64,000 bases of DNA from contig NC_014365.1 in NCBI RefSeq assembly GCF_000143965.1, forward strand, positions 2,383,501 through 2,447,500, in the 5' to 3' direction. Shown one piece after another: positions 1 to 64,000 of the stretch (the stretch's first letter is position 1; each line of letters opens with the position of its first letter). This stretch comes from Desulfarculus baarsii DSM 2075. Its GTDB lineage: Bacteria > Desulfobacterota > Desulfarculia > Desulfarculales > Desulfarculaceae. The position numbers and the translations under genes are program-made. The notes under the pieces were generated by a model. The model was given only the letters and a program-made list of their open reading frames with translations, did no database searches and was not told the DNA's origin.

Positions 1-698
1 CCGGGGCGGTGCTCTTAAAGCAGCAGGGATTGGAGCCGATCATCCAATTCTCCTGTCGCGACCGCAATCGCCTGGCCTTGCAGGGTGATCTGCTAGCCGC
101 CCACGTGCTTGGCGTGGCCAACGTCATGGCCATTGACGGCGAGGCCATCGAGATGGGCGACCATCTGCACGCCAAGCCGGTTTACGACCTCAGCGCGGTC
201 GGTTTCCTGGAGGCCGCCCAGGGCTTGGCCGACGGCAAGGACATCGGCGGGCGACAATTGCGCGGCGCGCCCAAGTTCTGTCTGGGCGCGCGCATCGAGC
301 CCTGGGTCGACGACGCCCAGTGCGAGTTGCGCCTGGGCGAGGCCCGGGCGGCGGTCAAGCGGGGGGCCAAGTTTCTGGTTGGCCCGCCGGTGTTTGACCT
401 GGAGTCCTTCGCGGGCTTCATGGCAAAGGCCAAGGACGTCGGCGCGCCGATCATCGCGTCGGTTCTGCTTCTGAAATCGGTGGGCATGGCCCGCTACCTC
501 AACCAGAACCTGCCCGGCGTCTGCATCAGCGAAGATACGATCCGGCGCATTCGTCAGGCCTCCGATCGGCCGGCCGAATGTGTCAAGATCGCCGCGGAAA
601 CGGTCAAGGGACTCAAAAAACTCTGCGGCGGGACATTGTTGGTGACCGCCGGCTGGGAGGACAAACTGCCGGGCGTCCTGGACGCCGCGGGCCTCTAG
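1..698 (+). CDS. Methylenetetrahydrofolate reductase family protein (MetF homologue), 5' end outside window
   Basis: The reading frame is open from the first bases and ends at TAG 696-698, so about 230 C-terminal residues are present and the start lies upstream. The protein shows the MetF barrel pattern: SCRDRNRLALQGDLL (folate/flavin side), a long central helix region and KSVGMARYLNQNLPGV. These align by eye with CRDRNRIAMQSDILGA and KSGGMAKYMATKVPGM in the complete metF at 4892. The two are clear paralogues but far from identical. Family role: reversible reduction of methylene-tetrahydrofolate to methyl-tetrahydrofolate with FAD. It sits 42 bases upstream of the hdrA gene and probably belongs to the same operon. 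Whether this copy is an active reductase or a divergent partner cannot be told from the fragment. Confidence 0.85.
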   Translation, partial: GAVLLKQQGLEPIIQFSCRDRNRLALQGDLLAAHVLGVANVMAIDGEAIEMGDHLHAKPVYDLSAVGFLEAAQGLADGKDIGGRQLRGAPKFCLGARIEPWVDDAQCELRLGEARAAVKRGAKFLVGPPVFDLESFAGFMAKAKDVGAPIIASVLLLKSVGMARYLNQNLPGVCISEDTIRRIRQASDRPAECVKIAAETVKGLKKLCGGTLLVTAGWEDKLPGVLDAAGL

Positions 699-740
699 CC
701 GGTGTAAAGTGCAGGCATTTTCATCATCGAAGGGTTTCCT

Positions 741-3700
741 ATGAGCGACGCAACACAAAAGGGCCGGTTGGAAACGGTCCTGGTCATAGGAGGCGGTATC
801 GCCGGCCTGAAATCCGCGCTGGATCTAGCCGAATCCGGGCGTCAGGTCGTGGTCACCGATAAGGCCCCCAATTTGGGTGGCTATCTGCCTCTTCTCGACC
901 GTCAGTTCCCAACCAATGACTGCCAGATCTGTTATCTGTCGCCGGACATGGCTCCGGCCGGCTTCGATATCGGCATCGGCGTCATGCCCCTGACCGAAGT
1001 GGTGGGCGTCAGCGGCCAGGCGGGAGACTTCACCGTCGAACTGACCACCAAGCCCCGCTACATCGACACCGAGCTGTGCACCGCCTGTGGCGAGTGTCTC
1101 AAGGCCGCGCCAGAGGGCGCGGTGAGCTTCACGCCCGGCCTGGATCACCGCAGCACCACCTGTCTGCGCTATCCCCAAGCCGTGCCCCAGGCCTTCGCCA
1201 TCAACATCGACAAGGTCGGCCAAGACACCAGCTGGATCAAGTGTTGCGAGCCGGGGGCGATCAAGCTCGATCAAAAGCCCGAGAGCGTCAAGCTGAACGT
1301 GGGCTCGATCATCGTGGCCACCGGCGCCGAGCTGTTCGACCCTACCCCGCTGTCCGACTACTTCGGCTACGGTCAGTTCCCCGACGTGGTCACCAGCCTG
1401 GAGTTCGAGCGCATCCTCAGCCCCGCCGGCCCCACCTGCGGCGCCTTCGCGCGGCCCAGCGACGGCCGCCGACCCACGCGCATCGGCTGGGTGCAGTGCG
1501 TGGGCAGCCGCACCACCAAGGCGCCGGGCAATCCCTATTGCTCGAGCATCTGCTGCATGTTCGCCATGAAAGAAGCCGCGTGGGCCAAGGAGCACTTCGC
1601 CAGCGACCTAGACGCCACGATCTTCTACATGGACATCCGGCCCATGGGCAAGGATTACGAGCAGTATTACCAGCGGATGAAAAACGACGTCGGCGTCAAC
1701 TTCGTGCGCTGCCGTCCCCACACCGTGCGTCGCGACGAGGCCACCAATGATCTGCTGCTGTCCTACGCCACCGAGGACGGCCAGCAGCTCGAGGCGGCCC
1801 TGGACATGCTGGTGCTGGCCACGGGTTTCTGCGCCTCCAAGGAGGCCGTGAGCACGGCCCAGGCCCTGGGCATCGAGCTGGACAAGTACAACTTCGTCAA
1901 GGTCAGCGACAAGGCCCCGGTCAGCACCAGCCGCGAGGGCGTCTACGCCTGCGGCATGAGCACCGGGCCCAAGGATATCCCCGATTCGCTGATGCAGGCC
2001 TCGGCGGCGGCCTGTCTGGCCAGCGCCCACCTCACCCCGCCCGAGCCCGTGCGCTATGAAAAAGACCTGCCGCCCGAGCGCGACACGGCCTCCGAGACGC
2101 CCAAGATCGGCGTGTTCGTGGCCGATTTCGGCGGCAACATGGCCAAGTACGTCGACCTGGCCAAGGTCATGGCCGCGGCCAAAACCATGCCCAACGTCTG
2201 CTGCGTCGAGGAGATCAAGGTCTCCTACGCCGGCGGCCAGGGCCTGACCCAGATGATCGACTCGATCAAGGCCAGCGGCGTCAACCGGGTGGTGGTGGTG
2301 GGCAACAGCCCCCGCACCCACGGCAAGATCTACGCCGAGGCCGTACGTCGCGCCGGTCTCAACCGGGCCATGGTCGAGATCGCCAACGTCCGCGATCAGG
2401 ACGCCCTGGTCCACCGCGACGCCCCCGAGGCGGCCACTCACAAGGCGATCATGCTCGTGCGCATGGCCGTGGGCCGCGTCAAGCTGGCCAAGCCCATCTA
2501 CGTCCACGCCCAGTCGCTGGACAAGACCGCGCTGGTGGTCGGCGGCGGCGTGGCCGGCCTGACCGCCGCCCTGCAACTGGCCAAGCAGGGCATTTCCGTC
2601 AAGCTGGTCGAACGCGACAAACAGTTGGGCGGCATGGCCCTGAATCTGGCCCACACCCTGGGCGGCGAGCCGGTGAGGCCCATCGTCGAGGAGTTGGTGG
2701 CCCAGGTCCAGGCCAGCGACAAGATCGAAGTGATCCTCGACGCCCTGGTCGTCGATCACAAAGGCTGCGTGGGCGACTTCACCACCGGCGTGCAGTCGGG
2801 CCCGGCCATGTACTACCAGCAGATCAAGCACGGCGTGACCATCATCGCCACCGGCGGCAAGGCCTACAAGCCCGAGGGCTATTTCTACGGCAAAAACCCG
2901 GCGGTGATGACCCAGGTCGAGCTGGGCGTCAAGCTGGCCGCTGGCCAGACCGACGGTCTGGACACGGTGGTGATGATCCAGTGCGTGGGTTCGCGCAACG
3001 ACGCCAACCCGGCCTGCGGCCGCATCTGCTGCCGTTCGGCGGTGCTCAACGCCCTGGAGATCAAGCGCAAAAAGCCCGAGGCCACGGTGGTGGTGCTCTA
3101 CCGCGACATGCGCACGCCCTATGATTCCGAGGACAACTACCGCCTGGCCCGCGAGCTGGGCGTGCTCTTCGCCCGCTACGAGGCCGGCCAGCCGCCCAAG
3201 GTGGCCGACAACGGCGCGACCATGCTGGTGGAGTTCGACGACCCGATTCTGGGCCGCACGGTGGACGTCGAGGCCACGGCCCTGGTGCTTTCCACCCCGC
3301 AGGTGGCCGACGAAGAGGGCCTGGAAGACCTCTGCGACATCTTCAAGTTGCAGCAGACCGAGACCGGCTTCCTGCTTGAAGAGCACGTCAAGGTCCGGCC
3401 CGTCGACACCCCCGAGCCCGGCGTGTTCGCCGCCGGTTCGGTGCTGGCCCCCAAGAGCATCGACGAGGCCATCACCCAGGGCGCGGCCGCGGCTGGCCGG
3501 GCCATCACTGTGCTGGCTCAGGAGAGCGTGCAGGTATCGGGCGGCGTGGCCAAAGTGGTCGGCGAGATGTGCGCGGCCTGTCTGGTCTGCGTGCGGGCCT
3601 GCCCCATCGGCGTGCCCTTCATCAACGCCGACGGCTATTCCCAGATCGACCCGGAGAAATGCCTGGGTTGCGGCATCTGCGCCGCCGAGTGTCCGGCCAA

Positions 3701-3776
3701 GGCCATCCAGTTGCAGGGCTATGACGACGACCAGATCATGGGCCAGACCGACGCCCTGCTGGAAGGAGTGCTCTAA
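741..3776 (+). CDS. hdrA: Double HdrA-like iron-sulfur flavoprotein (two HdrA modules in one chain)
   Basis: 1011 residues. The first half starts directly with an FAD Rossmann motif (GGGIAGL near residue 18), then NDCQIC and a ferredoxin-like CTACGEC (113-119) whose fourth Cys is replaced, and a CVGSR...CC motif. From about residue 454 a second HdrA begins with its N-terminal domain (IGVFVADFGGN), where the usual Cys positions are Ala/Asp/Phe. A second FAD motif (about 598), another CVGSR...CC and two intact CxxCxxCxxxC ferredoxin sites (944-955, 974-985) follow. HdrA proteins split or confurcate electrons through FAD. The stop overlaps mvhD by one base, and MetV and MetF follow, as in the MetFV-HdrABC-MvhD complex of Moorella. 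HdrB and HdrC are not in view. Likely role: passing electrons between MvhD and the MetF flavoprotein. Anomaly: lost Fe-S ligands in the first half. Confidence 0.88.
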   Translation: MSDATQKGRLETVLVIGGGIAGLKSALDLAESGRQVVVTDKAPNLGGYLPLLDRQFPTNDCQICYLSPDMAPAGFDIGIGVMPLTEVVGVSGQAGDFTVELTTKPRYIDTELCTACGECLKAAPEGAVSFTPGLDHRSTTCLRYPQAVPQAFAINIDKVGQDTSWIKCCEPGAIKLDQKPESVKLNVGSIIVATGAELFDPTPLSDYFGYGQFPDVVTSLEFERILSPAGPTCGAFARPSDGRRPTRIGWVQCVGSRTTKAPGNPYCSSICCMFAMKEAAWAKEHFASDLDATIFYMDIRPMGKDYEQYYQRMKNDVGVNFVRCRPHTVRRDEATNDLLLSYATEDGQQLEAALDMLVLATGFCASKEAVSTAQALGIELDKYNFVKVSDKAPVSTSREGVYACGMSTGPKDIPDSLMQASAAACLASAHLTPPEPVRYEKDLPPERDTASETPKIGVFVADFGGNMAKYVDLAKVMAAAKTMPNVCCVEEIKVSYAGGQGLTQMIDSIKASGVNRVVVVGNSPRTHGKIYAEAVRRAGLNRAMVEIANVRDQDALVHRDAPEAATHKAIMLVRMAVGRVKLAKPIYVHAQSLDKTALVVGGGVAGLTAALQLAKQGISVKLVERDKQLGGMALNLAHTLGGEPVRPIVEELVAQVQASDKIEVILDALVVDHKGCVGDFTTGVQSGPAMYYQQIKHGVTIIATGGKAYKPEGYFYGKNPAVMTQVELGVKLAAGQTDGLDTVVMIQCVGSRNDANPACGRICCRSAVLNALEIKRKKPEATVVVLYRDMRTPYDSEDNYRLARELGVLFARYEAGQPPKVADNGATMLVEFDDPILGRTVDVEATALVLSTPQVADEEGLEDLCDIFKLQQTETGFLLEEHVKVRPVDTPEPGVFAAGSVLAPKSIDEAITQGAAAAGRAITVLAQESVQVSGGVAKVVGEMCAACLVCVRACPIGVPFINADGYSQIDPEKCLGCGICAAECPAKAIQLQGYDDDQIMGQTDALLEGVL

Positions 3777-4207
3777 TGGCTAGCTTCGAACCAATCATCG
3801 TGGCCTTTGCCTGCGAATACTGCGCCTACACGGCCGCGGACATGGCCGGCATCCAGCGGCTGAGCTATCCGGCCAACGTCAATGTGATAAAAGTCCCCTG
3901 CACCGGCAAGGTCGATGTGCTGCACATCATGCGCGCCCTGCAAAAAGGCGCCGACGGCGTGCTGGTGGCCGGCTGCCTGGACGGCGATTGCCACTTCAAA
4001 AAGGGCAACAACCGGGCGGCCAAGCGGGTGGAGTACGTCCAGAAGACTTTGAACGACATCGGCATAGGCGGCGAGCGGGTCCAGATGGCCTACATGTCCG
4101 CCGGTCAAGGCAACGTGTTCGCCAGCGTGGCGACTGAGTTTACAGAAAAGATACGCGCGCTGGGGCCCAACCCAATCAAGGGCGGCGCCCAAAAAGCCGC
4201 GGCCTAA
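3776..4207 (+). CDS. mvhD: MvhD/FlpD-family [2Fe-2S] electron-transfer subunit
   Basis: 143 residues, the normal length for MvhD (hydrogenase iron-sulfur subunit). Five cysteines fit the family pattern: C13 and C16 (CEYC), C42 (PCTGKVD), C67 and C72 (GCLDGDC). MvhD docks on HdrA and passes electrons into its flavin; in methanogens and sulfate reducers the donor may be a hydrogenase or a formate/NADH dehydrogenase. ATG overlaps the hdrA stop by one base (TAATG), so translation is coupled. Sitting between hdrA and metV, it most likely links the double HdrA to another redox partner in a cytoplasmic methylene-THF reductase complex. Confidence 0.93.
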   Translation: MASFEPIIVAFACEYCAYTAADMAGIQRLSYPANVNVIKVPCTGKVDVLHIMRALQKGADGVLVAGCLDGDCHFKKGNNRAAKRVEYVQKTLNDIGIGGERVQMAYMSAGQGNVFASVATEFTEKIRALGPNPIKGGAQKAAA

Positions 4208-4226
4208 ATCCGAGGACGGACAGATC

Positions 4227-4895
4227 ATGATCGTAGCTGAACGTAAGCCCATTGAAGAGATCATGGCCTACGTTGCGCCCTTCAACAAAATATTGTTGTT
4301 GGGCTGCAACGAGTGCGTCACCGTGTGTTACGCCGGTGGGCGCAAGGAAGTCGGCATCTTGGCTTCGGCCTTGCAGATGGCCTTCCTGAAAGATGGCAAG
4401 AAACTGGAAATCGACGAGTTGACCCTCGAGCGTCAGTGCGACCCCGAGTACGTCGAGGAAATCGCCAAGGTGGCCGAGAAGTACGACGCCATCTGCTCCA
4501 TGGCCTGTGGCTGTGGCGTGCAGACCGTGGCCGGCCGCTACATGGACAAGCCGGTTTTCCCGATGGTCAACACCTCGTTCATGGGCGCCAGCGAGCGTCA
4601 GGGCGTCTGGGCCGAGCGCTGCCAGGGTTGCGGCGACTGCGTGCTGGCCTACACCGGCGGCATCTGCCCGGTGGCCCGCTGCTCCAAGCGCATCTTCAAC
4701 GGCCCCTGTGGCGGCTCCACCAAGGGCAGTTGTGAAATCAACCCCCAGGTGCCCTGTGGCTGGCAGTTGATTTGGGACCGTCTGACCGCCCTGGGCCGCA
4801 CCGATCTTTACGAAAAGATCATGCCGGCCAAGGATTGGCGCACTGCCCGTGACGGTGGACCTCGCAAGATCGTTAGAGAGGACTTGTTGTCATGA
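4227..4895 (+). CDS. metV: MetV: zinc/iron-sulfur partner of MetF (MTHFR C-terminal family)
   Basis: 222 residues with many cysteines in paired motifs: GCNECVTVC (C27, C30, C34), CSMACGCG, CQGCGDC (C132, C135, C138), then CPVARCSKR and NGPCGGSTKGSCE. This matches MetV, the Fe-S/Zn protein that binds MetF in acetogens and lets the flavin take electrons from ferredoxin-like donors rather than NADH alone. A purine-rich stretch (about 4211-4219) precedes ATG 4227. The gene ends in ATGA shared with metF, so the two subunits are coupled. Placement after hdrA-mvhD supports a multi-subunit methylene-THF reductase. Confidence 0.88.
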   Translation: MIVAERKPIEEIMAYVAPFNKILLLGCNECVTVCYAGGRKEVGILASALQMAFLKDGKKLEIDELTLERQCDPEYVEEIAKVAEKYDAICSMACGCGVQTVAGRYMDKPVFPMVNTSFMGASERQGVWAERCQGCGDCVLAYTGGICPVARCSKRIFNGPCGGSTKGSCEINPQVPCGWQLIWDRLTALGRTDLYEKIMPAKDWRTARDGGPRKIVREDLLS

Positions 4896-5815
4896 AAAGT
4901 GAAAGCAATCTCGAAAAAGTCCTGGCAGCTGGCCATTTTGCGGTAACCGGCGAGCTTGGTCCGCCCCGTGGCGCCGACATTGAAGCCGTCAAGAAAAAGG
5001 CCTCCCACCTGGTGGGCAAAGTCGACGCGGTCAACATCACCGACAACCAGACGGCCATGGTCCGCATGGCTTCGTGGGCCACTTCGCTTGTCGCCAAGCA
5101 GTTGGGCCTGGAGCCCAACTACCAGATGGTCTGTCGTGACCGCAACCGTATCGCCATGCAGTCGGACATCCTGGGCGCGGCCGCCCTGGGCATCAACACC
5201 ATCCTCAGCCTCAGCGGCGACCACCCCAGCTTCGGCGATCATCCCCAGTCGTCCAACGTCCACGACCTGGACTCCATGCAGTTGATCCAAATGATCAAAT
5301 GCATGCGCGACGAAGGCAAGTTCATGGGCGGGGCCGAGATCAAGGGCGCGCCCAAGATGTTCATTGGCGCCGCCGCCAACCCCTTCGGCGACCCCAACGA
5401 GCTGCGCGTCATGCGCCTGGCCAAAAAGATCGCCGCCGGAGCGGACTTCATCCAGACCCAGTGCATCTACAACATGGACAAGTTCCGCGCCTACATGACC
5501 AAAGCCCACGACCTGGGCCTGACCGAAAAATGCTACATCCTGGCCGGCCTGACCCCGCTGAAGTCCGGCGGCATGGCCAAGTACATGGCCACCAAGGTGC
5601 CGGGCATGGAAGTGCCCGACGATCTGGTCAAGCGCGTGGCCAGCGCGCCCAAGGAGGCCCAGGCCGAAGAGGGCATCAAGATCCTGCTGGAGCAGATCGA
5701 ACAGGTGAAGGAAATCCCCGGCGTCGCAGGCATTCATCTTATGGCAATCGAGTGGGAGCACCGCGTACCTGAGATCACCGAACGGGCCGGCTTGTTGCCG
5801 CGTCCCACGGTTTAA
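4892..5815 (+). CDS. metF: 5,10-methylenetetrahydrofolate reductase
   Basis: 307 residues, a typical length for MetF. It starts with KVLAAGHFAVTGELGPPRG, the usual first strand of the (beta/alpha)8 barrel, followed by NITDNQTA, CRDRNRIAMQSD, the FAD-contacting LSLSGDHPS, and IQTQCIYNMDKF. It catalyses methylene-THF to methyl-THF in the methyl branch of the Wood-Ljungdahl pathway (or the reverse during acetate or formate oxidation). ATG is in a 4-base ATGA overlap with metV. It is the last gene of the hdrA-mvhD-metV-metF unit; a 9-bp stem hairpin follows the stop. Confidence 0.95.
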   Translation: MKSESNLEKVLAAGHFAVTGELGPPRGADIEAVKKKASHLVGKVDAVNITDNQTAMVRMASWATSLVAKQLGLEPNYQMVCRDRNRIAMQSDILGAAALGINTILSLSGDHPSFGDHPQSSNVHDLDSMQLIQMIKCMRDEGKFMGGAEIKGAPKMFIGAAANPFGDPNELRVMRLAKKIAAGADFIQTQCIYNMDKFRAYMTKAHDLGLTEKCYILAGLTPLKSGGMAKYMATKVPGMEVPDDLVKRVASAPKEAQAEEGIKILLEQIEQVKEIPGVAGIHLMAIEWEHRVPEITERAGLLPRPTV

Positions 5816-5820
5816 TCATC

Positions 5821-5843
5821 CGACGGCCCGCTTTGGGCCGTCG
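5821..5843 (+). terminator. Perfect 9-bp stem hairpin after metF
   Basis: CGACGGCCC, loop GCTTT, GGGCCGTCG. The stem is perfect and starts six bases after the metF stop. No T-run follows, so it may end or attenuate transcription with Rho, or protect the 3' end of the metF message. The next gene starts 25 bases later. Confidence 0.5.
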
Positions 5844-5868
5844 AATAAATGATCCCGAGGAGGTGCAA

Positions 5869-6252
5869 ATGGCCGAGCCAAGATACGTCCTAATCGTAGA
5901 CGATGATCCGGATCTGGTGGAGGCCGTGGCCATGAACCTTGAAGCTCGCGGGTTTGCCGTGGGCAAGGCCTACGACGGCGTCGAGGCCTGGGACAGCATC
6001 AAAAGCAAGCGGCCCGACTTGGTTGTGCTGGATGTGATGATGCCCCGCAAGAATGGCTACGAGGTCTGCGAAGAGCTGAAAAACGACAACGATTACAAGG
6101 ATATCCCGGTGATACTCCTCACCGCGGTTGGTTCGGCCGTCCCGTCCACGGCCTATACGCACCAGGACGGCATGAAGGTTTTGGCCGATGATTACGTGCC
6201 CAAACCGGTCGACCTGGACAAACTGGCCCAGATGGTCGCCGAGCTGATCTAG
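5869..6252 (+). CDS. Single-domain response regulator (CheY-like receiver)
   Basis: 127 residues, receiver domain only. Acidic pocket D11/D12 after VLIVDDD, phospho-acceptor D55 in VVLDVMMP, switch T85 (LLTA) and K112 (VPKPVD) are all present, so it should be phosphorylated. There is no output domain. The start is set by a strong ribosome site GAGGAGG (5857-5863) before ATG 5869; an upstream in-frame ATG at 5833 lies inside the hairpin region and lacks such a site. A PAS histidine kinase and a receiver-kinase hybrid lie just downstream and are the likely phosphate donors. Target unknown. Confidence 0.9.
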   Translation: MAEPRYVLIVDDDPDLVEAVAMNLEARGFAVGKAYDGVEAWDSIKSKRPDLVVLDVMMPRKNGYEVCEELKNDNDYKDIPVILLTAVGSAVPSTAYTHQDGMKVLADDYVPKPVDLDKLAQMVAELI

Positions 6253-6271
6253 CGTAACGCGGATCGGCGCG

Positions 6272-6790
6272 GTGAGCCTCCCCAGGCTGGCAGGCCTGAA
6301 ACAAAGCGGCGAGCTGAGCCTCCTCCTCCCAAGGGGGGGGCTCGGCCCGCCCTTTTTTGCCCTGTGCCGTGGCCTGGCCCAGCGCCGCGTCAACATCGTT
6401 TTTTTGGCCCACGACCGCTCGCGCGAGCAGGCCAGCGTCGGCCTTGAGCCCGAGGACGCGCCCCAGGCCCTGGAGCTGGCCCGACAAATCGCCCTCGACC
6501 ACGGCCTGGGCCCGCCGGAGCTGATCGGCCAAACCACCGCCCTGACCCTCTTCCCCCTGGCCGACAACCCCGCCCTGCCCCTCATCGCCGTCGGCCGCTT
6601 GGCCGAGGCCGGCGTCGCGCCGCTGGCCATGGCCACGTCCCTGGCTGCGGTGACGCTACTGATCGGCCACCGTCATCTGGCCACGGCCCTGGAGGCCCTG
6701 ACGCGGGCGTTTCATCTGCCCGCCGGCGTCTCGCCGCCCCAGGCCCGGGTCAAGGTCGTGCAAAGCCCCTTCTTTCGCCGAACGGATTGA
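6272..6790 (+). CDS. Small tandem-ACT-domain protein (putative ligand sensor)
   Basis: 172 residues, no catalytic domain seen. The first half (about 12-75: GELSLLLPRGG, RRVNIVFLAHD) and second half (about 95-160: LPLIAVGRLAEAGVAPL) each look like an ACT beta-alpha-beta fold as in the regulatory tail of aspartokinase. ACT domains bind amino acids or other small ligands, usually as dimers. The apparent start is GTG 6272 with no clear ribosome site. A terminator-like hairpin lies inside the first codons (6313-6358), so expression may be attenuated or the start may be misjudged. The next gene is a second ACT pair, then a sensor kinase. The fold assignment is by eye only. Confidence 0.6.
   Translation: MSLPRLAGLKQSGELSLLLPRGGLGPPFFALCRGLAQRRVNIVFLAHDRSREQASVGLEPEDAPQALELARQIALDHGLGPPELIGQTTALTLFPLADNPALPLIAVGRLAEAGVAPLAMATSLAAVTLLIGHRHLATALEALTRAFHLPAGVSPPQARVKVVQSPFFRRTD
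6313..6358 (+). terminator. Terminator-like hairpin with T-run inside the 5' end of the first ACT gene
   Basis: GCTGAGCC (6313-6320) can pair with GGCTCGGC (6339-6346, one G-T pair); the loop includes CCC and a G8 run that can pair further. CCGCCC and six T (6353-6358) follow. This looks like an intrinsic terminator for the receiver gene ending at 6252, yet it overlaps coding sequence of the next gene, which would make it an attenuator or indicate a later start. Confidence 0.4.
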
Positions 6791-6795
6791 AATCC

Positions 6796-7281
6796 ATGGA
6801 AACCGTGGCCGTCTACAACGAGCATCCGGTCAAGGTCTATGGCGTTAAATTAATTGAAAACTTGCTACTGCTGGAGGCCAGCGGCCGCCAGCACGACTTG
6901 CCCGCCCTGGCCCTGGCCGCCCAGGACATTGACCAGCGTTTCAGGCCGGCGCTGCTGATGGCCAGTTGGCCGGACGACGCGCCGCGCCTGTGCTTTTGCC
7001 TGGAGCGCGCCCAGGCCGCCGAGTTGGAGCGCGCCCTGGAGCGGGCCGGCTTGACGATCGACCAACGCCGGCCGGCCAGCTTGATCCACTTGCAAGGGCC
7101 GCATTTCGGCGACCGCTTCGGCATCGTCGCCCTGGCTCTGGACGGCTTGGTCCTGGCCGGCGTGGAGGCCCTGGCCGTGGCGGCGGCGGTGCATTCGTTG
7201 TTCGTCGTGGTGGAGCCTTCGCTGGCCGAGCGCGCCACGCGGGGCCTGCGCGACCACTTCAGCCCTGCGGGAGAGGCCTGA
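6796..7281 (+). CDS. Second small tandem-ACT-domain protein
   Basis: 161 residues from ATG 6796; a TTG at 6787 overlapping the previous stop (TTGA) would add three residues. The sequence again has two ACT-like halves: VYGVKLIENLLLLEASG and, near the end, IHLQGPHFGDRFGIVALAL with LAGVEALAV and LFVVVEPS. GDRFGIV resembles the aspartokinase ACT signature. No enzyme domain is visible. The stop TGA overlaps the ATG of the histidine kinase by one base, which ties it to that kinase. It may form a heteromer with the ACT protein upstream and supply a metabolite signal to the kinase; that is inference from order only. Confidence 0.6.
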   Translation: METVAVYNEHPVKVYGVKLIENLLLLEASGRQHDLPALALAAQDIDQRFRPALLMASWPDDAPRLCFCLERAQAAELERALERAGLTIDQRRPASLIHLQGPHFGDRFGIVALALDGLVLAGVEALAVAAAVHSLFVVVEPSLAERATRGLRDHFSPAGEA

Positions 7282-8813
7282 TGGCCGAGCAAGATAATGC
7301 CCGCGCGGCCATGGCCGAACTGATTTTTCAGGCCTTGCCCACGCCCACGTTGGTGTTGAATGAGCATATGGTCGTACAGGACGTCAACCGCGCCTTTTTG
7401 ACCCGCTACGACCTGGGCCGCGCCGACGTGCTGGGCCGGCGTTGCTTCGAGGTCTTCCACAGCCAGTCCCTGCCCTGCCCACCCTCGCGCTGCCGCTTTC
7501 GGGCGGCCATGAGCGGCCACACCGGCCAGAGCGTGATCCACGAGTTCGTCGGCCTCGACGGCCAAGCCGTCATCGAGGAGGTGGCCCTCTCGCCGCTGGT
7601 TGACGAACGCGGCCGCGTCATCGGCGTCATCGAGACCATCCGCGACGTGACCAAGGCCAAGCTGATGGAAAACGCGCTCATCCACGCCAACGAGTTCTTG
7701 AACCGTGTGATGGACTCGATGGTCGACGCGGTGGTGGTGGCCGACCTCAAGGGCAAGGTTTTGCTAAGCAATCATCAAGCCCTGAAAATTCTGGAAATTC
7801 CACCCGGCGACGAGATCACCAACCACCGCCTGCAGGATTTCTGCCCCCTGGAAGAACTGCGCCGCCTGCGCAAGAGCCTCGACCAGGGCGGCGGCCGGGC
7901 CGAGGCCGTACGCACGTTTTTGACCAACGGTCAGGGTCAGCGCGTGCCGGTGTTGGTCAACTCGGCGGTGGTCACGCGCGAGGGCAAGCCCGTGGCCACG
8001 GTGGGCGTCTTCCACGACTTGCGCCACCAGATCCAACTGGAGCGCCACCTCAGCGAGGCCCGCTTGCAAGTGGTGCAATCGGACAAGCTGGCCCGCCTGG
8101 GCCAACTGGCCGCCGGCGTGGCCCATGAGCTCAACAACCCCCTCACCGGCATCACCATCTATGCCGAGTTGGTCAAGGAAAGCCTGCCGCCCGACAGCCC
8201 CCTGCAGGACGACATGACCAACATTGTCGAAGACGCCCAGCGCTGCCGCGACATCGTCAAGGACTTGCTGGACTACAGCCGCCAGACCACCGTGCGCGTC
8301 GAGGACCTGGACCTCAACCAGGTCATCGAGGACGCCTTCAATCTCATCCGCGACGACGCGCTGTTTCTGCACGTGGACGTGGTGCGCGACTATCACAAGG
8401 GCCCCCTGACCCTGGAGGGCGACGAAAAGCTGTTGCGCCAGGTGTTCATCAACCTGCTCTCCAACGCCATCGACGCCATGGCCGGTCGAGGCCGCCTGAC
8501 CGTGCGCACCGGCTTGGACGGCCAGGGCATGCGCTGGGCCGAGATCTCCGACACCGGCCCGGGCATCGCCCCCGAACACCTCGACCGCATCTTCGACCCG
8601 TTTTTCACCACCAAGGCCCCTGGCAAGGGCACCGGCCTGGGCCTGAGCGTGGTCTACGGCGTGGTCAGCCGGGCCGGTGGCGCGGTGGAGGTCAAGAACA
8701 CCGGCCCCAACGGCACGACATTCAAGGTCAGCCTGCCCGAAAAGGCCGACCAATCCTTGAAGGCCTTCGCCGAAGTCTACATGACCAACCCCAGCGGAGA
8801 CGTAGCGCCGTGA
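7281..8813 (+). CDS. PAS-PAS sensor histidine kinase
   Basis: 510 residues. Two PAS domains (about 10-115 and 140-245), a HisKA helix pair with [12 protein letters not shown] (phospho-acceptor H282), and a HATPase_c domain with [10 protein letters not shown] (N box), DTGPGI (G1) and KGTGLGLSV (G2). No membrane segments, so the signal is cytoplasmic. The first PAS carries a Cys cluster ([19 protein letters not shown]) like those in redox or metal-sensing PAS proteins. The start is ATG 7281; the long open frame further upstream is antisense-like noise over the ACT gene. It overlaps the next hybrid regulator by four bases (GTGA). Likely partners are that hybrid and the receiver at 5869. Confidence 0.9.
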
Positions 8814-10261
8814 GCCCCGATAGCCCATATCGCATTTTGGTGGTCGACGACGAGGAACGCATCAGGCAGGCCGTGCGCCGGGTGCTCGAGACCATGGGCA
8901 TGGTCGTGATGGAGGCGGCCAACGGCCGCGAGGGCCTGGAGCGCATCGCCGACTACAAGCCCGACCTGGTGCTGGTGGACCTGATGATGCCGGTGATGGA
9001 TGGCATGGAGATGATCGGCCGGGCGCGCAAAAGCCACGCCTCCCTGGCCTTCGTGGTTATCACCGGCTACGCCACCCTGGAAAAGGCCGTGGAGGCCATG
9101 AAACAGGGGGCCGACGATTTTCTGGCCAAGCCCTTCAAACCCCAGGAACTGCGCCTGGTCATCGAGCGGGTGCTCAAACGAGTGGCCACCCTGCAGGATA
9201 TGGCCATCGAAAAGAGCCGCACCAGGGTGCTGGTGGAGTCGATGACCAACGGCGTGCTGGTCATCGACACGGAGCGCCGGGTAGTCCTGATGAATCCGGC
9301 CCTGCGCCGCCTGGCGCGCTGGGACGAGGGCGAGGTGCTGGGCCGCGATCTGGAGGAGGCCCTGCCCTGCCCGGCGGTGGCCCAGGCCCTGAGTGAGGTG
9401 TTGGCCGGCCAGGGCGATCAGGACGGCCAGAGCGTGTCCTGCCAGATCACCCTGGGCCTGGCCGAAGAGCCCATGCACTTGCAGGTGACGTGCAGCCCGT
9501 TTTTGGACAGCCGCGGCCGACTGGTGGGCGCGCTGGCCGTTTTCGACGACGTGACGGCCCTGCGCCGGCTCGACGAGCTCAAAAGCGAATACGTCTCCAC
9601 CGTGGCCCACGAGATCGCCAGCCCCCTGTCTTCGGTGCTGAGTCAGTTGCAGAACTTGAGCCAAGGGCTGGCCGGCGAACTCAACGAACGCCAGGGGCAG
9701 ATCGTGCGCCGCGCTCGCCTGCGCATCGAGGGCATCATCAACCTCAGCAAGGATCTGCTCGATCTTTCCAAGATCGAGGCCGGGGCCATGGGCCAGGCCG
9801 AGGAGCGCCTGGCCGTGGGGCCGATCCTCGAGGAGGCGGTGGACATCATGCGGGCCAAGGCCGCCGACAAGGCCCAGAGCCTCACGCTGGAGATGGCCGC
9901 CGAGTTGCCACGCGTGGCCGGCGTGCAGCGTGAACTGCAAGAGGTGTTTGTCAACCTGATCAGCAACGCCGTTCGCTACACGCCGCAAGGCGGGCGCATC
10001 GATGTGCGGGCCACGGCGCAAGACGGCTGGGTGCGCGTCGATGTGAGCGACAACGGTTTTGGCGTCCCCATCGAAGATCAAGAAAAAATCTTTCAGCGTT
10101 TCTACCGCGTCAAGGACGCCAACACCCGCAATATCATCGGCACCGGCCTGGGCCTGCCCATCGTCAAGCGGGTGGTCGAGGCCATGGGCGGCAATGTGCG
10201 CCTGCGCAGCAAGCCCGGCCAGGGCAGCACATTCAGCGTGCTGCTGCCCGCCGTCGGCTGA
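8810..10261 (+). CDS. Hybrid regulator: receiver-PAS-histidine kinase
   Basis: 483 residues. N-terminal receiver (about 7-122) with acidic VVDDEE, phospho-acceptor D57 in LVLVDLMMP and K in FLAKPFKP. Then a PAS domain (about 135-245), HisKA with STVAHEIASPL (H267), and HATPase_c with NLISNAVRYTP, DNGFGVP and GTGLGLPI. The order receiver-before-kinase is typical of proteins that receive phosphate from one kinase and pass it on. GTG start in a 4-base overlap with the upstream kinase stop. No DNA-binding output is present in the cluster, so the final target may be the receiver at 5869 or an unlinked regulator. Confidence 0.9.
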   Translation: MSPDSPYRILVVDDEERIRQAVRRVLETMGMVVMEAANGREGLERIADYKPDLVLVDLMMPVMDGMEMIGRARKSHASLAFVVITGYATLEKAVEAMKQGADDFLAKPFKPQELRLVIERVLKRVATLQDMAIEKSRTRVLVESMTNGVLVIDTERRVVLMNPALRRLARWDEGEVLGRDLEEALPCPAVAQALSEVLAGQGDQDGQSVSCQITLGLAEEPMHLQVTCSPFLDSRGRLVGALAVFDDVTALRRLDELKSEYVSTVAHEIASPLSSVLSQLQNLSQGLAGELNERQGQIVRRARLRIEGIINLSKDLLDLSKIEAGAMGQAEERLAVGPILEEAVDIMRAKAADKAQSLTLEMAAELPRVAGVQRELQEVFVNLISNAVRYTPQGGRIDVRATAQDGWVRVDVSDNGFGVPIEDQEKIFQRFYRVKDANTRNIIGTGLGLPIVKRVVEAMGGNVRLRSKPGQGSTFSVLLPAVG

Positions 10262-10303
10262 GGAAGACATGGGCCAAGCCAACCCGCATGGTTTGCGTCA
10301 TGC

Positions 10304-10332
10304 TTGACAGCGACGGTGGATGGAAGTACCAT
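10304..10332 (+). promoter_or_regulatory. Sigma70-like promoter for the glycan cluster
   Basis: TTGACA (10304-10309), 17-base spacer, TACCAT (10327-10332). The -35 is a perfect consensus and spacing is optimal. A short inverted repeat GCATG/CATGC (10286-10303) abuts the -35. It lies in the 233-base gap between the kinase operon and the transketolase gene, giving a leader of about 155 bases in which I see no other feature. Confidence 0.6.
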
Positions 10333-10494
10333 GCTCCGCAGCGGTGGTTTACCGATTCGTTCAGACATTTCAAGCGCTAACCCAGCCTGTACGAATTGAC
10401 GAGATCGCTGTCGATGTTGATGGGATCTCCGAAGCCGCTCGCGAAACCAGCCCGCATTTTTGGTTCAGAAGAGCCGCCGCTTCCTGGAAAGCCG

Positions 10495-11286
10495 ATGGAA
10501 TACAACGCCGACGCCCTCAATCTAGCCACGCAAAAGGCGCGGCTGCGCCTTTTGAAGATGCATCACGACGCCCAATGTGGTCATTTGGGCTGCAACCTCT
10601 CCTGTCTGGACGCCTTGATAACCCTGTATCACGTCGTGATGGGAGGCGATGACGCTTTTGTCTTGTCCAAGGGGCACTCCGCCGGGGCCTTGTACGTGGC
10701 GCTCTGGTCCATCGGGCGCCTGAGCGACGCCGATCTGGACACCTTTTGCCGCAACGGCACCAGGCTTCCGGCTCACCCCACCACCGACGCGCCTGGCGTG
10801 CACTTTTCCACGGGCAGCCTGGGGCACGGGCCTTCGTTGGCGGCGGGCATGGCCTTGGCCAGGCGGGCCAAGGGCCAGGCGGGCGACGTGTATTGCCTGT
10901 GCTCCGACGGCGAATGGCAAGAGGGCTCGTGTTGGGAGGCGCTGATCTTTTCGGTGCATCACCGTTTGGACAACCTCGTCATTCTTCTCGACCAAAACGG
11001 TCTGCAAGCCTTTGGCCGCACTGTCGATGTGGCCTCCATCGCCGATCTTTCCTCGCGCCTGGCCGCTTTCGGCGCCTCCGTGGCCACGGTGGACGGCCAC
11101 GACCCCAAAGCCATCGCCGCGGGTATCGCGCGGCGGGAAAGCGCCAAGCCGCACATCGTCGTCTTGCGCACGCGCAAGGGCAATGGCTTGCACTTCGAGG
11201 GCCTGGTTGAATCCCATTATTTGGCCTTGAGCGAGGAACAATTCCTGGCCGCCTGCGCCGACACAACGGGCGGAACGATAAATTGA
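10495..11286 (+). CDS. Transketolase-like protein, N-terminal (TPP-binding) subunit
   Basis: 263 residues; corresponds to the first half of transketolase. Motifs: LSKGHSAGALYVALW, GSLGHGPSLAAGMALA, and the TPP/Mg site CSDGEWQEGSCWEAL with VILLDQNGLQ. ATG 10495 is chosen because GGAAAG lies just before it and the conserved part starts soon after. It is coupled to the C-terminal subunit by a TTGA overlap. Split transketolases are found in sugar-nucleotide clusters, where they move two-carbon units. The position at the head of a surface-polysaccharide operon suggests a role in making an unusual sugar rather than central pentose metabolism. Confidence 0.88.
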   Translation: MEYNADALNLATQKARLRLLKMHHDAQCGHLGCNLSCLDALITLYHVVMGGDDAFVLSKGHSAGALYVALWSIGRLSDADLDTFCRNGTRLPAHPTTDAPGVHFSTGSLGHGPSLAAGMALARRAKGQAGDVYCLCSDGEWQEGSCWEALIFSVHHRLDNLVILLDQNGLQAFGRTVDVASIADLSSRLAAFGASVATVDGHDPKAIAAGIARRESAKPHIVVLRTRKGNGLHFEGLVESHYLALSEEQFLAACADTTGGTIN

Positions 11287-12173
11287 GAGACTCCTTTGCC
11301 CGTGCGGTGATCGCCAGGCACGGTCGGAAGCCAACCTTCTTTTTGACCGGAGACCTTGGCTTCATGGCCCTTGAAGGCGTGCGCGAGGCGCTGGGCGATT
11401 TTTTCATAAACTGCGGCGTTGCCGAGCAAAACATGGTGTCGGTGGCGGCGGGGCTGGCGCGGGGCGGTTTTTCCGTTTACGTATACAGCATTGCTCCATT
11501 TTGTTATGCCCGGCCCTTCGAGCAAATCCGCAACGACCTTGGCGGCCTGCCGGTTTGCCTGGTCGGCAATGGCGGTGGTTTTGGTTATGGGGTCATGGGG
11601 CCAAGTCATCACGCCCTCGAAGACTGCTCGGCCATGTCTTGCCTGGGGCTGCGCGTGCTGGTCCCGGCCTTTGACGACGATATCCCGGCCATGCTCGAGT
11701 CCGTCAACTCGCCGACATACCTGCGGCTGGGGCGAGATGAACGGCCAAGCGGCAGTCAGGCCCCCGGCTACGCCCCCTGGCGTCCGTTGCTGGAAGGACG
11801 AGCGGGCGTCCTGGTGGCGCTGGGCCCCCTGGCCGGGCTGGCCTGGGGATGCCTCGCCCGGTTTGAACCAGCGGCGCGCCCATCTCTGTGGGCGGTGACG
11901 GAGTTTCCTTTGGAGCCTCTGCCCGAACCGCTTTGCGAGGCCATCGCCAAAGGCCAGCCCCTTGGCGTGCTGGAAGAGCACGTGGCCCACGGCGGTCTGG
12001 GCATGCAACTGACCCATTGCCTGGCCAGCCGGGGTGTATGGCCGCGTCGTTTCGTGCACCGGCATGCCCTGCGCTATCCTTCGGGCACATACGGCTCCCA
12101 AGGTTTCCACCGGGCGGAATGTGGCCTGGACGCGGCGGGGCTTGAAGACATGATCGCGCGGATGTCGGCCTAA
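11283..12173 (+). CDS. Transketolase-like protein, C-terminal subunit
   Basis: 296 residues; the pyrimidine-binding and C-terminal domains of transketolase. FFINCGVAEQNMVSVAAGLA contains the catalytic Glu that activates TPP in this family, followed by GGFSVYVYSIAPF, GGGFGYGVMGPSHH and the C-terminal domain with GVLEEHVAHGGLG. TTG start overlaps the upstream stop by four bases, so the two halves are made together and should form one active site at their interface. The substrate is unknown; the neighbours are glycan genes. Confidence 0.88.
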   Translation: MRDSFARAVIARHGRKPTFFLTGDLGFMALEGVREALGDFFINCGVAEQNMVSVAAGLARGGFSVYVYSIAPFCYARPFEQIRNDLGGLPVCLVGNGGGFGYGVMGPSHHALEDCSAMSCLGLRVLVPAFDDDIPAMLESVNSPTYLRLGRDERPSGSQAPGYAPWRPLLEGRAGVLVALGPLAGLAWGCLARFEPAARPSLWAVTEFPLEPLPEPLCEAIAKGQPLGVLEEHVAHGGLGMQLTHCLASRGVWPRRFVHRHALRYPSGTYGSQGFHRAECGLDAAGLEDMIARMSA

Positions 12174-12225
12174 CCAGAAAGAGTGGGCGCGGCGACCGCA
12201 AGGGGCCGGGGCAAGAGGGTCACGA

Positions 12226-12405
12226 ATGACTTTTACGGACGAAAGGACCGCCGCCGGCATGCAATCCATAGACAGGCTGGTCGCCAGCCTTCCAGGACCA
12301 ATCTTGGTGATTGGCGCCAGCGGTTTCATTGGCGGCAATCTGTTCCGCGCCCTGCTTGCGCGCAGGGAGGACGTCATCGGGACGGTGTTTTCCGGCAGCC
12401 CGTGA
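12226..12405 (+). pseudogene. N-terminal fragment of the epimerase, cut off by in-frame TGA
   Basis: From ATG 12226 the frame encodes 59 residues including ILVIGASGFIGGNLFRALL, the NAD-binding GxxGxxG motif of short-chain epimerases, and stops at TGA 12403-12405. The same frame continues at once into the rest of the epimerase (12409 on), so no frameshift is needed; one codon separates the parts. A Trp (TGG) at this point would restore a 671-residue protein. A ribosome-site-like GCAAGAGGGT (12211-12220) precedes the ATG. Possible causes: nonsense mutation, base-call error, or readthrough. Confidence 0.7.
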
Positions 12406-12408
12406 CGC

Positions 12409-14241
12409 TTGGCGGGCGTTTCCGCCCTGAACACGGCCTTCATGAACCTGCACGACCCCAACAGCGTGCGGGCGCTGCTCAATCGCGTCAAACCGAAGGT
12501 TATTTTTCACTGCGCGGCGTTCGGCGCCTATTCTTTCGAAAACGACGCGGACAGAATCCACCACACCAACTACATCAGCCTTGTCAAGCTGCTGGAGTCT
12601 CTCGACCACCGGGAGCTTAACGCCTTCATTCACGCCGGCAGTTCGTCGGAATATGGGTTCAACGCCGCCGGCCCGGCCGAGGACGACCGACTTTCGCCCA
12701 ACAGCCATTACGCCGTCAGCAAGGCCGCGGCCAGCCTCGCCCTGGCCTATCACGGCAAGGCGCGCGGGTTGCCCGTATGCAATCTGCGCCTGTATTCGGT
12801 CTATGGGCCTTACGAAGACTCATCGCGTTTGATGCCCGTGTTGTGTGAACACGCCGTGCGTGGTTGCCTGCCGCCGTTCGCACCGGCCAACACCGCGCGC
12901 GACTTCGTTTACATCGACGACGTCATCGAGGCCTTCCTCTTGGCCGCCGCCCACATGGGCCCCGATCTGGCCGGTGAATCATTCAATATCGGCACTGGCG
13001 AAAAAACCACCTTGGGCAACCTGGCCGCCCTGGCCGGCAAGGTTTTCGACATCCAGGAGGAGCCGCGTTTCACGCCCAGCGCGGGCAGAAGTTGGGACAT
13101 GGAGCAATGGTACGCCAACCCGGCCAAGGCCGAACGCCTTTTGGGTTGGCGGCCGCGCACCCCCCTGGCCCAAGGCTTGATTTCGTGCCGTGATTGGTGG
13201 CGAGAACACCTGCGCCACGCCCAGTTCCAAGAATTGACCAAGAAAACACACGCGCGAAAAAGCAAGAATTCCCTCACGGCGATCATCGCTTGCTATCGTG
13301 ACGAAGAAGCCATTCCCATCATGCACGAGCGCCTGGTGGCTGTTTTCAACAAAATCGGCGTGGAATACGAAATAATCTTTGTCGACGACTGCTCGCCGGA
13401 CAACGGCCGAGAACGCATCAGGGAGATCAGCGCCGCCGACCCTCATGTCCTGGGCATCAGCCATTCACGCAACTTCGGCTCCCAGGCAGCCTTCCGCAGC
13501 GGCATGGAACTGGCCAGCAAGGAGGCCTGCGTCCTGCTTGACGGCGACCTCCAAGATCCACCCGAAATCATCGAACAATTTGTCGAGAAGTGGCGGCAGG
13601 GGGCCGACGTGGTTTACGGACGCCGCGTCAAACGCGAAATGCCGTTCTGGCTCGACCTGTGCTACAAGGGTTTTTATCGTATTTTCGCTATGTTAAGCGA
13701 AGTGGCCATACCCAAGGACGCCGGCGATTTTTCGCTTATCGATCGATCGGTGATGCAGTGGATCCTGCAATGCGAAGAACGTGATTTTTTCCTGCGCGGC
13801 ATCCGGGCCTATGTGGGCTTCAACCAAGTCGGCGTCGATTACGTGCGTCCCGAACGAATGTTCGGTCGCAGCACCAACAATTGGATTCGCAACATCGGCT
13901 GGGCCAAAAAGGCCATTTTTTCCTTCAGTCGCACTCCGCTGCACATGCTCACGTTCTTGGGCGGACTGGCCTTCGCCGGCTCCGTCGGCTTGGCGCTGGC
14001 TTCCGTGATCATCCGGCTATTGGCCCCGGAATCAACGCCAAAGGGAATGACGTTCCTATCACTATTGATAATGTTATTTGGCTCGGCCACGCTGTTGGGC
14101 TTGGGCTTGCTGGGCGAATACCTCGGCAAGGTTTTCGAGGAGGCCAAGGCCAGGCCGCCCTTCATCCGCAAGCACTTCATCATGCATGGGCGGATCAAGC
14201 CGGCCGACGCGCGGCCGATTCAGGCCAGGGATGATCAATGA
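12409..14241 (+). CDS. NAD-dependent epimerase/dehydratase fused to family 2 glycosyltransferase (lacks its NAD motif downstream of a TGA)
   Basis: About 610 residues in this part. Residues 1-270 are the remainder of an extended SDR epimerase: FHCAAFGAY, GSSSEYG, the catalytic YAVSK (Tyr-Lys), NLRLYSVYGP, DFVYIDDV and FNIGTGE. From about 287 a GT2 domain begins: SLTAIIACYRDEEAI, FVDDCSPDN, LLDGDLQDPPEII (DxD-like), RDFFLRGI, and two C-terminal membrane segments (about 520-545 and 553-580). This end resembles DPM1/ArnC-type polyprenyl-phosphate glycosyltransferases. The frame runs through both domains with no stop. The GxxGxxG motif lies upstream of TGA 12403. If translation starts anew (TTG 12409 or ATG 12442) the epimerase half would be dead while the transferase could still work. 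Confidence 0.8.
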   Translation: MAGVSALNTAFMNLHDPNSVRALLNRVKPKVIFHCAAFGAYSFENDADRIHHTNYISLVKLLESLDHRELNAFIHAGSSSEYGFNAAGPAEDDRLSPNSHYAVSKAAASLALAYHGKARGLPVCNLRLYSVYGPYEDSSRLMPVLCEHAVRGCLPPFAPANTARDFVYIDDVIEAFLLAAAHMGPDLAGESFNIGTGEKTTLGNLAALAGKVFDIQEEPRFTPSAGRSWDMEQWYANPAKAERLLGWRPRTPLAQGLISCRDWWREHLRHAQFQELTKKTHARKSKNSLTAIIACYRDEEAIPIMHERLVAVFNKIGVEYEIIFVDDCSPDNGRERIREISAADPHVLGISHSRNFGSQAAFRSGMELASKEACVLLDGDLQDPPEIIEQFVEKWRQGADVVYGRRVKREMPFWLDLCYKGFYRIFAMLSEVAIPKDAGDFSLIDRSVMQWILQCEERDFFLRGIRAYVGFNQVGVDYVRPERMFGRSTNNWIRNIGWAKKAIFSFSRTPLHMLTFLGGLAFAGSVGLALASVIIRLLAPESTPKGMTFLSLLIMLFGSATLLGLGLLGEYLGKVFEEAKARPPFIRKHFIMHGRIKPADARPIQARDDQ

Positions 14242-15146
14242 GGGCAACCGACGCCGCCGAGCGGGCCTGCCCCACCTGCGGAAAGCGCCACGGCCGCCTC
14301 TTCGCCAAAGAGCGCATCAACCCCGATCTGGTCGGCAGCTTTACCTACGCATCGCGTAAAACGCCGGAGTTCATGCGTCATCGCCTGGTGCGCTGTCTGT
14401 ATTGCGACACGGTCTACGCCCCCAGCCCGCCTCCGGAGCGCGTTCTTTCGCGGGCCTACGCCAGCGCCGATTATGACTCGTGGGAAGAGGCCGAGTGCGC
14501 CGCCGCCGATTACGCCAGGGTCATCGCGCCACTTCTGAAAGGCCTGCCCGCGTTGGGTGGGGCCGTGGAGATCGGTGCGGGCAACGGCGCTTTTTTGCCG
14601 CACCTGCGCCGGGCCGGTTTCCAAGCCGTGCTGGGCGTCGAGCCGTCGCGCAAGGCCATCGAGGCCGCCAGCGCCCAGGCGCGCCCTTTGCTGCGCGAGG
14701 GCGTGTTCACGCCCGAAACTCTGGCCGAAAACCGGCCCGCCCTGATTTGTTCCTTCATGACCCTGGAGCATCTGCCAGATCCGCGCGGTTTTGTCCAAGC
14801 GGCCCATGACGCCTTGGTCCCTGGCGGCCTGCTGGCCCTGGTGACCCACGACTGGAAAGCCGCGCTGAACCGCCTCTTGGGGTTGCGTTCGCCGATCATC
14901 GACATCGAGCACCTGCAATTGTTCACCGCGCGCGCCCTCCAAAGATTGCTGCGCGACCGCGGGTTCGAGGACATACAAACCGCCGCCTTCAGTAACCGTT
15001 ACCCCTTGCGTTATTGGTTGCGCCTGTCGCCGCTGCCAGCGGGAGTCAGGCGCGCCCTGACCGGCCCGCTCGGACGTTTGGGCCTGCTCACCCTGCCCCT
15101 TTCCCTGCCCGTGGGCAACGTCATGGCCACGGGCCGAAAAAAATAG
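14238..15146 (+). CDS. Class I SAM-dependent methyltransferase with N-terminal zinc ribbon
   Basis: 302 residues. The N-terminus has CPTCGK and, about 45 residues later, CLYCDTVY, a CxxC...CxxC zinc-ribbon pair. The SAM motif I is AVEIGAGNGAFLPHL, with acidic GVEPS after beta 2 and FMTLEHLPDP (motif post-II), then GGLLALVTHDW. This zinc-ribbon/methyltransferase design is common in sugar C- or N-methyltransferases of deoxysugar pathways. ATG overlaps the upstream stop (ATGA). Substrate unknown, probably a nucleotide sugar or glycan. Confidence 0.85.
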   Translation: MRATDAAERACPTCGKRHGRLFAKERINPDLVGSFTYASRKTPEFMRHRLVRCLYCDTVYAPSPPPERVLSRAYASADYDSWEEAECAAADYARVIAPLLKGLPALGGAVEIGAGNGAFLPHLRRAGFQAVLGVEPSRKAIEAASAQARPLLREGVFTPETLAENRPALICSFMTLEHLPDPRGFVQAAHDALVPGGLLALVTHDWKAALNRLLGLRSPIIDIEHLQLFTARALQRLLRDRGFEDIQTAAFSNRYPLRYWLRLSPLPAGVRRALTGPLGRLGLLTLPLSLPVGNVMATGRKK

Positions 15147-15160
15147 GACACTTACTCACG

Positions 15161-15895
15161 ATGCGCCAAGTCAAGACCAGACACAACGTGCGCCGCTTTG
15201 ACGAAGATGTGCGACGTAGCGGATCATACTCCTACACCGCCGACCGCCTTTCCTGCCGGCTGGCCAACGGCCGCATCAGTAGCGGCATCTTGGCCGCCTT
15301 GCCCATGGCCGGCAAAAGCGTTCTTGACCTGGGCTGCGGCGACGGAACCTACAGCCTGGAGCTGGCCGCCGCCGGCGCGGCGTCGGTGCTGGGCGTGGAC
15401 GCCGCGCCAGCCGCCGTCGAGTCGGCCACGCAAAGGGCGGCCGAACGCGGTCTGCAAGGGCTCGCCAGTTTTCAATACGGCGACATCAACGATCTGCGCC
15501 TGCCCCATCGTTTCGACTGCGTGGTGCTGCGCGGGGTGCTCCACCATCTGCCCGACCCGGCCGCGGCCATCATCTCCGCCGCCCGCTGGAGCGACACGGT
15601 TTTGATCCTGGAGCCCAACGGCCTCAATCCGGCGTTGAAAATCATCGAGCGCCTTTCCCGCTACCACAGGGCGCACGAAGAGCGCTCCTTCTTGCCCCGG
15701 ACCTTGCGGCGCTGGTGCCGCGAGGCTGGTTTTTCGTCCATCCAGACGCGGTTTATCAATCTGGTGCCGATGTTTTGCCCCGACTGGCTGGCCCGCCCGC
15801 TGGCCGCCGTCGGCCCAGCGTTGGAGCTCGTTCCCCTGGCGCGAGCCTTTTGCTGTGGCCAGATCGTCGTTCTGGCCCAAAAACAAGCAGGGTAG
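15161..15895 (+). CDS. Class I SAM-dependent methyltransferase
   Basis: 244 residues from ATG 15161. Motif I VLDLGCGDGTYSLEL, then GVDAAPAAV, YGDINDLRLP and LRGVLHHLPDP, the UbiE/COQ5-type pattern. C-terminal part has LEPNGLNPALK and a hydrophobic tail. It starts 14 bases after the previous gene. Second of four methyltransferases in this operon; likely modifies a glycan or lipid-linked sugar. Confidence 0.85.
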   Translation: MRQVKTRHNVRRFDEDVRRSGSYSYTADRLSCRLANGRISSGILAALPMAGKSVLDLGCGDGTYSLELAAAGAASVLGVDAAPAAVESATQRAAERGLQGLASFQYGDINDLRLPHRFDCVVLRGVLHHLPDPAAAIISAARWSDTVLILEPNGLNPALKIIERLSRYHRAHEERSFLPRTLRRWCREAGFSSIQTRFINLVPMFCPDWLARPLAAVGPALELVPLARAFCCGQIVVLAQKQAG

Positions 15896-15904
15896 GAGAG
15901 TATC

Positions 15905-16567
15905 TTGGCCCTGCTGACCCAAACCAAGTTTGCGCGCCTGTGGTTGATTTTCCAGCACATAATCGGCGGAACCGCAGACAAGAGGCGCCTGGCCCTGCGG
16001 CACTGGCAAGGCCAAACCAACGTCCTCGAGGTGGGTTGTTCGGCCGGCAACATCGCTGGCGCCTTCGCGCGGTTGCCCGGCGTTCGCTACACCGGCCTGG
16101 ACGTTGACGGGGCCGCCATTAAATTGGCCCAAAAACGTTTCGCGGCGCATCATCGCCTGCGCTTTCTCCACGCCAGCGCCGAAGAGCACGCGGCGTGCGG
16201 CGACATCTATGATTACATTTTGGTGGCCGGCGTGCTCCATCATGTCGACGACGACATGGCCGTGTCGCTCCTCACGGCCACGCGCGGCTTGGCCAGCGAC
16301 GATTGCCGCGTGGTGATCTCCGAACCCGAGGCCCTGCGGCCCGACGACAACATCATTTTCAAGTGTTTTTATCGCCTCGAGCAGGGCCAATATCTGCGGA
16401 GCCGCCAAAGCTTGCTGGCCCTGGCCCAGCGGGCGGGTCTTGAGATCGCATCGGCCGAGAACCACGACGTCGGAACGGGCATCCCCGGCCTGCCCGTGGT
16501 CGCGCGCTTTTCGGTCATCGTCGGCGGCTGGCCGGCCGAACCATGCGCGGGGAGGAGGTCGCAATAG
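15905..16567 (+). CDS. Class I SAM-dependent methyltransferase
   Basis: 220 residues. TTG 15905 follows AGGAGA (15894-15899). Motif I VLEVGCSAGNIAGAF, then GLDVDGAAI, LHASAEEH, and VAGVLHHVDDD. The N-terminal KRRLALRHW segment is a lid common in small-molecule methyltransferases. Its stop TAG shares one base with the GTG of the membrane-protein gene. Substrate not evident. Confidence 0.83.
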   Translation: MALLTQTKFARLWLIFQHIIGGTADKRRLALRHWQGQTNVLEVGCSAGNIAGAFARLPGVRYTGLDVDGAAIKLAQKRFAAHHRLRFLHASAEEHAACGDIYDYILVAGVLHHVDDDMAVSLLTATRGLASDDCRVVISEPEALRPDDNIIFKCFYRLEQGQYLRSRQSLLALAQRAGLEIASAENHDVGTGIPGLPVVARFSVIVGGWPAEPCAGRRSQ

Positions 16568-18381
16568 TGGCTCACGACGAGACAACCCAGCGCGATTACA
16601 CCGGCCTGGATCGCCTTGTCGCCAAGATCATCGACGCCTTTTTGGTTTTCGGCGCCTCGGCCACGCTGGCCTACTATCTTGTCTTTTTTTCCCGGCTGCC
16701 GGCCTGGGTTTGGTATCCGGCTTGCGTGGTTGCGCTCATCGCGGTGGGCTGGTTATTTCGCCGTATCGCCGGCCAGCCAGGCCCCCAGCCACGGCCCAAG
16801 CCAGGATCGAGCGGCCCGCTCGTGGCCTTAATCTTGCTATGCCTGCTGTCTTTTTCGATCAACCTGTTCACGCTTCGGCCAGACGCGGATGAGTTTTGCT
16901 TTTATCACCGAGCACTTCACGCCGCCGAACATCTCGCGCAACCCATCTCTCTGCATCACACGGCCCATGATCTGCGCGATCTGCCGCCCATATCGCCGGC
17001 CCACCTGCTCTCAACGGTGGAGATCGCCGCGGCCCTTTTGGCCAAGGCGCTGCACCTGCCGGCGATGACGGTCGTACACCAGGGCCTTGGCGGACTCACG
17101 CTGGCTCTGCTTCCCTTGGTGTATTTTTTATTGTTTCGCATCCTTGGGCGCGACGTCTGGCCGTCCTTGGCCGGCGTGGCCGGTGTTTTGATCTTTCTGG
17201 CGCTAAGCGGCGACACGCACCAAGCTTGGGGCAATTTTACGATCCTGCGCGCCTGGGAGGGCAAGTGCGTCCTCATCGCGCTGGGTTTGCCTCTGTTCTG
17301 GGCCTTTATTTCGCGCTTCATGCGGCGGGGGGAGCAGGCCGACCTGCTGCGGCTGCACGCCCTCATGCTTTTATCCATCGGCCTATCTGGTTCGGCTTTT
17401 TTCCTCGTGCCCTACAGCGGTGGCTTGCTGGCCATGGTCTCCTGCCTAACTGGTCGCGCAAACGGCCATTATTGGCGCAACCTGGCGCGCCTGACCACGG
17501 TGCTGGTCACGCCCGCCATCTTGGCCCTGGCCGTGGTCAGCCCGTTTTTTGTCGCCATGAGCAATTTCGCGGTTTGGTCTTCGCCAAACTTCTCCTCGCT
17601 CAGGGCCATGGCCACGGTCATAGGCTCGCCCCAAGCAGCCGCGCTCCACGCCGCGCTGTCCCTGCTTTTGCTTTATCACCACTGGCGCGACCGGCGCATA
17701 AAAGCATTTCTGTTTTACGCCGTGGCGGCCGCGCTAATCCCCATCATGCCCCTGCTCGACGCGCTGATCGTGAAGGTGACCATGGCCAAGGCCTATTGGC
17801 GGCTGGCCTACGCCATCCCGCTGCCGGCCTTGTATGGTTTGGCCGCCGCCTGCCTGGTCGACAGGAAAAATTCAAAAAATGCATGGTGGGCGCTGTTGAT
17901 CGTGGTGGTTTGCCTTGGTTTGTTCGTCCTCAAGCAGCCGGCGATCAACCAGCGCGTAATCCATGGGCTTCACCAATACAAGTTCCCGCCCAAACAGCTC
18001 GTCGCAGTCGAGCACCTTTCGCGGCTGGCGTCCCAAAATGCGGTGATCCTGGCCCCAGCCCAAGTTGCCTGGTGGCTAGGATTGCTGCGGCCGGATCTGC
18101 GCTTTGTGGCGACTTTCCCCATGGAAACCAAACATGCCTTTGACAATTACGGTCAGCCAGAGGAGGGGATCAAACGCCGCCAGATAGCGGCTTTCCTCAA
18201 CGCGCCGCCAGTGACTAACCCCAACCCCGAGGCCTTGCGGCCATATCTGACACGGGCGTCCTTGCTGGTGTTGCCCCGACACGCCCCGCGCCAAGCCGTG
18301 GAAAAGGCGCTGGCCGCCAGCGGCGAGCGCTGGAGCTTTCATGGGGACAACGCTGGCTGGCTAATCTGGCTCAAGGAATGA
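16567..18381 (+). CDS. Polytopic membrane protein of the glycan cluster, unknown function
   Basis: 604 residues with about ten to twelve hydrophobic segments (for example LVALILLCLLSFSINLF, TLALLPLVYFLLF, LALAVVSPFFVAM, WALLIVVVCLGLFVL), then a soluble C-terminal region of about 120 residues. GTG 16567 is chosen as start because GGAGGAGG sits at 16552-16559; the in-frame ATG 16543 lies before that site. The layout (many helices, a conserved early loop with DADEFCFYHRAL, soluble C-terminus) resembles GT-C-type or polymer-assembly membrane proteins, but no family signature is certain. It may be a transferase or polymerase for the surface glycan. Confidence 0.75.
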   Translation: MAHDETTQRDYTGLDRLVAKIIDAFLVFGASATLAYYLVFFSRLPAWVWYPACVVALIAVGWLFRRIAGQPGPQPRPKPGSSGPLVALILLCLLSFSINLFTLRPDADEFCFYHRALHAAEHLAQPISLHHTAHDLRDLPPISPAHLLSTVEIAAALLAKALHLPAMTVVHQGLGGLTLALLPLVYFLLFRILGRDVWPSLAGVAGVLIFLALSGDTHQAWGNFTILRAWEGKCVLIALGLPLFWAFISRFMRRGEQADLLRLHALMLLSIGLSGSAFFLVPYSGGLLAMVSCLTGRANGHYWRNLARLTTVLVTPAILALAVVSPFFVAMSNFAVWSSPNFSSLRAMATVIGSPQAAALHAALSLLLLYHHWRDRRIKAFLFYAVAAALIPIMPLLDALIVKVTMAKAYWRLAYAIPLPALYGLAAACLVDRKNSKNAWWALLIVVVCLGLFVLKQPAINQRVIHGLHQYKFPPKQLVAVEHLSRLASQNAVILAPAQVAWWLGLLRPDLRFVATFPMETKHAFDNYGQPEEGIKRRQIAAFLNAPPVTNPNPEALRPYLTRASLLVLPRHAPRQAVEKALAASGERWSFHGDNAGWLIWLKE

Positions 18382-18517
18382 CGCCTAAACCCGCACGCCA
18401 GCCCCTCGCCGGCCCAGATCATGGCCAGCCTGGCGGCCCTGGACAACAGGCTAAAAGCCGACGCCGCGTGCGACGATCTCACCTTGACGCGGTCGCGTCG
18501 GAGAGGCATATTGGGGC

Positions 18518-19915
18518 TTGCTTACGGACTACGACAAATCACCATCTGGCGCGAAACCGAACGTACGACCATTGATCGAGAAATTTTTCAACGCGGAGCA
18601 TTACGCCCGCCAATTGGGCGGAGGCCTGTCCACCGACGAGACCACCCTTGAGCACTACCAGCGCGTCGGTGAGGGCCAGGGCCTTTGTCCAGGGCCCGAT
18701 TTCGACCCGGTGTCCTTCAAGATCACTCGCCCGGATCTGGCCGCCCGCGGCGACCTGCTGAGTGTTTTCGCGCGGCTACGCCGTGACGAGCCCAGCCTGA
18801 CCGCCCCGACCATGGCCGAGCTTTTCCCCGATATCCCCGTCGACCCCAGTCATTGCCATTACGAACCAGGCACCGATCTTGTCTCCCACGACCGTTGCGA
18901 CGCCGAGCAAGCCAAGGCCTTTGCCACGGCCGACGAATTCGTCCTGCCTACCAACAAGGGCGCATACAAATTCCACGCGCCGCCGGCCGACCTGCTGCTG
19001 GAGCGCTTGGCCAACGACGCGCCGCTTTCGCTTATGCGCTATCCCCACGGTTTCTGGACCTGCCTGACCCTCATCAATCGAGTGCGTCAGATTCTCTCAC
19101 AGCACCTCCCTGAGGGCCTGCTTGCCCCGGACGAGCTGACCAACGCCGTCATCCGCCTGTGCCGGGAGCGCATGGCCGGGGTGTTGTTGGTGCGCACGGT
19201 TTTCATCGAGGGTTTTTTGACCGAGGTGGAAAAGGATCTCCATGCCCCGTTGCCGGAGGATGTCTTGTGTGGCGTGTCCTTCAAGGGCTACCCGACCCTG
19301 GATCGCCGCCTTTTCATCATCCCCGGCCAGGGGCCCCACAACGACCGCCTTTGCGCCGAAATAACCAACACTTTCAGCAAGCATTTTTCGCCCGATAATT
19401 CCCTGATCGATGGCGCGACGCCCAAACGTTGGGCCATCAGTGGATCGTTGCGAGGCATTGCCGAGGCCTTGAAGAGCCGCCCGGTTATCGTGATCGGCCC
19501 GCCGTGGTTCTCATCACTGGGTCGCCGCCTGGGCCTGATGTGTTATGCTCATGTCGCCATCGCTTCCAAAGGCACCTTCGGCGTGCGCCGCACGTTGCTG
19601 GCGCGGGCCTTGGCGGCGGCGCGCGCGGCGTTGCGCACCGGCGGCCGGCGGCCGGTGATGCTTTTTCAGTGCGGCGGCTCGCTGGCCGCCTGGCTGATCC
19701 GCCGCTTGCACGCGGCCGAGCCAGGCGTGTTTTATTGGGATTTTGGCCAGGCGCTGACCGCCTGGCATCTTGATGAAGCGTTTTATGATTTTCCGTGGAT
19801 GAAGGTCTACAAGTCGGCCATGATCCAAAACAACGGCCTCGAAGGCATGTACCGGGAGTTGGCCGGCCCTCATTATGAACAGTGGCTGGGCGCCAGGGTG
19901 CAAAACGATGGATAG
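18518..19915 (+). CDS. Uncharacterised protein, possible glycosyltransferase
   Basis: 465 residues; TTG start. The N-terminus has FFNAEHYARQLGGG...EHYQRVGEGQGLCPGPDFD, a motif of the FD-x-YYL...HYL-x-G-x-x-E-G-x-x-P type often found at the start of polysaccharide enzymes in proteobacteria. The middle and C-terminal parts (SLMRYPHGFWTCL; PVIVIGPPWFSSL; LFQCGGSLAAWLIRRL; FYWDFGQAL) loosely recall GT-D-fold transferases. No motif is strong enough to name an enzyme. The gap before it (18382-18517) holds no other feature. Confidence 0.6.
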   Translation: MLTDYDKSPSGAKPNVRPLIEKFFNAEHYARQLGGGLSTDETTLEHYQRVGEGQGLCPGPDFDPVSFKITRPDLAARGDLLSVFARLRRDEPSLTAPTMAELFPDIPVDPSHCHYEPGTDLVSHDRCDAEQAKAFATADEFVLPTNKGAYKFHAPPADLLLERLANDAPLSLMRYPHGFWTCLTLINRVRQILSQHLPEGLLAPDELTNAVIRLCRERMAGVLLVRTVFIEGFLTEVEKDLHAPLPEDVLCGVSFKGYPTLDRRLFIIPGQGPHNDRLCAEITNTFSKHFSPDNSLIDGATPKRWAISGSLRGIAEALKSRPVIVIGPPWFSSLGRRLGLMCYAHVAIASKGTFGVRRTLLARALAAARAALRTGGRRPVMLFQCGGSLAAWLIRRLHAAEPGVFYWDFGQALTAWHLDEAFYDFPWMKVYKSAMIQNNGLEGMYRELAGPHYEQWLGARVQNDG

Positions 19916-20025
19916 GTGTATCTCCAGGGCGTCGGCCCTTTCTCCGCAAAACGAAACTTACCGCGCGGCGCTGGAAAAATTTCATCTGGCCGTCGCTAAA
20001 TCAAATCACGGCGGTTGAGCGGACC

Positions 20026-21027
20026 ATGGAAATTAGAAAACGCCTTTGCCGCCTGCACATCGGCGCACCCAAAACAGGCTCCACGGCAATTCAGGCTTTT
20101 TGCGCCGAAAACCGCGCGGCCCTGCTGGCCCGAGGCGTGCTCTACCCAGACGCCAGCCTGCGTGGCTTTGGGCACCACGACCTGGCCTTTTTGCTAGCCG
20201 GCGGCTATCCGCCGTGGGCCACGCCCCAGCCGCGGACGCTGGACGAGTTGTTGGCCGATTTGGCGCGCAGCGTCACGGGCCATGACGGCGACGTGCTGCT
20301 CAGCAGCGAAAATTTCTATCTTTTGGCCGACGCCGCCGTGGTGCGGGCCGCGCTGGAGCGTTGCGGCCTGCTTGACGGCCGCCAGGCGCGGGTGATGGTC
20401 TATCTCCGCCGCCAGGACGAGGCCCACGCTTCTTGGTATAATCAAACCATCAAGGCCCAAGGCTACGCCCACACCTTTGAGGAATGCCTGGCCGGCTTCG
20501 CGGGGTTGTTCGATTATCAGGCCATGCTGCGGCCCTGGGCCCAGGCCTTCGGCCCGCGAAACATCGAGGTGAGGCTCTACGAGCCGGCCAACCTGCCCGG
20601 CGGCGACATCAGGCTGGATTTCCTGGCGGCCTTGGGTCTGGCGGTCGATGGTTTCGACCTGCCGCCCAAGCGGCCCAACACCGAGATTGGCCCCGACTTG
20701 CTGGAGTTTCAGCGTCTGGTCAATTGCCTGCCGCTATCCCACCAGGAAAAGCGCCGCTTTCATCGCCAGCTCATGGAGCTTTCCGCTCGCGCGGACGGCG
20801 GCGACCTGTTCGCCCACGGCTCGCCCCTTGGCTTGGCGCGGCGGAGGGAAATCATCGCCGCCCACGCGCCCGGCAACGCCGCCGTGGCCCGGCAGTTTTT
20901 GGGCCGGGAGAACCTGTTCGCGCCCTTGGACGAAACCGCCGCGCCACCCCTGGTCCAGGGCGGACTGAGCGTCGAGAAGCTGGCCAGCATCATGGGCTGG
21001 CTGTTGATACAAAACGCGGTCGACTGA
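20026..21027 (+). CDS. Sulfotransferase-like protein
   Basis: 333 residues from ATG 20026. CRLHIGAPKTGSTAIQAF is the 5'-phosphosulfate-binding loop of PAPS-dependent sulfotransferases; VMVYLRRQDEAHASWYNQ fits the 3'-phosphate site. Conserved RLYEPANL follows. The family includes many glycan sulfotransferases of bacteria. A second sulfotransferase lies at 21740. It acts in the cytoplasm or at the inner face of the membrane. Confidence 0.72.
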   Translation: MEIRKRLCRLHIGAPKTGSTAIQAFCAENRAALLARGVLYPDASLRGFGHHDLAFLLAGGYPPWATPQPRTLDELLADLARSVTGHDGDVLLSSENFYLLADAAVVRAALERCGLLDGRQARVMVYLRRQDEAHASWYNQTIKAQGYAHTFEECLAGFAGLFDYQAMLRPWAQAFGPRNIEVRLYEPANLPGGDIRLDFLAALGLAVDGFDLPPKRPNTEIGPDLLEFQRLVNCLPLSHQEKRRFHRQLMELSARADGGDLFAHGSPLGLARRREIIAAHAPGNAAVARQFLGRENLFAPLDETAAPPLVQGGLSVEKLASIMGWLLIQNAVD

Positions 21028-21051
21028 ACGCCGCCGAGGCAAGGATCGCCA

Positions 21052-21729
21052 TTGTCTTTTTACAAACAACATCCCTTGACCTGCGACAGCAAGGATTTCT
21101 GGGGCCAGGTCAAGCGCACCGTCAACGGCAAACCCGTGCCCCGCGAGCAGATCCAGATGATCGTCGATGCGGTGCAGGACGGCCTGGCCCTGGGCCCGGA
21201 AGATCATTTCCTCGATCTTTGCTGTGGCAACGGCGCGCTCAGCACGTTTTTCTTCGCGGCCTGCGGCGGCGGCCTGGGCGTGGATTTTTCCGAGCCGCTG
21301 ATCGAAACAGCAAAGGCCAATTTCGAGCAACCACCGAATTTTATTTATCAACTTGCCGATGTGCTTGATTACGCCAACAACGAGCCGCAACCAGAGCGCT
21401 TCACCAAGGCCTTGTGCTATGGTTCGTTTCAATATTTGGCCAAAGACGCCGCCGAGGCCCTGCTGGCGGTTTTGCGACGGCGTTTCGTCGGACTGCGCCG
21501 GCTCTATCTGGGCAATCTGCCCGACCGCCAGCGCATGGGCGAATTTTTTCGGCCAGAATCATATACGCCTGGCGTCGAGGACGATCCAGGCTCGCCGATT
21601 GGCGTTTGGCGCGCACGTCACGACATCGCGCAACTAGCCAGCCAAACAGGCTGGGTCGCGGAGTTTCGTATCATGCCAGGCGATTTTTACGCCGCTCATT
21701 ATCGTTTCGACGCCATTCTACGCCGTTAA
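21052..21729 (+). CDS. Class I SAM-dependent methyltransferase
   Basis: 225 residues. TTG 21052 follows AAGGA (21041-21045). Motif I FLDLCCGNGALSTFF, then GVDFSEPLIE, YQLADVLDY and CYGSFQYL. An Arg-rich segment RRFVGLRRLYLGNLPDRQR follows. Fourth methyltransferase of the operon, located between two sulfotransferase-like genes. Confidence 0.82.
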   Translation: MSFYKQHPLTCDSKDFWGQVKRTVNGKPVPREQIQMIVDAVQDGLALGPEDHFLDLCCGNGALSTFFFAACGGGLGVDFSEPLIETAKANFEQPPNFIYQLADVLDYANNEPQPERFTKALCYGSFQYLAKDAAEALLAVLRRRFVGLRRLYLGNLPDRQRMGEFFRPESYTPGVEDDPGSPIGVWRARHDIAQLASQTGWVAEFRIMPGDFYAAHYRFDAILRR

Positions 21730-21739
21730 CGGAGACGAG

Positions 21740-22561
21740 ATGTTCGATCGCATCATATGGATCAGCGGCATGCCGCGCTCCGGGACCAACTGGCTGGCCC
21801 AGATCATGGCCTCCAACCCCATGGTGCGGCTGAAGCTGTGCCCGCTGTTTTCCTATGAATTCAAAAACGCCATGGACTTGGACAGCAGCCCCGCCCAATG
21901 GGCCGAGTTTTTCACCAAAGTTTATCAAACGCCATCGGAATACATGGACCAGGACTATCTGCGCCGCGACGGGCTGGCGCCGCTCTTCCTGGAGCGCGAG
22001 CCAAACCCATCGGTGCTGGCGATCAAGTCAAACCGTTTTCATCATCTTAGCCGATCGATCCTGGAAAAGCACCCCGGCGTAACCTTCGTGGGCATCGTGC
22101 GGCACCCTTGCGCCACCATCCATTCGTGGCTGACCAACCCGCTGGAGTTCCCGGCCGATTGCCACCCGCGCCAACAGTGGCGTGACGGCGCTTGCCGCAA
22201 AACCGGGCCGGGTGAGTTCTGGGGCTTTGATGACTGGAAAAAAGTAACCGCCATGTTCCTGGACCTGGCCCAGCGTTTTCCGCAGCGTTTTTTATTGGTG
22301 CGCTACGAAAGCATCGTGTTCGACGCCCAGGGTCAGATCAAACAGCTCTTCGAGCGTCTGGGTTTGGGCTGGCCAGCGCAAACGCGGCGATTCCTGAAAG
22401 AATCCCAAAGCACGCACAATCCTCACAAGCGAGCAGTGCACAAAAATCCGGCCGTGGCCACCCGTTGGAAAACAGAAATGGACCCAGGCATGGTCAAAAC
22501 CATCCTCGACGAATTGCGCGGAACGCCGTTGGAGTGTTTTTTGGGTCGGGAGAACCAGTGA
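21740..22561 (+). CDS. Sulfotransferase family protein
   Basis: 273 residues. IIWISGMPRSGTNWLAQIM (residues about 6-24) is a clear 5'-PSB loop, and FVGIVRHPCATIHSWL is the 3'-PB site with Arg and Ser for PAPS. RFLLVRYESIV is also typical. Transfers sulfate from PAPS to a hydroxyl or amine, here probably of a sugar. The stop overlaps the GTG of the next aminotransferase. Confidence 0.85.
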   Translation: MFDRIIWISGMPRSGTNWLAQIMASNPMVRLKLCPLFSYEFKNAMDLDSSPAQWAEFFTKVYQTPSEYMDQDYLRRDGLAPLFLEREPNPSVLAIKSNRFHHLSRSILEKHPGVTFVGIVRHPCATIHSWLTNPLEFPADCHPRQQWRDGACRKTGPGEFWGFDDWKKVTAMFLDLAQRFPQRFLLVRYESIVFDAQGQIKQLFERLGLGWPAQTRRFLKESQSTHNPHKRAVHKNPAVATRWKTEMDPGMVKTILDELRGTPLECFLGRENQ

Positions 22562-23766
22562 AACGCCGTTTGGAAGACTTGGCCATTTTCGGCGGGCCGC
22601 GTTTGTTCGAAAGCTTTCGGCCCACCGGGCAGCTTTCGCTGCCCGATTCGCGCGTTTTTTTCAAGCACGCGCGGACGATCTTCGATCAACGCCGCCTGAC
22701 CAACAACGGCCCCTTGGTGCGCATGCTCGAAGAACGCCTGGCCCTGCTGCACCAGAGCGCCCATTGCGTGAGCTTCTGCAACGCCTCGGTGGCCATTGTC
22801 TTGTTGCTGCGCCTGCTGGGCGGCGACGATGGCGGCAATGTCCTCATGCCAACTTTCACCTATCCCGGTCTGCCGCACATTGCCCTCTGGGCCGGCTTCA
22901 AGCCGGTTTTCTGCGACGTGGACCAACACACTCACGCCATCGATGTCGCCTCGGTGGCGGCCAACCTCACGCCGCGCAGCGTTGTGATCTTGGCCGTGCA
23001 TCAGGTTCAGAGCCCGTGCCAAATAGACGAACTGACCACCCTGGCCCGACAACGCGGGGTAGCGTTGCTTTTTGACTCTGTCCACGGCCTGGGCTGCACC
23101 CATCGCGGCAAGCCCATCGGCGGCTTCGGCGCGGCCGAGGTCTTCAGCCTGCACGCCACCAAATTGCTCAACGGCTTCGAGGGCGGCTACGTCACCACCA
23201 ACGACGACGCCTTGGCGGCGGAGTTGCGCTCGGCGCGCTCTTTTGGTTTTCAGGGCAAGGACAACGTGGTGCGCCTGGGCCTAAATGGCAAGCTCAACGA
23301 GATCCACGCCGCCCTGGCCTTGGCCGCCCTGGACGACCTGGAACAAACCATCCAGGCCAACCGCGCCCGTCACGAGGCCTATCGGCGCTTGTTCGCCGAC
23401 CTGCCCGGCCTGAATATCCTGGAATACGCCACCAACGAACGACACAACTACGAACTGACCATCTTTGAGATGACGACCGCCTGGCCCCTGAGCCGCGACG
23501 ACACCCTGCGCCTCCTGAACGCCGAGAACGCCCTGGCTCGGCCCTATTACAGCCCGCCCCTGCACCACTCGGAGCACTGCCCGCCAGGCTGCGGCGACGT
23601 TTCGCTGCCCGTGGCCGAGGCCCTGGCCACGCGGTTTATCCAGATGCCGGTGGGCGATCTGGTATCGCTGGCCGACATCGAGGCCCTGGCCGAGCTGATG
23701 ACCTTCGTGGGGGCCAACGGCCCGACCGTGGCCGCGCGCCTGGCCCGCGACGGGAGGCCATCATGA
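22558..23766 (+). CDS. DegT/DnrJ/EryC1/StrS-family PLP enzyme (sugar aminotransferase), copy 1
   Basis: 402 residues from GTG 22558 (GTGA overlap). PLP fold with FCNASVAIVLLL, LMPTFTYPGLPHIALW, LLFDSVHGLGC (Asp for the PLP nitrogen) and VFSLHATKLLNGFEGG where K202 should bind PLP. Such enzymes aminate keto-sugars bound to nucleotides. Directly followed by a paralogue of about the same length with the same N-terminal motif (DLAIFGGPRLF vs DLAILGGQPTF). They may act on different positions, or one may work as dehydratase-type or partner subunit. Confidence 0.9.
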   Translation: MKRRLEDLAIFGGPRLFESFRPTGQLSLPDSRVFFKHARTIFDQRRLTNNGPLVRMLEERLALLHQSAHCVSFCNASVAIVLLLRLLGGDDGGNVLMPTFTYPGLPHIALWAGFKPVFCDVDQHTHAIDVASVAANLTPRSVVILAVHQVQSPCQIDELTTLARQRGVALLFDSVHGLGCTHRGKPIGGFGAAEVFSLHATKLLNGFEGGYVTTNDDALAAELRSARSFGFQGKDNVVRLGLNGKLNEIHAALALAALDDLEQTIQANRARHEAYRRLFADLPGLNILEYATNERHNYELTIFEMTTAWPLSRDDTLRLLNAENALARPYYSPPLHHSEHCPPGCGDVSLPVAEALATRFIQMPVGDLVSLADIEALAELMTFVGANGPTVAARLARDGRPS

Positions 23767-24986
23767 AAACACGGGCCAGCGACCTGGCCATCCTCGGCGG
23801 CCAGCCGACCTTTGCCCAGCCCTTACACGTGGGTCAGTTGAATTTGCCCGACTGGCCACGTTTTCAGCAGGCCTTCGAGGAACTATTCCGCCGTCGCTGG
23901 TTCACCAACCACGGCCCGCTGGTGCGCCAGTTGGAGCAACGCCTGGCCGAGTTTCTGGACGTGCGCCACGTGGTCTGCATGACCAACGGCACCTTGGCCC
24001 TGATGGTGGCGCTGCAAGCGCTGGATCTGCGCGGTCGAGTCATCGCGCCGGCCTTCACCTTCCCGGCCACGGTCCAGGCTCTGACCTGGGCCGGTCTGGA
24101 GCCGCTGTTCTGCGACGTGGACGAAAAGCGTCACGTCATCACCGCCGATCTGGCCCGGCCGCTGATCGAAGACGGCGTCTCGGCCATCCTGGGCGTGCAT
24201 TTGTGGGGCCGACCCTGCGACCCCGAGGCCTTGGCCGATTTGGCCCAGCGGCACGGCCTGGCCTTGCTTTTCGACGCGGCCCACGCCTTTGGCTGCGCCC
24301 ATAATGGCAGGCTGATCGGCGGTCTGGGCCGGGTGGAGATCTTTTCCTTCCACGCCACCAAGGTGTTGAACGCCGCCGAGGGCGGCTGCGCCACCACCGA
24401 CGACGACGAAATGGCCGCCCGGCTGCGCACGGTGCGCAATTTTCACAACCAAGAGACCTTCGCCAGGGTGGGGGCGCGCATCAACGCCAAGATGTCCGAG
24501 GCCCAGGCGGCCATGGCCCTGCTGAGCCTGGAGGATTACCCTAGAAACGCCCAGGCCAACCAGCGCGCCCTGGATGCCTACGCCCATGGCCTAGCCGGCC
24601 TGCCCGGCCTGGAATTGCTGGACCCTAACCTGCCCCAGGCCCACAACCGGCAATTCGTGGTGCTGGATGTGGACGCCCAGCAAGCCGGGCTTTCGCGCGA
24701 CGAACTGACCGCCGCCTTGGAGGCCGAAAACGTGCTGGCGCGGCGCTACTTCATGCCTGGCATCCACCGTTCGCCGCCCTACAACCGGCTCTACCCCCAC
24801 TTCGTGGAAGGTCTGCCCGTCACCGATCGTCTATCGGCGCGCCTGATGCAATTGCCCTCGGGCCAAGCCGTGGCCGAGCACGACATCGCCACGGTCTGCG
24901 CTCTGACGCGGACCATCCTGGAACACGCCCCGCAAGTGTCCAGGCGTCTGCGCGCCTACCAGGCCAAGGGTTGCGAACGACCATGA
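23763..24986 (+). CDS. DegT/DnrJ/EryC1/StrS-family PLP enzyme (sugar aminotransferase), copy 2
   Basis: 407 residues. MTNGTLALMVAL, APAFTFPATVQALTWAG, LLFDAAHAFGC and IFSFHATKVLNAAEGG with K200 as PLP lysine. ATG overlaps copy 1 by four bases, and the next gene starts in ATGA as well. Closer than copy 1 to the standard sugar aminotransferase pattern (MTNGT, AFTFPAT). Probable substrate: a nucleotide-linked keto-sugar. Confidence 0.9.
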   Translation: MKTRASDLAILGGQPTFAQPLHVGQLNLPDWPRFQQAFEELFRRRWFTNHGPLVRQLEQRLAEFLDVRHVVCMTNGTLALMVALQALDLRGRVIAPAFTFPATVQALTWAGLEPLFCDVDEKRHVITADLARPLIEDGVSAILGVHLWGRPCDPEALADLAQRHGLALLFDAAHAFGCAHNGRLIGGLGRVEIFSFHATKVLNAAEGGCATTDDDEMAARLRTVRNFHNQETFARVGARINAKMSEAQAAMALLSLEDYPRNAQANQRALDAYAHGLAGLPGLELLDPNLPQAHNRQFVVLDVDAQQAGLSRDELTAALEAENVLARRYFMPGIHRSPPYNRLYPHFVEGLPVTDRLSARLMQLPSGQAVAEHDIATVCALTRTILEHAPQVSRRLRAYQAKGCERP

Positions 24987-25690
24987 AGCTGGGCGTGATG
25001 CAGCCGTATTTTTTCCCGCATCTGGGCTACTTCGACCTGATCCGGCGGGTGGACCGCTTCGTGCTCTTTGACACGGCCCAGTTCACCCCCAAAAGCTGGA
25101 TGACCCGCAACCGCATCCTGCACCCCGCCAGCGGCTGGCAATACATCCTACTGCCCGTGGCCCAGCACCCGCGCTTTGCCGCCATCAGCCAGATCAGGGC
25201 CAAAGACCCCGAGGCGGCCATGCGGCGCATTCTGGGCCAGCTGGGCCACTATCGCAAACGCGCGCCCCATTACGCGGCCGTCACGCGCATCGTTGAGGAC
25301 GCCTTCGCCACGGCCCGCTCCGACAGCCTCACCGACATCAACGCCGCCGGCCTGGCCCGCGTCTGCCAGGAACTGGGTCTGCCCTTCCAGATCGAAATAT
25401 GCTCGGAACTGGGCCTGAACCTGCCGCCCGTGGAGCATCCCGGCGGCTGGGCCCTGGAGATCAGCGCCGCCCTGGGCGCCAGCGAATACATCAACCCACC
25501 CGGCGGCAGGGAGCTCTTCCGGCCCGAGGAATTCGCCGCCCGTGGCGTGGGCCTCGGCTTCACCCAGACCCCGGACTTCAGCTATCCTTGCCCGCCCTAC
25601 GCCTTCGAGCCCCAGCTTTCGATCCTCGACGTGCTGATGTGGCGCTCGCCGGCCCAGATCAGGGCCGACCTGGCGGCGGCTCAGGGTTGA
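24983..25690 (+). CDS. WbqC-family protein
   Basis: 235 residues, normal for WbqC (PF08889-type). Starts KLGVMQPYFFPHLGYFDLI, then DRFVLFDTAQFTPKSWMTRNRI and a C-terminal FSYPCPPYAFEPQLSILDVL. WbqC proteins occur in O-antigen clusters next to sugar aminotransferases and are thought to act as acyl or aminoacyl transferases on amino sugars; the activity is not firmly known. Last gene of the operon; a bidirectional hairpin overlaps its stop. Confidence 0.88.
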   Translation: MKLGVMQPYFFPHLGYFDLIRRVDRFVLFDTAQFTPKSWMTRNRILHPASGWQYILLPVAQHPRFAAISQIRAKDPEAAMRRILGQLGHYRKRAPHYAAVTRIVEDAFATARSDSLTDINAAGLARVCQELGLPFQIEICSELGLNLPPVEHPGGWALEISAALGASEYINPPGGRELFRPEEFAARGVGLGFTQTPDFSYPCPPYAFEPQLSILDVLMWRSPAQIRADLAAAQG

Positions 25691-25715
25691 GCGCCCCCAG
25701 TCGGGGCCGCGCTCA
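25688..25715. terminator. Bidirectional hairpin between convergent genes
   Basis: TGAGCGC (25688-25694) pairs with GCGCTCA (25709-25715) and inner CCCC with GGGG. It overlaps the stop codons of the WbqC gene (+) and the NifU-like gene (-), so it can end both transcripts. No long T-run. Confidence 0.5.
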
Positions 25716-26162
25716 CTTGGCGTAGGGGCGTTTCCAGGGCTCGCTTCTTTTTTTCAAGTAATCGCGGATGGCGGCCTTGAGGGTGGCGGCGGCCAGGACG
25801 GCGCAGTGGCGGTGGTCTTTATGCAGGCCGCCCAACAGGCCCTCGATGCGCTCGGCGTCGATCTCGGCGGCCTCGCGCAGGGACGCGCCCTTGGCCAGGC
25901 TGGTCACGGCGCTGCCGCAGGCCACGGTGTTGAGGCAGCCTTCGGGCATGAAGCGAGCGTCGGTGATCAGGTCGTCATCGATGCGCAAAAACAGCTCGAT
26001 ATAGTCGCCGCACGCGCCCTTGGGCATGGCGTGGCCGTCGGGGTTGGGCAGCATGCCCACGTTTTGCGGGGTGAGGGCGTGGGCGTAGAACTCGTCGCTG
26101 AGGCCGGCTTCCCGGGCCTCTTGCAGGTCGTGCTCGACATCGTGGGTGTGGTGTTGTTCCAC
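25713..26162 (-). CDS. NifU/IscU-like iron-sulfur scaffold protein of the ORP operon
   Basis: 149 residues. Core matches the IscU/NifU N-terminal scaffold: GACGDYIELFLRI, FMPEGCLNTVACGSAVTSL and HCAVLAAATLKAAI, giving the three cluster-binding Cys of the family plus one extra. A His-rich N-terminus (QHHTHDVEH) is added. NifU/IscU proteins build and hand over Fe-S clusters. It follows two ferredoxin-MinD ATPases, so it may mature the ORP complex or load its ATPases. The 102-base gap before it holds a weak GCCCC/GGGGC hairpin (26188-26204). Confidence 0.85.
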   Translation of the reverse strand: MEQHHTHDVEHDLQEAREAGLSDEFYAHALTPQNVGMLPNPDGHAMPKGACGDYIELFLRIDDDLITDARFMPEGCLNTVACGSAVTSLAKGASLREAAEIDAERIEGLLGGLHKDHRHCAVLAAATLKAAIRDYLKKRSEPWKRPYAK

Positions 26163-26264
26163 GTGGTCATCTCCGGTTGAACATTGAGCCCCACGTTTTG
26201 GGGCCGCCGACGAGGCAATGATACCACGCGGCGGCCCCTGGGCAACGGCGACGTTGGCTCTGGT

Positions 26265-27140
26265 TCAGGCCATGGCCGCGCCCAGCTTTTCCCACAGGCC
26301 GGCCATTTCGCGGGAGGTCGGCCCGTTGGGATCATGTTCGACGATGGTCAGCCCCCGCGAGGCCGCCTCGACCACCTGCGGGTCGAAGGGCAGCCGGCCC
26401 AGGCACTCCAGGCCGCGCTCCGCGCAGTGCTCCTCAATGGCCACGGCCATGTCGGGGTTCAAGTCGGCCTTGTTGACGACGACCTTGGCCATAACCTTGA
26501 AGTGGGCGCAAAGCTCCAGCACGCGGCCCAGATCGTGCAGGCCGCTGGGCGTGGGCTCAGTGACGCACAGGGCCAGGTTACAGCCCGAAAGCGAGCTGAT
26601 CACCGGGCAACCCACGCCGGGCGAGCCATCGGCGATGATCAGCTCCAGGCCCCGTTCCTGGGCCAGTTGACGGGCCTGATCGCGCAGCAGGCTGATCAGC
26701 CGGCCCGAGTTCTCGGCCCCCGGATGCAGAAGGGCGTGGACCATGGGCCCCAACCTGGTGTCGCTGAGATGCCAGTTGCCGCAGTCGCGGGGCGGGAAGT
26801 CGATGGCCTGGGCCGGGCACATGGCCACGCAGAGTTTACAGCCTTCACAGGCGCTTTCGTCGATGACGGCCAGGCCGCCCTCGTCCAGGCGCGCCGCGCC
26901 AAAGGCGCAAAGCTCGGCGCAGAGCCCGCAGCCCGTGCAATCCCCGCGGCGCGTCACGGCCAGGTTGCCCGAGATGAACGGTTCGGTGCGCCACGGTTTG
27001 GGCTGAAGCAACAGATGCATGTCCGGCGCGTCCACGTCCAGATCCAGCAACACTTTGGGCCCGGCCAACGCCGCCAGCCCGGCGGTGATGGATGTCTTGC
27101 CCGCGCCGCCCTTGCCGCTGATGACCAGAAGCTCTTTCAT
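26265..27140 (-). CDS. MinD/Mrp-type P-loop ATPase with two 4Fe-4S sites (ORP complex ATPase)
   Basis: 291 residues from ATG at 27140, preceded by GGAGGGG on the minus strand. Deviant Walker A SGKGGAGKTSI, VLLDLDVDAPD, then two ferredoxin motifs CTGCGLCAELC and CEGCKLCVAMC, and ADGSPGVGCP (switch). These ferredoxin-MinD ATPases come in tandem pairs in the orange-protein operon of Desulfovibrio and are linked to cell division or positioning in that genus. Overlaps its paralogue by four bases. The role in this organism is inferred from that context. Confidence 0.88.
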   Translation of the reverse strand: MKELLVISGKGGAGKTSITAGLAALAGPKVLLDLDVDAPDMHLLLQPKPWRTEPFISGNLAVTRRGDCTGCGLCAELCAFGAARLDEGGLAVIDESACEGCKLCVAMCPAQAIDFPPRDCGNWHLSDTRLGPMVHALLHPGAENSGRLISLLRDQARQLAQERGLELIIADGSPGVGCPVISSLSGCNLALCVTEPTPSGLHDLGRVLELCAHFKVMAKVVVNKADLNPDMAVAIEEHCAERGLECLGRLPFDPQVVEAASRGLTIVEHDPNGPTSREMAGLWEKLGAAMA

Positions 27141-28003
27141 CTGGCCCCTCCCTTGGCAAGCTGGCCCACGAACCAGTCGAAGATCCTGACCAGCCTGGGC
27201 CCCCACTGGGGAGCCGCGGCCTCCAGGCGCTGGCCTCGGCTATAGCCCTCGGCGATGGCCCGATCAAAGGGGATGCGCGCCAGCACCGGCAGGTCTTTTT
27301 TGGCGCAAAAGGCGCTGACGCGGTCTTGGCCCAGGCCGTGGCGATTGATGATGACAGCCATGGGTTTGTTCATGGGCTCCATGGCCTCCACGGCCAGTTG
27401 CAGGTCGTAGAGGCCAAAGGGCGTGGGTTCGCTGACCAGGAGAATGGCGTCGGCCTGGCGGGTGGCCGTCATGGCCGGACACGACGTGCCCGGCGGGGCG
27501 TCGATGACCGTCTGAACCGGCGGTTGGACGGCGGCCATGACCCGCTTCATCAGCGGCGGACTCATGGCCTCGCCCACGCGCAGCAGCCCCGAGGCCAGCG
27601 CCAGGCCCGGCGCGTCGTTGGCCCGGCCCAGACGCACCAAACCCAGCTCACGCCGGCCCTGGGCAATGCATTTTTCCGGGCAGATCGTCCAACAGCCGCC
27701 GCAGCCGTGGCACATGGGGTCGAAGGTGACAATGGCCTGGCCCAGCACGGCGATGGCCTTGAACTGGCACAAGTCGCTACAGGCCCCGCAACGGGTGCAA
27801 CGATCCTCGTCGACCAGCGGCACGGGCATGTGCTCGACATGTTCTTCGTCCCAGGTCATGTCGAAGAACAGATGGGCGTTGGGTTCTTCGACGTCCAGGT
27901 CCACCAGCAGGCTGGGCCCGCGAGCGGCCAGGGCGGCGGCCAGGGCGGCGCTGACGGTGGTCTTACCCGTGCCGCCCTTGCCCGAGGCGACGGCCAGGAT
28001 CAC
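27137..28003 (-). CDS. MinD/Mrp-type P-loop ATPase with two 4Fe-4S sites, paralogue
   Basis: 288 residues. ASGKGGTGKTTVSAALA (Walker A), LLVDLDVEEPNAH, ferredoxin motifs CTRCGACSDLC and CHGCGGCWTIC, and IDAPPGTSCP. Same architecture as the next gene but clearly divergent. Coupled by overlaps to both neighbours (28000-28003 and 27137-27140). Together they probably form a heterodimeric, redox-sensitive ATPase. Confidence 0.88.
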   Translation of the reverse strand: MILAVASGKGGTGKTTVSAALAAALAARGPSLLVDLDVEEPNAHLFFDMTWDEEHVEHMPVPLVDEDRCTRCGACSDLCQFKAIAVLGQAIVTFDPMCHGCGGCWTICPEKCIAQGRRELGLVRLGRANDAPGLALASGLLRVGEAMSPPLMKRVMAAVQPPVQTVIDAPPGTSCPAMTATRQADAILLVSEPTPFGLYDLQLAVEAMEPMNKPMAVIINRHGLGQDRVSAFCAKKDLPVLARIPFDRAIAEGYSRGQRLEAAAPQWGPRLVRIFDWFVGQLAKGGAR

Positions 28004-28359
28004 CAGCCGCCTCCCATTGGTTCGGCGGAGACCTTCAGCCGGCCCTCGATGAAGGCCTTGACGGCCTCGCCCACCGAGCCGGTGGCCTCCTGGACCACAT
28101 CCAGCCCGGCCGCCCGCAGGGCCTGCCAGGCCTTGGGGCCGACAATGCCGCTGATCACCGTCTTGGCCCCGGACTTGGCCACCATCTCGGCGGCCTGGAT
28201 GCCCGCGCCCTGGCCCATGCCCCTGGCCTGGGAGTTGCTGAGCACGTCAAAGCGCATGGTGGCTGGATCGATGACCAGAAAATTGGCCGCCCGCCCGAAA
28301 CGCGGATCGACCAGGCTCTCCAGGCTGTCGCCTTGGCTGCTGACGGCGATCTTACTCAT
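28000..28359 (-). CDS. Orange protein (ORP)-like NifX/NifB-family cofactor-binding protein
   Basis: 119 residues, the size of the Desulfovibrio ORP. Begins MSKIAVSSQGDSLESLVDPRFGRA with FLVIDP, then GAGIQAAEMVAKSGAKTVISG, the signature of the dinitrogenase-cofactor (NifX/NifY/NifB C-terminal) fold. ORP from D. gigas binds a mixed Mo-Cu sulfide cluster. No nitrogenase genes are near, and the flanking Mrp and ferredoxin-MinD genes are those of the ORP operon, so the ORP assignment is by family plus context. C-terminal ten residues are variable. Confidence 0.85.
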   Translation of the reverse strand: MSKIAVSSQGDSLESLVDPRFGRAANFLVIDPATMRFDVLSNSQARGMGQGAGIQAAEMVAKSGAKTVISGIVGPKAWQALRAAGLDVVQEATGSVGEAVKAFIEGRLKVSAEPMGGGW

Positions 28360-28365
28360 TTGCCG

Positions 28366-29205
28366 CTATCTCCTTTCGGCCGTGCGCTTCAAAACGCCGG
28401 CCACCATTTGTTGATAGGCCGGGCCGGAGCCCGTGTCGTCTAGCATCAGCTTGAGCGGCCGACCCTGGTCGGCGGCCTGGATGATGCGCGGGTCAATGGG
28501 CAGTCTGGCCAGAATGTCCAGGCCCAGATTTTTGGCCATGGCCTCGCCGCCGCCCTGGCCGAACAGCTCGACCTCCTTGCCGCAGTGGGGGCAGACTAGG
28601 CCACTCATGTTTTCGACCACGCCGATGACCGGCAGTTCCACCTGGCGGCAGAAATCCAGGGACTTGCGCACGTCGGCCAGGGCTATCTCCTGGGGCGTGG
28701 TCACCACCAGGGCGTAGGCCCCCTCGACGGTCTGGGCCACGGTCAGGGGCACGTCGCCGGTGCCCGGAGGGGAGTCGATGACCAGGAAGTCCAGGTGATC
28801 CCACATCACGTCGCCGATAAACTGCTTGACCACGCCGATCTTGAGCGGGCCGCGCCAGATCACCGACGACTCGCGGTTGGGCATCAGCGATTCGATGCTG
28901 ATCACGCGCAGGTTGCTGTTGTAGACCACCGGCAGGATGCGCTGCTCGTCCTCTTGCACCACGGCGTGGCTGGACAACCCCAGCATGCGGGGGATCGACG
29001 GCCCGTGGAGGTCGACGTCCAACAGGCCCACCTTGTAGCCCTTGTCGGCCAGGCCCAGGGCCAGATAGGCCGCCACGGTGGATTTGCCCACGCCGCCCTT
29101 GCCGCTCATGACCACGACCTTGAAGCGGATATCGGCCAGCGCCCTGGCCACTCTTTCATCCACGGGCTGGACGCCCGAGGTCGCGCAATCGTTGTTTTGT
29201 GTCAT
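28366..29205 (-). CDS. mrp: Mrp/NBP35-family ATPase (Fe-S carrier type)
   Basis: 279 residues. VVMSGKGGVGKSTVAAYLALG (deviant Walker A), LLDVDLHGPSIPRMLG, FLVIDSPPGTGD, and GLVCPHCGKEVELFGQGGG, whose CxxC bridges an Fe-S cluster between subunits in this family. First gene of the minus-strand operon, about 80 bases downstream of the predicted sigma54 start. In Desulfovibrio an Mrp protein is encoded with ORP and interacts with it. Acts in the cytoplasm. Confidence 0.93.
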   Translation of the reverse strand: MTQNNDCATSGVQPVDERVARALADIRFKVVVMSGKGGVGKSTVAAYLALGLADKGYKVGLLDVDLHGPSIPRMLGLSSHAVVQEDEQRILPVVYNSNLRVISIESLMPNRESSVIWRGPLKIGVVKQFIGDVMWDHLDFLVIDSPPGTGDVPLTVAQTVEGAYALVVTTPQEIALADVRKSLDFCRQVELPVIGVVENMSGLVCPHCGKEVELFGQGGGEAMAKNLGLDILARLPIDPRIIQAADQGRPLKLMLDDTGSGPAYQQMVAGVLKRTAERR

Positions 29206-29294
29206 GCCAAGTCAATCCTTGTTCAGCCGGGCCCGATGTGGGCCGTGGCGGTTATTTTGGAGCGCGGGCCTTTGCCTGGCCCGCAGGGTGAACT

Positions 29295-29310
29295 TACAAC
29301 CTTCGTGCCA
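29295..29310 (-). promoter_or_regulatory. Sigma54 (-24/-12) promoter of the ORP operon
   Basis: On the minus strand TGGCACGAAGGTTGTA: TGGCAC, 5-base spacer, TTGTA. Only one base differs from TGGCAC-N5-TTGCW. It lies about 90 bases before the mrp start and next to a gene for a sigma54 activator. In D. vulgaris the ORP operons are known to need sigma54 and such an activator. Confidence 0.75.
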
Positions 29311-29355
29311 AATTTTCAAATTGGCGAGTTAGCGTGATAAATTGGCAATTTATCA
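29307..29355. promoter_or_regulatory. Two palindromic activator sites upstream of the ORP promoter
   Basis: Perfect palindrome TGATAAATT-GGC-AATTTATCA at 29335-29355, AT-rich in a GC-rich region, and an imperfect one GCCAAATTTTCAAATTGGC at 29307-29325 overlapping the -24 element. Centres are 29 bases apart. They are good candidates for binding of the Fis-type activator encoded just upstream, or for autoregulation. Confidence 0.55.
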
Positions 29356-29407
29356 TGATCGCCGCCTCGAGGGCACACCCGTGTATTTCATAATGAAACG
29401 TGCACCA

Positions 29408-30784
29408 TTACAAAATGCGTTGCTTTTTGAAATGGTCTTCCAGCCCGAAGCGCTTCATCTTGCGCCACAACGTCGTCGTCGAGACGCCCAGCGCCGCCGC
29501 CGCCTTGGCCCGATGGCCGCCATGGGCCTCCAAGGCCATGATCAGCGCCTGACGCTCGCGCTGGGCCAGATCCAACGTGGCCGAACCGTTGGCCTCGGCC
29601 GGGCGCGCGGCCCCATGCAGGCGCCGCAAAGACTCGGGCAGGTGACGCGGCTCGATGGTTCCGCCGCGGGCCAAGACCACCGCGTGCTCCAGGGCGTTTT
29701 CCAGCTCGCGCACGTTGCCCGGCCATTGATGGTCCAAAAGCAGGGCCATGGCCGACTCGGAAAGGCGCGCCGGCGACTCGCAGCGCTCGGCGGCCAGCCG
29801 CTCCAGGAAATGCCCGGCCAGCAGGGGGATGTCCTCGCGGCGCTGGCGCAGGGGCGGCAGGCGCAGTTGCAAGACGTTGAGCCGATAGTATAAATCCGAC
29901 CGGAACCGGCCGGCGGCCACCTCGGCCTCCAGGTCGCGGTTGGTGGCCGCCACCACCCGCGCCCGCACGCGGATGGCCAGGTCCGCGCCCAGGGGCGTGA
30001 TCTCGCCCCGATCCAGGGCGCGCAGCAGCTTGGCCTGCACGGCCAGGGGCAGTTCGCCGATCTCGTCCAAAAAAAGCGTGCCGCCATCGGCGGCGGCGAA
30101 ACGCCCCACGCGCTGGCGTTGGGCCCCGGTGAAGGCCCCGCGCAGATGGCCAAACAACTCGCTCTCCACCAACGCCTCGGGGATAGCCCCGCAGTTGACG
30201 GCCACGAAAGGCCCTTCGTGGCAGTCGGAAAGATCGTGCAGGGCCCGGGCCACCAGTTCCTTGCCCGTGCCGCTCTCGCCGCTGATCAACACCGAGGCCC
30301 GGCTGGCGGCCACATCGGGCAGCACGGCAAACAGACGGGTCATGGCCGCGCTCTTGCCCTTGATGTCGCAGAAGGTGTAGGCCGCACTGATGCGCTTTTG
30401 CAGATGGCGTTCGGCGCTGATGTCGCGGAAGGTCTCGACCCCGCCCAGCAGGCGGCCCGTGGCGTCGCGCAGCACGGCCGTGCGGATGCGCGCCGGGATA
30501 ATCCGGCCGTCGGCGGCGCGCAGTTCCACCTCCAGTTCGTCGGATGGATGGCCGGTTTGTATCGAGCGCCTCAGCGGACAGGCCGCTTGGCAAACGCTCG
30601 ATCCCAGCACTTGATGGCACTTGCGTCCCAGGGCCTCGCTGGCCGACACGCCGGTGATCTGGGCCGCGGCTCGGTTGAAGCTGGTGATGATCAGGTCTTG
30701 ATCGACGGTGAAAACGCCCTCGGCGATGGCGTCGAGGATCAAGCCAGTCAGGTCTGGATGGGGCGCTGGGCCGTGGCCACTCAT
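29408..30784 (-). CDS. PAS-AAA+-Fis sigma54-dependent transcriptional activator (ORP operon regulator)
   Basis: 458 residues. PAS domain (about 8-130) with a Cys cluster (GRKCHQVLGSSVCQAACPLRR) that could sense redox state or a metal, then AAA+ with ISGESGTGKELVA (Walker A), GAFTGA (216-221, contacts sigma54) and TLFLDEIGELP (Walker B), and a C-terminal Fis-type helix-turn-helix (RAKAAAALGVSTTTLWRKM). AAGGGGA precedes ATG 30784. Gene order activator-palindromes-sigma54 promoter-mrp-ORP matches the D. vulgaris system except that here all genes lie on one strand. Confidence 0.92.
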   Translation of the reverse strand: MSGHGPAPHPDLTGLILDAIAEGVFTVDQDLIITSFNRAAAQITGVSASEALGRKCHQVLGSSVCQAACPLRRSIQTGHPSDELEVELRAADGRIIPARIRTAVLRDATGRLLGGVETFRDISAERHLQKRISAAYTFCDIKGKSAAMTRLFAVLPDVAASRASVLISGESGTGKELVARALHDLSDCHEGPFVAVNCGAIPEALVESELFGHLRGAFTGAQRQRVGRFAAADGGTLFLDEIGELPLAVQAKLLRALDRGEITPLGADLAIRVRARVVAATNRDLEAEVAAGRFRSDLYYRLNVLQLRLPPLRQRREDIPLLAGHFLERLAAERCESPARLSESAMALLLDHQWPGNVRELENALEHAVVLARGGTIEPRHLPESLRRLHGAARPAEANGSATLDLAQRERQALIMALEAHGGHRAKAAAALGVSTTTLWRKMKRFGLEDHFKKQRIL

Positions 30785-30894
30785 GATTCGGGCTCCCCTT
30801 GGCGCTGGTTTTCGCGGGTGTATGGCAATAATACCACCCCTTGGGCGATGTTTCGCCTCCCGCCCAAAAGACGCAAAATGTCACACACGCCCCG

Positions 30895-30938
30895 TTGCGA
30901 ATGTAACGACCGTTTGTTACACTCGTTTGAAACAAACG
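30895..30938 (+). promoter_or_regulatory. Promoter with TetR operator for the efflux operon
   Basis: TTGCGA (30895-30900), 17-base spacer, TACACT (30918-30923). Directly after the -10 is the perfect palindrome CGTTTG-AAA-CAAACG (30924-30938), with another CGTTTG at 30911. The arrangement would let a TetR repressor block its own promoter. The rest of the shared gap (30785-30894) shows no clear promoter for the opposite gene. Confidence 0.6.
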
Positions 30939-30949
30939 TGAGGTTTTGC

Positions 30950-31600
30950 ATGAGCGCCAATGTCAACCAGCCAGACCCGACCCGTGAACGCCTGCTTTTG
31001 GAGGCCGAACGCCTTTTCGCCACCAAAGGTTACGCCGCCGTGAGCGTGCGCCAGATCACCGCCGCCGCCGAGACCAACAGCGCGGCGATAAATTATCATT
31101 TCGGCGGCAAAAAAAATCTCTATCTGGAGGTTTTCCGCCAGCGCTGGCTGCCCCGGGCCCACAGCACCATGGCCAAAATCACGCCCCTGCTGGAGGCCGA
31201 CGACTTGAGCGTCGAAAAGGTTATCCGCACGGCGATCGACGTCCTGTGGAAGGGCCCGCTGTCCCACGACAGCCAGGAGTTTTTCCTGCACGGCGCGTTG
31301 ATCCACCGCGAACTGCACAACCGAACCGAGGCTTGGGACATCCTCGTCGAGGAGGCGATCGTGCCCTTTTACGACCTGCTCTATCGCATTTTTCTGCGCA
31401 TCGACCCCACCGTGCAAAAGGCCAAGGTCATGCTCAACTGCATGAGCATGTTCAGCCAGCTGGTGTTTTTCTCGCACGCCCGGCCCATCGCCCAACAGGT
31501 CATGGGCCAGCCGCCGCCCGAGGACGTGGAGGCGATATTGGCCGATCATATCACCGCGTTCTGTTTGCACGGCATGAATCAAACGGGAGATCAACCATGA
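30950..31600 (+). CDS. TetR/AcrR-family repressor of the RND efflux operon
   Basis: 216 residues from ATG 30950, with GAGG six bases before it. N-terminal helix-turn-helix (TRERLLLEAERLFATKGY, VRQITAAAETNSAAINYHF) and a C-terminal ligand domain with the CerR-type pattern (FFLHGALIHREL, LFFSHARPIAQQVMG). The stop overlaps the outer-membrane channel gene (ATGA), so repressor and pump are one operon. Likely released by a toxic or exported compound. Confidence 0.9.
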   Translation: MSANVNQPDPTRERLLLEAERLFATKGYAAVSVRQITAAAETNSAAINYHFGGKKNLYLEVFRQRWLPRAHSTMAKITPLLEADDLSVEKVIRTAIDVLWKGPLSHDSQEFFLHGALIHRELHNRTEAWDILVEEAIVPFYDLLYRIFLRIDPTVQKAKVMLNCMSMFSQLVFFSHARPIAQQVMGQPPPEDVEAILADHITAFCLHGMNQTGDQP

Positions 31601-33066
31601 CGGGCGTATTGCCCAAAACGCTGGCCCTGGCCGGGGCGCTGGTGGTGCTCGGTTTAAACGCCGGCTGCATGAAGCTGGGCCCGGACTACCAACGGCCCGA
31701 ACCGCCGGCCAAGATCCCGGCGGCCTACGACCAGGCCGCCAACCAAAGCGCCATCGCCATCGCCCAACCAGACCGCTGGTGGGAGGCCTTTGGCGACCCG
31801 GAGCTGAACCGGTTGGTCGAACTGGCCGTGGCCCGCAACCTCGATCTGGCCAAGGCCACGGCCAGGGTTCAGGAGTTGCAGGCCCTGTTCAGCCAGTCGC
31901 GGGCCGAGCGCTATCCCCAGATCAGCGCCAGCGGCACGGGCCAGCGCCAGCGGGCCAAGTCCATGAGCCTGGAGCAAGGCGGCATCTCGGTGGGGGCCGT
32001 CGAGACCGACAGCTACAACCTGGCCGTGGCCGCCTCCTACGAGGTCGACCTGTGGGGCCGCCTGGCCCGCCTGGAGCAGGCCGCCCGCGGCGACCTGCTG
32101 GCCGCCCAGGAGACCAGGCGCACCGTGGCCCAGACGGTCATCGCCTCGGTAGTCACCAGCCATCTGACCATCCAGACCCTGGAGCGCCGCCTGCAAGTGG
32201 CCCAAAGCAGCATCGAGGCCTACCAACGCAGCATGGAGTTCGTCGAGGGGCGCTATCGCCGTGGCCTGACCAGCGAACTGGCCCTGCGCCAGGCCCGCCG
32301 CGCCCTGGCCAACGCCAAGGCCGGCCTGCCCAGCCTGCGCCAGGATCTGGGCCAAGCCCAGCAGAACCTGGCCGTGCTGGTGGGGGCTTATCCAAAGGTC
32401 CAGCCGGCGCGAGCCCAGCCAGCCGATTACTTCAAGCAACTGCCGGCCGTGCCGGCGGGCCTGCCCTCGGAGCTGCTCTTGCGCCGGCCCGATCTGCGCG
32501 CGGCCGAGCACACCCTCCAGGCCCTCAGCGCGCGCATCGGCGCGGCCAAGGCCGCCCGCTTTCCCACCATCAGCCTGACCGCCCAGGGCGGCTACGCCAG
32601 CGATCAGTTGGAGAGCCTGATCCGCCCGGACAACGCCCTGTGGAACGCCGCCTTGGGCCTGACCGCGCCGCTTTTCGACGCCGGCCTGCGCCGCGCCAAG
32701 CAAGACGCCGCCCAAGCCCGCTACGACCAGGGCGTGGCCGATTGGGCCAAGCAGGTGCTCACGGCCTTTTCGGAGGTGGAGGGGGCCCTGCTCACCCGCC
32801 GCGAGCAGCTCACCCGCCGTGAACTGGTGCAAAAGGCCCTGGCCGAGGCCGTGGCCACCCAGGAGGCGGCCCAGCGCCGCTACATGCGCGGCCTCAGCGA
32901 CTACCTGGATGTGCTGGAAGCCCAGTACACCCGCTACAACCTGGAAGACCAACTGGTCCTGACCGACTACGCCATCCTCAGCAACCGCGTCAGCCTGCAT
33001 CGGGCCCTGGGCGGAGGCTGGGACGACATCAGCGCGGCCCCGGCGGCCGATGGAAGCAACTCATGA
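31597..33066 (+). CDS. RND efflux outer-membrane lipoprotein (NodT/OprM family)
   Basis: 489 residues. Signal peptide with lipobox ending NAGC (lipidated C24), then KLGPDYQRP, typical of OprM/NodT. Two repeats of the outer membrane efflux domain with RWWEAFGDPELNRL and RRPDLRAAEHTLQALSARIG. It forms the TolC-like channel for the adaptor and pump that follow. ATGA overlaps on both sides. Confidence 0.92.
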   Translation: MTGVLPKTLALAGALVVLGLNAGCMKLGPDYQRPEPPAKIPAAYDQAANQSAIAIAQPDRWWEAFGDPELNRLVELAVARNLDLAKATARVQELQALFSQSRAERYPQISASGTGQRQRAKSMSLEQGGISVGAVETDSYNLAVAASYEVDLWGRLARLEQAARGDLLAAQETRRTVAQTVIASVVTSHLTIQTLERRLQVAQSSIEAYQRSMEFVEGRYRRGLTSELALRQARRALANAKAGLPSLRQDLGQAQQNLAVLVGAYPKVQPARAQPADYFKQLPAVPAGLPSELLLRRPDLRAAEHTLQALSARIGAAKAARFPTISLTAQGGYASDQLESLIRPDNALWNAALGLTAPLFDAGLRRAKQDAAQARYDQGVADWAKQVLTAFSEVEGALLTRREQLTRRELVQKALAEAVATQEAAQRRYMRGLSDYLDVLEAQYTRYNLEDQLVLTDYAILSNRVSLHRALGGGWDDISAAPAADGSNS

Positions 33067-34277
33067 AAATAAAAAGCAAACGCGGATTGCATGTGACCAT
33101 CGCCGCCGGCTGCCTGATCCTGGGCGTGCTGGGCATGATCGGCCTGATCGCCGCGCAAAAGCCCCTGGCCGAAAAGCCGCCCGAGGTCGTGGCGCCGTTG
33201 GTGCTGGTGCAAAAAGCCAACACCGGCCCGCATCGGGCGGTGGTCGAGGGCCAGGGCACGGTGGCGGCCCTGCGCAAAAGCACCCTGGCCGCCGAGATCA
33301 TCGGCACGGTCGAGCGGGTCTCGCCCAACCTGTTGCCCGGCGGCATGTTCAAGCGCGGCGAGGTGTTGGCCGCCATTGAGCCCGAAGACTATCGGCTGGA
33401 CGTGATCCTGCGCCAAAACGAGGTCGAGCAGGCCCAAAAAAACCTGCAACTGGCCCACGAGGAAGCCTCCGTGGCCCGCGAGGAATGGAAACGTCTGGGC
33501 CTGGCCAAGGGCGATCAACAGGAACCGCCGCCATTGGTGGCCAAGACGCCCCACCTGGAGGCCGCCCAAGCCGCCCTGGACGCGGCCCAGGCCAATCTGC
33601 GCAAGGCCCGGCTCAACCTGGAGCGCACCGCCATCCGCGCGCCCTTTGACGGCCGGGTGGTGACCAAAAACGTCGACGTGGGCCAATATCTGGCCAAGGG
33701 CAACCCCGTCGCCACGATCTTTTCCACCGAGGCGGCCGAGATCACCGTCAACCTCGACGACGCCGAGTTGGCCTGGATCGACGTGCCCGGCCTGACCACC
33801 AAGGGTGGCCAGGGCTCGCCGGCGCGAATAACGACCGATTTCGGCGGGCGGCGCATGGAGTGGCAAGGCCGCGTGGTGCGGGCCGAGGGCGAGTTGGACC
33901 CGCGCACGCGCATGGTCCCGGTGGTGGTGCGCGTCGAGAAGCCCTATGCCCACACGCCGCCCCTGGCCGTGGGCATGTTCGTCAATGTGGAGATCCTGGG
34001 CCGGATGATGGAAAACGTCACCGTAACCCCGCGCGGGGCCGTGCGCGAGGGCGGCGTGCTCTGGCTGGTCGACGATCAGGGCCGGCTGCGTTTCCACAAG
34101 GCGCGGGTGGCCCGTTACTTCGCCGACAAGGCCGTGCTCAGCCCCGGCCTGCCCCAGGGCGCGGCCATGGTCACCAGTAAGCTCGGCGTGGTCAGTGACG
34201 GCATGATCGTGCGCGTGGCCGCGCAAGGGCCAAAGGCCGCCCCCACCGCGCCGGCCGCGGAGAAGGCCCATGAATAA
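33063..34277 (+). CDS. RND efflux periplasmic adaptor (membrane fusion protein)
   Basis: 404 residues. One N-terminal membrane anchor (about 10-29), lipoyl-like halves (VVEGQGTVAALRKSTLAAEI and RTAIRAPFDGRVVTKNVDVG), a helical hairpin (about 115-175) and a beta barrel. No lipobox. Bridges the inner-membrane pump and outer channel. Overlaps the pump gene by eight bases. Confidence 0.92.
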   Translation: MKIKSKRGLHVTIAAGCLILGVLGMIGLIAAQKPLAEKPPEVVAPLVLVQKANTGPHRAVVEGQGTVAALRKSTLAAEIIGTVERVSPNLLPGGMFKRGEVLAAIEPEDYRLDVILRQNEVEQAQKNLQLAHEEASVAREEWKRLGLAKGDQQEPPPLVAKTPHLEAAQAALDAAQANLRKARLNLERTAIRAPFDGRVVTKNVDVGQYLAKGNPVATIFSTEAAEITVNLDDAELAWIDVPGLTTKGGQGSPARITTDFGGRRMEWQGRVVRAEGELDPRTRMVPVVVRVEKPYAHTPPLAVGMFVNVEILGRMMENVTVTPRGAVREGGVLWLVDDQGRLRFHKARVARYFADKAVLSPGLPQGAAMVTSKLGVVSDGMIVRVAAQGPKAAPTAPAAEKAHE

Positions 34278-37200
34278 GGCCATCGCCTGGTTCGCCGAAA
34301 ACCACGTGGCGGCCAACTTGATGATGTGGTTCGTGATCGTGGCCGGCTTGGTCACGGCCTTCAACATCAAGCTGGAGATCTTCCCCGAACAGAGCCTGGA
34401 CATAGTCACCGTGACCGTGGAGTACCCCGGCGCCTCGCCGGCCGAGGTCGAGGAAGGCGTGGTGCGGCGCATCGAGGAAAAGATCGCCGGCGTCGAAGGC
34501 GTCAAGCGCATCGACTCGTCGGCCCGCGAAGGCATGGCCACCATCAAGATTGAGGTCATGCAGGGTTGGGAGGTCCAGAAGCTTTTGGACGACATCAAAA
34601 GCGAGGTCGACCGCATCACCACCCTGCCCAACGAGGCCGAAAAACCCACCATCAGCGAGGTGACACAGCGCACCGAGGTGATCTGGGTGGCCGTCCACGG
34701 CCACGCGCCCGAGGCCAGCATCAAAAAACTGGCCGAGGAGATCAAGGACGACTTGACCAACCTGCCCGGCATCACCCAGGCCGAGTTCATGGGCGTGCGC
34801 ACGGGCCGCATCTACATCGAAGTCCCCGAGGAGGCGCTGCGGCGTTACGGCCTGACATTGAGCAAGGTCTCGCAATTGGTGGCCGAGCACGCCCTCGACC
34901 TGCCGGCCGGGGCCATCAAGACCAAGGCCGGCGAGGTGCTGGTGCGGGCCAAGGGCCGCAAATACACCGCCGCCGAATACCATGACGTGCCCATCCTGAC
35001 CAACCCCGACGGCAGCAAGTTGACCCTGGGCCAGATCGCCCAGATCAAGGAAGGCTTCCAGGACGACGTGGAGAGCGAGTTCCGTTTTCAGGGCGAGCAC
35101 GCGGCCATGGTCCGGGTCTACCGCGTGGCCGAGCAAAACGCTCTCGACGTGGCCAACACCGTCAAGGACTACGTGGCCCAAAAGCAGAGCGCGCTGCCGG
35201 CCGGCATTGGCGTCGACACCCTCTCCGACCGCTCCAAGATCCTCAAGGACCGCCTGGAGCTTTTGACCCGCAACATGCTCATGGGCCTGGTGCTGGTGGC
35301 GGTGTTGCTGGGCATGTTCTTGCAGCTGCGCCTGGCCTTTTGGGTGACGCTGGGCATCCCCGTGTCTTTCCTGGCGGCGATCTGGGCCCTGCCCTATTTT
35401 GACGTGTCCATCAACATGATCAGCCTGTTCGCCTTCATTTTGGTGCTGGGCATCGTCGTCGACGACGCCATCGTGGTGGGCGAGCACGTCTTCACCCTGC
35501 GCGAGCGGGGCTTGCCGCCGCTCCAGGCCGCCGTGGAGGGCGCCACGGCCATCGGCCGGCCGGTGGTCTTCAGCGTGCTGACCACCGTGGCCGCTTTCTG
35601 GCCGTTGGTGCAGGCCTCGGGCAGTCTGGGCAAGGTCATGCGCAACATCCCCATCGTGGTGATCCTGGTGCTGATGGCCTCGCTGGTCGAAAGCCTGTTC
35701 GTGCTGCCTTCGCACCTGGCCCACGCCAAGCTCAAAACCGGCCCCGAGGCCAAGGAAAAGCGCTCGGCCAGATTCTTGCGCTGGGTCATCGACGGGCCCT
35801 ACAAAAAAACCCTGACCATCGGCCTGCGCTGGCGCTACGCGGTGGTGGCGGCGGGCGTGGGGCTGTTGCTTTTGGCGCTGGGCACGGTGGCTGGCGGCTG
35901 GATCAAGTTCACGCTCTTCCCAAAGGTCGAGTCGGACTTTTTGCAGGTGGCGGTGATCATGCCCACCGGCACGCCCGCCGCCGAGACCGTGGCCGTGGTG
36001 GCCAGGCTGGAGGAGGCCGTGCGCCAGACCCTGGCCGAGTTCGACGCCAAACGCCCCGAAGGGTCCAAGCCGCTGCTCAAATACAGCATGTCCTACATCG
36101 GCGGGCAGTTTTCCACCCGCCACGGCAGCGCGATCTCGGGTGAGGCCGGGGGCCATCTGGCCCAGATCTGGGTCGAGCTGATCGGGTCCGAGGAACGTGA
36201 CGTGGGCGCTTTCGAGATCATCAACCGCTGGCGGCAAAAGGTCGGCCAACTGCCCGGCGTGGAGTCGCTGACTTTTTCGGCCGAGATGTTCAGCGCCGGC
36301 ACGCCCGTGGAGCTGCACCTTTCGGCCCCCGACGAAGAGACGCTGATCCTGGCCTCCGAGGAGCTCAAGGCCAAACTGGCCACTTACAACGGTGTTTTCG
36401 ACATCGACGACAGCTTCCTGCCGGGCAAGGCCGAGATGCAACTGGGCCTCAAGCCCTCGGCCAAGCCCCTGGGCCTGACGTTATCGGAGTTGGCCCGCCA
36501 GGTGCGGGCGGCCTTTTACGGGGCCGAGTCGCTGCGCCTGCAACGCGACCAGGACGAGGTGCGGGTGATGGTGCGCTACCCCGACAACGAGCGCCGCTCG
36601 CTGATCAACATCGAATCCATGCGCATCCGCCTGTCCGACGGCACGGAGGTTCCCTTCAGCCAGGTGGCCGAGGTGACGATGAAACAGGGCTACACCACCA
36701 TCGAGCGGGCCCAGCGGCGACGGGTGATCAAGGTCTTTGCCGACGTGGACGAAAAAACGGCCAACGCCAGCGAGCTGCGGCGCTGGCTGGAAAAAGACGT
36801 CCTGCCCCAGCTCCAGGTCCAATTTCCCGGCCTGCGCTACACCACCGAGGGCGAGGGCCGCGAGGAGCAGGAATCCATTGCCGATCTGCAACGCAGCATG
36901 ATCATCGCCCTGTTTGTGATCTACGCCCTGCTGGCCATCCCCTTCCGCTCGTTCAGCCAGCCGATCATCGTCATGGCGGCCATACCCTTCGGCCTGGTCG
37001 GGGCCATCGGCGGCCACTTGCTGATGGGCCTGGATCTGAGCATGCTGAGCCTATTTGGCATGGTCGGCCTGACGGGCGTGGTCGTCAACGACTCGCTGGT
37101 GCTGATCGATGCGGCCAACGGCCTGCGCGCCCAGGGCAAAAGCGCCTTGGAGGCCATCAGCGAGGCCGGGCCGCTGCGCTTCCGGGCGATCATCCTCACC

Positions 37201-37425
37201 TCGCTGACCACGTTCTTTGGCCTGGCCCCGATGATCGCCGAACGCAGCATGCAGGCCCAGTTCCTGGTGCCCATGGCCGTGAGCCTGGGCTTTGGCGTGA
37301 TGTTCGCCACCTTCATCACCCTGCTGCTGATCCCCTGCGGCTACATGATCCTGGAAGACGCGCAAAACGGGCTCGCGCGGCTCAAACAGCGCCTGGGCCT
37401 GAGCCAGGCCGCCGACCAGCACTAG
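34270..37425 (+). CDS. RND-family inner-membrane efflux transporter
   Basis: 1051 residues, full length. First helix (about 12-30) followed by EIFPEQSLDIVTVTVEYPGA; a six-helix block around 340-550 with VDDAIVVGEHV, and a second at 875-1030 with TGVVVNDSLVLIDAA. The two Asp of the proton relay are replaced by a single DD pair in helix 4, as in the HAE-type and related groups. Two periplasmic loops of about 300 residues. Exports hydrophobic compounds by proton antiport; substrate unknown. Confidence 0.93.
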   Translation: MNKAIAWFAENHVAANLMMWFVIVAGLVTAFNIKLEIFPEQSLDIVTVTVEYPGASPAEVEEGVVRRIEEKIAGVEGVKRIDSSAREGMATIKIEVMQGWEVQKLLDDIKSEVDRITTLPNEAEKPTISEVTQRTEVIWVAVHGHAPEASIKKLAEEIKDDLTNLPGITQAEFMGVRTGRIYIEVPEEALRRYGLTLSKVSQLVAEHALDLPAGAIKTKAGEVLVRAKGRKYTAAEYHDVPILTNPDGSKLTLGQIAQIKEGFQDDVESEFRFQGEHAAMVRVYRVAEQNALDVANTVKDYVAQKQSALPAGIGVDTLSDRSKILKDRLELLTRNMLMGLVLVAVLLGMFLQLRLAFWVTLGIPVSFLAAIWALPYFDVSINMISLFAFILVLGIVVDDAIVVGEHVFTLRERGLPPLQAAVEGATAIGRPVVFSVLTTVAAFWPLVQASGSLGKVMRNIPIVVILVLMASLVESLFVLPSHLAHAKLKTGPEAKEKRSARFLRWVIDGPYKKTLTIGLRWRYAVVAAGVGLLLLALGTVAGGWIKFTLFPKVESDFLQVAVIMPTGTPAAETVAVVARLEEAVRQTLAEFDAKRPEGSKPLLKYSMSYIGGQFSTRHGSAISGEAGGHLAQIWVELIGSEERDVGAFEIINRWRQKVGQLPGVESLTFSAEMFSAGTPVELHLSAPDEETLILASEELKAKLATYNGVFDIDDSFLPGKAEMQLGLKPSAKPLGLTLSELARQVRAAFYGAESLRLQRDQDEVRVMVRYPDNERRSLINIESMRIRLSDGTEVPFSQVAEVTMKQGYTTIERAQRRRVIKVFADVDEKTANASELRRWLEKDVLPQLQVQFPGLRYTTEGEGREEQESIADLQRSMIIALFVIYALLAIPFRSFSQPIIVMAAIPFGLVGAIGGHLLMGLDLSMLSLFGMVGLTGVVVNDSLVLIDAANGLRAQGKSALEAISEAGPLRFRAIILTSLTTFFGLAPMIAERSMQAQFLVPMAVSLGFGVMFATFITLLLIPCGYMILEDAQNGLARLKQRLGLSQAADQH

Positions 37426-37439
37426 GCCCGCCCCAAGCC

Positions 37440-37480
37440 GCCCGCGGCCGGTTGACGACGCCCCGTCGCCGGTCGCGGGC
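37440..37480 (+). terminator. Large hairpin after the efflux operon
   Basis: GCCCGCGGCCGG (37440-37451) pairs with CCGGTCGCGGGC (37469-37480, one G-T), and inside CGACG pairs with CGTCG over a CCC loop, leaving a four-base bulge. Very stable, but no T-run follows. Likely 3' end of the RND transcript. The rest of the gap to 37593 shows nothing else firm. Confidence 0.45.
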
Positions 37481-37593
37481 CTTCACCAGCACGTTGGTCA
37501 TGTTTTTCATGCACGAGCCCGTGAAATGCCTTACTATTTTTAATCATGCGCCAACGCGGCCTCGGCCGCGCCTTTACGGGTAGGAGCGTTTAT

Positions 37594-39423
37594 TTGGAAA
37601 AGCATCACAAATTTTCTATTTGGTATGTTTTGCTGGGCGTCTGGTTCGTGCTGATCCTCAACAACTGGCTATACTCCTCGCTGGGGCCGGTGCATCTGGC
37701 CTACAGCGAATTTTTGGCCAAACTGCGCCAGGACAAGGTCTCCGAACTGGCCATCGGTCAGCAGATGATCAGCGGCGAAATGGTCGGCGACGACGGCAAA
37801 ACCGTCAAGTTCACCACCGTGCGGGTCAACCCCGACCTGGCCAAGGAACTGGAAGGGCATAACATCGTCTTTCGCGGCGAGGTGGAGTCCACCTTTTTGC
37901 GCACGCTGCTGTCGTGGATGATCCCCATCTTTTTGTTTTTTGGCGTGTGGTATTTCATGATGAAGCGCATGGGCCCCGGCGCGGGGGTGATGAGCTTTGG
38001 CCGCAGCGGGGCCAAGCTCCACGCCGAGCAGGACATCCCCACCCGTTTCGCCGACGTGGCCGGGGTCGACGAGGCCAAGTTCGAGTTGGAGGAGATCGTC
38101 AACTTCCTCAAAAACCCCGAGCGCTTCACCAGCCTGGGCGGCCGCATGCCCAAGGGCGTGTTGCTGGTGGGCCCGCCGGGCACCGGCAAGACGTTGCTGA
38201 GCCGGGCCGTGGCCGGCGAGGCCGGGGTGCCGTTTTTCTCCATCTCCGGCTCGGAGTTCGTCGAGTTGTTCGTGGGCGTGGGCGCGGCCAGGGTGCGTGA
38301 GCTGTTTGCCCAGGCCAAGGAAAAAGCGCCTTGCATCATCTTCATCGACGAACTCGACGCCCTGGGCAAGGCCAGGGGCGTGGCCATCGCCGGTGGCCAC
38401 GATGAACGCGAACAGACCCTGCAACAGCTCCTGGTCGAGATGGACGGCTTCGACCCCCGCGTGGGCGTGATCATCATGGCCGCCACCAACCGGCCCGAGA
38501 TCCTCGACGCCGCCCTGTTGCGCGCCGGCCGTTTCGACCGCCAGGTGCTGGTCGACAAGCCCGACCTCAAGGGCCGCCTGGATATCCTCAACGTGCACGC
38601 CAAGCGCATAGCCCTGGGCCCAAACGTCGACCTCAAGGTGCTGGCCCAGCGCACGCCGGGCCTTTCGGGGGCCGACCTGGAAAACATCCTCAACGAAGGC
38701 GCGCTGCTGGCCGCCCGGGCAGGTCACAACGAAGTGACCATGGCCGACCTGGAAGAAGCCGTCGACCGGGTCATCGGCGGCCTGGAAAAGAAAAACCGCG
38801 TCATCAACGAACGCGAAAAGCGCATCGTGGCCTATCACGAGACCGGCCACGCCCTGGTGGCGGCCCTGACGCCGGGGGCCGACCAGGTGCACAAGATCAG
38901 CATCATCCCCCGGGGCATCGCCGCCCTGGGCTACACCGAGCAGCGCCCCACCGAGGATCGCTACCTGATGAGCCGCTCCGAACTGCTGGGCAAGATCGAC
39001 GTGTTTCTGGGCGGACGGGTGGCCGAAAGCCTGGCCTTTGGCGAGGTCTCCACCGGCGCGGCCAACGACCTGCAACGGGCCACCGACCTGGCCCGGGCCA
39101 TGCTGACGCAATACGGCATGGGCCAGACCCTGGGCCCGGTGACCCTGGCCCGCCGCAATCAGCCGGTGTTTCTGCCCGGCGACGCGGCGCTGATGCCGCC
39201 GGCCCAGGAGTTCAGCGAGGCCACCGCCGCCGCCCTCGACGCCGAACTGCGCGAGATGATGGACCAGCGCCAGAGCCACGTGCAACAGCTCCTGGGCGAC
39301 CAGCGCCAGCTGTTGGACACCGTCGCCGCTCGCCTGCTGGAGCGCGAAGTCATCGACCACAAGGAGTTCCGCCAGTTGTTGGGCGATCTGGCCCCGGCCG
39401 AGAGCACGGCGGCCTCGGCCTAG
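37594..39423 (+). CDS. ftsH: ATP-dependent zinc metalloprotease FtsH
   Basis: 609 residues. TTG 37594 is preferred because AGGAG lies at 37582-37586; an in-frame ATG at 37546 has no ribosome site. Two N-terminal membrane helices (about 10-27 and 107-125), AAA+ domain with GPPGTGKT (193-200), IIFIDELDALG and the second-region-of-homology Arg fingers, then protease HETGH (415-419) with a later Asp ligand. Degrades membrane and short-lived cytoplasmic proteins. Ends in a CTAG shared with the opposite-strand helicase gene stop. Confidence 0.95.
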   Translation: MEKHHKFSIWYVLLGVWFVLILNNWLYSSLGPVHLAYSEFLAKLRQDKVSELAIGQQMISGEMVGDDGKTVKFTTVRVNPDLAKELEGHNIVFRGEVESTFLRTLLSWMIPIFLFFGVWYFMMKRMGPGAGVMSFGRSGAKLHAEQDIPTRFADVAGVDEAKFELEEIVNFLKNPERFTSLGGRMPKGVLLVGPPGTGKTLLSRAVAGEAGVPFFSISGSEFVELFVGVGAARVRELFAQAKEKAPCIIFIDELDALGKARGVAIAGGHDEREQTLQQLLVEMDGFDPRVGVIIMAATNRPEILDAALLRAGRFDRQVLVDKPDLKGRLDILNVHAKRIALGPNVDLKVLAQRTPGLSGADLENILNEGALLAARAGHNEVTMADLEEAVDRVIGGLEKKNRVINEREKRIVAYHETGHALVAALTPGADQVHKISIIPRGIAALGYTEQRPTEDRYLMSRSELLGKIDVFLGGRVAESLAFGEVSTGAANDLQRATDLARAMLTQYGMGQTLGPVTLARRNQPVFLPGDAALMPPAQEFSEATAAALDAELREMMDQRQSHVQQLLGDQRQLLDTVAARLLEREVIDHKEFRQLLGDLAPAESTAASA

Positions 39424-42260
39424 AAAAGAACCAGTTGCCTGGCGCGGCGGCGTGCCTTGGATTTGTGGGCGACGAGCAACTCGCCCGGCAGGTCGGCCCA
39501 GAAGGGCGAGCGCCCCGGCCGGCGGCTTTCGCCAAAGAGCATGCGCCAGCAGCAGCGCGACAAAAACAACCTTTGCCGGGCCCTGGTCATGGCCACGTAG
39601 AGCAGGCGGCGCTCCTCGTCCGGGTCGGCCGCGTCCTTGCCGGGCGGCTGGTAGGGCAGCAGGCCCTCTTCCAGGCCCACCACGAAAACAACGGGGAACT
39701 CCAAGCCCTTGGCCGCGTGCATGCTCAGCAGCTTGACCCGCTGGGCGCGCAGGTCCAGGGGGTCCAGCTCGGCCAGATGGGCCGTGGCCGCCACCTGTGT
39801 CGGCGCGCCCACCCGCGCCAACGCCTGGGCGATGGGCTCGGCCTGGGCGTGCAAGCGGTAAAGCACGGCGATGTCGCCGGCCGAAAAGCCCTGGCTCCGC
39901 GCGCCCGCGCCGGCCTCGACCTGGCGCGAATCCAGCCCGCCTAAAAGCTCCACCACCCGCTGGGCCAGCCAGATCGCCTCGGCCTGTGGGTCGGCGGCCT
40001 CGAAGCATTCCACCAGCGGCCCGGCCGGGTTGACGGCCTGGGGCGCGTAGGCCTCGCGCCCCGCCTCGGCGGCCATCAGCGCCGTGGCCGCGGCCACGAT
40101 GCGCCCGCTACTGCGATAATTGCGCCGCAGATCAAAAGACCGCGCGCCGGCAAAGTCGCGCCCAAAGTCCGCGAACAGGGCCCGCTCGGCCCCGCGAAAA
40201 CCATAGATGGCCTGGTCCGGGTCGCCAATGGCCGCCACCAGCGCCCCGCCCGCGGCCAGGCGCCGCAAAAGCGCCACCTGCACCGGGTTGGCGTCTTGGT
40301 ATTCGTCGACCAAGATATGATCGAACTTGCCGGACCAGCGCCCGGCCAAGGCGCCGTCCTGGGCCAGGGCCAGGGCGGCCTGGCGGGGCAGATCGTCCAG
40401 GTCCAACAGGCCTTCGGCGGCCAAGGCTTGCTCGTAGGCCAGCCAGGCCGGGGCCAGGGTTGGTTCGGGCCGTTGGTCCAGGCGCTGCTTGAGCCGGCTG
40501 ATGGCCCAATCGACCTGGCCCGGCGGCAGATCAACGGCCTTGGCGGCTTGGCTCAAAATTTCCTCGCGGCGTTGATCGGCCACGATGGCCGGCCGGCGGC
40601 CCAGGTGGTCGGTCAAGATCTCCAGGCCCAGTCCGTGGAAGGTGTGGGTTCTGGCCGCCTCCAGGCCCAAGGTGGCCAGACGCTGGCCCAGCTCCTCGGC
40701 GGCCTTGCGGGTGAAAGTGACCAACAGCAGCCGCGAGGCGTCGCCGCCGCCGGCGACCAAGCGCGCCGCCCGGGCCGTCAGTAGCCGCGTCTTGCCAGCG
40801 CCCGGGCCGGCCCGCACGATCAAGTGCCCGCCGTCGTAGTCCATTGCCCGGCGCTGAAACTCGTCCAGGCCCTGGTCGACGGCGGTTGGCGCGGCGGCCG
40901 GAGCGGCTGGTTGGCGCGAGTCAACGGGCCTGGCGGCGGCCTTGCGCCCGCGCCCCCTGCCCGTCACCGGAGCCAGATCCAGCAGGGCCTTTTGCCCGGC
41001 CAAGCGCTGGCGTTCGGCCGGGCTGAACAGGCGCACCACGCCGAACTGGCCGTCAAAGCCGCCCTGCAGCACCACCTTGCCCGCGCGAAGACGGTCGATG
41101 GCTTCGGCCAAGACCGGCCCGCCCGCCCGCGCCAGCTCTTCCAGCGGCGTCTGGCGCAGGATCGTCAGCTCCGGGCCCAGACGCCGCCGCAGGCCGTCCA
41201 CGGCCGCGCCCACGGCCTTGGTGGCCGGGCCCTGGCCCAGCACCTCGGCGACAACCTCGTCGAGCGGCGCCAGCGATTCAAAATGGGCCGCCGCCGGCGG
41301 GCGATAGCCCTCGGGCCGGTCGGCCAGCTCCGCCACACGGCTGAGCACGCCCACGGTGATCGGCCCGCCGCAGACCGGGCAGCGTCCGCCGTAAGCCCTG
41401 GTCTCGTCCGGGCCCAAGCAAAGCCCGCACTTGCGATGGCCGTCCAGGTGATACTTGCCCTCGTCGGGAAAAAACTCGATCGTGCCCAAAAAACCGCCGG
41501 CCGCGCCCAGGCTCAGGGCCCGGGCCAGATCGTGGAAGGTGGCCGGGCAATCCAGCAAGTTGGCCTCGCGGGCCAGCTTGGCCGGGCTGTGGGCGTCGGA
41601 GTTGCTGACCAACGTGTAGCCGTCCAGGGCCGACAGCCGCCAGTTCATGGGCGGGTCCGACGACAGGCCCGTCTCCAGGGCCTTGATGTGACAGGTCAGA
41701 TCGTCAAAGGCCTCCTCCAGCGCGTCGAAGCCGCTCTTGGAGCCAAATACGCTGAACCACGGCGTCCAAATGTGGGCAGGGATGAAAATGACCTCCGGGC
41801 AGACCTCCAGGCACAGCTCCAGCAGATCGCGGGCGTCCAGGCCCAGGATGGGCCGGCCGTCGCTTTTGATGTTGCCCAGCTTGTCCAGGCGCTGGTTGAG
41901 GCGGGCGGCGTCTTGCAGGGTGGGCATGAGGATGAGGCTGTGGACCTTGCGCGTCTGGCCGTGGCGTTTGTAGATGGAGCTGATCTCGGCCGAGGGCAGG
42001 AAGCGCGGCGGTCGCCGGCAGGAAGGCGGCAGGCTCTCGCCAAGGGCGGCGGCCAGGTCCGGCCGCAGCTGGTAGGCCCCGTCGCCTGTTTCGACAAGCT
42101 TTTCGGCCAGCTCGGCCCACCAGGCCGGATGGGTGAAGTCGCCGGTGCCCAGCAGGTCCACGCCCTTCAGTTGGGCGTGACGCCACAGCGCCTCGGGGCC
42201 CATGTCCCTGGCCGTGGCTCGGGAATAACGCGAGTGAATGTGCAGATCGGCGACAAGCAT
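39420..42260 (-). CDS. Endonuclease-Q-like PHP nuclease fused to UvrD/Rep superfamily 1 helicase
   Basis: 946 residues from ATG at 42260. N-terminal part (about 1-395) starts LVADLHIHSRYSRATARDM with LLGTGDFTHP, IPAHIWTPWF and SNSDAHSP (PHP metal sites), then a zinc ribbon CGLC...CPVCGG (about 276-295). This is the pattern of endonuclease Q, which in Thermococcales nicks 5' of deaminated bases. A linker follows, then SF1 helicase motifs: GPGAGKT (about 484), VTFTRKAAEELG, VDEYQDANP (about 649), GDPDQAIYGFRGA, LRRNYRSS, HAAKGLEFPVVFV and YVAMTRARQRL. All helicase motifs are intact. Probably couples nicking at damaged bases with unwinding. No operon partner; the strong link to EndoQ is by motif reading. 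Confidence 0.85.
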   Translation of the reverse strand: MLVADLHIHSRYSRATARDMGPEALWRHAQLKGVDLLGTGDFTHPAWWAELAEKLVETGDGAYQLRPDLAAALGESLPPSCRRPPRFLPSAEISSIYKRHGQTRKVHSLILMPTLQDAARLNQRLDKLGNIKSDGRPILGLDARDLLELCLEVCPEVIFIPAHIWTPWFSVFGSKSGFDALEEAFDDLTCHIKALETGLSSDPPMNWRLSALDGYTLVSNSDAHSPAKLAREANLLDCPATFHDLARALSLGAAGGFLGTIEFFPDEGKYHLDGHRKCGLCLGPDETRAYGGRCPVCGGPITVGVLSRVAELADRPEGYRPPAAAHFESLAPLDEVVAEVLGQGPATKAVGAAVDGLRRRLGPELTILRQTPLEELARAGGPVLAEAIDRLRAGKVVLQGGFDGQFGVVRLFSPAERQRLAGQKALLDLAPVTGRGRGRKAAARPVDSRQPAAPAAAPTAVDQGLDEFQRRAMDYDGGHLIVRAGPGAGKTRLLTARAARLVAGGGDASRLLLVTFTRKAAEELGQRLATLGLEAARTHTFHGLGLEILTDHLGRRPAIVADQRREEILSQAAKAVDLPPGQVDWAISRLKQRLDQRPEPTLAPAWLAYEQALAAEGLLDLDDLPRQAALALAQDGALAGRWSGKFDHILVDEYQDANPVQVALLRRLAAGGALVAAIGDPDQAIYGFRGAERALFADFGRDFAGARSFDLRRNYRSSGRIVAAATALMAAEAGREAYAPQAVNPAGPLVECFEAADPQAEAIWLAQRVVELLGGLDSRQVEAGAGARSQGFSAGDIAVLYRLHAQAEPIAQALARVGAPTQVAATAHLAELDPLDLRAQRVKLLSMHAAKGLEFPVVFVVGLEEGLLPYQPPGKDAADPDEERRLLYVAMTRARQRLFLSRCCWRMLFGESRRPGRSPFWADLPGELLVAHKSKARRRARQLVLF

Positions 42261-42312
42261 GGCCAGCAGGGTACGCCGCCGGGGCTGGCGACGCAAGCCG
42301 GAAAAATGCGCG

Positions 42313-42341
42313 TTGTGCGGGCGGGAAAAAGTGTGTATAGT
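42313..42341 (+). promoter_or_regulatory. Sigma70-like promoter before the four-Cys protein/sigma54 regulator operon
   Basis: TTGTGC (42313-42318), 17-base spacer, TATAGT (42336-42341). The -10 is one base from consensus. It lies about 65 bases before the start at 42406 in the gap after the divergent EndoQ-helicase gene. Confidence 0.4.
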
Positions 42342-42405
42342 GCTCTTGTTTTATGTCGTATAGTTGTGACTCATTGGCGCGATGCATGATTGAGGGGGTC
42401 TGTTC

Positions 42406-42600
42406 ATGAACCATAACCCCGCGTGGACCACCTGCCCGCACCTCAGCGCCGGAACCTGCCCGCAATTGACGATTCTCGGCGGAGCGCTGTTCGGCGGCTT
42501 GACCGCCCGGCCCGAGCTGAACCAGGATCTGGCCCTGGAAAAATTGACTCAAGCCTGCGCAAGTTGTAGTTTTTCGCCGCCCCAGCGGGAGCATGCTTGA
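42406..42600 (+). CDS. Small four-cysteine protein, unknown function
   Basis: 64 residues. ATG 42406 is preceded by a good site GAGGGGG (42391-42397). Cysteines C10, C18, C51 and C54 (CPHL...TCPQL, then CASC) could bind zinc or an Fe-S cluster. No known family recognised. TTGA overlap with the sigma54 response regulator couples them, so it may be a partner or anti-activator of that regulator. Confidence 0.65.
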   Translation: MNHNPAWTTCPHLSAGTCPQLTILGGALFGGLTARPELNQDLALEKLTQACASCSFSPPQREHA

Positions 42601-44024
42601 CTGATCTGGCGCTGACTCCGGTCAAACGACACGCGCGCATCCTCATCGTCGAGGATGACGGCGATTCGGCCCTGTTTTTCAGTTCACTGATGAAAAGCGA
42701 AGGCTACGAGGCCGACATCTGCCCCGACGGCGAAACGGCCATGGCGCTTTTGGCCAACGGCGGCGACTACGACCTGATCCTGCTGGACCTGATCCTGCCC
42801 GGCCTCAGCGGCTGGGACGTGCTGGAGCGCATCAAGGGCGACGGCAAGCTGCGCTACGTGCCGGTGGTGGTGCTCTCGGCCCTGCACGAAAAAGAGGCCA
42901 CCCTGCGGGCCCTGGAGGTGGGGGCCGAGGACTACATGAGCAAGCCCGTGGACGTGGAGACCATGCTCAGCCGGGTGCGGGTGATGCTGCGCATCCGCAG
43001 TCTCTACGAAGACCTGCTCTCCGAGCGCATGGGCCGCCAGCAGGCCACCCTCACCCTGGAGATGCGCCGTTACCTGGCCAAGGTCATGGGCGGATCGCCC
43101 CAGGTGCTGGAGATGGCCGACATCCTCGACAACGTCGTCAGCACCGACACCACCGTCATGCTGGAGGGCGAATCGGGCACAGGCAAGAGCCTGCTGGCCG
43201 AAGTGATCCACAAGTTCAGCAAGCGGGCCGACAAGCCCTTCGTGGTGGTCAACTGCTCGGCCTATCCCGAGACGCTGCTCAGTTCCGAGCTGTTCGGCCA
43301 CGAGAAAGGCGCCTTCACCGGGGCCATCCGCCGCAAGGCTGGCCGCTTCGAGCTGGCCGACGGCGGAACCATCTTTCTGGATGAAATCGCCGAGATCAGC
43401 CCCCTGACCCAGTTGGCCTTGCTGCGCGTGATCCAGGACCGCCAGTTCGAGCGCGTGGGCGGCGAAAAGACGATCACCGCCAATGTGCGCATCGTCACGG
43501 CCACCAACAAATCCCTGCGCGAGCAGGTCGAAAAGGGCCTGTTCCGCGAGGACTTGTACTATCGCCTCAACGTGGTGCGCCTGGAGGTGCCGCCCCTGCG
43601 CCGCCGGCCCGAGGACATCCCCTTTTTGGCCAATTATTTTTTGCGCAGCCACGGCGAGAGGCTGGGTAAGCCGCTCTACGGCTTCGCGCGCGAGGCCCTG
43701 ACCCGGCTGATGGCCTACGCCTGGCCCGGCAACGTGCGCGAACTGCGCAACGTCCTCGAGCACGCCGTCTTGATGTGCCGCGGCGACGTCGTCGAACTGG
43801 AGCATCTGCCCGATCGCCTCGGCGACCCAGACGAGGCCCAAGGCCTGCCGCCATCGGGCCGCCTGCACGATCAGGAACGCGAGTTGATCGCCTGCACCCT
43901 GGAAAAATGCAATTGGAACAAATATCAGGCCGCCAAGCTGCTGGGCATCGCCCGCAGCACCCTCTACGGCAAGATGGCCCGCTACGGCATCGAGTCGCCC
44001 GAACAGGCCGACGCCATCAATTAA
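42597..44024 (+). CDS. NtrC-type sigma54 response regulator (receiver-AAA+-HTH)
   Basis: 475 residues. Receiver (about 14-130) with acidic VEDDGD, phospho-acceptor D64 (LILLDLILPG) and K in YMSKPVD. AAA+ with LEGESGTGKSLLA, GAFTGA (238-243) and TIFLDEIAEI, then Fis-type HTH (NKYQAAKLLGIARSTLYGKM). TTG start overlaps the small Cys protein, with CGGGAG before it. Activates sigma54 promoters after phosphorylation; no kinase is adjacent. Its target might be the consensus promoter at 48508, but nothing links them directly. Confidence 0.92.
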   Translation: MTDLALTPVKRHARILIVEDDGDSALFFSSLMKSEGYEADICPDGETAMALLANGGDYDLILLDLILPGLSGWDVLERIKGDGKLRYVPVVVLSALHEKEATLRALEVGAEDYMSKPVDVETMLSRVRVMLRIRSLYEDLLSERMGRQQATLTLEMRRYLAKVMGGSPQVLEMADILDNVVSTDTTVMLEGESGTGKSLLAEVIHKFSKRADKPFVVVNCSAYPETLLSSELFGHEKGAFTGAIRRKAGRFELADGGTIFLDEIAEISPLTQLALLRVIQDRQFERVGGEKTITANVRIVTATNKSLREQVEKGLFREDLYYRLNVVRLEVPPLRRRPEDIPFLANYFLRSHGERLGKPLYGFAREALTRLMAYAWPGNVRELRNVLEHAVLMCRGDVVELEHLPDRLGDPDEAQGLPPSGRLHDQERELIACTLEKCNWNKYQAAKLLGIARSTLYGKMARYGIESPEQADAIN

Positions 44025-44063
44025 GCCGCCTTTGCCGCCCGCGCCTTCGCATTTTCATCGCTA

Positions 44064-44092
44064 TTAGGTTAAGATATACCCTGTACTATAAG
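44064..44092 (+). promoter_or_regulatory. Possible promoter of the MreB-like gene
   Basis: TTAGGT (44064-44069), 17-base spacer, TATAAG (44087-44092) in an AT-richer stretch. The -10 fits well; the -35 is weak. Confidence 0.3.
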
Positions 44093-44117
44093 TAAAACTT
44101 ACGTGACGGGGAACCGA

Positions 44118-45152
44118 ATGCTTTCGTTGATAAGACATATCGTGGGCCAGCCCAACATCGCGGTGGACCTGGGCACGGCCAACACCCGCGTCTACGCCCC
44201 CGAATCCGACCGTTTCACCGAGGAGCCGTCCAAGGTCAGCCAGATCGACCGCCGACGCGCCGAGGTGATCGGTGACGAATATATCGCCTACCTCAACAGC
44301 AAGCTTTTTTTCGCGCCGCTGCGCGGCGGCGTGGTCGTCGACGTGGACAGGGCCGCCAACCTGTTGCGCCCGCTGGTCAAAAAAAGCAAAAGCGGCTTTC
44401 GCCAGCCGGTGACCCTGGCCTGCGCGCCCACCGACACCTCGGAAAAAGAGCGCGGCCTGCTGGCCAAGGCACTGCTCAACGCCGGGGCCTCGCGGGTGGC
44501 GATCATTCCCGAGGTCTGGGCGGCGGCCATGGGCGCGGGCCTGGACGTGCATGATCACGCGGCCCAGGCGCTCATCGACATCGGCCACGGCGTCAGCGAC
44601 TTGGCCGTCATCGCCGGCGGGCGCCTGATCGGCGCATCGGCCGTGCGCACGGCCTGCGGCGATCTGCAAAAGGCCGTGCGCCTGGCGGTGATCCAACGGC
44701 GCAAGGTCTACCTCTACGCCAGCGACGTGGAACGCCTGACCCACGAGTTGACCGCCCTCAGCGAACCCGGCCGGCCCGAGCGCAAGCTGATGTCCTTCAA
44801 CGGCATGGACATTATCAAGCGCCGCAAGGTGGCGGTGGAGCTGGGCAGCGACGAGATCGTGGCGGCCATGGAGCCGGTGGTCAATCGCATCATCAAAATG
44901 ATCCAACAGAGCCTGCGCGGGCTCGCGCCGGAGATCCGCCGCGACGTGACCGCCGCGGGCCTGTGCCTGACCGGCGGCGGGGCCTGCGTCAAGGGCATGG
45001 ACCGGCTGATCGCCCAGCGCACCGGCCTGACCGTGCGCGTGGCCGCCAACCCCATCCACTCGGTGATCAATGGGGCCGGCAAGGCCCTGGCCGCCTGGAA
45101 ACAACAACAAAACTGGTGGGATAACGTCGCCTGGCCCAGGCATCTGTCCTGA
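44118..45152 (+). CDS. Divergent MreB/actin-like ATPase
   Basis: 344 residues from ATG 44118 (GGGGAA before it; GTG 44103 is an alternative). Actin-fold motifs: NIAVDLGTANTRVY (phosphate 1), ALIDIGHGVSDLAVI (phosphate 2), GLCLTGGGACVKGMD (adenosine) and a C-terminal NPIHSVINGAGKAL like MreB. It has normal MreB length but altered blocks, for example RGGVVVDVDRAANLL where MreB has a conserved GVIAD-type segment. No mreC, mreD or rodA nearby, so it is likely a second actin-like protein rather than the main shape gene. Confidence 0.85.
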   Translation: MLSLIRHIVGQPNIAVDLGTANTRVYAPESDRFTEEPSKVSQIDRRRAEVIGDEYIAYLNSKLFFAPLRGGVVVDVDRAANLLRPLVKKSKSGFRQPVTLACAPTDTSEKERGLLAKALLNAGASRVAIIPEVWAAAMGAGLDVHDHAAQALIDIGHGVSDLAVIAGGRLIGASAVRTACGDLQKAVRLAVIQRRKVYLYASDVERLTHELTALSEPGRPERKLMSFNGMDIIKRRKVAVELGSDEIVAAMEPVVNRIIKMIQQSLRGLAPEIRRDVTAAGLCLTGGGACVKGMDRLIAQRTGLTVRVAANPIHSVINGAGKALAAWKQQQNWWDNVAWPRHLS

Positions 45153-45172
45153 CGCCCGGGCCAGGCGGTCTT

Positions 45173-47590
45173 TCATTCGGCCTTCTTGCCGGCATCGTCG
45201 TCCTTGCCCAACAGGCGGGCCAGGGCCAGCAGACGCTCCAACTCCTTGCGCACCAGGTAATTCACCGATCCACGCGGGTATTTGCCCGTCTTGCCGGGGC
45301 TGCCGGCGGGTTTGCCCGTGAACAGCTCCAGGGCCTGATCCACCGTCTCGACGGCGAAAACGTGGAAACGGCCCTCGTCCGCCGCCGCCACCACGTCGGG
45401 ATGCAGCATGAGGTTTTTCAGGTTGGCCGCCGGGATGACCACGCCCTGGCTGCCGCTGAGGCCCTGGGCCTGGCAGACGCGGAAAAAGCCTTCGATCTTT
45501 TGATTGACGCCGCCGATGGCCTGGACCTGGCCCAACTGGCTCACCGAACCGGTGACGGCCAGATCCTGACGCAGAGGCAGGCCCGCCAGCCGCGAAAGCA
45601 GGGCCAGGGTCTCGGCCAGGGACGCCGAATCGCCGTCGATCATCGAATAGCTCTGTTCGAAAACCAGGCTGGCCCGCAGGCTCAGGGGCATGTCGGCGGC
45701 GAAACGGCTACGCAGCAGGCCTTCCAGAATCAGCACGCCCTTGGTGTGGAACGGCCCGCTGAGCTTGCTTTCGCGGTCGAGGGCCACCACGCCCTCCCGG
45801 CCCAGGCCCACGGTGGCGGTGATGCGGCTGGGCTTGCCAAAGGCGTAGTCGCCGGTGCTGTAGACGGCCAGGCCGTTGATCTGGCCCACGGCCGCGCCCC
45901 CGGTCTCGACGTTGATGAAGCCGCGGGTGATGGCCTCTTGCAGGCGCTCGTCGATCATCGACGAACGCCGGCGGCGCGCGCTGACGGCGGCCGTGACGTC
46001 ATCGCCCATGACGTCGATGCGCCCGGCGGCGCGGGCCAGGTGGCCGGCCTCGACCAGCACGTCGTCGACCTCGGCCAGGCGCAAGGTCAGGCGCTCGCGG
46101 TCGCCGGCCAATTCGCTGGCCAGCTCGATCAGGCGGGCCACGGCCGTGCGATGCAGGGGCGGCAGGTTGCGCTGGCGGGCCAGGCGGCAGACCTGCGAGA
46201 TGAACTGGGCTTCTTCCTCGTCGGCCCAATCCATGTGCTCGGCCATCTCGGCCTTGATCTTGAAAAACTTGGCGAACTGGTTGTCGTGGACGTGGAGCAT
46301 CTGGAAGATCTCGGCCTCGCCAACCAGCACCACCTTCAGATCCAGGGGAATGGCCTCGGGCTGCAAGGAGCGGGTGACCATGTAGCCCAGTTGGTCCATG
46401 ACGTCCTCGATCAGCGCCTTGCGCTCGCGCAGGGCCCGCTTCAGGCCGTCCCAGGGCAGCCAATAGGCCAGCAACTCACGGATGGGCAGCACCAGATAAC
46501 CACCGTTGGCCTTGTGCAGGGCCCCGGGGGTGAGCATGGTGTAGTCGGTGACCAACGCGCCGAACTGGGCCTGGCGCTCGATGCGGCCAAAGAGGTTGGG
46601 ATAGGTGGGGTTGGTCTCCAGGATCACCGGCGCGCCCTGGGTCTCGGAGTTGTCGACGAAGACGTTGACGCGATACTCCATGGGCTCGCTGGGCGCGGCG
46701 GCCATGAAGGGGAGTTGGGGCTCGTCTTTTTTGATGAAGCGCTTGTAGTTGTCGACAACATCCTCGCGCACGCGCTCCAAGTAGACCAGCACGGCGCGCT
46801 GTTCGGCGTATTTGTCGAACAGCTCCTCGAACAGGTGGCCCACCGCGTGCAGCACCAACTCGCGATCCAGGTTGGCCATGGCCTCGCCCACGGTCTTTTC
46901 GTGGGCGGCCACCACCCGCAAGGCCTCGGCCACGCGCTGTTGGATGTAGTCGCTTTTGCGGCGCAGTTCCTCGCGCTGTTCGTCGCTCATCTCGCGGATG
47001 GTCTGCTCGGGCAGGGGCTCGCCGTCGTCGTCGGCCGGGGCGACCATGATGCCGCTGGGCTCGAAGCGCAACACGTAGCCCTGCTCGCGGGCGATCTTGT
47101 CCAGATCCTGAAAGGCCTCGGCGCGCAGGCGCTTGAACTGGGCGACGATCTCCTCGCGTTGGCGGTTGTATTCCTCGCCCTCAAAGATGGCCGGCAGCTT
47201 GGTCTGGGCGTTTTGCACCAGGGCTTCCATCTCCTTGGCGAAAACGCGGCCGCCGCCGGGCGGAAAGCTCAGGCAGCTAGGCTTTTCGGGCTGGCGGAAG
47301 TTGTGCACGTAGACCCAATCGGCCGGCACGGGCTTTTCGGCGGCGTATTTTTCCACGAAACTGCGCACCAGATAGGTCTTGCCCGTGCGCTGGGGCCCGG
47401 CCACGTAGACGTGGAAGTCCATGTCGCGGATGGCCAGGCCCAGTTCCAGGGCCTCCTTGGCGCGGCGTTGGCCCAGCACGTCGCTTACGCATTCCCGCGC
47501 GTCGTGGCTGGTTTCAAATGGCGCCCTGGCCGGGTCGAAGGTTCGTCTGAGCTGTTCGGGCCGGAGCTTCAGGGGAAAGGCGTCTTTCAT
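45173..47590 (-). CDS. Lon-family ATP-dependent protease (LonB/AAA_32-type)
   Basis: 805 residues from ATG at 47590, with GAGG upstream on the minus strand. N-terminal ATPase with GPQRTGKT (65-72), a long coiled insertion with many Glu/Arg (about 130-260), and a C-terminal Lon protease domain with dyad S655 (MIDGDSAS) and K698 (GGVNQKIEGFF). This variant lacks the LAN domain of classical Lon. Soluble; degrades unfolded or regulatory proteins. The 159-base gap before it (47591-47749) shows no clear feature. Confidence 0.9.
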   Translation of the reverse strand: MKDAFPLKLRPEQLRRTFDPARAPFETSHDARECVSDVLGQRRAKEALELGLAIRDMDFHVYVAGPQRTGKTYLVRSFVEKYAAEKPVPADWVYVHNFRQPEKPSCLSFPPGGGRVFAKEMEALVQNAQTKLPAIFEGEEYNRQREEIVAQFKRLRAEAFQDLDKIAREQGYVLRFEPSGIMVAPADDDGEPLPEQTIREMSDEQREELRRKSDYIQQRVAEALRVVAAHEKTVGEAMANLDRELVLHAVGHLFEELFDKYAEQRAVLVYLERVREDVVDNYKRFIKKDEPQLPFMAAAPSEPMEYRVNVFVDNSETQGAPVILETNPTYPNLFGRIERQAQFGALVTDYTMLTPGALHKANGGYLVLPIRELLAYWLPWDGLKRALRERKALIEDVMDQLGYMVTRSLQPEAIPLDLKVVLVGEAEIFQMLHVHDNQFAKFFKIKAEMAEHMDWADEEEAQFISQVCRLARQRNLPPLHRTAVARLIELASELAGDRERLTLRLAEVDDVLVEAGHLARAAGRIDVMGDDVTAAVSARRRRSSMIDERLQEAITRGFINVETGGAAVGQINGLAVYSTGDYAFGKPSRITATVGLGREGVVALDRESKLSGPFHTKGVLILEGLLRSRFAADMPLSLRASLVFEQSYSMIDGDSASLAETLALLSRLAGLPLRQDLAVTGSVSQLGQVQAIGGVNQKIEGFFRVCQAQGLSGSQGVVIPAANLKNLMLHPDVVAAADEGRFHVFAVETVDQALELFTGKPAGSPGKTGKYPRGSVNYLVRKELERLLALARLLGKDDDAGKKAE

Positions 47591-47749
47591 CGGGCAAACC
47601 TCGGGGCAAAATTGACGAAAAGGTCGTGGCGGGCGGGCCACTCGGAGCATTCCGCGCGTCGACGTCAACCGACGCATTGACTTAGGATAACACAGGGCAA
47701 GGCGAGGCGATCAATGACGGGATAAAAACAGCGCGGCGGAAAGCGGCGT

Positions 47750-48106
47750 TCAGGAGTTCAACCAACCGCGCTTGGCGGCGTAGCCGAAAAGGATGTTCTT
47801 GAGCGGGCCCAGATCGGCGGACTTGCGCACCATGGCCGGGCGGCCTTCCCTGGGCATGACGTCGCGCGGGCCCAGCAACACGAAATCGCAAACGCGGCCG
47901 CCGGCCATCTCGTCCAACTCGCGCGGCTGGCATACGCCCAGGCAGTCGGCGTCGCTGAGCAGCACGTCCACCGCCTCGCGGCGCATGGCCTGGGCGGCCT
48001 GGCTCAGGCTCTGGCAGACGCGCACGTCAAAGCCGGCGTCCTCAAGTTCCTCGCGGAGCAGCCAGGCCACGGCCCGGTCCGGCTCCACCAGCAAAATATT
48101 CATCAT
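47750..48106 (-). CDS. Small receiver-like protein, possibly degenerate
   Basis: 118 residues from ATG at 48106, with AAGGAG upstream. NILLVEPDRAVAWLL and VDVLLSDADCLG resemble a CheY receiver with the phospho-acceptor Asp kept. The first acidic pair is reduced to E-x-D, and the C-terminal Lys region (RKSADLGP) is displaced. It may work without normal phosphorylation. No output domain. Divergent from the small four-Cys protein at 48555, sharing the repeat-bearing gap. Confidence 0.7.
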   Translation of the reverse strand: MMNILLVEPDRAVAWLLREELEDAGFDVRVCQSLSQAAQAMRREAVDVLLSDADCLGVCQPRELDEMAGGRVCDFVLLGPRDVMPREGRPAMVRKSADLGPLKNILFGYAAKRGWLNS

Positions 48107-48264
48107 TGTTCCAGTCTCCTTGATTAGCCCGCGCATAACAGACCGACCTTGAAAACCCTGGTTGACAATGGATAGACTACTTCGGCCATAATTAAAGCAA
48201 CAAGAATGCCAACCAATTGGGGCTGTCATTTTAGGCGGATAGAATCAGGGCTGCGGCGGCCATG

Positions 48265-48381
48265 TCCGATTTTCGACGCAAAATCCCAGCGCTCAGAAGC
48301 AAATCAAGCCAACCCGCGCATATTCATTGAATAACCAGTTTTTGTCCGCTTTTCGACATATGTCGTATTTTCGACGTATGT
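48265..48381 (+). repeat. Iterated operator-like motifs in a 448-base gap
   Basis: GTCCGATTTTCGAC (48265), GTCCGCTTTTCGAC (48344) and GTCGTATTTTCGAC (48362) form three near-copies. The last two lie in an 18-base direct repeat TTTTCGACRTATGT, and CGACATATGTCG (48354-48365) is a perfect 12-bp palindrome. The cluster lies about 130-240 bases upstream of the sigma54 promoter at 48508, the normal distance for activator sites. The rest of the gap 48107-48554 has no gene. Confidence 0.6.
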
Positions 48382-48507
48382 GATCGGAGTTCACCCGCCA
48401 GAATCACCGCGCGCAATGCCGCCTTTCAATGACGCGACCGTGCTTGTTCTTTTTTTTACACAGCAATTCAAAGCATTATCAAAATCATGAGCGCAAAGTT
48501 CGGCGCA

Positions 48508-48523
48508 TGGCACGGTCGTTGCT
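48508..48523 (+). promoter_or_regulatory. Consensus sigma54 promoter
   Basis: TGGCAC-GGTCG-TTGCT matches TGGCAC-N5-TTGCW at every fixed base. The start of transcription would be near 48535, giving a 20-base leader that contains CGGAGA before ATG 48555. It rules out upstream ATG codons at 48429 and 48507 as starts on this transcript. Confidence 0.8.
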
Positions 48524-48554
48524 ATATCTGTGGGCGAACCGAAACGGAGAACTC

Positions 48555-48854
48555 ATGATGAAGCGCAGAAGAGTTGCTCGCAAGTCCGCTGGAAGTTTCG
48601 CTCCGCGCATCGACGTCGAAGAGTGGATGCAGAACAATCCCGAGCTTATGGTTCACTGCCCCAACCAGCCCGGCGGGCTGAAGTTGACCAAGGGCGCTTG
48701 CGCCAAGCGCCACGTCACGGCCAACGAACCCCGCTACGCCAATATCGGCGCGGAACCTTTTCATGTATTCGTCTTCAAGATGAACCTGGTGCCGTGCAAA
48801 AACTGCGAGATCGGGGCCCGCTTGGCCGCCGAACAAAAGACGCAAGTCGCATGA
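48555..48854 (+). CDS. Small four-Cys, sigma54-controlled protein of unknown function
   Basis: 99 residues from ATG 48555 (ATG 48558 is next). A basic N-terminus (MMKRRRVARK) could bind nucleic acid. Cys at C35, C49, C81 and C84 (HCPNQPGG, GACAKRH, CKNC) look like a treble-clef or zinc-ribbon site. No family recognised. It is monocistronic: a consensus sigma54 promoter precedes it and a strong terminator follows at 48921. Expression should depend on a sigma54 activator reading the repeats at 48265-48381. Confidence 0.7.
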   Translation: MMKRRRVARKSAGSFAPRIDVEEWMQNNPELMVHCPNQPGGLKLTKGACAKRHVTANEPRYANIGAEPFHVFVFKMNLVPCKNCEIGARLAAEQKTQVA

Positions 48855-48920
48855 AATTCTGAGCTTTGCCTGGGTTAGACCCCTCCCCTCGCTGCCCGGG
48901 CAAGACCTCCATCCCTCTCA

Positions 48921-48954
48921 GGGCGCTGGCGCTATCGGCCAGCGCCCGTTTTTT
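48921..48954 (+). terminator. Rho-independent terminator
   Basis: GGGCGCTGGC (48921-48930), loop GCTATCG, GCCAGCGCCC (48938-48947), then G and six T. A perfect 10-bp stem with T-run; ends the four-Cys gene transcript. Confidence 0.88.
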
Positions 48955-48965
48955 GCGCCCTGGGC

Positions 48966-48994
48966 TTGCCGCACGGGTCGTCTTTACGTAAAAT
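48966..48994 (+). promoter_or_regulatory. Sigma70-like promoter of the aconitase gene
   Basis: TTGCCG (48966-48971), 17-base spacer, TAAAAT (48989-48994), four of six and five of six consensus bases. It follows the terminator directly and gives a leader of about 45 bases. Confidence 0.6.
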
Positions 48995-49047
48995 GCCGCC
49001 ACCGCCTGTCGGCTATCGCTAACGCTTGCAAAAAGTCGGAGCTTCCC

Positions 49048-50967
49048 ATGGCCAAAACCCTGGCGCGCAAAATCATCGAAGAACACTTGGTGGAGGGCCG
49101 CTGCCAGCCCGGCGAGGAGATCGGCCTGCGCATCGACCAGACCCTGACCCAGGACGCCACCGGCACCCTGGCCGCCCTGGAGTTCGAGGCCCTGGGCCTG
49201 GAGCGCGTGCGCACCGAGGTCTCGGTGTCCTACGTCGATCACAACATCTTGCAGTCCGACTTCAAAAACCCCGACGACCACCGCTTTTTGCGCTCCATCG
49301 CCGCGCGCTACGGCCTGTGGTTCTCGCCGCCGGGCAACGGCATCTGTCACCAGCTGCACATGCTCAATTTCGGCCGGCCCGGCGCCACTCTCCTGGGCTC
49401 CGACTCCCACACGCCCCACGGCGGCGGCCTGGGCATGCTGGCCATGGGCGCGGGAGGCCTGGACGTGGCCGCGGCCATGGCTGGCCAGCCGTTTTTCCTC
49501 ACCTACCCCAAGGTCTTGGGCGTGCGCCTGAGCGGTAAACTGTCGCCGTGGGTGGGGGCCAAGGACGTGATTTTGGAGCTGCTGCGCCGGCTGTCGGTCA
49601 AGGGCGGGCTGGGCTATGTCGTCGAATACCACGGCCCCGGCGTGACGGGGCTTAGCGTATTGCAGCGGGCGGCCATCACCAACATGGGCGCGGAGTTGGG
49701 CGCGACCAGCAGCGTCTTCCCCAGCGACGAAAAGACCAAGGCCTTCCTGACCGCCCAGGGCCGGGCCGACGCCTGGCGCGAGATGAGCGCCGACGACGGC
49801 GCGGTCTACGACAAGCTCGAGGAGATCGACCTGGCCGCCCTGGAGCCCTTGGCCGCCTGCCCCTCCAGCCCCGACGCCGTGCGCCCCGTGCGCGAGTTGG
49901 CCGAGGTGGCCGTCGAGCAGGTCATTGTCGGCTCGTGCGGCGGTGGCAGCTACGAAGACCTGATGACCATCGCCATGGCCCTCAAGGGCAAGGCCCTGGC
50001 CCCCGGCCTGAACCTGTCGGTCAACCCCGGTTCGCGCCAGGCCCTGGCCCAGGTCACGGCCAACGGCGCGCTGTTGGACATGCTCGAGGCCGGCGTGCGC
50101 CTGCATCAGGCCGGCTGCCTGGGCTGCATCGGCATGAGCCAGGCCCCGGCCACTGGCGCGGCCAGCGTGCGAACCTTCCCGCGCAACTTCCCCGGCCGCT
50201 CGGGCACCAAGGACGACCGCGTCTATCTGACCGGCCCCGAAGTGGCCGCGGCCACGGCCCTGGCCGGTCACCTTGCCGATCCGCGCCAGGTCTTCGGCCC
50301 CCAGGAGCCGATCCCCCCCGCGCCGGCCGTGCGGCCCGAGGCCCTGGTCGCCCCGCCGGCCGACGGCGCGGGCGTCGCGATCGTCCGCGGGCCCAACATC
50401 GCGCCCTTTCCCCAGTTGCCACCGCTGGCCGACGACCTGGTCTGCACCGTGGCCCTGAAGGTCGGCGACAACATCACCACCGACCACATCATGCCCGCCG
50501 GCAGCAAAATCCTGCCCCTGCGCTCCAACGTGCCGGCCATCAGCCAGTTCGTGTTCAATGCCGTCGACCCCGACTTCCCGGCCAAGGCCCAGGCCTGCGC
50601 GCCGGCGGCGGTGGTGGGCGGCGACAACTACGGCCAGGGCTCTTCCCGCGAGCACGCCGCCCTAGCCCCGCGTTACCTGGGCGTGCAGGTCAAACTGGCC
50701 AAGAGCTTCGCCCGCATCCACAAGGCCAATTTGATCAACTTTGGCGTGCTGCCCCTGGTTTTCGCCGATCCGGCCGACTATGACAGGCTAGACGAAGGCC
50801 AGCGCATCGAGCTGCGGGGCGTCAAGCGGGCCCTGCTGGAGGGCGCTGAAAACCTCACCGCCCTGGTCGACGGCCAGCCCGTGGAGCTTCGCCTGGAGGC
50901 CTCGCCCCGCGATCGCCAGATCCTGGCCGCCGGCGGCCGACTCAATCACATCAAAAACGCCCTCTAA
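49048..50967 (+). CDS. Aconitate hydratase
   Basis: 639 residues, the length of the short bacterial/archaeal-type aconitase rather than AcnA or AcnB. GSDSHTPHGGGLGMLAMGAGG, Fe-S ligands C297 (GSCGGGSYED) and C357/C360 (GCLGCIGM), then the swivel domain with DNITTDHIMPAG and GGDNYGQGSSREHAAL. Converts citrate and isocitrate through cis-aconitate with a 4Fe-4S cluster. Single gene with own promoter; last base codons overlap the opposite glycosyltransferase gene by four bases (CTAA). Confidence 0.93.
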   Translation: MAKTLARKIIEEHLVEGRCQPGEEIGLRIDQTLTQDATGTLAALEFEALGLERVRTEVSVSYVDHNILQSDFKNPDDHRFLRSIAARYGLWFSPPGNGICHQLHMLNFGRPGATLLGSDSHTPHGGGLGMLAMGAGGLDVAAAMAGQPFFLTYPKVLGVRLSGKLSPWVGAKDVILELLRRLSVKGGLGYVVEYHGPGVTGLSVLQRAAITNMGAELGATSSVFPSDEKTKAFLTAQGRADAWREMSADDGAVYDKLEEIDLAALEPLAACPSSPDAVRPVRELAEVAVEQVIVGSCGGGSYEDLMTIAMALKGKALAPGLNLSVNPGSRQALAQVTANGALLDMLEAGVRLHQAGCLGCIGMSQAPATGAASVRTFPRNFPGRSGTKDDRVYLTGPEVAAATALAGHLADPRQVFGPQEPIPPAPAVRPEALVAPPADGAGVAIVRGPNIAPFPQLPPLADDLVCTVALKVGDNITTDHIMPAGSKILPLRSNVPAISQFVFNAVDPDFPAKAQACAPAAVVGGDNYGQGSSREHAALAPRYLGVQVKLAKSFARIHKANLINFGVLPLVFADPADYDRLDEGQRIELRGVKRALLEGAENLTALVDGQPVELRLEASPRDRQILAAGGRLNHIKNAL

Positions 50968-52148
50968 GGCGTCAACCAACGCCACTCCGGCCGGGCCCGC
51001 GTCGCCAAGCGCATCAGCACCGGGCCCGCGCCGGCTGGATCATCCTCGGCCAGCCGGCCAAAGAGCCAACGCGCCATGGCCTCGGCCCGCTCCTCGCCCA
51101 GCAGCCGGCCCAAAACCTCCGTCGCCTCGCCATGTCGGCCCAGACGGGCCGCGGCCACGCACCAATGTGCCAAAACCTCGGGCGCGCGCCCGGCCGAAAG
51201 GTTGTGCGGGAAGGGATAGGCCTGGGGCATGGCCCGCCAGCGGTCCTGGCTTTCCATGAAGCGCCGGCCGTGACGGCAGACCGACGACCAACGTTTCATC
51301 TGAAAAAAGGCCCAGCACAGGCTGTAGAGCGGATCGGGATAATCGGGCAAGAGCGTCAGGCACTGATTGGCCGTCTCGATCAGCTCGTCCAGGCGGCCCA
51401 GCGTGGTCAGGGCCATCATCAGCGGATGATAGGCCCTGGTCAACTGCTCCTTGGCCACGCCGCCGGCCTGGCCGACGGCCAAGGCTTGGCGAGCGGCGGC
51501 CAGGGTCTGGTTGGCGTCGCCGGCCCCGGCCATCAGGGACTGGGCCAGATAGGCGCGCGCCGAAAAATCGGCGGGCGCTTCATCCACCCAGCGCTGGATC
51601 AGCTCCAGGTTGCGCCTAGCCTTTTGCGCGGTGATCTGTGGCGATTGGGCAAAGCCGTGATGGATGAGCGTCAGCGGCGCGGCCAGCGCCCTGCCGCCGC
51701 CGGCCAGCGCCTCGTGGATGCGGCCGACAAAGCGCAGCCCGCTGTCGGCCCGCACCAGGCGCGGCGTCAGTTGCCAACTGGCCGAGCCATCCAGGGCCAG
51801 GTGCTCGATGCGAACCAACAGGCAATCGCCGTCGGCCGCCCGCAGCGCCGGCCGCAAGCGCGGCCCCGAGTCGGCGCTGACAAGCTCGTCGGCGTCGAGG
51901 ATCAACAGCCAGCGGCCGCTGGCGTGATCCATGGATTGATTGCGCGCCAGGGCGAAATCGCCTTGCCAGGGGTGCTCGAAGACCTTGGCCCCGTGCTGGC
52001 GGGCCAGATCACGCGTTTCGTCGCTGGAGCCGGTGTCGACGACGATGATCTCGTCGACCCACGACGCGGCGCTGGCCAGGCTGCGCGGCAGCCAGAGACG
52101 CTCGTTTTTGGCGATCATGCACAAAGACAACAACGGACGCTGGCTCAT
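50964..52148 (-). CDS. Family 2 glycosyltransferase with C-terminal TPR-like region
   Basis: 394 residues from ATG at 52148, with GTGGAG before it. GT2 domain (about 1-215): LSLCMIAKNERLWLPRSL, IIVVDTGSSDET, WLLILDADEL (DxD). The C-terminal half is all-helical with repeats such as LAQSLMAGAGDANQTLAAARQAL, typical of TPR. This family is common near exopolysaccharide or flagellin-glycan genes but stands alone here. The 211-base gap in front contains a long inverted repeat. Confidence 0.85.
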   Translation of the reverse strand: MSQRPLLSLCMIAKNERLWLPRSLASAASWVDEIIVVDTGSSDETRDLARQHGAKVFEHPWQGDFALARNQSMDHASGRWLLILDADELVSADSGPRLRPALRAADGDCLLVRIEHLALDGSASWQLTPRLVRADSGLRFVGRIHEALAGGGRALAAPLTLIHHGFAQSPQITAQKARRNLELIQRWVDEAPADFSARAYLAQSLMAGAGDANQTLAAARQALAVGQAGGVAKEQLTRAYHPLMMALTTLGRLDELIETANQCLTLLPDYPDPLYSLCWAFFQMKRWSSVCRHGRRFMESQDRWRAMPQAYPFPHNLSAGRAPEVLAHWCVAAARLGRHGEATEVLGRLLGEERAEAMARWLFGRLAEDDPAGAGPVLMRLATRARPEWRWLTP

Positions 52149-52275
52149 GGCGCTCCACCGCGTGAGAATGGCCGTTTCTCGGCGTAGCGTGATTGTAGCA
52201 CGGCCCGCCCGCCACGAAAAATCACCGTGCGGCCGCGCAAAAACCTTGCCTCGCCGCGCCGACGGCGCTATCTTT

Positions 52276-52334
52276 GTGACCACCTGGTCATAGAGCCGGG
52301 TTGTTGTTTGTCTTTCGTATGACCAGGTGGTCAC
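52276..52334. promoter_or_regulatory. 17-bp-arm inverted repeat made of two copies of a palindromic operator
   Basis: GTGACCACCTGGTCATA (52276-52292) and its exact reverse complement (52318-52334) flank a 25-base loop. Each arm is itself a palindrome TGACCA-N2-TGGTCA, so this is two operators in inverted order and could also form a cruciform or RNA hairpin. It ends 26 bases before mqnE and lies between divergent genes. Confidence 0.75.
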
Positions 52335-52359
52335 CCACGTCGAGGCAAGGCAGGAAACC

Positions 52360-53529
52360 ATGCAATCCAGCGCCGCCAAACTTTCGCATCATGACAGCCA
52401 CTTCGACCTGGCCCAGCCCCTGCCGCCCCTGGAGATCGACCTGGGCCTGCTCGACGACCGGGCCCTGATCACCGTCGGCCGCAAGCTGGCCCAGGGCCAG
52501 CGCCTGGACCTGGAAGACGGCCTGCGCCTGATGACCAGCCGCGACCTCAGCGGCCTGGGCCATCTGGCCCATCAGGCCCGCCTGGCCAAAAACGGGCTCA
52601 GGGCCTATTACGTGCGCAATCGCCACATCAATTACTCCAATGTCTGCGCCAATGGCTGCGCCTTCTGCGCCTTCTGGCGCGAGCCGGGCCAAAAGGGGGC
52701 ACAGACCATGACCCCGGCCCAGGCCGCCGCCCTGGCCGCGCAAAACCCCGACATGCCCCTGGAAGAGCTGCACGTAGTGGGGGCCTGCAATCCGGGGCTG
52801 GATTTTTCGTATTATCCCGATCTGTTGCGCGCCCTGGGCCAGGCGCGGCCCCAGGCGGCGCTAAAGGCCTTCACCGCCGTGGAGATCGACCACATGGCCC
52901 AGGTCGCCGGACTCGATGTTTGCCAAGTGCTGGATATATTGCGGCAAGCCGGCCTCAAGGCCATGCCCGGCGGCGGGGCCGAGGTCTTCGCGCCACGGGT
53001 GCGCCGGGCCCTGTGCCCCAGCAAGCCCAGCGGCGCGCGCTGGCTGGAGGTCTCGGGCCTGGCCCACCAGATGGGCCTGCAAACCAACGCCACCATGCTC
53101 TACGGCCACATCGAAACGGCCCAGGAGCGGGTGGAGCACCTCTTGGCCCTGCGCGAACAGCAAGACAAGACCGGCGGCTTTTCGGCCTTCATCCCCCTGG
53201 CCTTCCATCCGGCCAACACCAAGCTGGCCCACCTGGCCCCCACCACGGCCCTGGATGACCTGCGCGTCATCGCCACCAGCCGCTTGATGCTCGATAACTT
53301 CCCGCACATCAAGGCATATTGGGTCATGCTCAGCCCCAAGCTGGCCCAGGTGGCCCTGGGCTACGGGGCCGACGACCTGGACGGCACCATCGTCGAGGAG
53401 CGCATCACCCACGAGGCCGGGGCCAATACCGCCGTGGGCCTGACCGAGGCCGAACTGCGCCAGATGATCGAGGCCGCCGGCTGCGCGCCCGTGCGCCGCG
53501 ACGCTTTCTACAACGCCGTGGAGGACTGA
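52360..53529 (+). CDS. mqnE: Aminofutalosine synthase MqnE (radical SAM)
   Basis: 389 residues from ATG 52360 (AGGAAACC before it). Radical-SAM CxxxCxxC at C96, C100, C103 (NVCANGCAFCAF), then LHVVGACNPGLDFSYY, PGGGAEVF and AFHPANTKLAHL. Uses SAM to add the adenosine unit to 3-[(1-carboxyvinyl)oxy]benzoate in the futalosine route to menaquinone. Followed by mqnC six bases later, with which it shares sequence. Likely controlled by the double operator just upstream. Confidence 0.88.
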   Translation: MQSSAAKLSHHDSHFDLAQPLPPLEIDLGLLDDRALITVGRKLAQGQRLDLEDGLRLMTSRDLSGLGHLAHQARLAKNGLRAYYVRNRHINYSNVCANGCAFCAFWREPGQKGAQTMTPAQAAALAAQNPDMPLEELHVVGACNPGLDFSYYPDLLRALGQARPQAALKAFTAVEIDHMAQVAGLDVCQVLDILRQAGLKAMPGGGAEVFAPRVRRALCPSKPSGARWLEVSGLAHQMGLQTNATMLYGHIETAQERVEHLLALREQQDKTGGFSAFIPLAFHPANTKLAHLAPTTALDDLRVIATSRLMLDNFPHIKAYWVMLSPKLAQVALGYGADDLDGTIVEERITHEAGANTAVGLTEAELRQMIEAAGCAPVRRDAFYNAVED

Positions 53530-53535
53530 CAGGCC

Positions 53536-54633
53536 GTGGCCCAAGCTCAAAGCAGACTCTCCCTGCTCGACCAGGCCCTGGAGGCGGCCGCCAGCGGCGC
53601 GCGCCTGAGCGACGATCAGGCCCTGGCCCTGTTGCTGGAGGCGCCGCCGCACGAACTGGCCGTGCTGGCCCACCGGGCGCGCCTGGCCAAAAATCCGGCG
53701 ATGATCGTGACATACGCCGTCGATCGCAACATCAACACCACCAATGTCTGCCTCAGCGGCTGCCGCTTCTGCGCCTTTTTCCGGCCGCCGGGCGCGCCGG
53801 GCGGCTACGTGCTGAGCCCCGAGGAGATCGACCGCAAGATCGCCGAGACCATCGCCCTGGGCGGCACGCAGATTCTGGTGCAGGGCGGCCTGCACCCGGA
53901 AATCGGCGTGGAGGAGACCTGTCGCCAGATCCGGCGGATCAAGAAAAACTTCAACATACATGTCCATGGCTTATCGCCGCCGGAGGTCGTGCACATGGCC
54001 GCCGTCGACGGCATGGACATCGACCAGGCCCTGGACCGACTGATCGCCGCCGGCCTGGGCTCGATCCCCGGCGGCGGGGCCGAGATCCTCGTCGATAGCG
54101 TGCGGCGACGCATCGCGCCGGGCAAATGCAGCGGCCGCCAATGGCTGGAAGTCATGGCCCGGGCCCACGCCAAGGGCCTGTTCACCACGGCCACGATGAT
54201 GTTTGGCAGCCTGGACGGCCCGGCCGAGCGCATCGGCCACATGGCCCTGCTGCGCGCCCTGCAAGACCAGAGCCTGGCCCGGGGACGCGGCTGTTTCACG
54301 GCCTTCATCCCCTGGACTTTTCAGCCGGCCAACACGGCCCTGGCCCACCTCACGCCGCTGACGGCGGTGGATTATCTGCGCACGCTGGCCGTCAGCCGGC
54401 TTTATCTGGATAATTTCGCCCACGTCCAGGCCAGTTGGGTCACCCAGGGGGCCAAGATCGCCCAGTTGGCCCTGCTGCACGGGGCCGACGATCTGGGCTC
54501 GACGATGATCGAGGAAAACGTGGTGGCGGCGGCCGGGGCTTGTTTTCGCCTGGACCGCGCGGAAATGATCCGCCTGGCCGACGACTTGGGCTACCAGGCC
54601 CGCCAGCGCGACACCCTCTACCGCCTGCTGTGA
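53536..54633 (+). CDS. mqnC: Cyclic dehypoxanthinyl futalosine synthase MqnC (radical SAM)
   Basis: 365 residues from GTG 53536. CxxxCxxC at C72, C76, C79 (NVCLSGCRFCAFF), then QILVQGGLHPEIG, VHGLSPPEV, SIPGGGAEIL and FIPWTFQPANTAL. Closes the spiro ring in the futalosine menaquinone pathway. Paralogue of MqnE in the same operon; GTGA overlap with the amidohydrolase gene. Menaquinone fits an anaerobic respirer. Confidence 0.92.
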   Translation: MAQAQSRLSLLDQALEAAASGARLSDDQALALLLEAPPHELAVLAHRARLAKNPAMIVTYAVDRNINTTNVCLSGCRFCAFFRPPGAPGGYVLSPEEIDRKIAETIALGGTQILVQGGLHPEIGVEETCRQIRRIKKNFNIHVHGLSPPEVVHMAAVDGMDIDQALDRLIAAGLGSIPGGGAEILVDSVRRRIAPGKCSGRQWLEVMARAHAKGLFTTATMMFGSLDGPAERIGHMALLRALQDQSLARGRGCFTAFIPWTFQPANTALAHLTPLTAVDYLRTLAVSRLYLDNFAHVQASWVTQGAKIAQLALLHGADDLGSTMIEENVVAAAGACFRLDRAEMIRLADDLGYQARQRDTLYRLL

Positions 54634-55850
54634 GCCCGGCGGTGCGCGAGACGCGAAGCCAAGCCTTCACCGCCCGCTGGCTGTGGCCGGGGCCGGGGCG
54701 CCCGCGTGAAAACTGGCAAGTCACCCTGCGCGACGGCCGGGTGAGCGCCGTGGGCCCGCGTCGCCTCGGCCAGCCGGCCCAAGACCTGGGCGAGGGCCTG
54801 CTGCTGCCCGGCCTGGTCAACGCCCACTGTCACCTGGAGTTGGCCGGTCTGGCCGGTCTGTTGCCGCCCGACGGCGATTTCGTGGGCTGGGTCCAGCGCC
54901 TGGTGCGCCTGCGCCCCAGCCAGGATCCGGCCCAGGCCGCGCGGCAAACCGCCGACGCCGCCAGCCGGATGGCCCGTTGCGGCGTGGCCCTGGTGGCCGA
55001 CATCACCAACACGGGCCTGGCCCGCCAGGCCCTTTTCGCGGCAGGTCTGCACGCCATCAGCCTGTTCGAGGCCTTGGGGCCCAGCAACTGCCAGCCGCCG
55101 CCGCCCCAACTCACCTGGCAAGACGGCCGGCTGGCGGCCCAGGGCGTGGCCGCCCACGCACCCTACTCAGTGCCGGGGCCGCGCATCGCCGCGCTCAAGG
55201 CCCTGGCCGGTGGGCAGGCATTCAGCATTCATATGGCTGAATCAATTGCCGAAATGGAACTTTTTGCCGGCGATGGCCCGCAAGGCCGCCGCCTGGCCGA
55301 ATTTTTGTTTGGCCGCGGGGCCGACGTGGCCGGGCTGGGTCTGCTGGCCCGGCGACCGCTGGCCCACCTGCGGGCCCTGGGCGTGCTCGATCGCCGCACG
55401 CTCTTGGTCCATGGCGCGCAGCTATCGCCCGACGAGGCCCACGAGTTGGCCGCCGACGGTCCGTCGCTGTGCCTGTGCCCGCGCTCCAACCTGGGCCTGA
55501 CCAGGACCATGGCCCCCGCGCCGCTACTGTTGGCCGCCGGGGTCAACCTGTGCCTGGGCACCGATTCGCCGGCCTCCACGCCAGACCTTAATTTGTGGAA
55601 CGAAATGAAAGCCTTGGCCGAGCATTACCCCGGCTTGGCCCCGGACGCGATCCTGGAGATGGCCACCGGCGGGGGGGCCAGGGCCTTGGGCCTGGATCAG
55701 CGCTTCGGCCGGCTGGCCGAGGGCATGCACGCGCCGCTCTGCTTCGTGCCGCTGGATAGCCGGCCAGAGTTAAAGCACGTGCTCGAAGCTGTCGTGCTGG
55801 CGGCCGGCCCGGCGGCGGCCAGGGCCATCGGCAACGAAAAAATCAGCTAA
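54630..55850 (+). CDS. Amidohydrolase-family protein, probable aminofutalosine deaminase
   Basis: 406 residues from GTG 54630. Metal sites of the amidohydrolase superfamily: LVNAHCHLEL (HxH), FSIHMAES, a later His in LLVHGAQL and GTDSPAST (Asp). Families of this type include the chlorohydrolase/MTA-adenosine deaminase group. Position directly after mqnC suggests it deaminates 6-amino-6-deoxyfutalosine or a related adenosine compound. The function is inferred from context. Confidence 0.75.
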   Translation: MSPAVRETRSQAFTARWLWPGPGRPRENWQVTLRDGRVSAVGPRRLGQPAQDLGEGLLLPGLVNAHCHLELAGLAGLLPPDGDFVGWVQRLVRLRPSQDPAQAARQTADAASRMARCGVALVADITNTGLARQALFAAGLHAISLFEALGPSNCQPPPPQLTWQDGRLAAQGVAAHAPYSVPGPRIAALKALAGGQAFSIHMAESIAEMELFAGDGPQGRRLAEFLFGRGADVAGLGLLARRPLAHLRALGVLDRRTLLVHGAQLSPDEAHELAADGPSLCLCPRSNLGLTRTMAPAPLLLAAGVNLCLGTDSPASTPDLNLWNEMKALAEHYPGLAPDAILEMATGGGARALGLDQRFGRLAEGMHAPLCFVPLDSRPELKHVLEAVVLAAGPAAARAIGNEKIS

Positions 55851-55864
55851 TCAAGCTTGTTATC

Positions 55865-56365
55865 CTAAAAAACCGGCCTGCCGCCAGACTCCGGCCAGCG
55901 CGGCCGCAGGCCCAGCGCCGCGATTTGGCGGGCCATTTGGCCGCCGGCGCGCAAATCTTCGAGCACTTGCTCGAAGCTAAAGCCATCCGCCGCCAGCGTC
56001 CCCCGCGCCCGGTCGGCCGCGTCCAACACCGCCAGCCCGCCAGCGGCGTCCGCCAGTAGGCCGCCGCCGGCAAAGCGGCCAGGCCAGGCCTGGGCCATGA
56101 ACCAATCAGGCCCGGCCGCCCGGCCCAGGGTGATGGCCGCCCGCTGGATGATGTCCTCGGCCATGGCCGTCAGGGCCGGCGAGGGGCTCACCGCGCCCTC
56201 GTTGTTCCAACCCACGCACAGGGCCGTGGCCAGGCGGCGACGCAGTTCGGCCGGCGCCAGGCCCAGGCTCAGCCAGGCCATGAGCTTTTGCGCCACGTGG
56301 CGCTGGGCCGGGCCCAGATCGCGCTCGGTGTCGATGACCGTGCCGGTCAGGGCCACATAGCGCAT
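55865..56365 (-). CDS. Uncharacterised 166-residue protein at the end of the thiol-redox operon
   Basis: 166 residues from ATG at 56365. Soluble, Ala-rich. RYVALTGTVIDTERDLGPAQ at the start and PDWFMAQAWPGRFAGGG in the middle are the only striking parts; no domain recognised. Starts 5 bases after the dihydrolipoamide dehydrogenase stop on the same strand. Converges on the mqn operon with a 14-base gap. Confidence 0.65.
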   Translation of the reverse strand: MRYVALTGTVIDTERDLGPAQRHVAQKLMAWLSLGLAPAELRRRLATALCVGWNNEGAVSPSPALTAMAEDIIQRAAITLGRAAGPDWFMAQAWPGRFAGGGLLADAAGGLAVLDAADRARGTLAADGFSFEQVLEDLRAGGQMARQIAALGLRPRWPESGGRPVF

Positions 56366-56369
56366 GGCC

Positions 56370-57806
56370 TCAGCCCCTGACCGGCGGCGCGTGCAGGCAT
56401 TGGCCCAAAACCATCTCGGCCGCCTCCTGCACGCCCTCGGCCAGGGTGGGGTGGGCATGGATGGCGTGGGCCAGGTCGGCGGCCGTGGCCCCCAGGCGCA
56501 GAGCCAAGGCGCATTCGTGGATCAGATCGCCGGCGTGGGGGCCGACGATGTGCGCGCCCAGCAGCCGACCGTCTTTTTTGGCGCACAGCAATTTCACATG
56601 CCCGGCGATCTGGCCCATGGCCTGGCTCTTGCCCAACTGGCGCATCTGGAAAGTTTGAGCATTCACTTCAAGGCCCTGTTGCATGGCCTGCTCGGCGCTC
56701 AGGCCCACCGAGGCCAGCTCGGGGCTGGTGAACACCACCGCCGGCACGACGTCGTAATCCGGCCGTAGCGCCGCGCCCAGGGCATTGGCCGCCGCCGCCC
56801 GGCCCTCGGCGCCGGCCATGTGGGCCAGCATGGGCCTGCCCGTCCCCAGGCAATCGCCGATGGCCCAGATGTTTGGCGCGCTGGTGGCCAAGGTCGGCCC
56901 GACAGCCACCGCGCCGCGCTGGTCCAACTCCACGCCGACCCGCTCCAGGCCCAGGTCGGCGGCGCACGGCCGCCGGCCCACGGCCACGATGGCCTTTTCG
57001 GCCACCAGCGTCTCCGGGCCACGGATGGGCCGCTCGGCCAGGGTCGAGGGCGTCAGACGCAGGACGAGGCCCTCGGGGCCCGCTTCCGCGCCCTGGACCA
57101 TGGCCCCCAACTTGACGGCCACGCCGCGTTTTTTGCACTCGCGCAGCAAGACCTTGGCGCCATCGCCATCGATGCTTGGCAGGGGCAGCAGCCGGTCGCT
57201 GGCCTCGATGATGGTCACTTTCGCGCCCAAGGCGCTGTAAATAAAGGCGAACTCACAGCCGACAACCCCGCCGCCCACCACGGCCAGAGAGGCCGGAACC
57301 TGGCCCAGGGCCAGGGCGTCGTTGGCGTCGAGGACGCTTTGACCATCACGGGCCAGGCCAGGCAAGTCCAGCGGCCGCGAGCCGCTGGCGATGATCAACC
57401 GGTCGTAATCAACCACGCCAGCGCCGCCCTCGGCCTCCACCGCCAGGCGGCCCGGCCCGGTCAAACGGGCCCGACCGCGCAGCAGATCCACGCCGTGGCT
57501 TTGCAAAAGCCGCTCCACCGCTTGGACCAAGTCGGCCACTATCCGGTCCTTGCGGGCCATGGCCGCCGGCAGGTCCACGGCGCAATCGCCGCCACCCGTC
57601 ACGCCAAATTCGGCCAGACGCCGCGCCGTCTCCAAGGCCTGGGCCGTGGCCCGCAGGGCCTTGGTGGGGATGCAGCCCCAGTTCAGGCAGACCCCGCCCA
57701 CCGCCTCGGCCTCGATCACCGTCACCGCCGCTCCCAGCTGGGCCGCCCGGATGGCCGCCATGTAGCCGCCGGGCCCCGCGCCGATCACCGCCACTCTGCT
57801 CTTCAA
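56370..57806 (-). CDS. lpdA: Dihydrolipoamide dehydrogenase
   Basis: 478 residues. FAD motif VIGAGPGGYMAAIRAAQLG, redox disulfide C40/C45 (GGVCLNWGCIPTK), NAD motif VVGGGVVGCEFA, FAD motif IWAIGDCLG and C-terminal HAHPTLAEGV with the catalytic His-Glu. Oxidises dihydrolipoyl groups with NAD. No E1 or E2 gene lies in the window; here it is in an operon with a CoA-disulfide reductase, so it may serve thiol balance or glycine cleavage. Confidence 0.92.
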   Translation of the reverse strand: MKSRVAVIGAGPGGYMAAIRAAQLGAAVTVIEAEAVGGVCLNWGCIPTKALRATAQALETARRLAEFGVTGGGDCAVDLPAAMARKDRIVADLVQAVERLLQSHGVDLLRGRARLTGPGRLAVEAEGGAGVVDYDRLIIASGSRPLDLPGLARDGQSVLDANDALALGQVPASLAVVGGGVVGCEFAFIYSALGAKVTIIEASDRLLPLPSIDGDGAKVLLRECKKRGVAVKLGAMVQGAEAGPEGLVLRLTPSTLAERPIRGPETLVAEKAIVAVGRRPCAADLGLERVGVELDQRGAVAVGPTLATSAPNIWAIGDCLGTGRPMLAHMAGAEGRAAAANALGAALRPDYDVVPAVVFTSPELASVGLSAEQAMQQGLEVNAQTFQMRQLGKSQAMGQIAGHVKLLCAKKDGRLLGAHIVGPHAGDLIHECALALRLGATAADLAHAIHAHPTLAEGVQEAAEMVLGQCLHAPPVRG

Positions 57807-57834
57807 GCCGCCCCTCCCCGCCCGCTGGCCGCCA

Positions 57835-58566
57835 TCAGGCGATCGGGCCCTTTTGGCCCGGCCACAGGGCGTGACAGGGGATCAGCAGGTCTATCTGGCC
57901 AGACTCCAGCATGGATTTGACCAGGTTGGCCGACTCCCAGGCCTGGATGGCGTCGGTGTGCACGCCGGGGGCCACCGCCGGGCCGGACGGTGGGAAGTTC
58001 TTGTCGTTGCAGCAGAATCCGGTGATGAGCGCCTTGCCGGACTGGGCCGTTTGCACCACCACCGACTGCCCGCCCGGCGAATGCCCAGGCGTCGGCAGCA
58101 CGCTGACCCCCGGGGCCACCTCGGCCGGACCGTCCAGTTCCACGATCGCGCAGCCTTCCAGATAATCGGCGTCGTAGCGGTGGTCCAGCGGGTGCGGGTG
58201 GCGGCAAAACTCCAGCTCGGCCCGCTGGACGTAAATCTTGGCGTTGGGGAACATGCCGTCGTTTTCGCAGTGATCGTTGTGCAGATGGGTGTGGATGATG
58301 ATGTCGATCTCCTCCGGCGTCACGCCCAACCGCGCCAAGCCGTCCTCCAGATACTCCACCCGCAGGCCCAACTCGTCCTCCAGGCCCTCGGGGATCAGGA
58401 AATCCTCCAGCCCGCTGTCGATGAGGATCTTTTTGTCGCCGCCCTCCAGGTAAAACACGTAGATCGGGATGTGGATAGCCTTGCCATAATGGCGCAGATA
58501 GGTCATCACGCCCTGATCGGTGGCGTTTAGCCCGCAGACGATGGGGTGAATGACATAGGACGACAT
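57835..58566 (-). CDS. Metallo-beta-lactamase-fold hydrolase (N-acyl-homoserine-lactonase-like)
   Basis: 243 residues. HTHLHNDH with H94, H96, D98 and H99, then PTPGHSPGG and CHALW at the end, i.e. the binuclear-metal set of the fold. FYLEGGDKKILIDSG at the start is typical of the AHL-lactonase-like group. In this operon, between CoA-disulfide reductase/rhodanese and lpdA, a thiol-ester or persulfide hydrolase role is as plausible as quorum quenching. Confidence 0.85.
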   Translation of the reverse strand: MSSYVIHPIVCGLNATDQGVMTYLRHYGKAIHIPIYVFYLEGGDKKILIDSGLEDFLIPEGLEDELGLRVEYLEDGLARLGVTPEEIDIIIHTHLHNDHCENDGMFPNAKIYVQRAELEFCRHPHPLDHRYDADYLEGCAIVELDGPAEVAPGVSVLPTPGHSPGGQSVVVQTAQSGKALITGFCCNDKNFPPSGPAVAPGVHTDAIQAWESANLVKSMLESGQIDLLIPCHALWPGQKGPIA

Positions 58567-58578
58567 TGGTCCCTCCGG

Positions 58579-60309
58579 CTAATTTTCGTCCTTGGGAGCC
58601 AGGATCGGCTCGCCCCATTTCTTGACCGCCGCCACGCCGCCGCCAACATTGTAGGTGTTGGTCACGCCAGCGCCGGCCAGTTGACGCATGGCCTCGTAAG
58701 ACCGCGCGCCCGAGTTGCAGATCAAGAGCACGTCGCGGTCTTGGGGAACCTCGCCCTCGCGGCCGGCAATGGTTTCCTGGGGCAAATGCCGCCATTTAGG
58801 GGCCAGTTGCTCCAGATAGGGCCCGGCGTTGTCGATGGCCCGCACGTCGACGATCACACACGAATCGTCGCTCGCCAGGCGCTTGGCGAATTCGTCGATG
58901 GCAATCGAACGCAGCCGGCCCTCGATCATGTTTTCGGCAACGTTGGCGGCGGTGTTAAGAATATCCATCGCCGCGCCCAACGGCGGGCTGTAGGCCAGCT
59001 CCAGGTTGGACAGATCGGCCAACTCGCCGCCCTTGGCCAACAGCCCGGCCATGGCGTTGACCCGGCCCACCACCGCGTCGCCGTTGTCGCCCAGGGCGCT
59101 CAGGCCCAGCAAACGGCGGCTGTTTTTCTCCACCACCAGTTTGACATACATCATGGCCATGTCCGGGTGAAAATGGGCCCGGTCGGCCTGGACCACCAGC
59201 GGAGCGACCACATCCAGGCCCATGGCCCGGGCCTCGACCTCGTTGAGGCCGGTGCGGGCGGCCGAAAGGCCAAAGAGCTTGATGCAAAAGCTGCCCAGCA
59301 CACCGGGGAAGGTGGCCTGGCCACCGCAGACGTTCGTGCCCACCACCCGGCCCATGCGGTTGGCCAGACTGCCGGCGGGCACATAGGCGTCCTTGCCGCT
59401 AAGGATGTTCTTGACGCTGACGCAGTCGCCGGCGGCGTAGATGTCGGGATCGGAGGTCTGCATGCGCTCGTTGACCTTGATCCCGCCGCGTTGGGCCAGT
59501 TCCAGGCCGGCGGCGCGGGCCAGTTCGTCGTTGGGCCGCACGCCGGTAGCCATGATCACCATGTCCACGGCGATCTCCTGGCCGTCGACGACCACGGCGC
59601 GCGCCTTGCCCTCATCGTCGGCCAAAATGCCGCCGACATCGGCGCCCAGATGCAAGCTCACGCCGTCCTGGGCGGCCATGTGGGTTTGCAGCATGCGGGC
59701 GATGTCCGGGTCGAGGACGCCGAGCAGGAATTGATCCTGGCGCTCGATGATATGCACCTCCACGCCCCAGAGATCGGCCAGGGCCTCGGCCATCTCCAGA
59801 CCGGTGGCCCCCGCGCCGATGATCGCCGCCGCGCCGACGCCGCCCTGAGCCACGGCGTGCTTGATGGCCTGGGCGTGGTGCAGGTCGCCCACCGGCCAGA
59901 CGCCTTGCAGGTTGGCCCCGGCGATGGGCGGCGTGAACGGCCGCGCGCCGGTGGCCAGCACCAGCTTGTCATAGGCCAAATCGTTCTCGTGGCCGCTGGC
60001 CAAATCCTTCACGCGCACTTTTTTGGCCGCCCGGTCGATGGCCAGGGCCTCCACGCCGGTTTGCACGTCCACGCCCTTGGCGCCCTTGAAAAATTGCGGA
60101 TCGCGCACCATGTGGAAGCTGGTGGACAAAAGGCCCTTCAGATCGGCCACGTCGCCGCTGACATAATAGGGAATGCCGCAACCGCCGTAGGAAATATAGT
60201 TGTCGCGGTCGAGCATGGTCACATTGGCGTCAGGCTCCAGCCGTTTGATGCGGCAACCGGCCTTGGGCCCGGCGGCCACCGCGCCGATGATCAATACGTT
60301 CAGGCTCAC
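58579..60309 (-). CDS. CoA-disulfide reductase/NADH oxidase-like flavoprotein with C-terminal rhodanese
   Basis: 576 residues from GTG at 60309, with AAGGAG seven bases before. FAD motif LIIGAVAAGPKAG, catalytic C44 (SYGGCGIPYY, the CoADR position), NAD motif IIGAGATGLEMA, IYAAGDCVSV, then a rhodanese domain with C531 (LLICNSGARSYE). Such CoADR-rhodanese fusions reduce CoA or glutathione persulfides and polysulfides with NADH. Head of the minus-strand operon with MBL and lpdA. In a sulfur-metabolising anaerobe, zero-valent sulfur handling is likely. Confidence 0.9.
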   Translation of the reverse strand: MSLNVLIIGAVAAGPKAGCRIKRLEPDANVTMLDRDNYISYGGCGIPYYVSGDVADLKGLLSTSFHMVRDPQFFKGAKGVDVQTGVEALAIDRAAKKVRVKDLASGHENDLAYDKLVLATGARPFTPPIAGANLQGVWPVGDLHHAQAIKHAVAQGGVGAAAIIGAGATGLEMAEALADLWGVEVHIIERQDQFLLGVLDPDIARMLQTHMAAQDGVSLHLGADVGGILADDEGKARAVVVDGQEIAVDMVIMATGVRPNDELARAAGLELAQRGGIKVNERMQTSDPDIYAAGDCVSVKNILSGKDAYVPAGSLANRMGRVVGTNVCGGQATFPGVLGSFCIKLFGLSAARTGLNEVEARAMGLDVVAPLVVQADRAHFHPDMAMMYVKLVVEKNSRRLLGLSALGDNGDAVVGRVNAMAGLLAKGGELADLSNLELAYSPPLGAAMDILNTAANVAENMIEGRLRSIAIDEFAKRLASDDSCVIVDVRAIDNAGPYLEQLAPKWRHLPQETIAGREGEVPQDRDVLLICNSGARSYEAMRQLAGAGVTNTYNVGGGVAAVKKWGEPILAPKDEN

Positions 60310-60366
60310 TGCAAGGCTCCTTTGCACGGGGCGCGGCCCCGGATGTTGATTGCTCCAGCAACGAAA

Positions 60367-60395
60367 ACCATACTCTTTCATGGCCACTCAGGCAA
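60367..60395 (-). promoter_or_regulatory. Sigma70-like promoter of the CoADR operon
   Basis: Minus strand TTGCCT (60390-60395), 17-base spacer, TATGGT (60367-60372). Good spacing, four of six bases in each box; about 50 bases before the GTG start. Confidence 0.45.
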
Positions 60396-60554
60396 GCCTT
60401 GGCCACGGCTATCTCCCGTCAAAATCAGGCCTATGCCCACGGGCTTGACGCGCGGGCGTTTCCGGCGCTGCAAAACAAGGCCGGTGATGGTATTCTATTG
60501 TGTCAAGCCAACGATAGCGCGCATGCAACGACCAGCGCCAGGAGCCAGCCGGTC

Positions 60555-61328
60555 ATGAAAATCGTCGATACCCACGCCCATCTGGATATGCTCAAACACC
60601 CCGGCCCGGCGGTGAAAAGGGCCCGCGACGCCGGCGTGGCCCAGGTCGTGGCCGTGGGCATCGACCTGGAGTCGTCGCTGAAGGCGGCCCAGCTTTCCCG
60701 CGAGTTGGGCGGCGTGTTCTGCACCGTGGGCATGCACCCCAACAACGCCGCCTACACCGAACGCAGCGTCTGGAGCGAGCTAAAGCGCCTGGCCCTGACC
60801 GCCCCGGCCGTGGCCATCGGCGAATGCGGCCTGGATTATTACCGCGACCGCACGCCCAAAGACATCCAGCGCGAGGTCTTTGCCCAGCAGATCGCCCTGG
60901 CCACCGACCTGGGCCTGCCCCTGATCGTCCACGACCGCCAGGCCCACGAAGACACCCTGGCCATGCTCAAGGAGCAGCACGCCGGCCGCATCGGCGGGGT
61001 GGTGCACTGTTTTTCCGGCGACGCGGCCGTTGCCAAAAAGGTGCTGGACCTGGGCTTTCACATCGGCGTCACCGGCGTGTTGACCTACCCAGCCAACCAG
61101 GAGTTGCGCGATCTGGTCAAACTCGTGCCCAGCGACCGCCTGCTCATCGAGACCGACTGTCCCTTTTTGGCCCCCCAGGCCATGCGCGGCAAGCCCAACG
61201 AGCCGTCCTATCTGGTCCACACCCTGGCCGAGTTGGCTACTTGCCTGGGCCGCGAACCCGAGGAAGTGGCCGCCGCCACCACCGACGCCGCCCGCCGCTT
61301 GTTCGGCCTGCCCGAGCTGGGAGAATAG
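60555..61328 (+). CDS. tatD: TatD-family DNase
   Basis: 257 residues from ATG 60555. VDTHAHLDML (metal HxH), AIGECGLDYYRDR, PLIVHDRQAHEDTL, VVHCFSGDAAVAK and LIETDCPFLAP, the full TatD metal set. Mg-dependent DNase for 3'-end repair or general exonuclease action. In an overlapping set with maf and yggS, all housekeeping. Confidence 0.92.
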   Translation: MKIVDTHAHLDMLKHPGPAVKRARDAGVAQVVAVGIDLESSLKAAQLSRELGGVFCTVGMHPNNAAYTERSVWSELKRLALTAPAVAIGECGLDYYRDRTPKDIQREVFAQQIALATDLGLPLIVHDRQAHEDTLAMLKEQHAGRIGGVVHCFSGDAAVAKKVLDLGFHIGVTGVLTYPANQELRDLVKLVPSDRLLIETDCPFLAPQAMRGKPNEPSYLVHTLAELATCLGREPEEVAAATTDAARRLFGLPELGE

Positions 61329-61330
61329 CC

Positions 61331-61933
61331 TTGTATCGCCTGACTCCGGGGCTGGAGCTGATCCTGGCCTCGGCCTCGCCGCGCCGTCGCGAGCTACTGG
61401 GCCGCATCGGCCTGGAGTTCGCCGTCGCGCCGGCCCACGTCGACGAAACCACGGCCCCCGGTGAAACGGCCCAACAAGCCGCCCAGCGCCTGGCCCAGGC
61501 CAAGGCCCTGGCCACGCCGGCCGGGCCGGGCCAAGTCGTCCTGGCCGCCGACACCCTGGTGACCATCGACGGCGTGATCTTGGGCAAGCCCGCCGATCAG
61601 GCCCAGGCCGTGGCCATGCTCGAGCGCCTCAACGGCCGCGAGCATCAGGTCGTCACGGGCTTTCACCTGCGTTTGCCCGGCGGCCAGCGCGGCGGCCTGG
61701 GGCTGAGTAACGTGCGCTTTCGCCGACTCGCCCCCGCCGAGATCGCCGCCTACGTCCGCTCTGGCGAGCCCATGGGCAAGGCCGGGGCCTACGCCGTGCA
61801 GGGCCTGGGCGCGGCGCTGGTCGAGGCGGTCTCGGGCAGCTACACCAACGTGGTGGGCCTGCCCCTGGCTGCGGTGGTCAAGCTGCTGCTGGAGCTGGGG
61901 TTGATCGCGCCCAACGCCGAGGAGCGGCCGTGA
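61331..61933 (+). CDS. maf: Maf-family nucleotide pyrophosphatase
   Basis: 200 residues from TTG 61331 (GGAGAA before it). [15 protein letters not shown] at the start, [25 protein letters not shown], and [12 protein letters not shown]. Hydrolyses non-canonical NTPs, dTTP or UTP. Overlaps the next gene by four bases. Confidence 0.92.
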
Positions 61934-62613
61934 GCGTGGCCGCAAACCTGGCCTGGGTGCGCCAGCGCATGGACGCGGCCGCACGGCGGGCCGGGCGCGA
62001 CCCGGCAAGCGTGCGTCTGGTGGCCGTCTCCAAAACCAGGCCGCCCGATGATCTGCGCCAGGCCATGGCCGCCGGCCAGATGATTTTCGGCGAAAACTAC
62101 GTCCAGGAGTTGCAAGCCAAGGCCGCCGCCATGGGCGCGGGGCCGCGTTGGCACTTCATCGGCGCATTGCAGAGCAACAAGGCCCGATTGGTGGCCCAAC
62201 TGGCCGAGGTCGTCCACAGCGTGGACAGGCCCAAGCTGGCCGCGGCCCTGGGCCGCCAAGCCCAGGAGTTGGGCAAGGAACTGGGCGTGCTGGTCCAGGT
62301 CAGCCTGGCTGGCGAGACCCAGAAAGCGGGCTGCGCCGCCGCCGAGACCCCGGCGCTGTGCCAGATGATCGCCGCCACGCCGGGCCTGCGCCTGCTGGGG
62401 CTGATGACCATGCCGCCGTTTTTCGACGAGCCCGAGCGCGCCCGGCCCATCTTCGCCGAGCTGCGCCGCCTGGCCCGACGCCTGGCCGCCGACCTGCCGC
62501 CCGGGGCCATGAATGAGCTTTCCATGGGCATGAGCGGCGATTTCGAAGTGGCTATCGAGGAAGGCGCGACCCTGGCGCGGGTGGGAACGGATATTTTTGG
62601 TCGACGCGGATAG
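61930..62613 (+). CDS. YggS/PROSC-family PLP homeostasis protein
   Basis: 227 residues from GTG 61930. [15 protein letters not shown] (PLP Lys in VSKT), [43 protein letters not shown] and [13 protein letters not shown]. Binds PLP without known catalysis; keeps PLP pools balanced. Confidence 0.94.
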
Positions 62614-62917
62614 GCCCCGAAGGCTTGCCAGGCCAATTGGGCCGTGATAGGATGCGCGCCGAGGAACGTGAACCTGCCCCCCGTCGCGCTCCGAGGTTGA
62701 TGATTGGCGCGAAACGCCGCCCCATAAACAATCAACCCAACAGGCGTGGACACCTCGCCGGCCTGCTTTGCTGAGCGCTCGAACCGTGACCGCGAACGGG
62801 CCAAACGCCAAGAAGTCGCGCTTAGCCCGGTTCGTGGCGCCAAAAAAAGCGCGCCGGCAGTTTATTTCGTTTTTCCGCACCACACAGGTGACGACAACGG
62901 CCAAGGAGACGCAAGCT
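62614..62917 (+). other. Intergenic gap without recognised gene
   Basis: 304 bases between yggS and the methyltransferase. An open frame could extend the methyltransferase upstream to 62768, but the ribosome site AAGGAG (62903-62908) marks GTG 62918. I see no promoter or hairpin I can defend. Confidence 0.4.
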
Positions 62918-63790
62918 GTGCCCAACGATGATTTCACATGGGAAGACATGATTGCCATAAACTCTTTTGCCGACGATGAATTTGAAGTGCTCGCCCCGGT
63001 CGGGGAGCATCTGGAAAATCAAAATCTGGTGCGGCACGCCCGCAACAAATTCGCCGACTTCGATCTGGCCATTCAAGCCGACAACTACCCCCTGCCCTGC
63101 ACCAAGGACAGGGAAAGCTACTATGGCGACCGCCATTTGGCCTATTGGCTCAGCGGCTACGAATCATTGCTTTTTCTGGAAGATGCGGCCAAGCAATATG
63201 GCGTGGAGCTGGGCGGCGTTTATGATTTCGGCTGCGCCAGCGGCCGCGTTTTACGCCATTTCGCCGTGCAGCGGCCCGAGACCAAAATCTTCGGCTCGGA
63301 CATCAACAAAAGGCACATCGATTGGGTGAACAAATATTTGCCCAGCAACATCGTCGCCTTCTGCAACACATCCATACCAACCTTGCCCATGAAAGACGAA
63401 GCGGTCGACTTGGTCACGGCCTTTTCCGTTTTCACGCACATCGAGGCCTTCGACATGACCTGGTTGATGGAAATCCACCGCATCCTGCGGCCCGGCGGCC
63501 TGGCCTGGGTGACCGTCCACAGCGATCAGACCTGGCTGGATTTCAACGAAAACTGGCCTCTGCACAAAGGCCTGTGCAACCACCCCAAATTCCCCGGCCT
63601 GGACAAGCGCCAGCCCATGAGCACCGACAAGCTCATCTTCCGCTGGCACAACAACCGCTCATACACCAGCAACGTCTTCTATCGCACCGAATATATTCAC
63701 AATGTCTGGGGCAGGCTGTTCGACGTCCGGGAAATCCGTCGGCGTTATCCCATCTACCAAGACGCGGTGATCCTGCAAAAGCGCGCCTGA
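62918..63790 (+). CDS. Class I SAM-dependent methyltransferase
   Basis: 290 residues from GTG 62918 with AAGGAG at 62903-62908. VYDFGCASGRVLRHFAV (motif I), FGSDINKRHIDWV, IPTLPMKDEAVDLVTAFSVF and RPGGLAWVTVHSD. C-terminal extension with Trp/Tyr-rich repeats. Codon and base use are slightly less GC-rich than the neighbours, so transfer is possible. Substrate unknown. Confidence 0.85.
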   Translation: MPNDDFTWEDMIAINSFADDEFEVLAPVGEHLENQNLVRHARNKFADFDLAIQADNYPLPCTKDRESYYGDRHLAYWLSGYESLLFLEDAAKQYGVELGGVYDFGCASGRVLRHFAVQRPETKIFGSDINKRHIDWVNKYLPSNIVAFCNTSIPTLPMKDEAVDLVTAFSVFTHIEAFDMTWLMEIHRILRPGGLAWVTVHSDQTWLDFNENWPLHKGLCNHPKFPGLDKRQPMSTDKLIFRWHNNRSYTSNVFYRTEYIHNVWGRLFDVREIRRRYPIYQDAVILQKRA

Positions 63791-63813
63791 AGCCACGCGA
63801 ACCAGCAAAAAAA

Positions 63814-63852
63814 CACGGCGCGGGCCAATCCGAGAGGTTGGTCCGCGCCGTG
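63814..63852. terminator. Bidirectional terminator
   Basis: CACGGCGCGGGCCAA (63814-63828) pairs with TTGGTCCGCGCCGTG (63838-63852), one mismatch, with an A7 run on the left (63807-63813) and TTTT on the right. On the minus strand it reads as a stem followed by T7, so it mainly ends the minus-strand gene. Confidence 0.8.
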
Positions 63853-63887
63853 AATGTTTTGCGGGATGGCCGCCGTTGGCGGCAAAG

Positions 63888-64000
63888 CTAACGATAGTCG
63901 CGCCGGGCCAGGGCCGACACGCCGGCCGTCAGGTCGAGGATGGCCCGGGCCCTGGCCTCGTCCAGCGAGCCCAGGCCGCAAGCCGGCGTGACCATGGCTT
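63888..64000 (-). CDS. C-terminus of a cobalamin-independent methionine-synthase-like (MetE/UroD-fold) protein, partial
   Basis: Minus strand, stop TAG at 63888-63890; the remaining 37 residues read VTPACGLGSLDEARARAIL...LTAGVSALARRDYR. PACGLGSL with the zinc-ligand Cys is the last motif of the MetE C-terminal family. The gene continues beyond the window. A terminator lies just downstream. Too short to tell MetE from related methyltransferases. Confidence 0.7.
   Translation of the reverse strand, partial: AMVTPACGLGSLDEARARAILDLTAGVSALARRDYR

Follow-up and report, generated by a model that had tools for sequence, protein, structure and literature searches.

The mqnE locus and its doubled palindrome

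The window (the whole stretch of DNA analyzed here, 64,000 nucleotides from Desulfarculus baarsii DSM 2075) codes for enzymes of the futalosine pathway of menaquinone biosynthesis, and a promoter-like sequence and two palindromes, which we term O1 and O2, precede the first of these genes. The features of the locus are as follows.

52246..52251, plus strand: -35-like box, TTGCCT
52269..52274, plus strand: -10-like box, TATCTT, at a 17-base spacer from the -35-like box
52276-52292: arm 1 of the inverted repeat in the window sequence, GTGACCACCTGGTCATA
52277..52290, plus strand: operator O1, TGACCACCTGGTCA, matching the consensus exactly and kept before mqnE in the family
52293-52317: spacer between the arms, 25 bases
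52318-52334: arm 2 in the window sequence, TATGACCAGGTGGTCAC, the exact reverse complement of arm 1
52320..52333, plus strand: operator O2, TGACCAGGTGGTCA, 43 bp past O1 within the leader, likewise matching the consensus exactly
52360..53529, plus strand: mqnE, aminofutalosine synthase, with its ATG at 52360 (TIGR03700, 462.7 bits; cut-off, 434.55)
53536..54633, plus strand: mqnC-like gene, cyclic dehypoxanthinyl futalosine synthase (TIGR03699, 420 bits, 8 below the cut-off of 428.1)
54435..55850, plus strand: amidohydrolase frame after mqnC (Pfam Amidohydro_1, 104.8 bits; cut-off, 25)

TIGR03699 is the best NCBIfam model for the mqnC-like gene, which is separated from the end of mqnE by 6 bases; the two genes are probably carried on one transcript. 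The real start of the amidohydrolase probably lies further inside its frame. Its assignment as a possible aminofutalosine deaminase is a guess because the model for that enzyme scores 87.6 of 320 bits. The futalosine set of this genome thus consists of mqnE and mqnB over their cut-offs, mqnC 8 bits under, and two PF02621 genes (mqnA and mqnD) over the cut-off. Upstream of mqnE, Pfam matches mark an aconitase-like frame (49048-50967) and a glycosyltransferase family 2 gene (50964-52148). Aconitase-like motifs were also seen by eye upstream of mqnE in two relatives (G007 and G010), which suggests that the aconitase-mqnE order is ancient and that the glycosyltransferase gene was inserted later.

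A preliminary description of this DNA had reported a doubled palindrome with exact 17-base arms and a 25-base spacer before mqnE, each arm having the form TGACCA-N2-TGGTCA; the window sequence bears out both points, with this motif at 52277-52290 and 52320-52333. O1 and O2 are its only exact copies within the window, which at two or fewer mismatches holds 7 matches against 1.55 expected from shuffles, a count of 7 being reached by 0 of 100 shuffles. The pair far exceeds chance expectation, and it recurs before mqnE of relatives. The genome (3,655,731 bases in one contig) has a third exact copy at C1:1628503-1628516 (L001:1501), which by eye is the stem of a hairpin resembling a terminator 3' of a tRNA-like sequence, and this copy was therefore discarded as a further member of the regulon. 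The same copy does lend some color to the idea that the repeat is a terminator, a dispersed element of the REP or MITE-like kind, or a product of chance. However, there are just 3 exact copies genome-wide, the position before mqnE is conserved among relatives, and in the window sequence neither O1 nor O2 has a T-run immediately 3' of it, so that we consider this idea practically dismissed.

Conservation of the operator pair within the family

We searched for exact sites in all 20 genomes of the family set, the window's own (G000) included. The operator was found ahead of mqnE in 17 of these, 13 of which have two exact sites (G000, G002, G003, G006, G007, G009, G010, G011, G012, G015, G017, G018, and G019) and 4 a single one (G004, G008, G014, and G016). 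In G011, the site pair and mqnE are on different contigs, the pair at the end of one and mqnE close to the start of the other, and we infer their adjacency from the sister genome G006. As for the other three genomes, mqnE of G013 stands at a contig start with unreadable upstream sequence, G001 has mqnE genes with no site near any of them in the exact search, and no mqnE was found in G005. The preliminary description had made its reading depend on the recurrence of the repeat in related genomes, and the pair is indeed present before mqnE of relatives.

The O1-O2 spacings of the 13 pairs are 43, 47, 55-57, and 65 bp, corresponding to helical phases of 0.10-0.48 turn. Pooling 30 exact sites from the family with 38 from more distant genomes yielded a 16-base consensus, RTGACCA-NN-TGGTCAY, with a centre that is mostly G/C; when symmetrised, the first (outer) base is only A or G and never T in all 30 family and all 38 distant sites. 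The 12 palindromic bases are invariant, and by eye just 2 of the 13 pairs have complementary centre dinucleotides. Their differing without compensation indicates that selection maintains two palindromes in the DNA rather than a stem in the RNA.

This bears on the proposal that the repeat acts as an RNA hairpin (a 17-bp stem with a 25-nt loop) in the mqnE leader, where it would cause attenuation or affect stability. Because the predicted -10 box precedes both arms, the transcript could fold in this manner, and some relatives appear by eye to have a hairpin and a T-run between the sites. Against this, beyond the lack of covariation at the centres, in 6 of 11 loci in which mqnR (see below) adjoins mqnE the sites are approximately 700-900 bp apart with a gene in between, and elsewhere there is a single site. 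We accordingly discarded the hairpin or attenuator as a very improbable explanation; judged by sequence comparison, O1 and O2 are a conserved DNA operator.

In the loci L149, L151, L154, L155, and L044 (genera g3 and g7), inspection by eye showed a structure resembling an intrinsic terminator between O1 and O2, namely a short hairpin rich in GC with a T-run after it. By the same inspection it is absent from the window and from G003.

MqnR, a TetR-family protein, as the candidate binder

A TetR-family gene stands upstream of mqnE in 11 of 80 mqnE loci from other genomes, and every one of these 11 has the operator at the start of the TetR gene (10 exact sites and 1 with one mismatch). A one-mismatch site additionally stands directly before mqnE in 6 of them. 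In 3 more of the 80 loci an exact site precedes mqnE with no adjacent TetR gene, and the other 66 have no site at one or fewer mismatches. The encoded protein, here termed MqnR, is approximately 215 aa long in these relatives, and its gene, too, is preceded by this operator.

A profile built from six of the TetR proteins adjoining mqnE retrieved a single outstanding orthologue in 18 of the 20 genomes of the family, 16 times in full and twice as a piece truncated by a contig end. The two genomes in which this profile search found no MqnR are G001, which has no operator at mqnE, and G005, which has no mqnE. The orthologue in the window's genome is the following.

C1:2628047-2628685, minus strand: mqnR, 216 aa

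This gene lies outside the window, about 190 kb away, in the order ribH-nusB-mqnR-mqnB-mqnD; mqnB adjoins mqnR in 15 of the 17 family loci read, the exceptions being two of genus g4. Its product matches the TetR_N helix-turn-helix domain (PF00440) with 52.4 bits against a cut-off of 24. No site at one or fewer mismatches occurs in 15 kb around mqnR in this genome, and hence the autoregulation seen in relatives appears to be absent here. In G004, which has one exact operator at mqnE, the mqnR frame of 466 aa (L176:733-2133, G004:C58, minus strand) consists of two fused TetR proteins.

A relative (from L116) was modelled as an all-helical protein of ten helices with a mean pLDDT of 87.8. A fold search with this model gave 336 PDB matches at an E value of 0.001 or lower, and among the 50 matches listed most were labelled as TetR-type regulators. 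The best of them (E of 9.9e-9) is PDB 3NRG, the uncharacterised TetR protein Caur_2714 of Chloroflexus aurantiacus, which also ranks first among solved structures in the profile comparison with MqnR (140.9 bits); we know of no function or operator for it. In a phylogenetic tree, 61 MqnR rows are separated with full support from 10 rows of paralogues, and several deep branches inside MqnR are not resolved.

The preliminary description took the repeat for an operator to which dimers of a regulator of futalosine genes would bind. That view gains a candidate here, since a TetR gene co-occurs with the pair and, in many relatives, is itself preceded by the operator. From this comparative evidence, MqnR is very probably the protein that binds O1 and O2.

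A different TetR-family protein might bind the operator instead, for instance a paralogue encoded in the genome or a pyrimidine regulator of the RutR type. RutR of Escherichia coli is, like MqnR, a TetR-family metabolic regulator with a 16-bp palindromic box, which we take to be TTGACCAnnTGGTCAA, with an outer T/A and a core of TGACCA-N2-TGGTCA like that of the operator, and the first profile gives 20 TetR-like matches in the window's genome. Nevertheless, RutR models all fall short of an E value of 1e-10 on its MqnR, and relatives score far under the RutR cut-offs, with 19-40 bits versus 368 (TIGR03613) and 230 (NF011584). The outer base of the operator also differs, being R/Y throughout the pooled sites and not T/A as in the RutR box. 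Further, RutR targets pyrimidine genes, whereas the predicted targets of MqnR are menaquinone genes. With respect to the paralogues, an operator before the own gene combined with menaquinone neighbors is a feature of MqnR and not of these proteins, the 10 rows of which branch apart from it. In light of these differences, we consider it improbable that a TetR protein other than MqnR is the binder.

Co-occurrence of MqnR and the operator across the phylum

In a sample of 297 genomes from the phylum, with MqnR called at an E value of 1e-45 or lower, MqnR was found in 56, of which 49 lie outside the family. The gene adjoins mqnE in 38 of the 49, stands beside mqnB or mqnD in 5 (G078, G115, G215, G239, and G343), and stands beside late quinone genes or the ABC transporter discussed below in 6, so that in all 49 genomes mqnR has menaquinone genes or the transporter as neighbors. 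These counts are not independent of those from the 80 mqnE loci, given that some of those loci and some genomes of the phylum sample supply identical MqnR rows.

In 41 of the 49 nonfamily MqnR genomes, mqnR or mqnE has an exact site immediately ahead of it. Conversely, 42 of the 56 exact sites in these genomes are located just before one of these two genes, and the sites before mqnR itself number 36 across the 49 genomes. In five genomes (G065, G066, G075, G163, and G166), mqnR, mqnE, or the mqnL operon has a site with one mismatch; exact and one-mismatch sites taken together cover 46 of the 49 MqnR genomes, a figure to be read with the fact that the controls were searched for exact sites only. 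The control comprised 80 of the 236 MqnR-less genomes numbered G060-G342, and 15 of these 80 have an exact site anywhere. No operator was found at mqnR or mqnE in G098 (exact search), G115, and G343. In G078, G215, and G239, where mqnR is located elsewhere beside mqnB or mqnD, the operator still stands at mqnE, which is the arrangement of the window's genome. Of the 14 exact sites in places other than mqnR or mqnE, 7 were read; 6 fall within open reading frames, apparently by chance, and 1, in G343, is in an intergenic region close to the end of a contig.

Site pairs also precede mqnE in two further genomes, with 2 and 3 mismatches in G020 and 1 and 0 in G021; the pair of G021 is flanked by a divergent PF02621 gene (mqnA-like) on one side and a shikimate kinase-mqnE unit on the other. 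Their MqnR proteins, found after the site pairs, are encoded next to mqnB and mqnD. A match at the level of MqnR was absent from the 38 other genomes of the class that were searched, G052 having a match at the level of paralogues only. By comparison of genomes, then, the conservation of the operator, its co-occurrence with the predicted regulator, and the linkage of mqnR to menaquinone genes are established.

Proposed regulatory mechanism

On the basis of these observations, we propose with considerable confidence that MqnR is a TetR-family repressor that would bind the doubled palindrome and control the menaquinone genes of the futalosine pathway. In D. baarsii, MqnR from the ribH-nusB-mqnR-mqnB-mqnD cluster would act in trans on mqnE-mqnC. 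Both DNA binding by MqnR and the role of O2 are predictions from sequence comparison.

The direction of control is suggested by the position of the sites. A promoter of the form TTGCC[TA]-17-TAnnnT lies 2-3 bases ahead of O1 in 7 of the 17 family loci, the window's included, and a match of this kind occurs at 39 of 16,234 (0.24%) background positions. This layout was not found in the other 10 loci, including all of genus g3. In the window, O1 starts two bases past the -10-like box, from which we infer repression: a dimer on O1 would cover the predicted transcription start and shut out RNA polymerase. The opposite possibility, that MqnR activates mqnE, has precedent in activators of the TetR family, such as the one named FasR, and would suit genus g3, where no promoter overlaps O1. 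However, O1 is located at the predicted transcription start, downstream of the -10 box, in the 7 loci noted above, and the sites before mqnR are close to the gene start, as in autorepression. Activation is therefore unlikely in our view, and repression of mqnE by MqnR is the likely mode of action.

Repression would be reinforced by a second dimer, bound to O2 within the leader, and O2 could act as a roadblock, as a cooperative partner, or as the anchor of a loop. Looping between O1 and O2 is possible, and the phases of 0.10-0.48 turn fit either way. The arrangement is reminiscent of QacR, the qacA/qacB operator of which lies downstream of the promoter and overlaps the start region, as O1 does; two QacR dimers occupy each operator region. 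QacR differs in controlling drug efflux, and the two palindromes here are separate, 43 bp apart.

Candidate importers of menaquinone precursors in the MqnR regulon

Six MqnR genomes have no mqnE (E value of 1e-90 or lower), no PF02621 gene (mqnA/mqnD), and no menD over the cut-off. Five of them are 97-99% complete and the sixth, G218, 73%; weak matches to the menD model under its cut-off occur in all except G195. Their mqnR loci are as follows.

L257, L258, L259, L260, L261, and L262: six MqnR loci with an NMT1-type ABC transporter, five of them with late quinone genes

The transporter is made up of an NMT1-type binding protein, an ATPase, and a permease. In G103, G195, and G066, the operator and mqnR are followed by a UbiD-type decarboxylase (mqnL), a UbiA-type prenyltransferase, and the transporter, and a one-mismatch site precedes the decarboxylase in this type; the operator ahead of mqnR in G066 also has one mismatch. 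The decarboxylase of G103 matches the menaquinone decarboxylase model with 636.8 bits (cut-off, 495.9), and the prenyltransferase of this type scores under the MqnP cut-offs. In G097 and G158, the operator and mqnR are followed instead by the transporter, menG/ubiE (225.5 and 239.7 bits, respectively; cut-off, 158.35), and a MenA-type prenyltransferase, which was recognized in G097 with 113.3 bits (cut-off, 102.15) and in G158 by PF01040 and similarity only. The contig of G218 stops after the transporter ATPase, before any late gene. In the tree, the mqnL-type and menG-menA-type loci fall in separate subclades of MqnR.

Matching the imported naphthoate to the adjoining late genes suggests that the mqnL-type transporter (G066, G103, and G195) may import 1,4-dihydroxy-6-naphthoate and that the menG-menA-type transporter (G097, G158, and probably G218) may import 1,4-dihydroxy-2-naphthoate. 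One further genome, G267 (L223 and L249), belongs to the same genus as three of these six genomes; its mqnR adjoins mqnE, and no PF02621 gene was found in it at 92% completeness. It fits the importer pattern less well, through either assembly loss or a partial pathway.

These loci also bear on the signal. DNA binding by MqnR would respond to a late naphthoquinone-type compound, this being the sole nameable kind of compound common to all MqnR gene contexts; as an identification of the ligand, we put this forward tentatively. The reasoning is that only late quinone compounds seem to be common to the candidate importer genomes and the futalosine genomes, so MqnR should sense a late naphthoquinone. 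The wider reading, in which the MqnR regulon includes unrecognised importers of menaquinone precursors and MqnR senses such a naphthoquinone, we regard as an even proposition.

Relation to earlier work and implications

Systems in which a TetR repressor acts at a palindromic operator are known already; MqnR is apparently unnamed, and the candidate importer regulon is apparently the newer part. Our literature search, which covered mainly openly accessible papers judged by title and the opening of the abstract, found no named regulator of the futalosine pathway, and the name MqnR as a whole word turned up in imaging papers only; an earlier prediction in subscription papers or regulon databases is possible. 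A 2025 study describes, in the part concerned, the microbial regulation of quinone levels as poorly understood (PMC12421875). In their 2016 analysis, Ravcheev and Thiele proposed that organisms with menA-menG alone use 1,4-dihydroxy-2-naphthoate, and they described precursor transporters as still to be predicted and validated (PMC4746308). Their account deals with gut genomes and, in the passages on this subject, names no transporter, whereas the operon defined here by its regulator supplies a candidate.

An anonymous palindrome thus becomes a testable regulator-operator pair that spans many families of one phylum. If the proposed regulon is correct, it would offer a candidate quinone-responsive repressor for biosensors, and some anaerobes that appear to be quinone deficient would depend on naphthoates from their neighbors.
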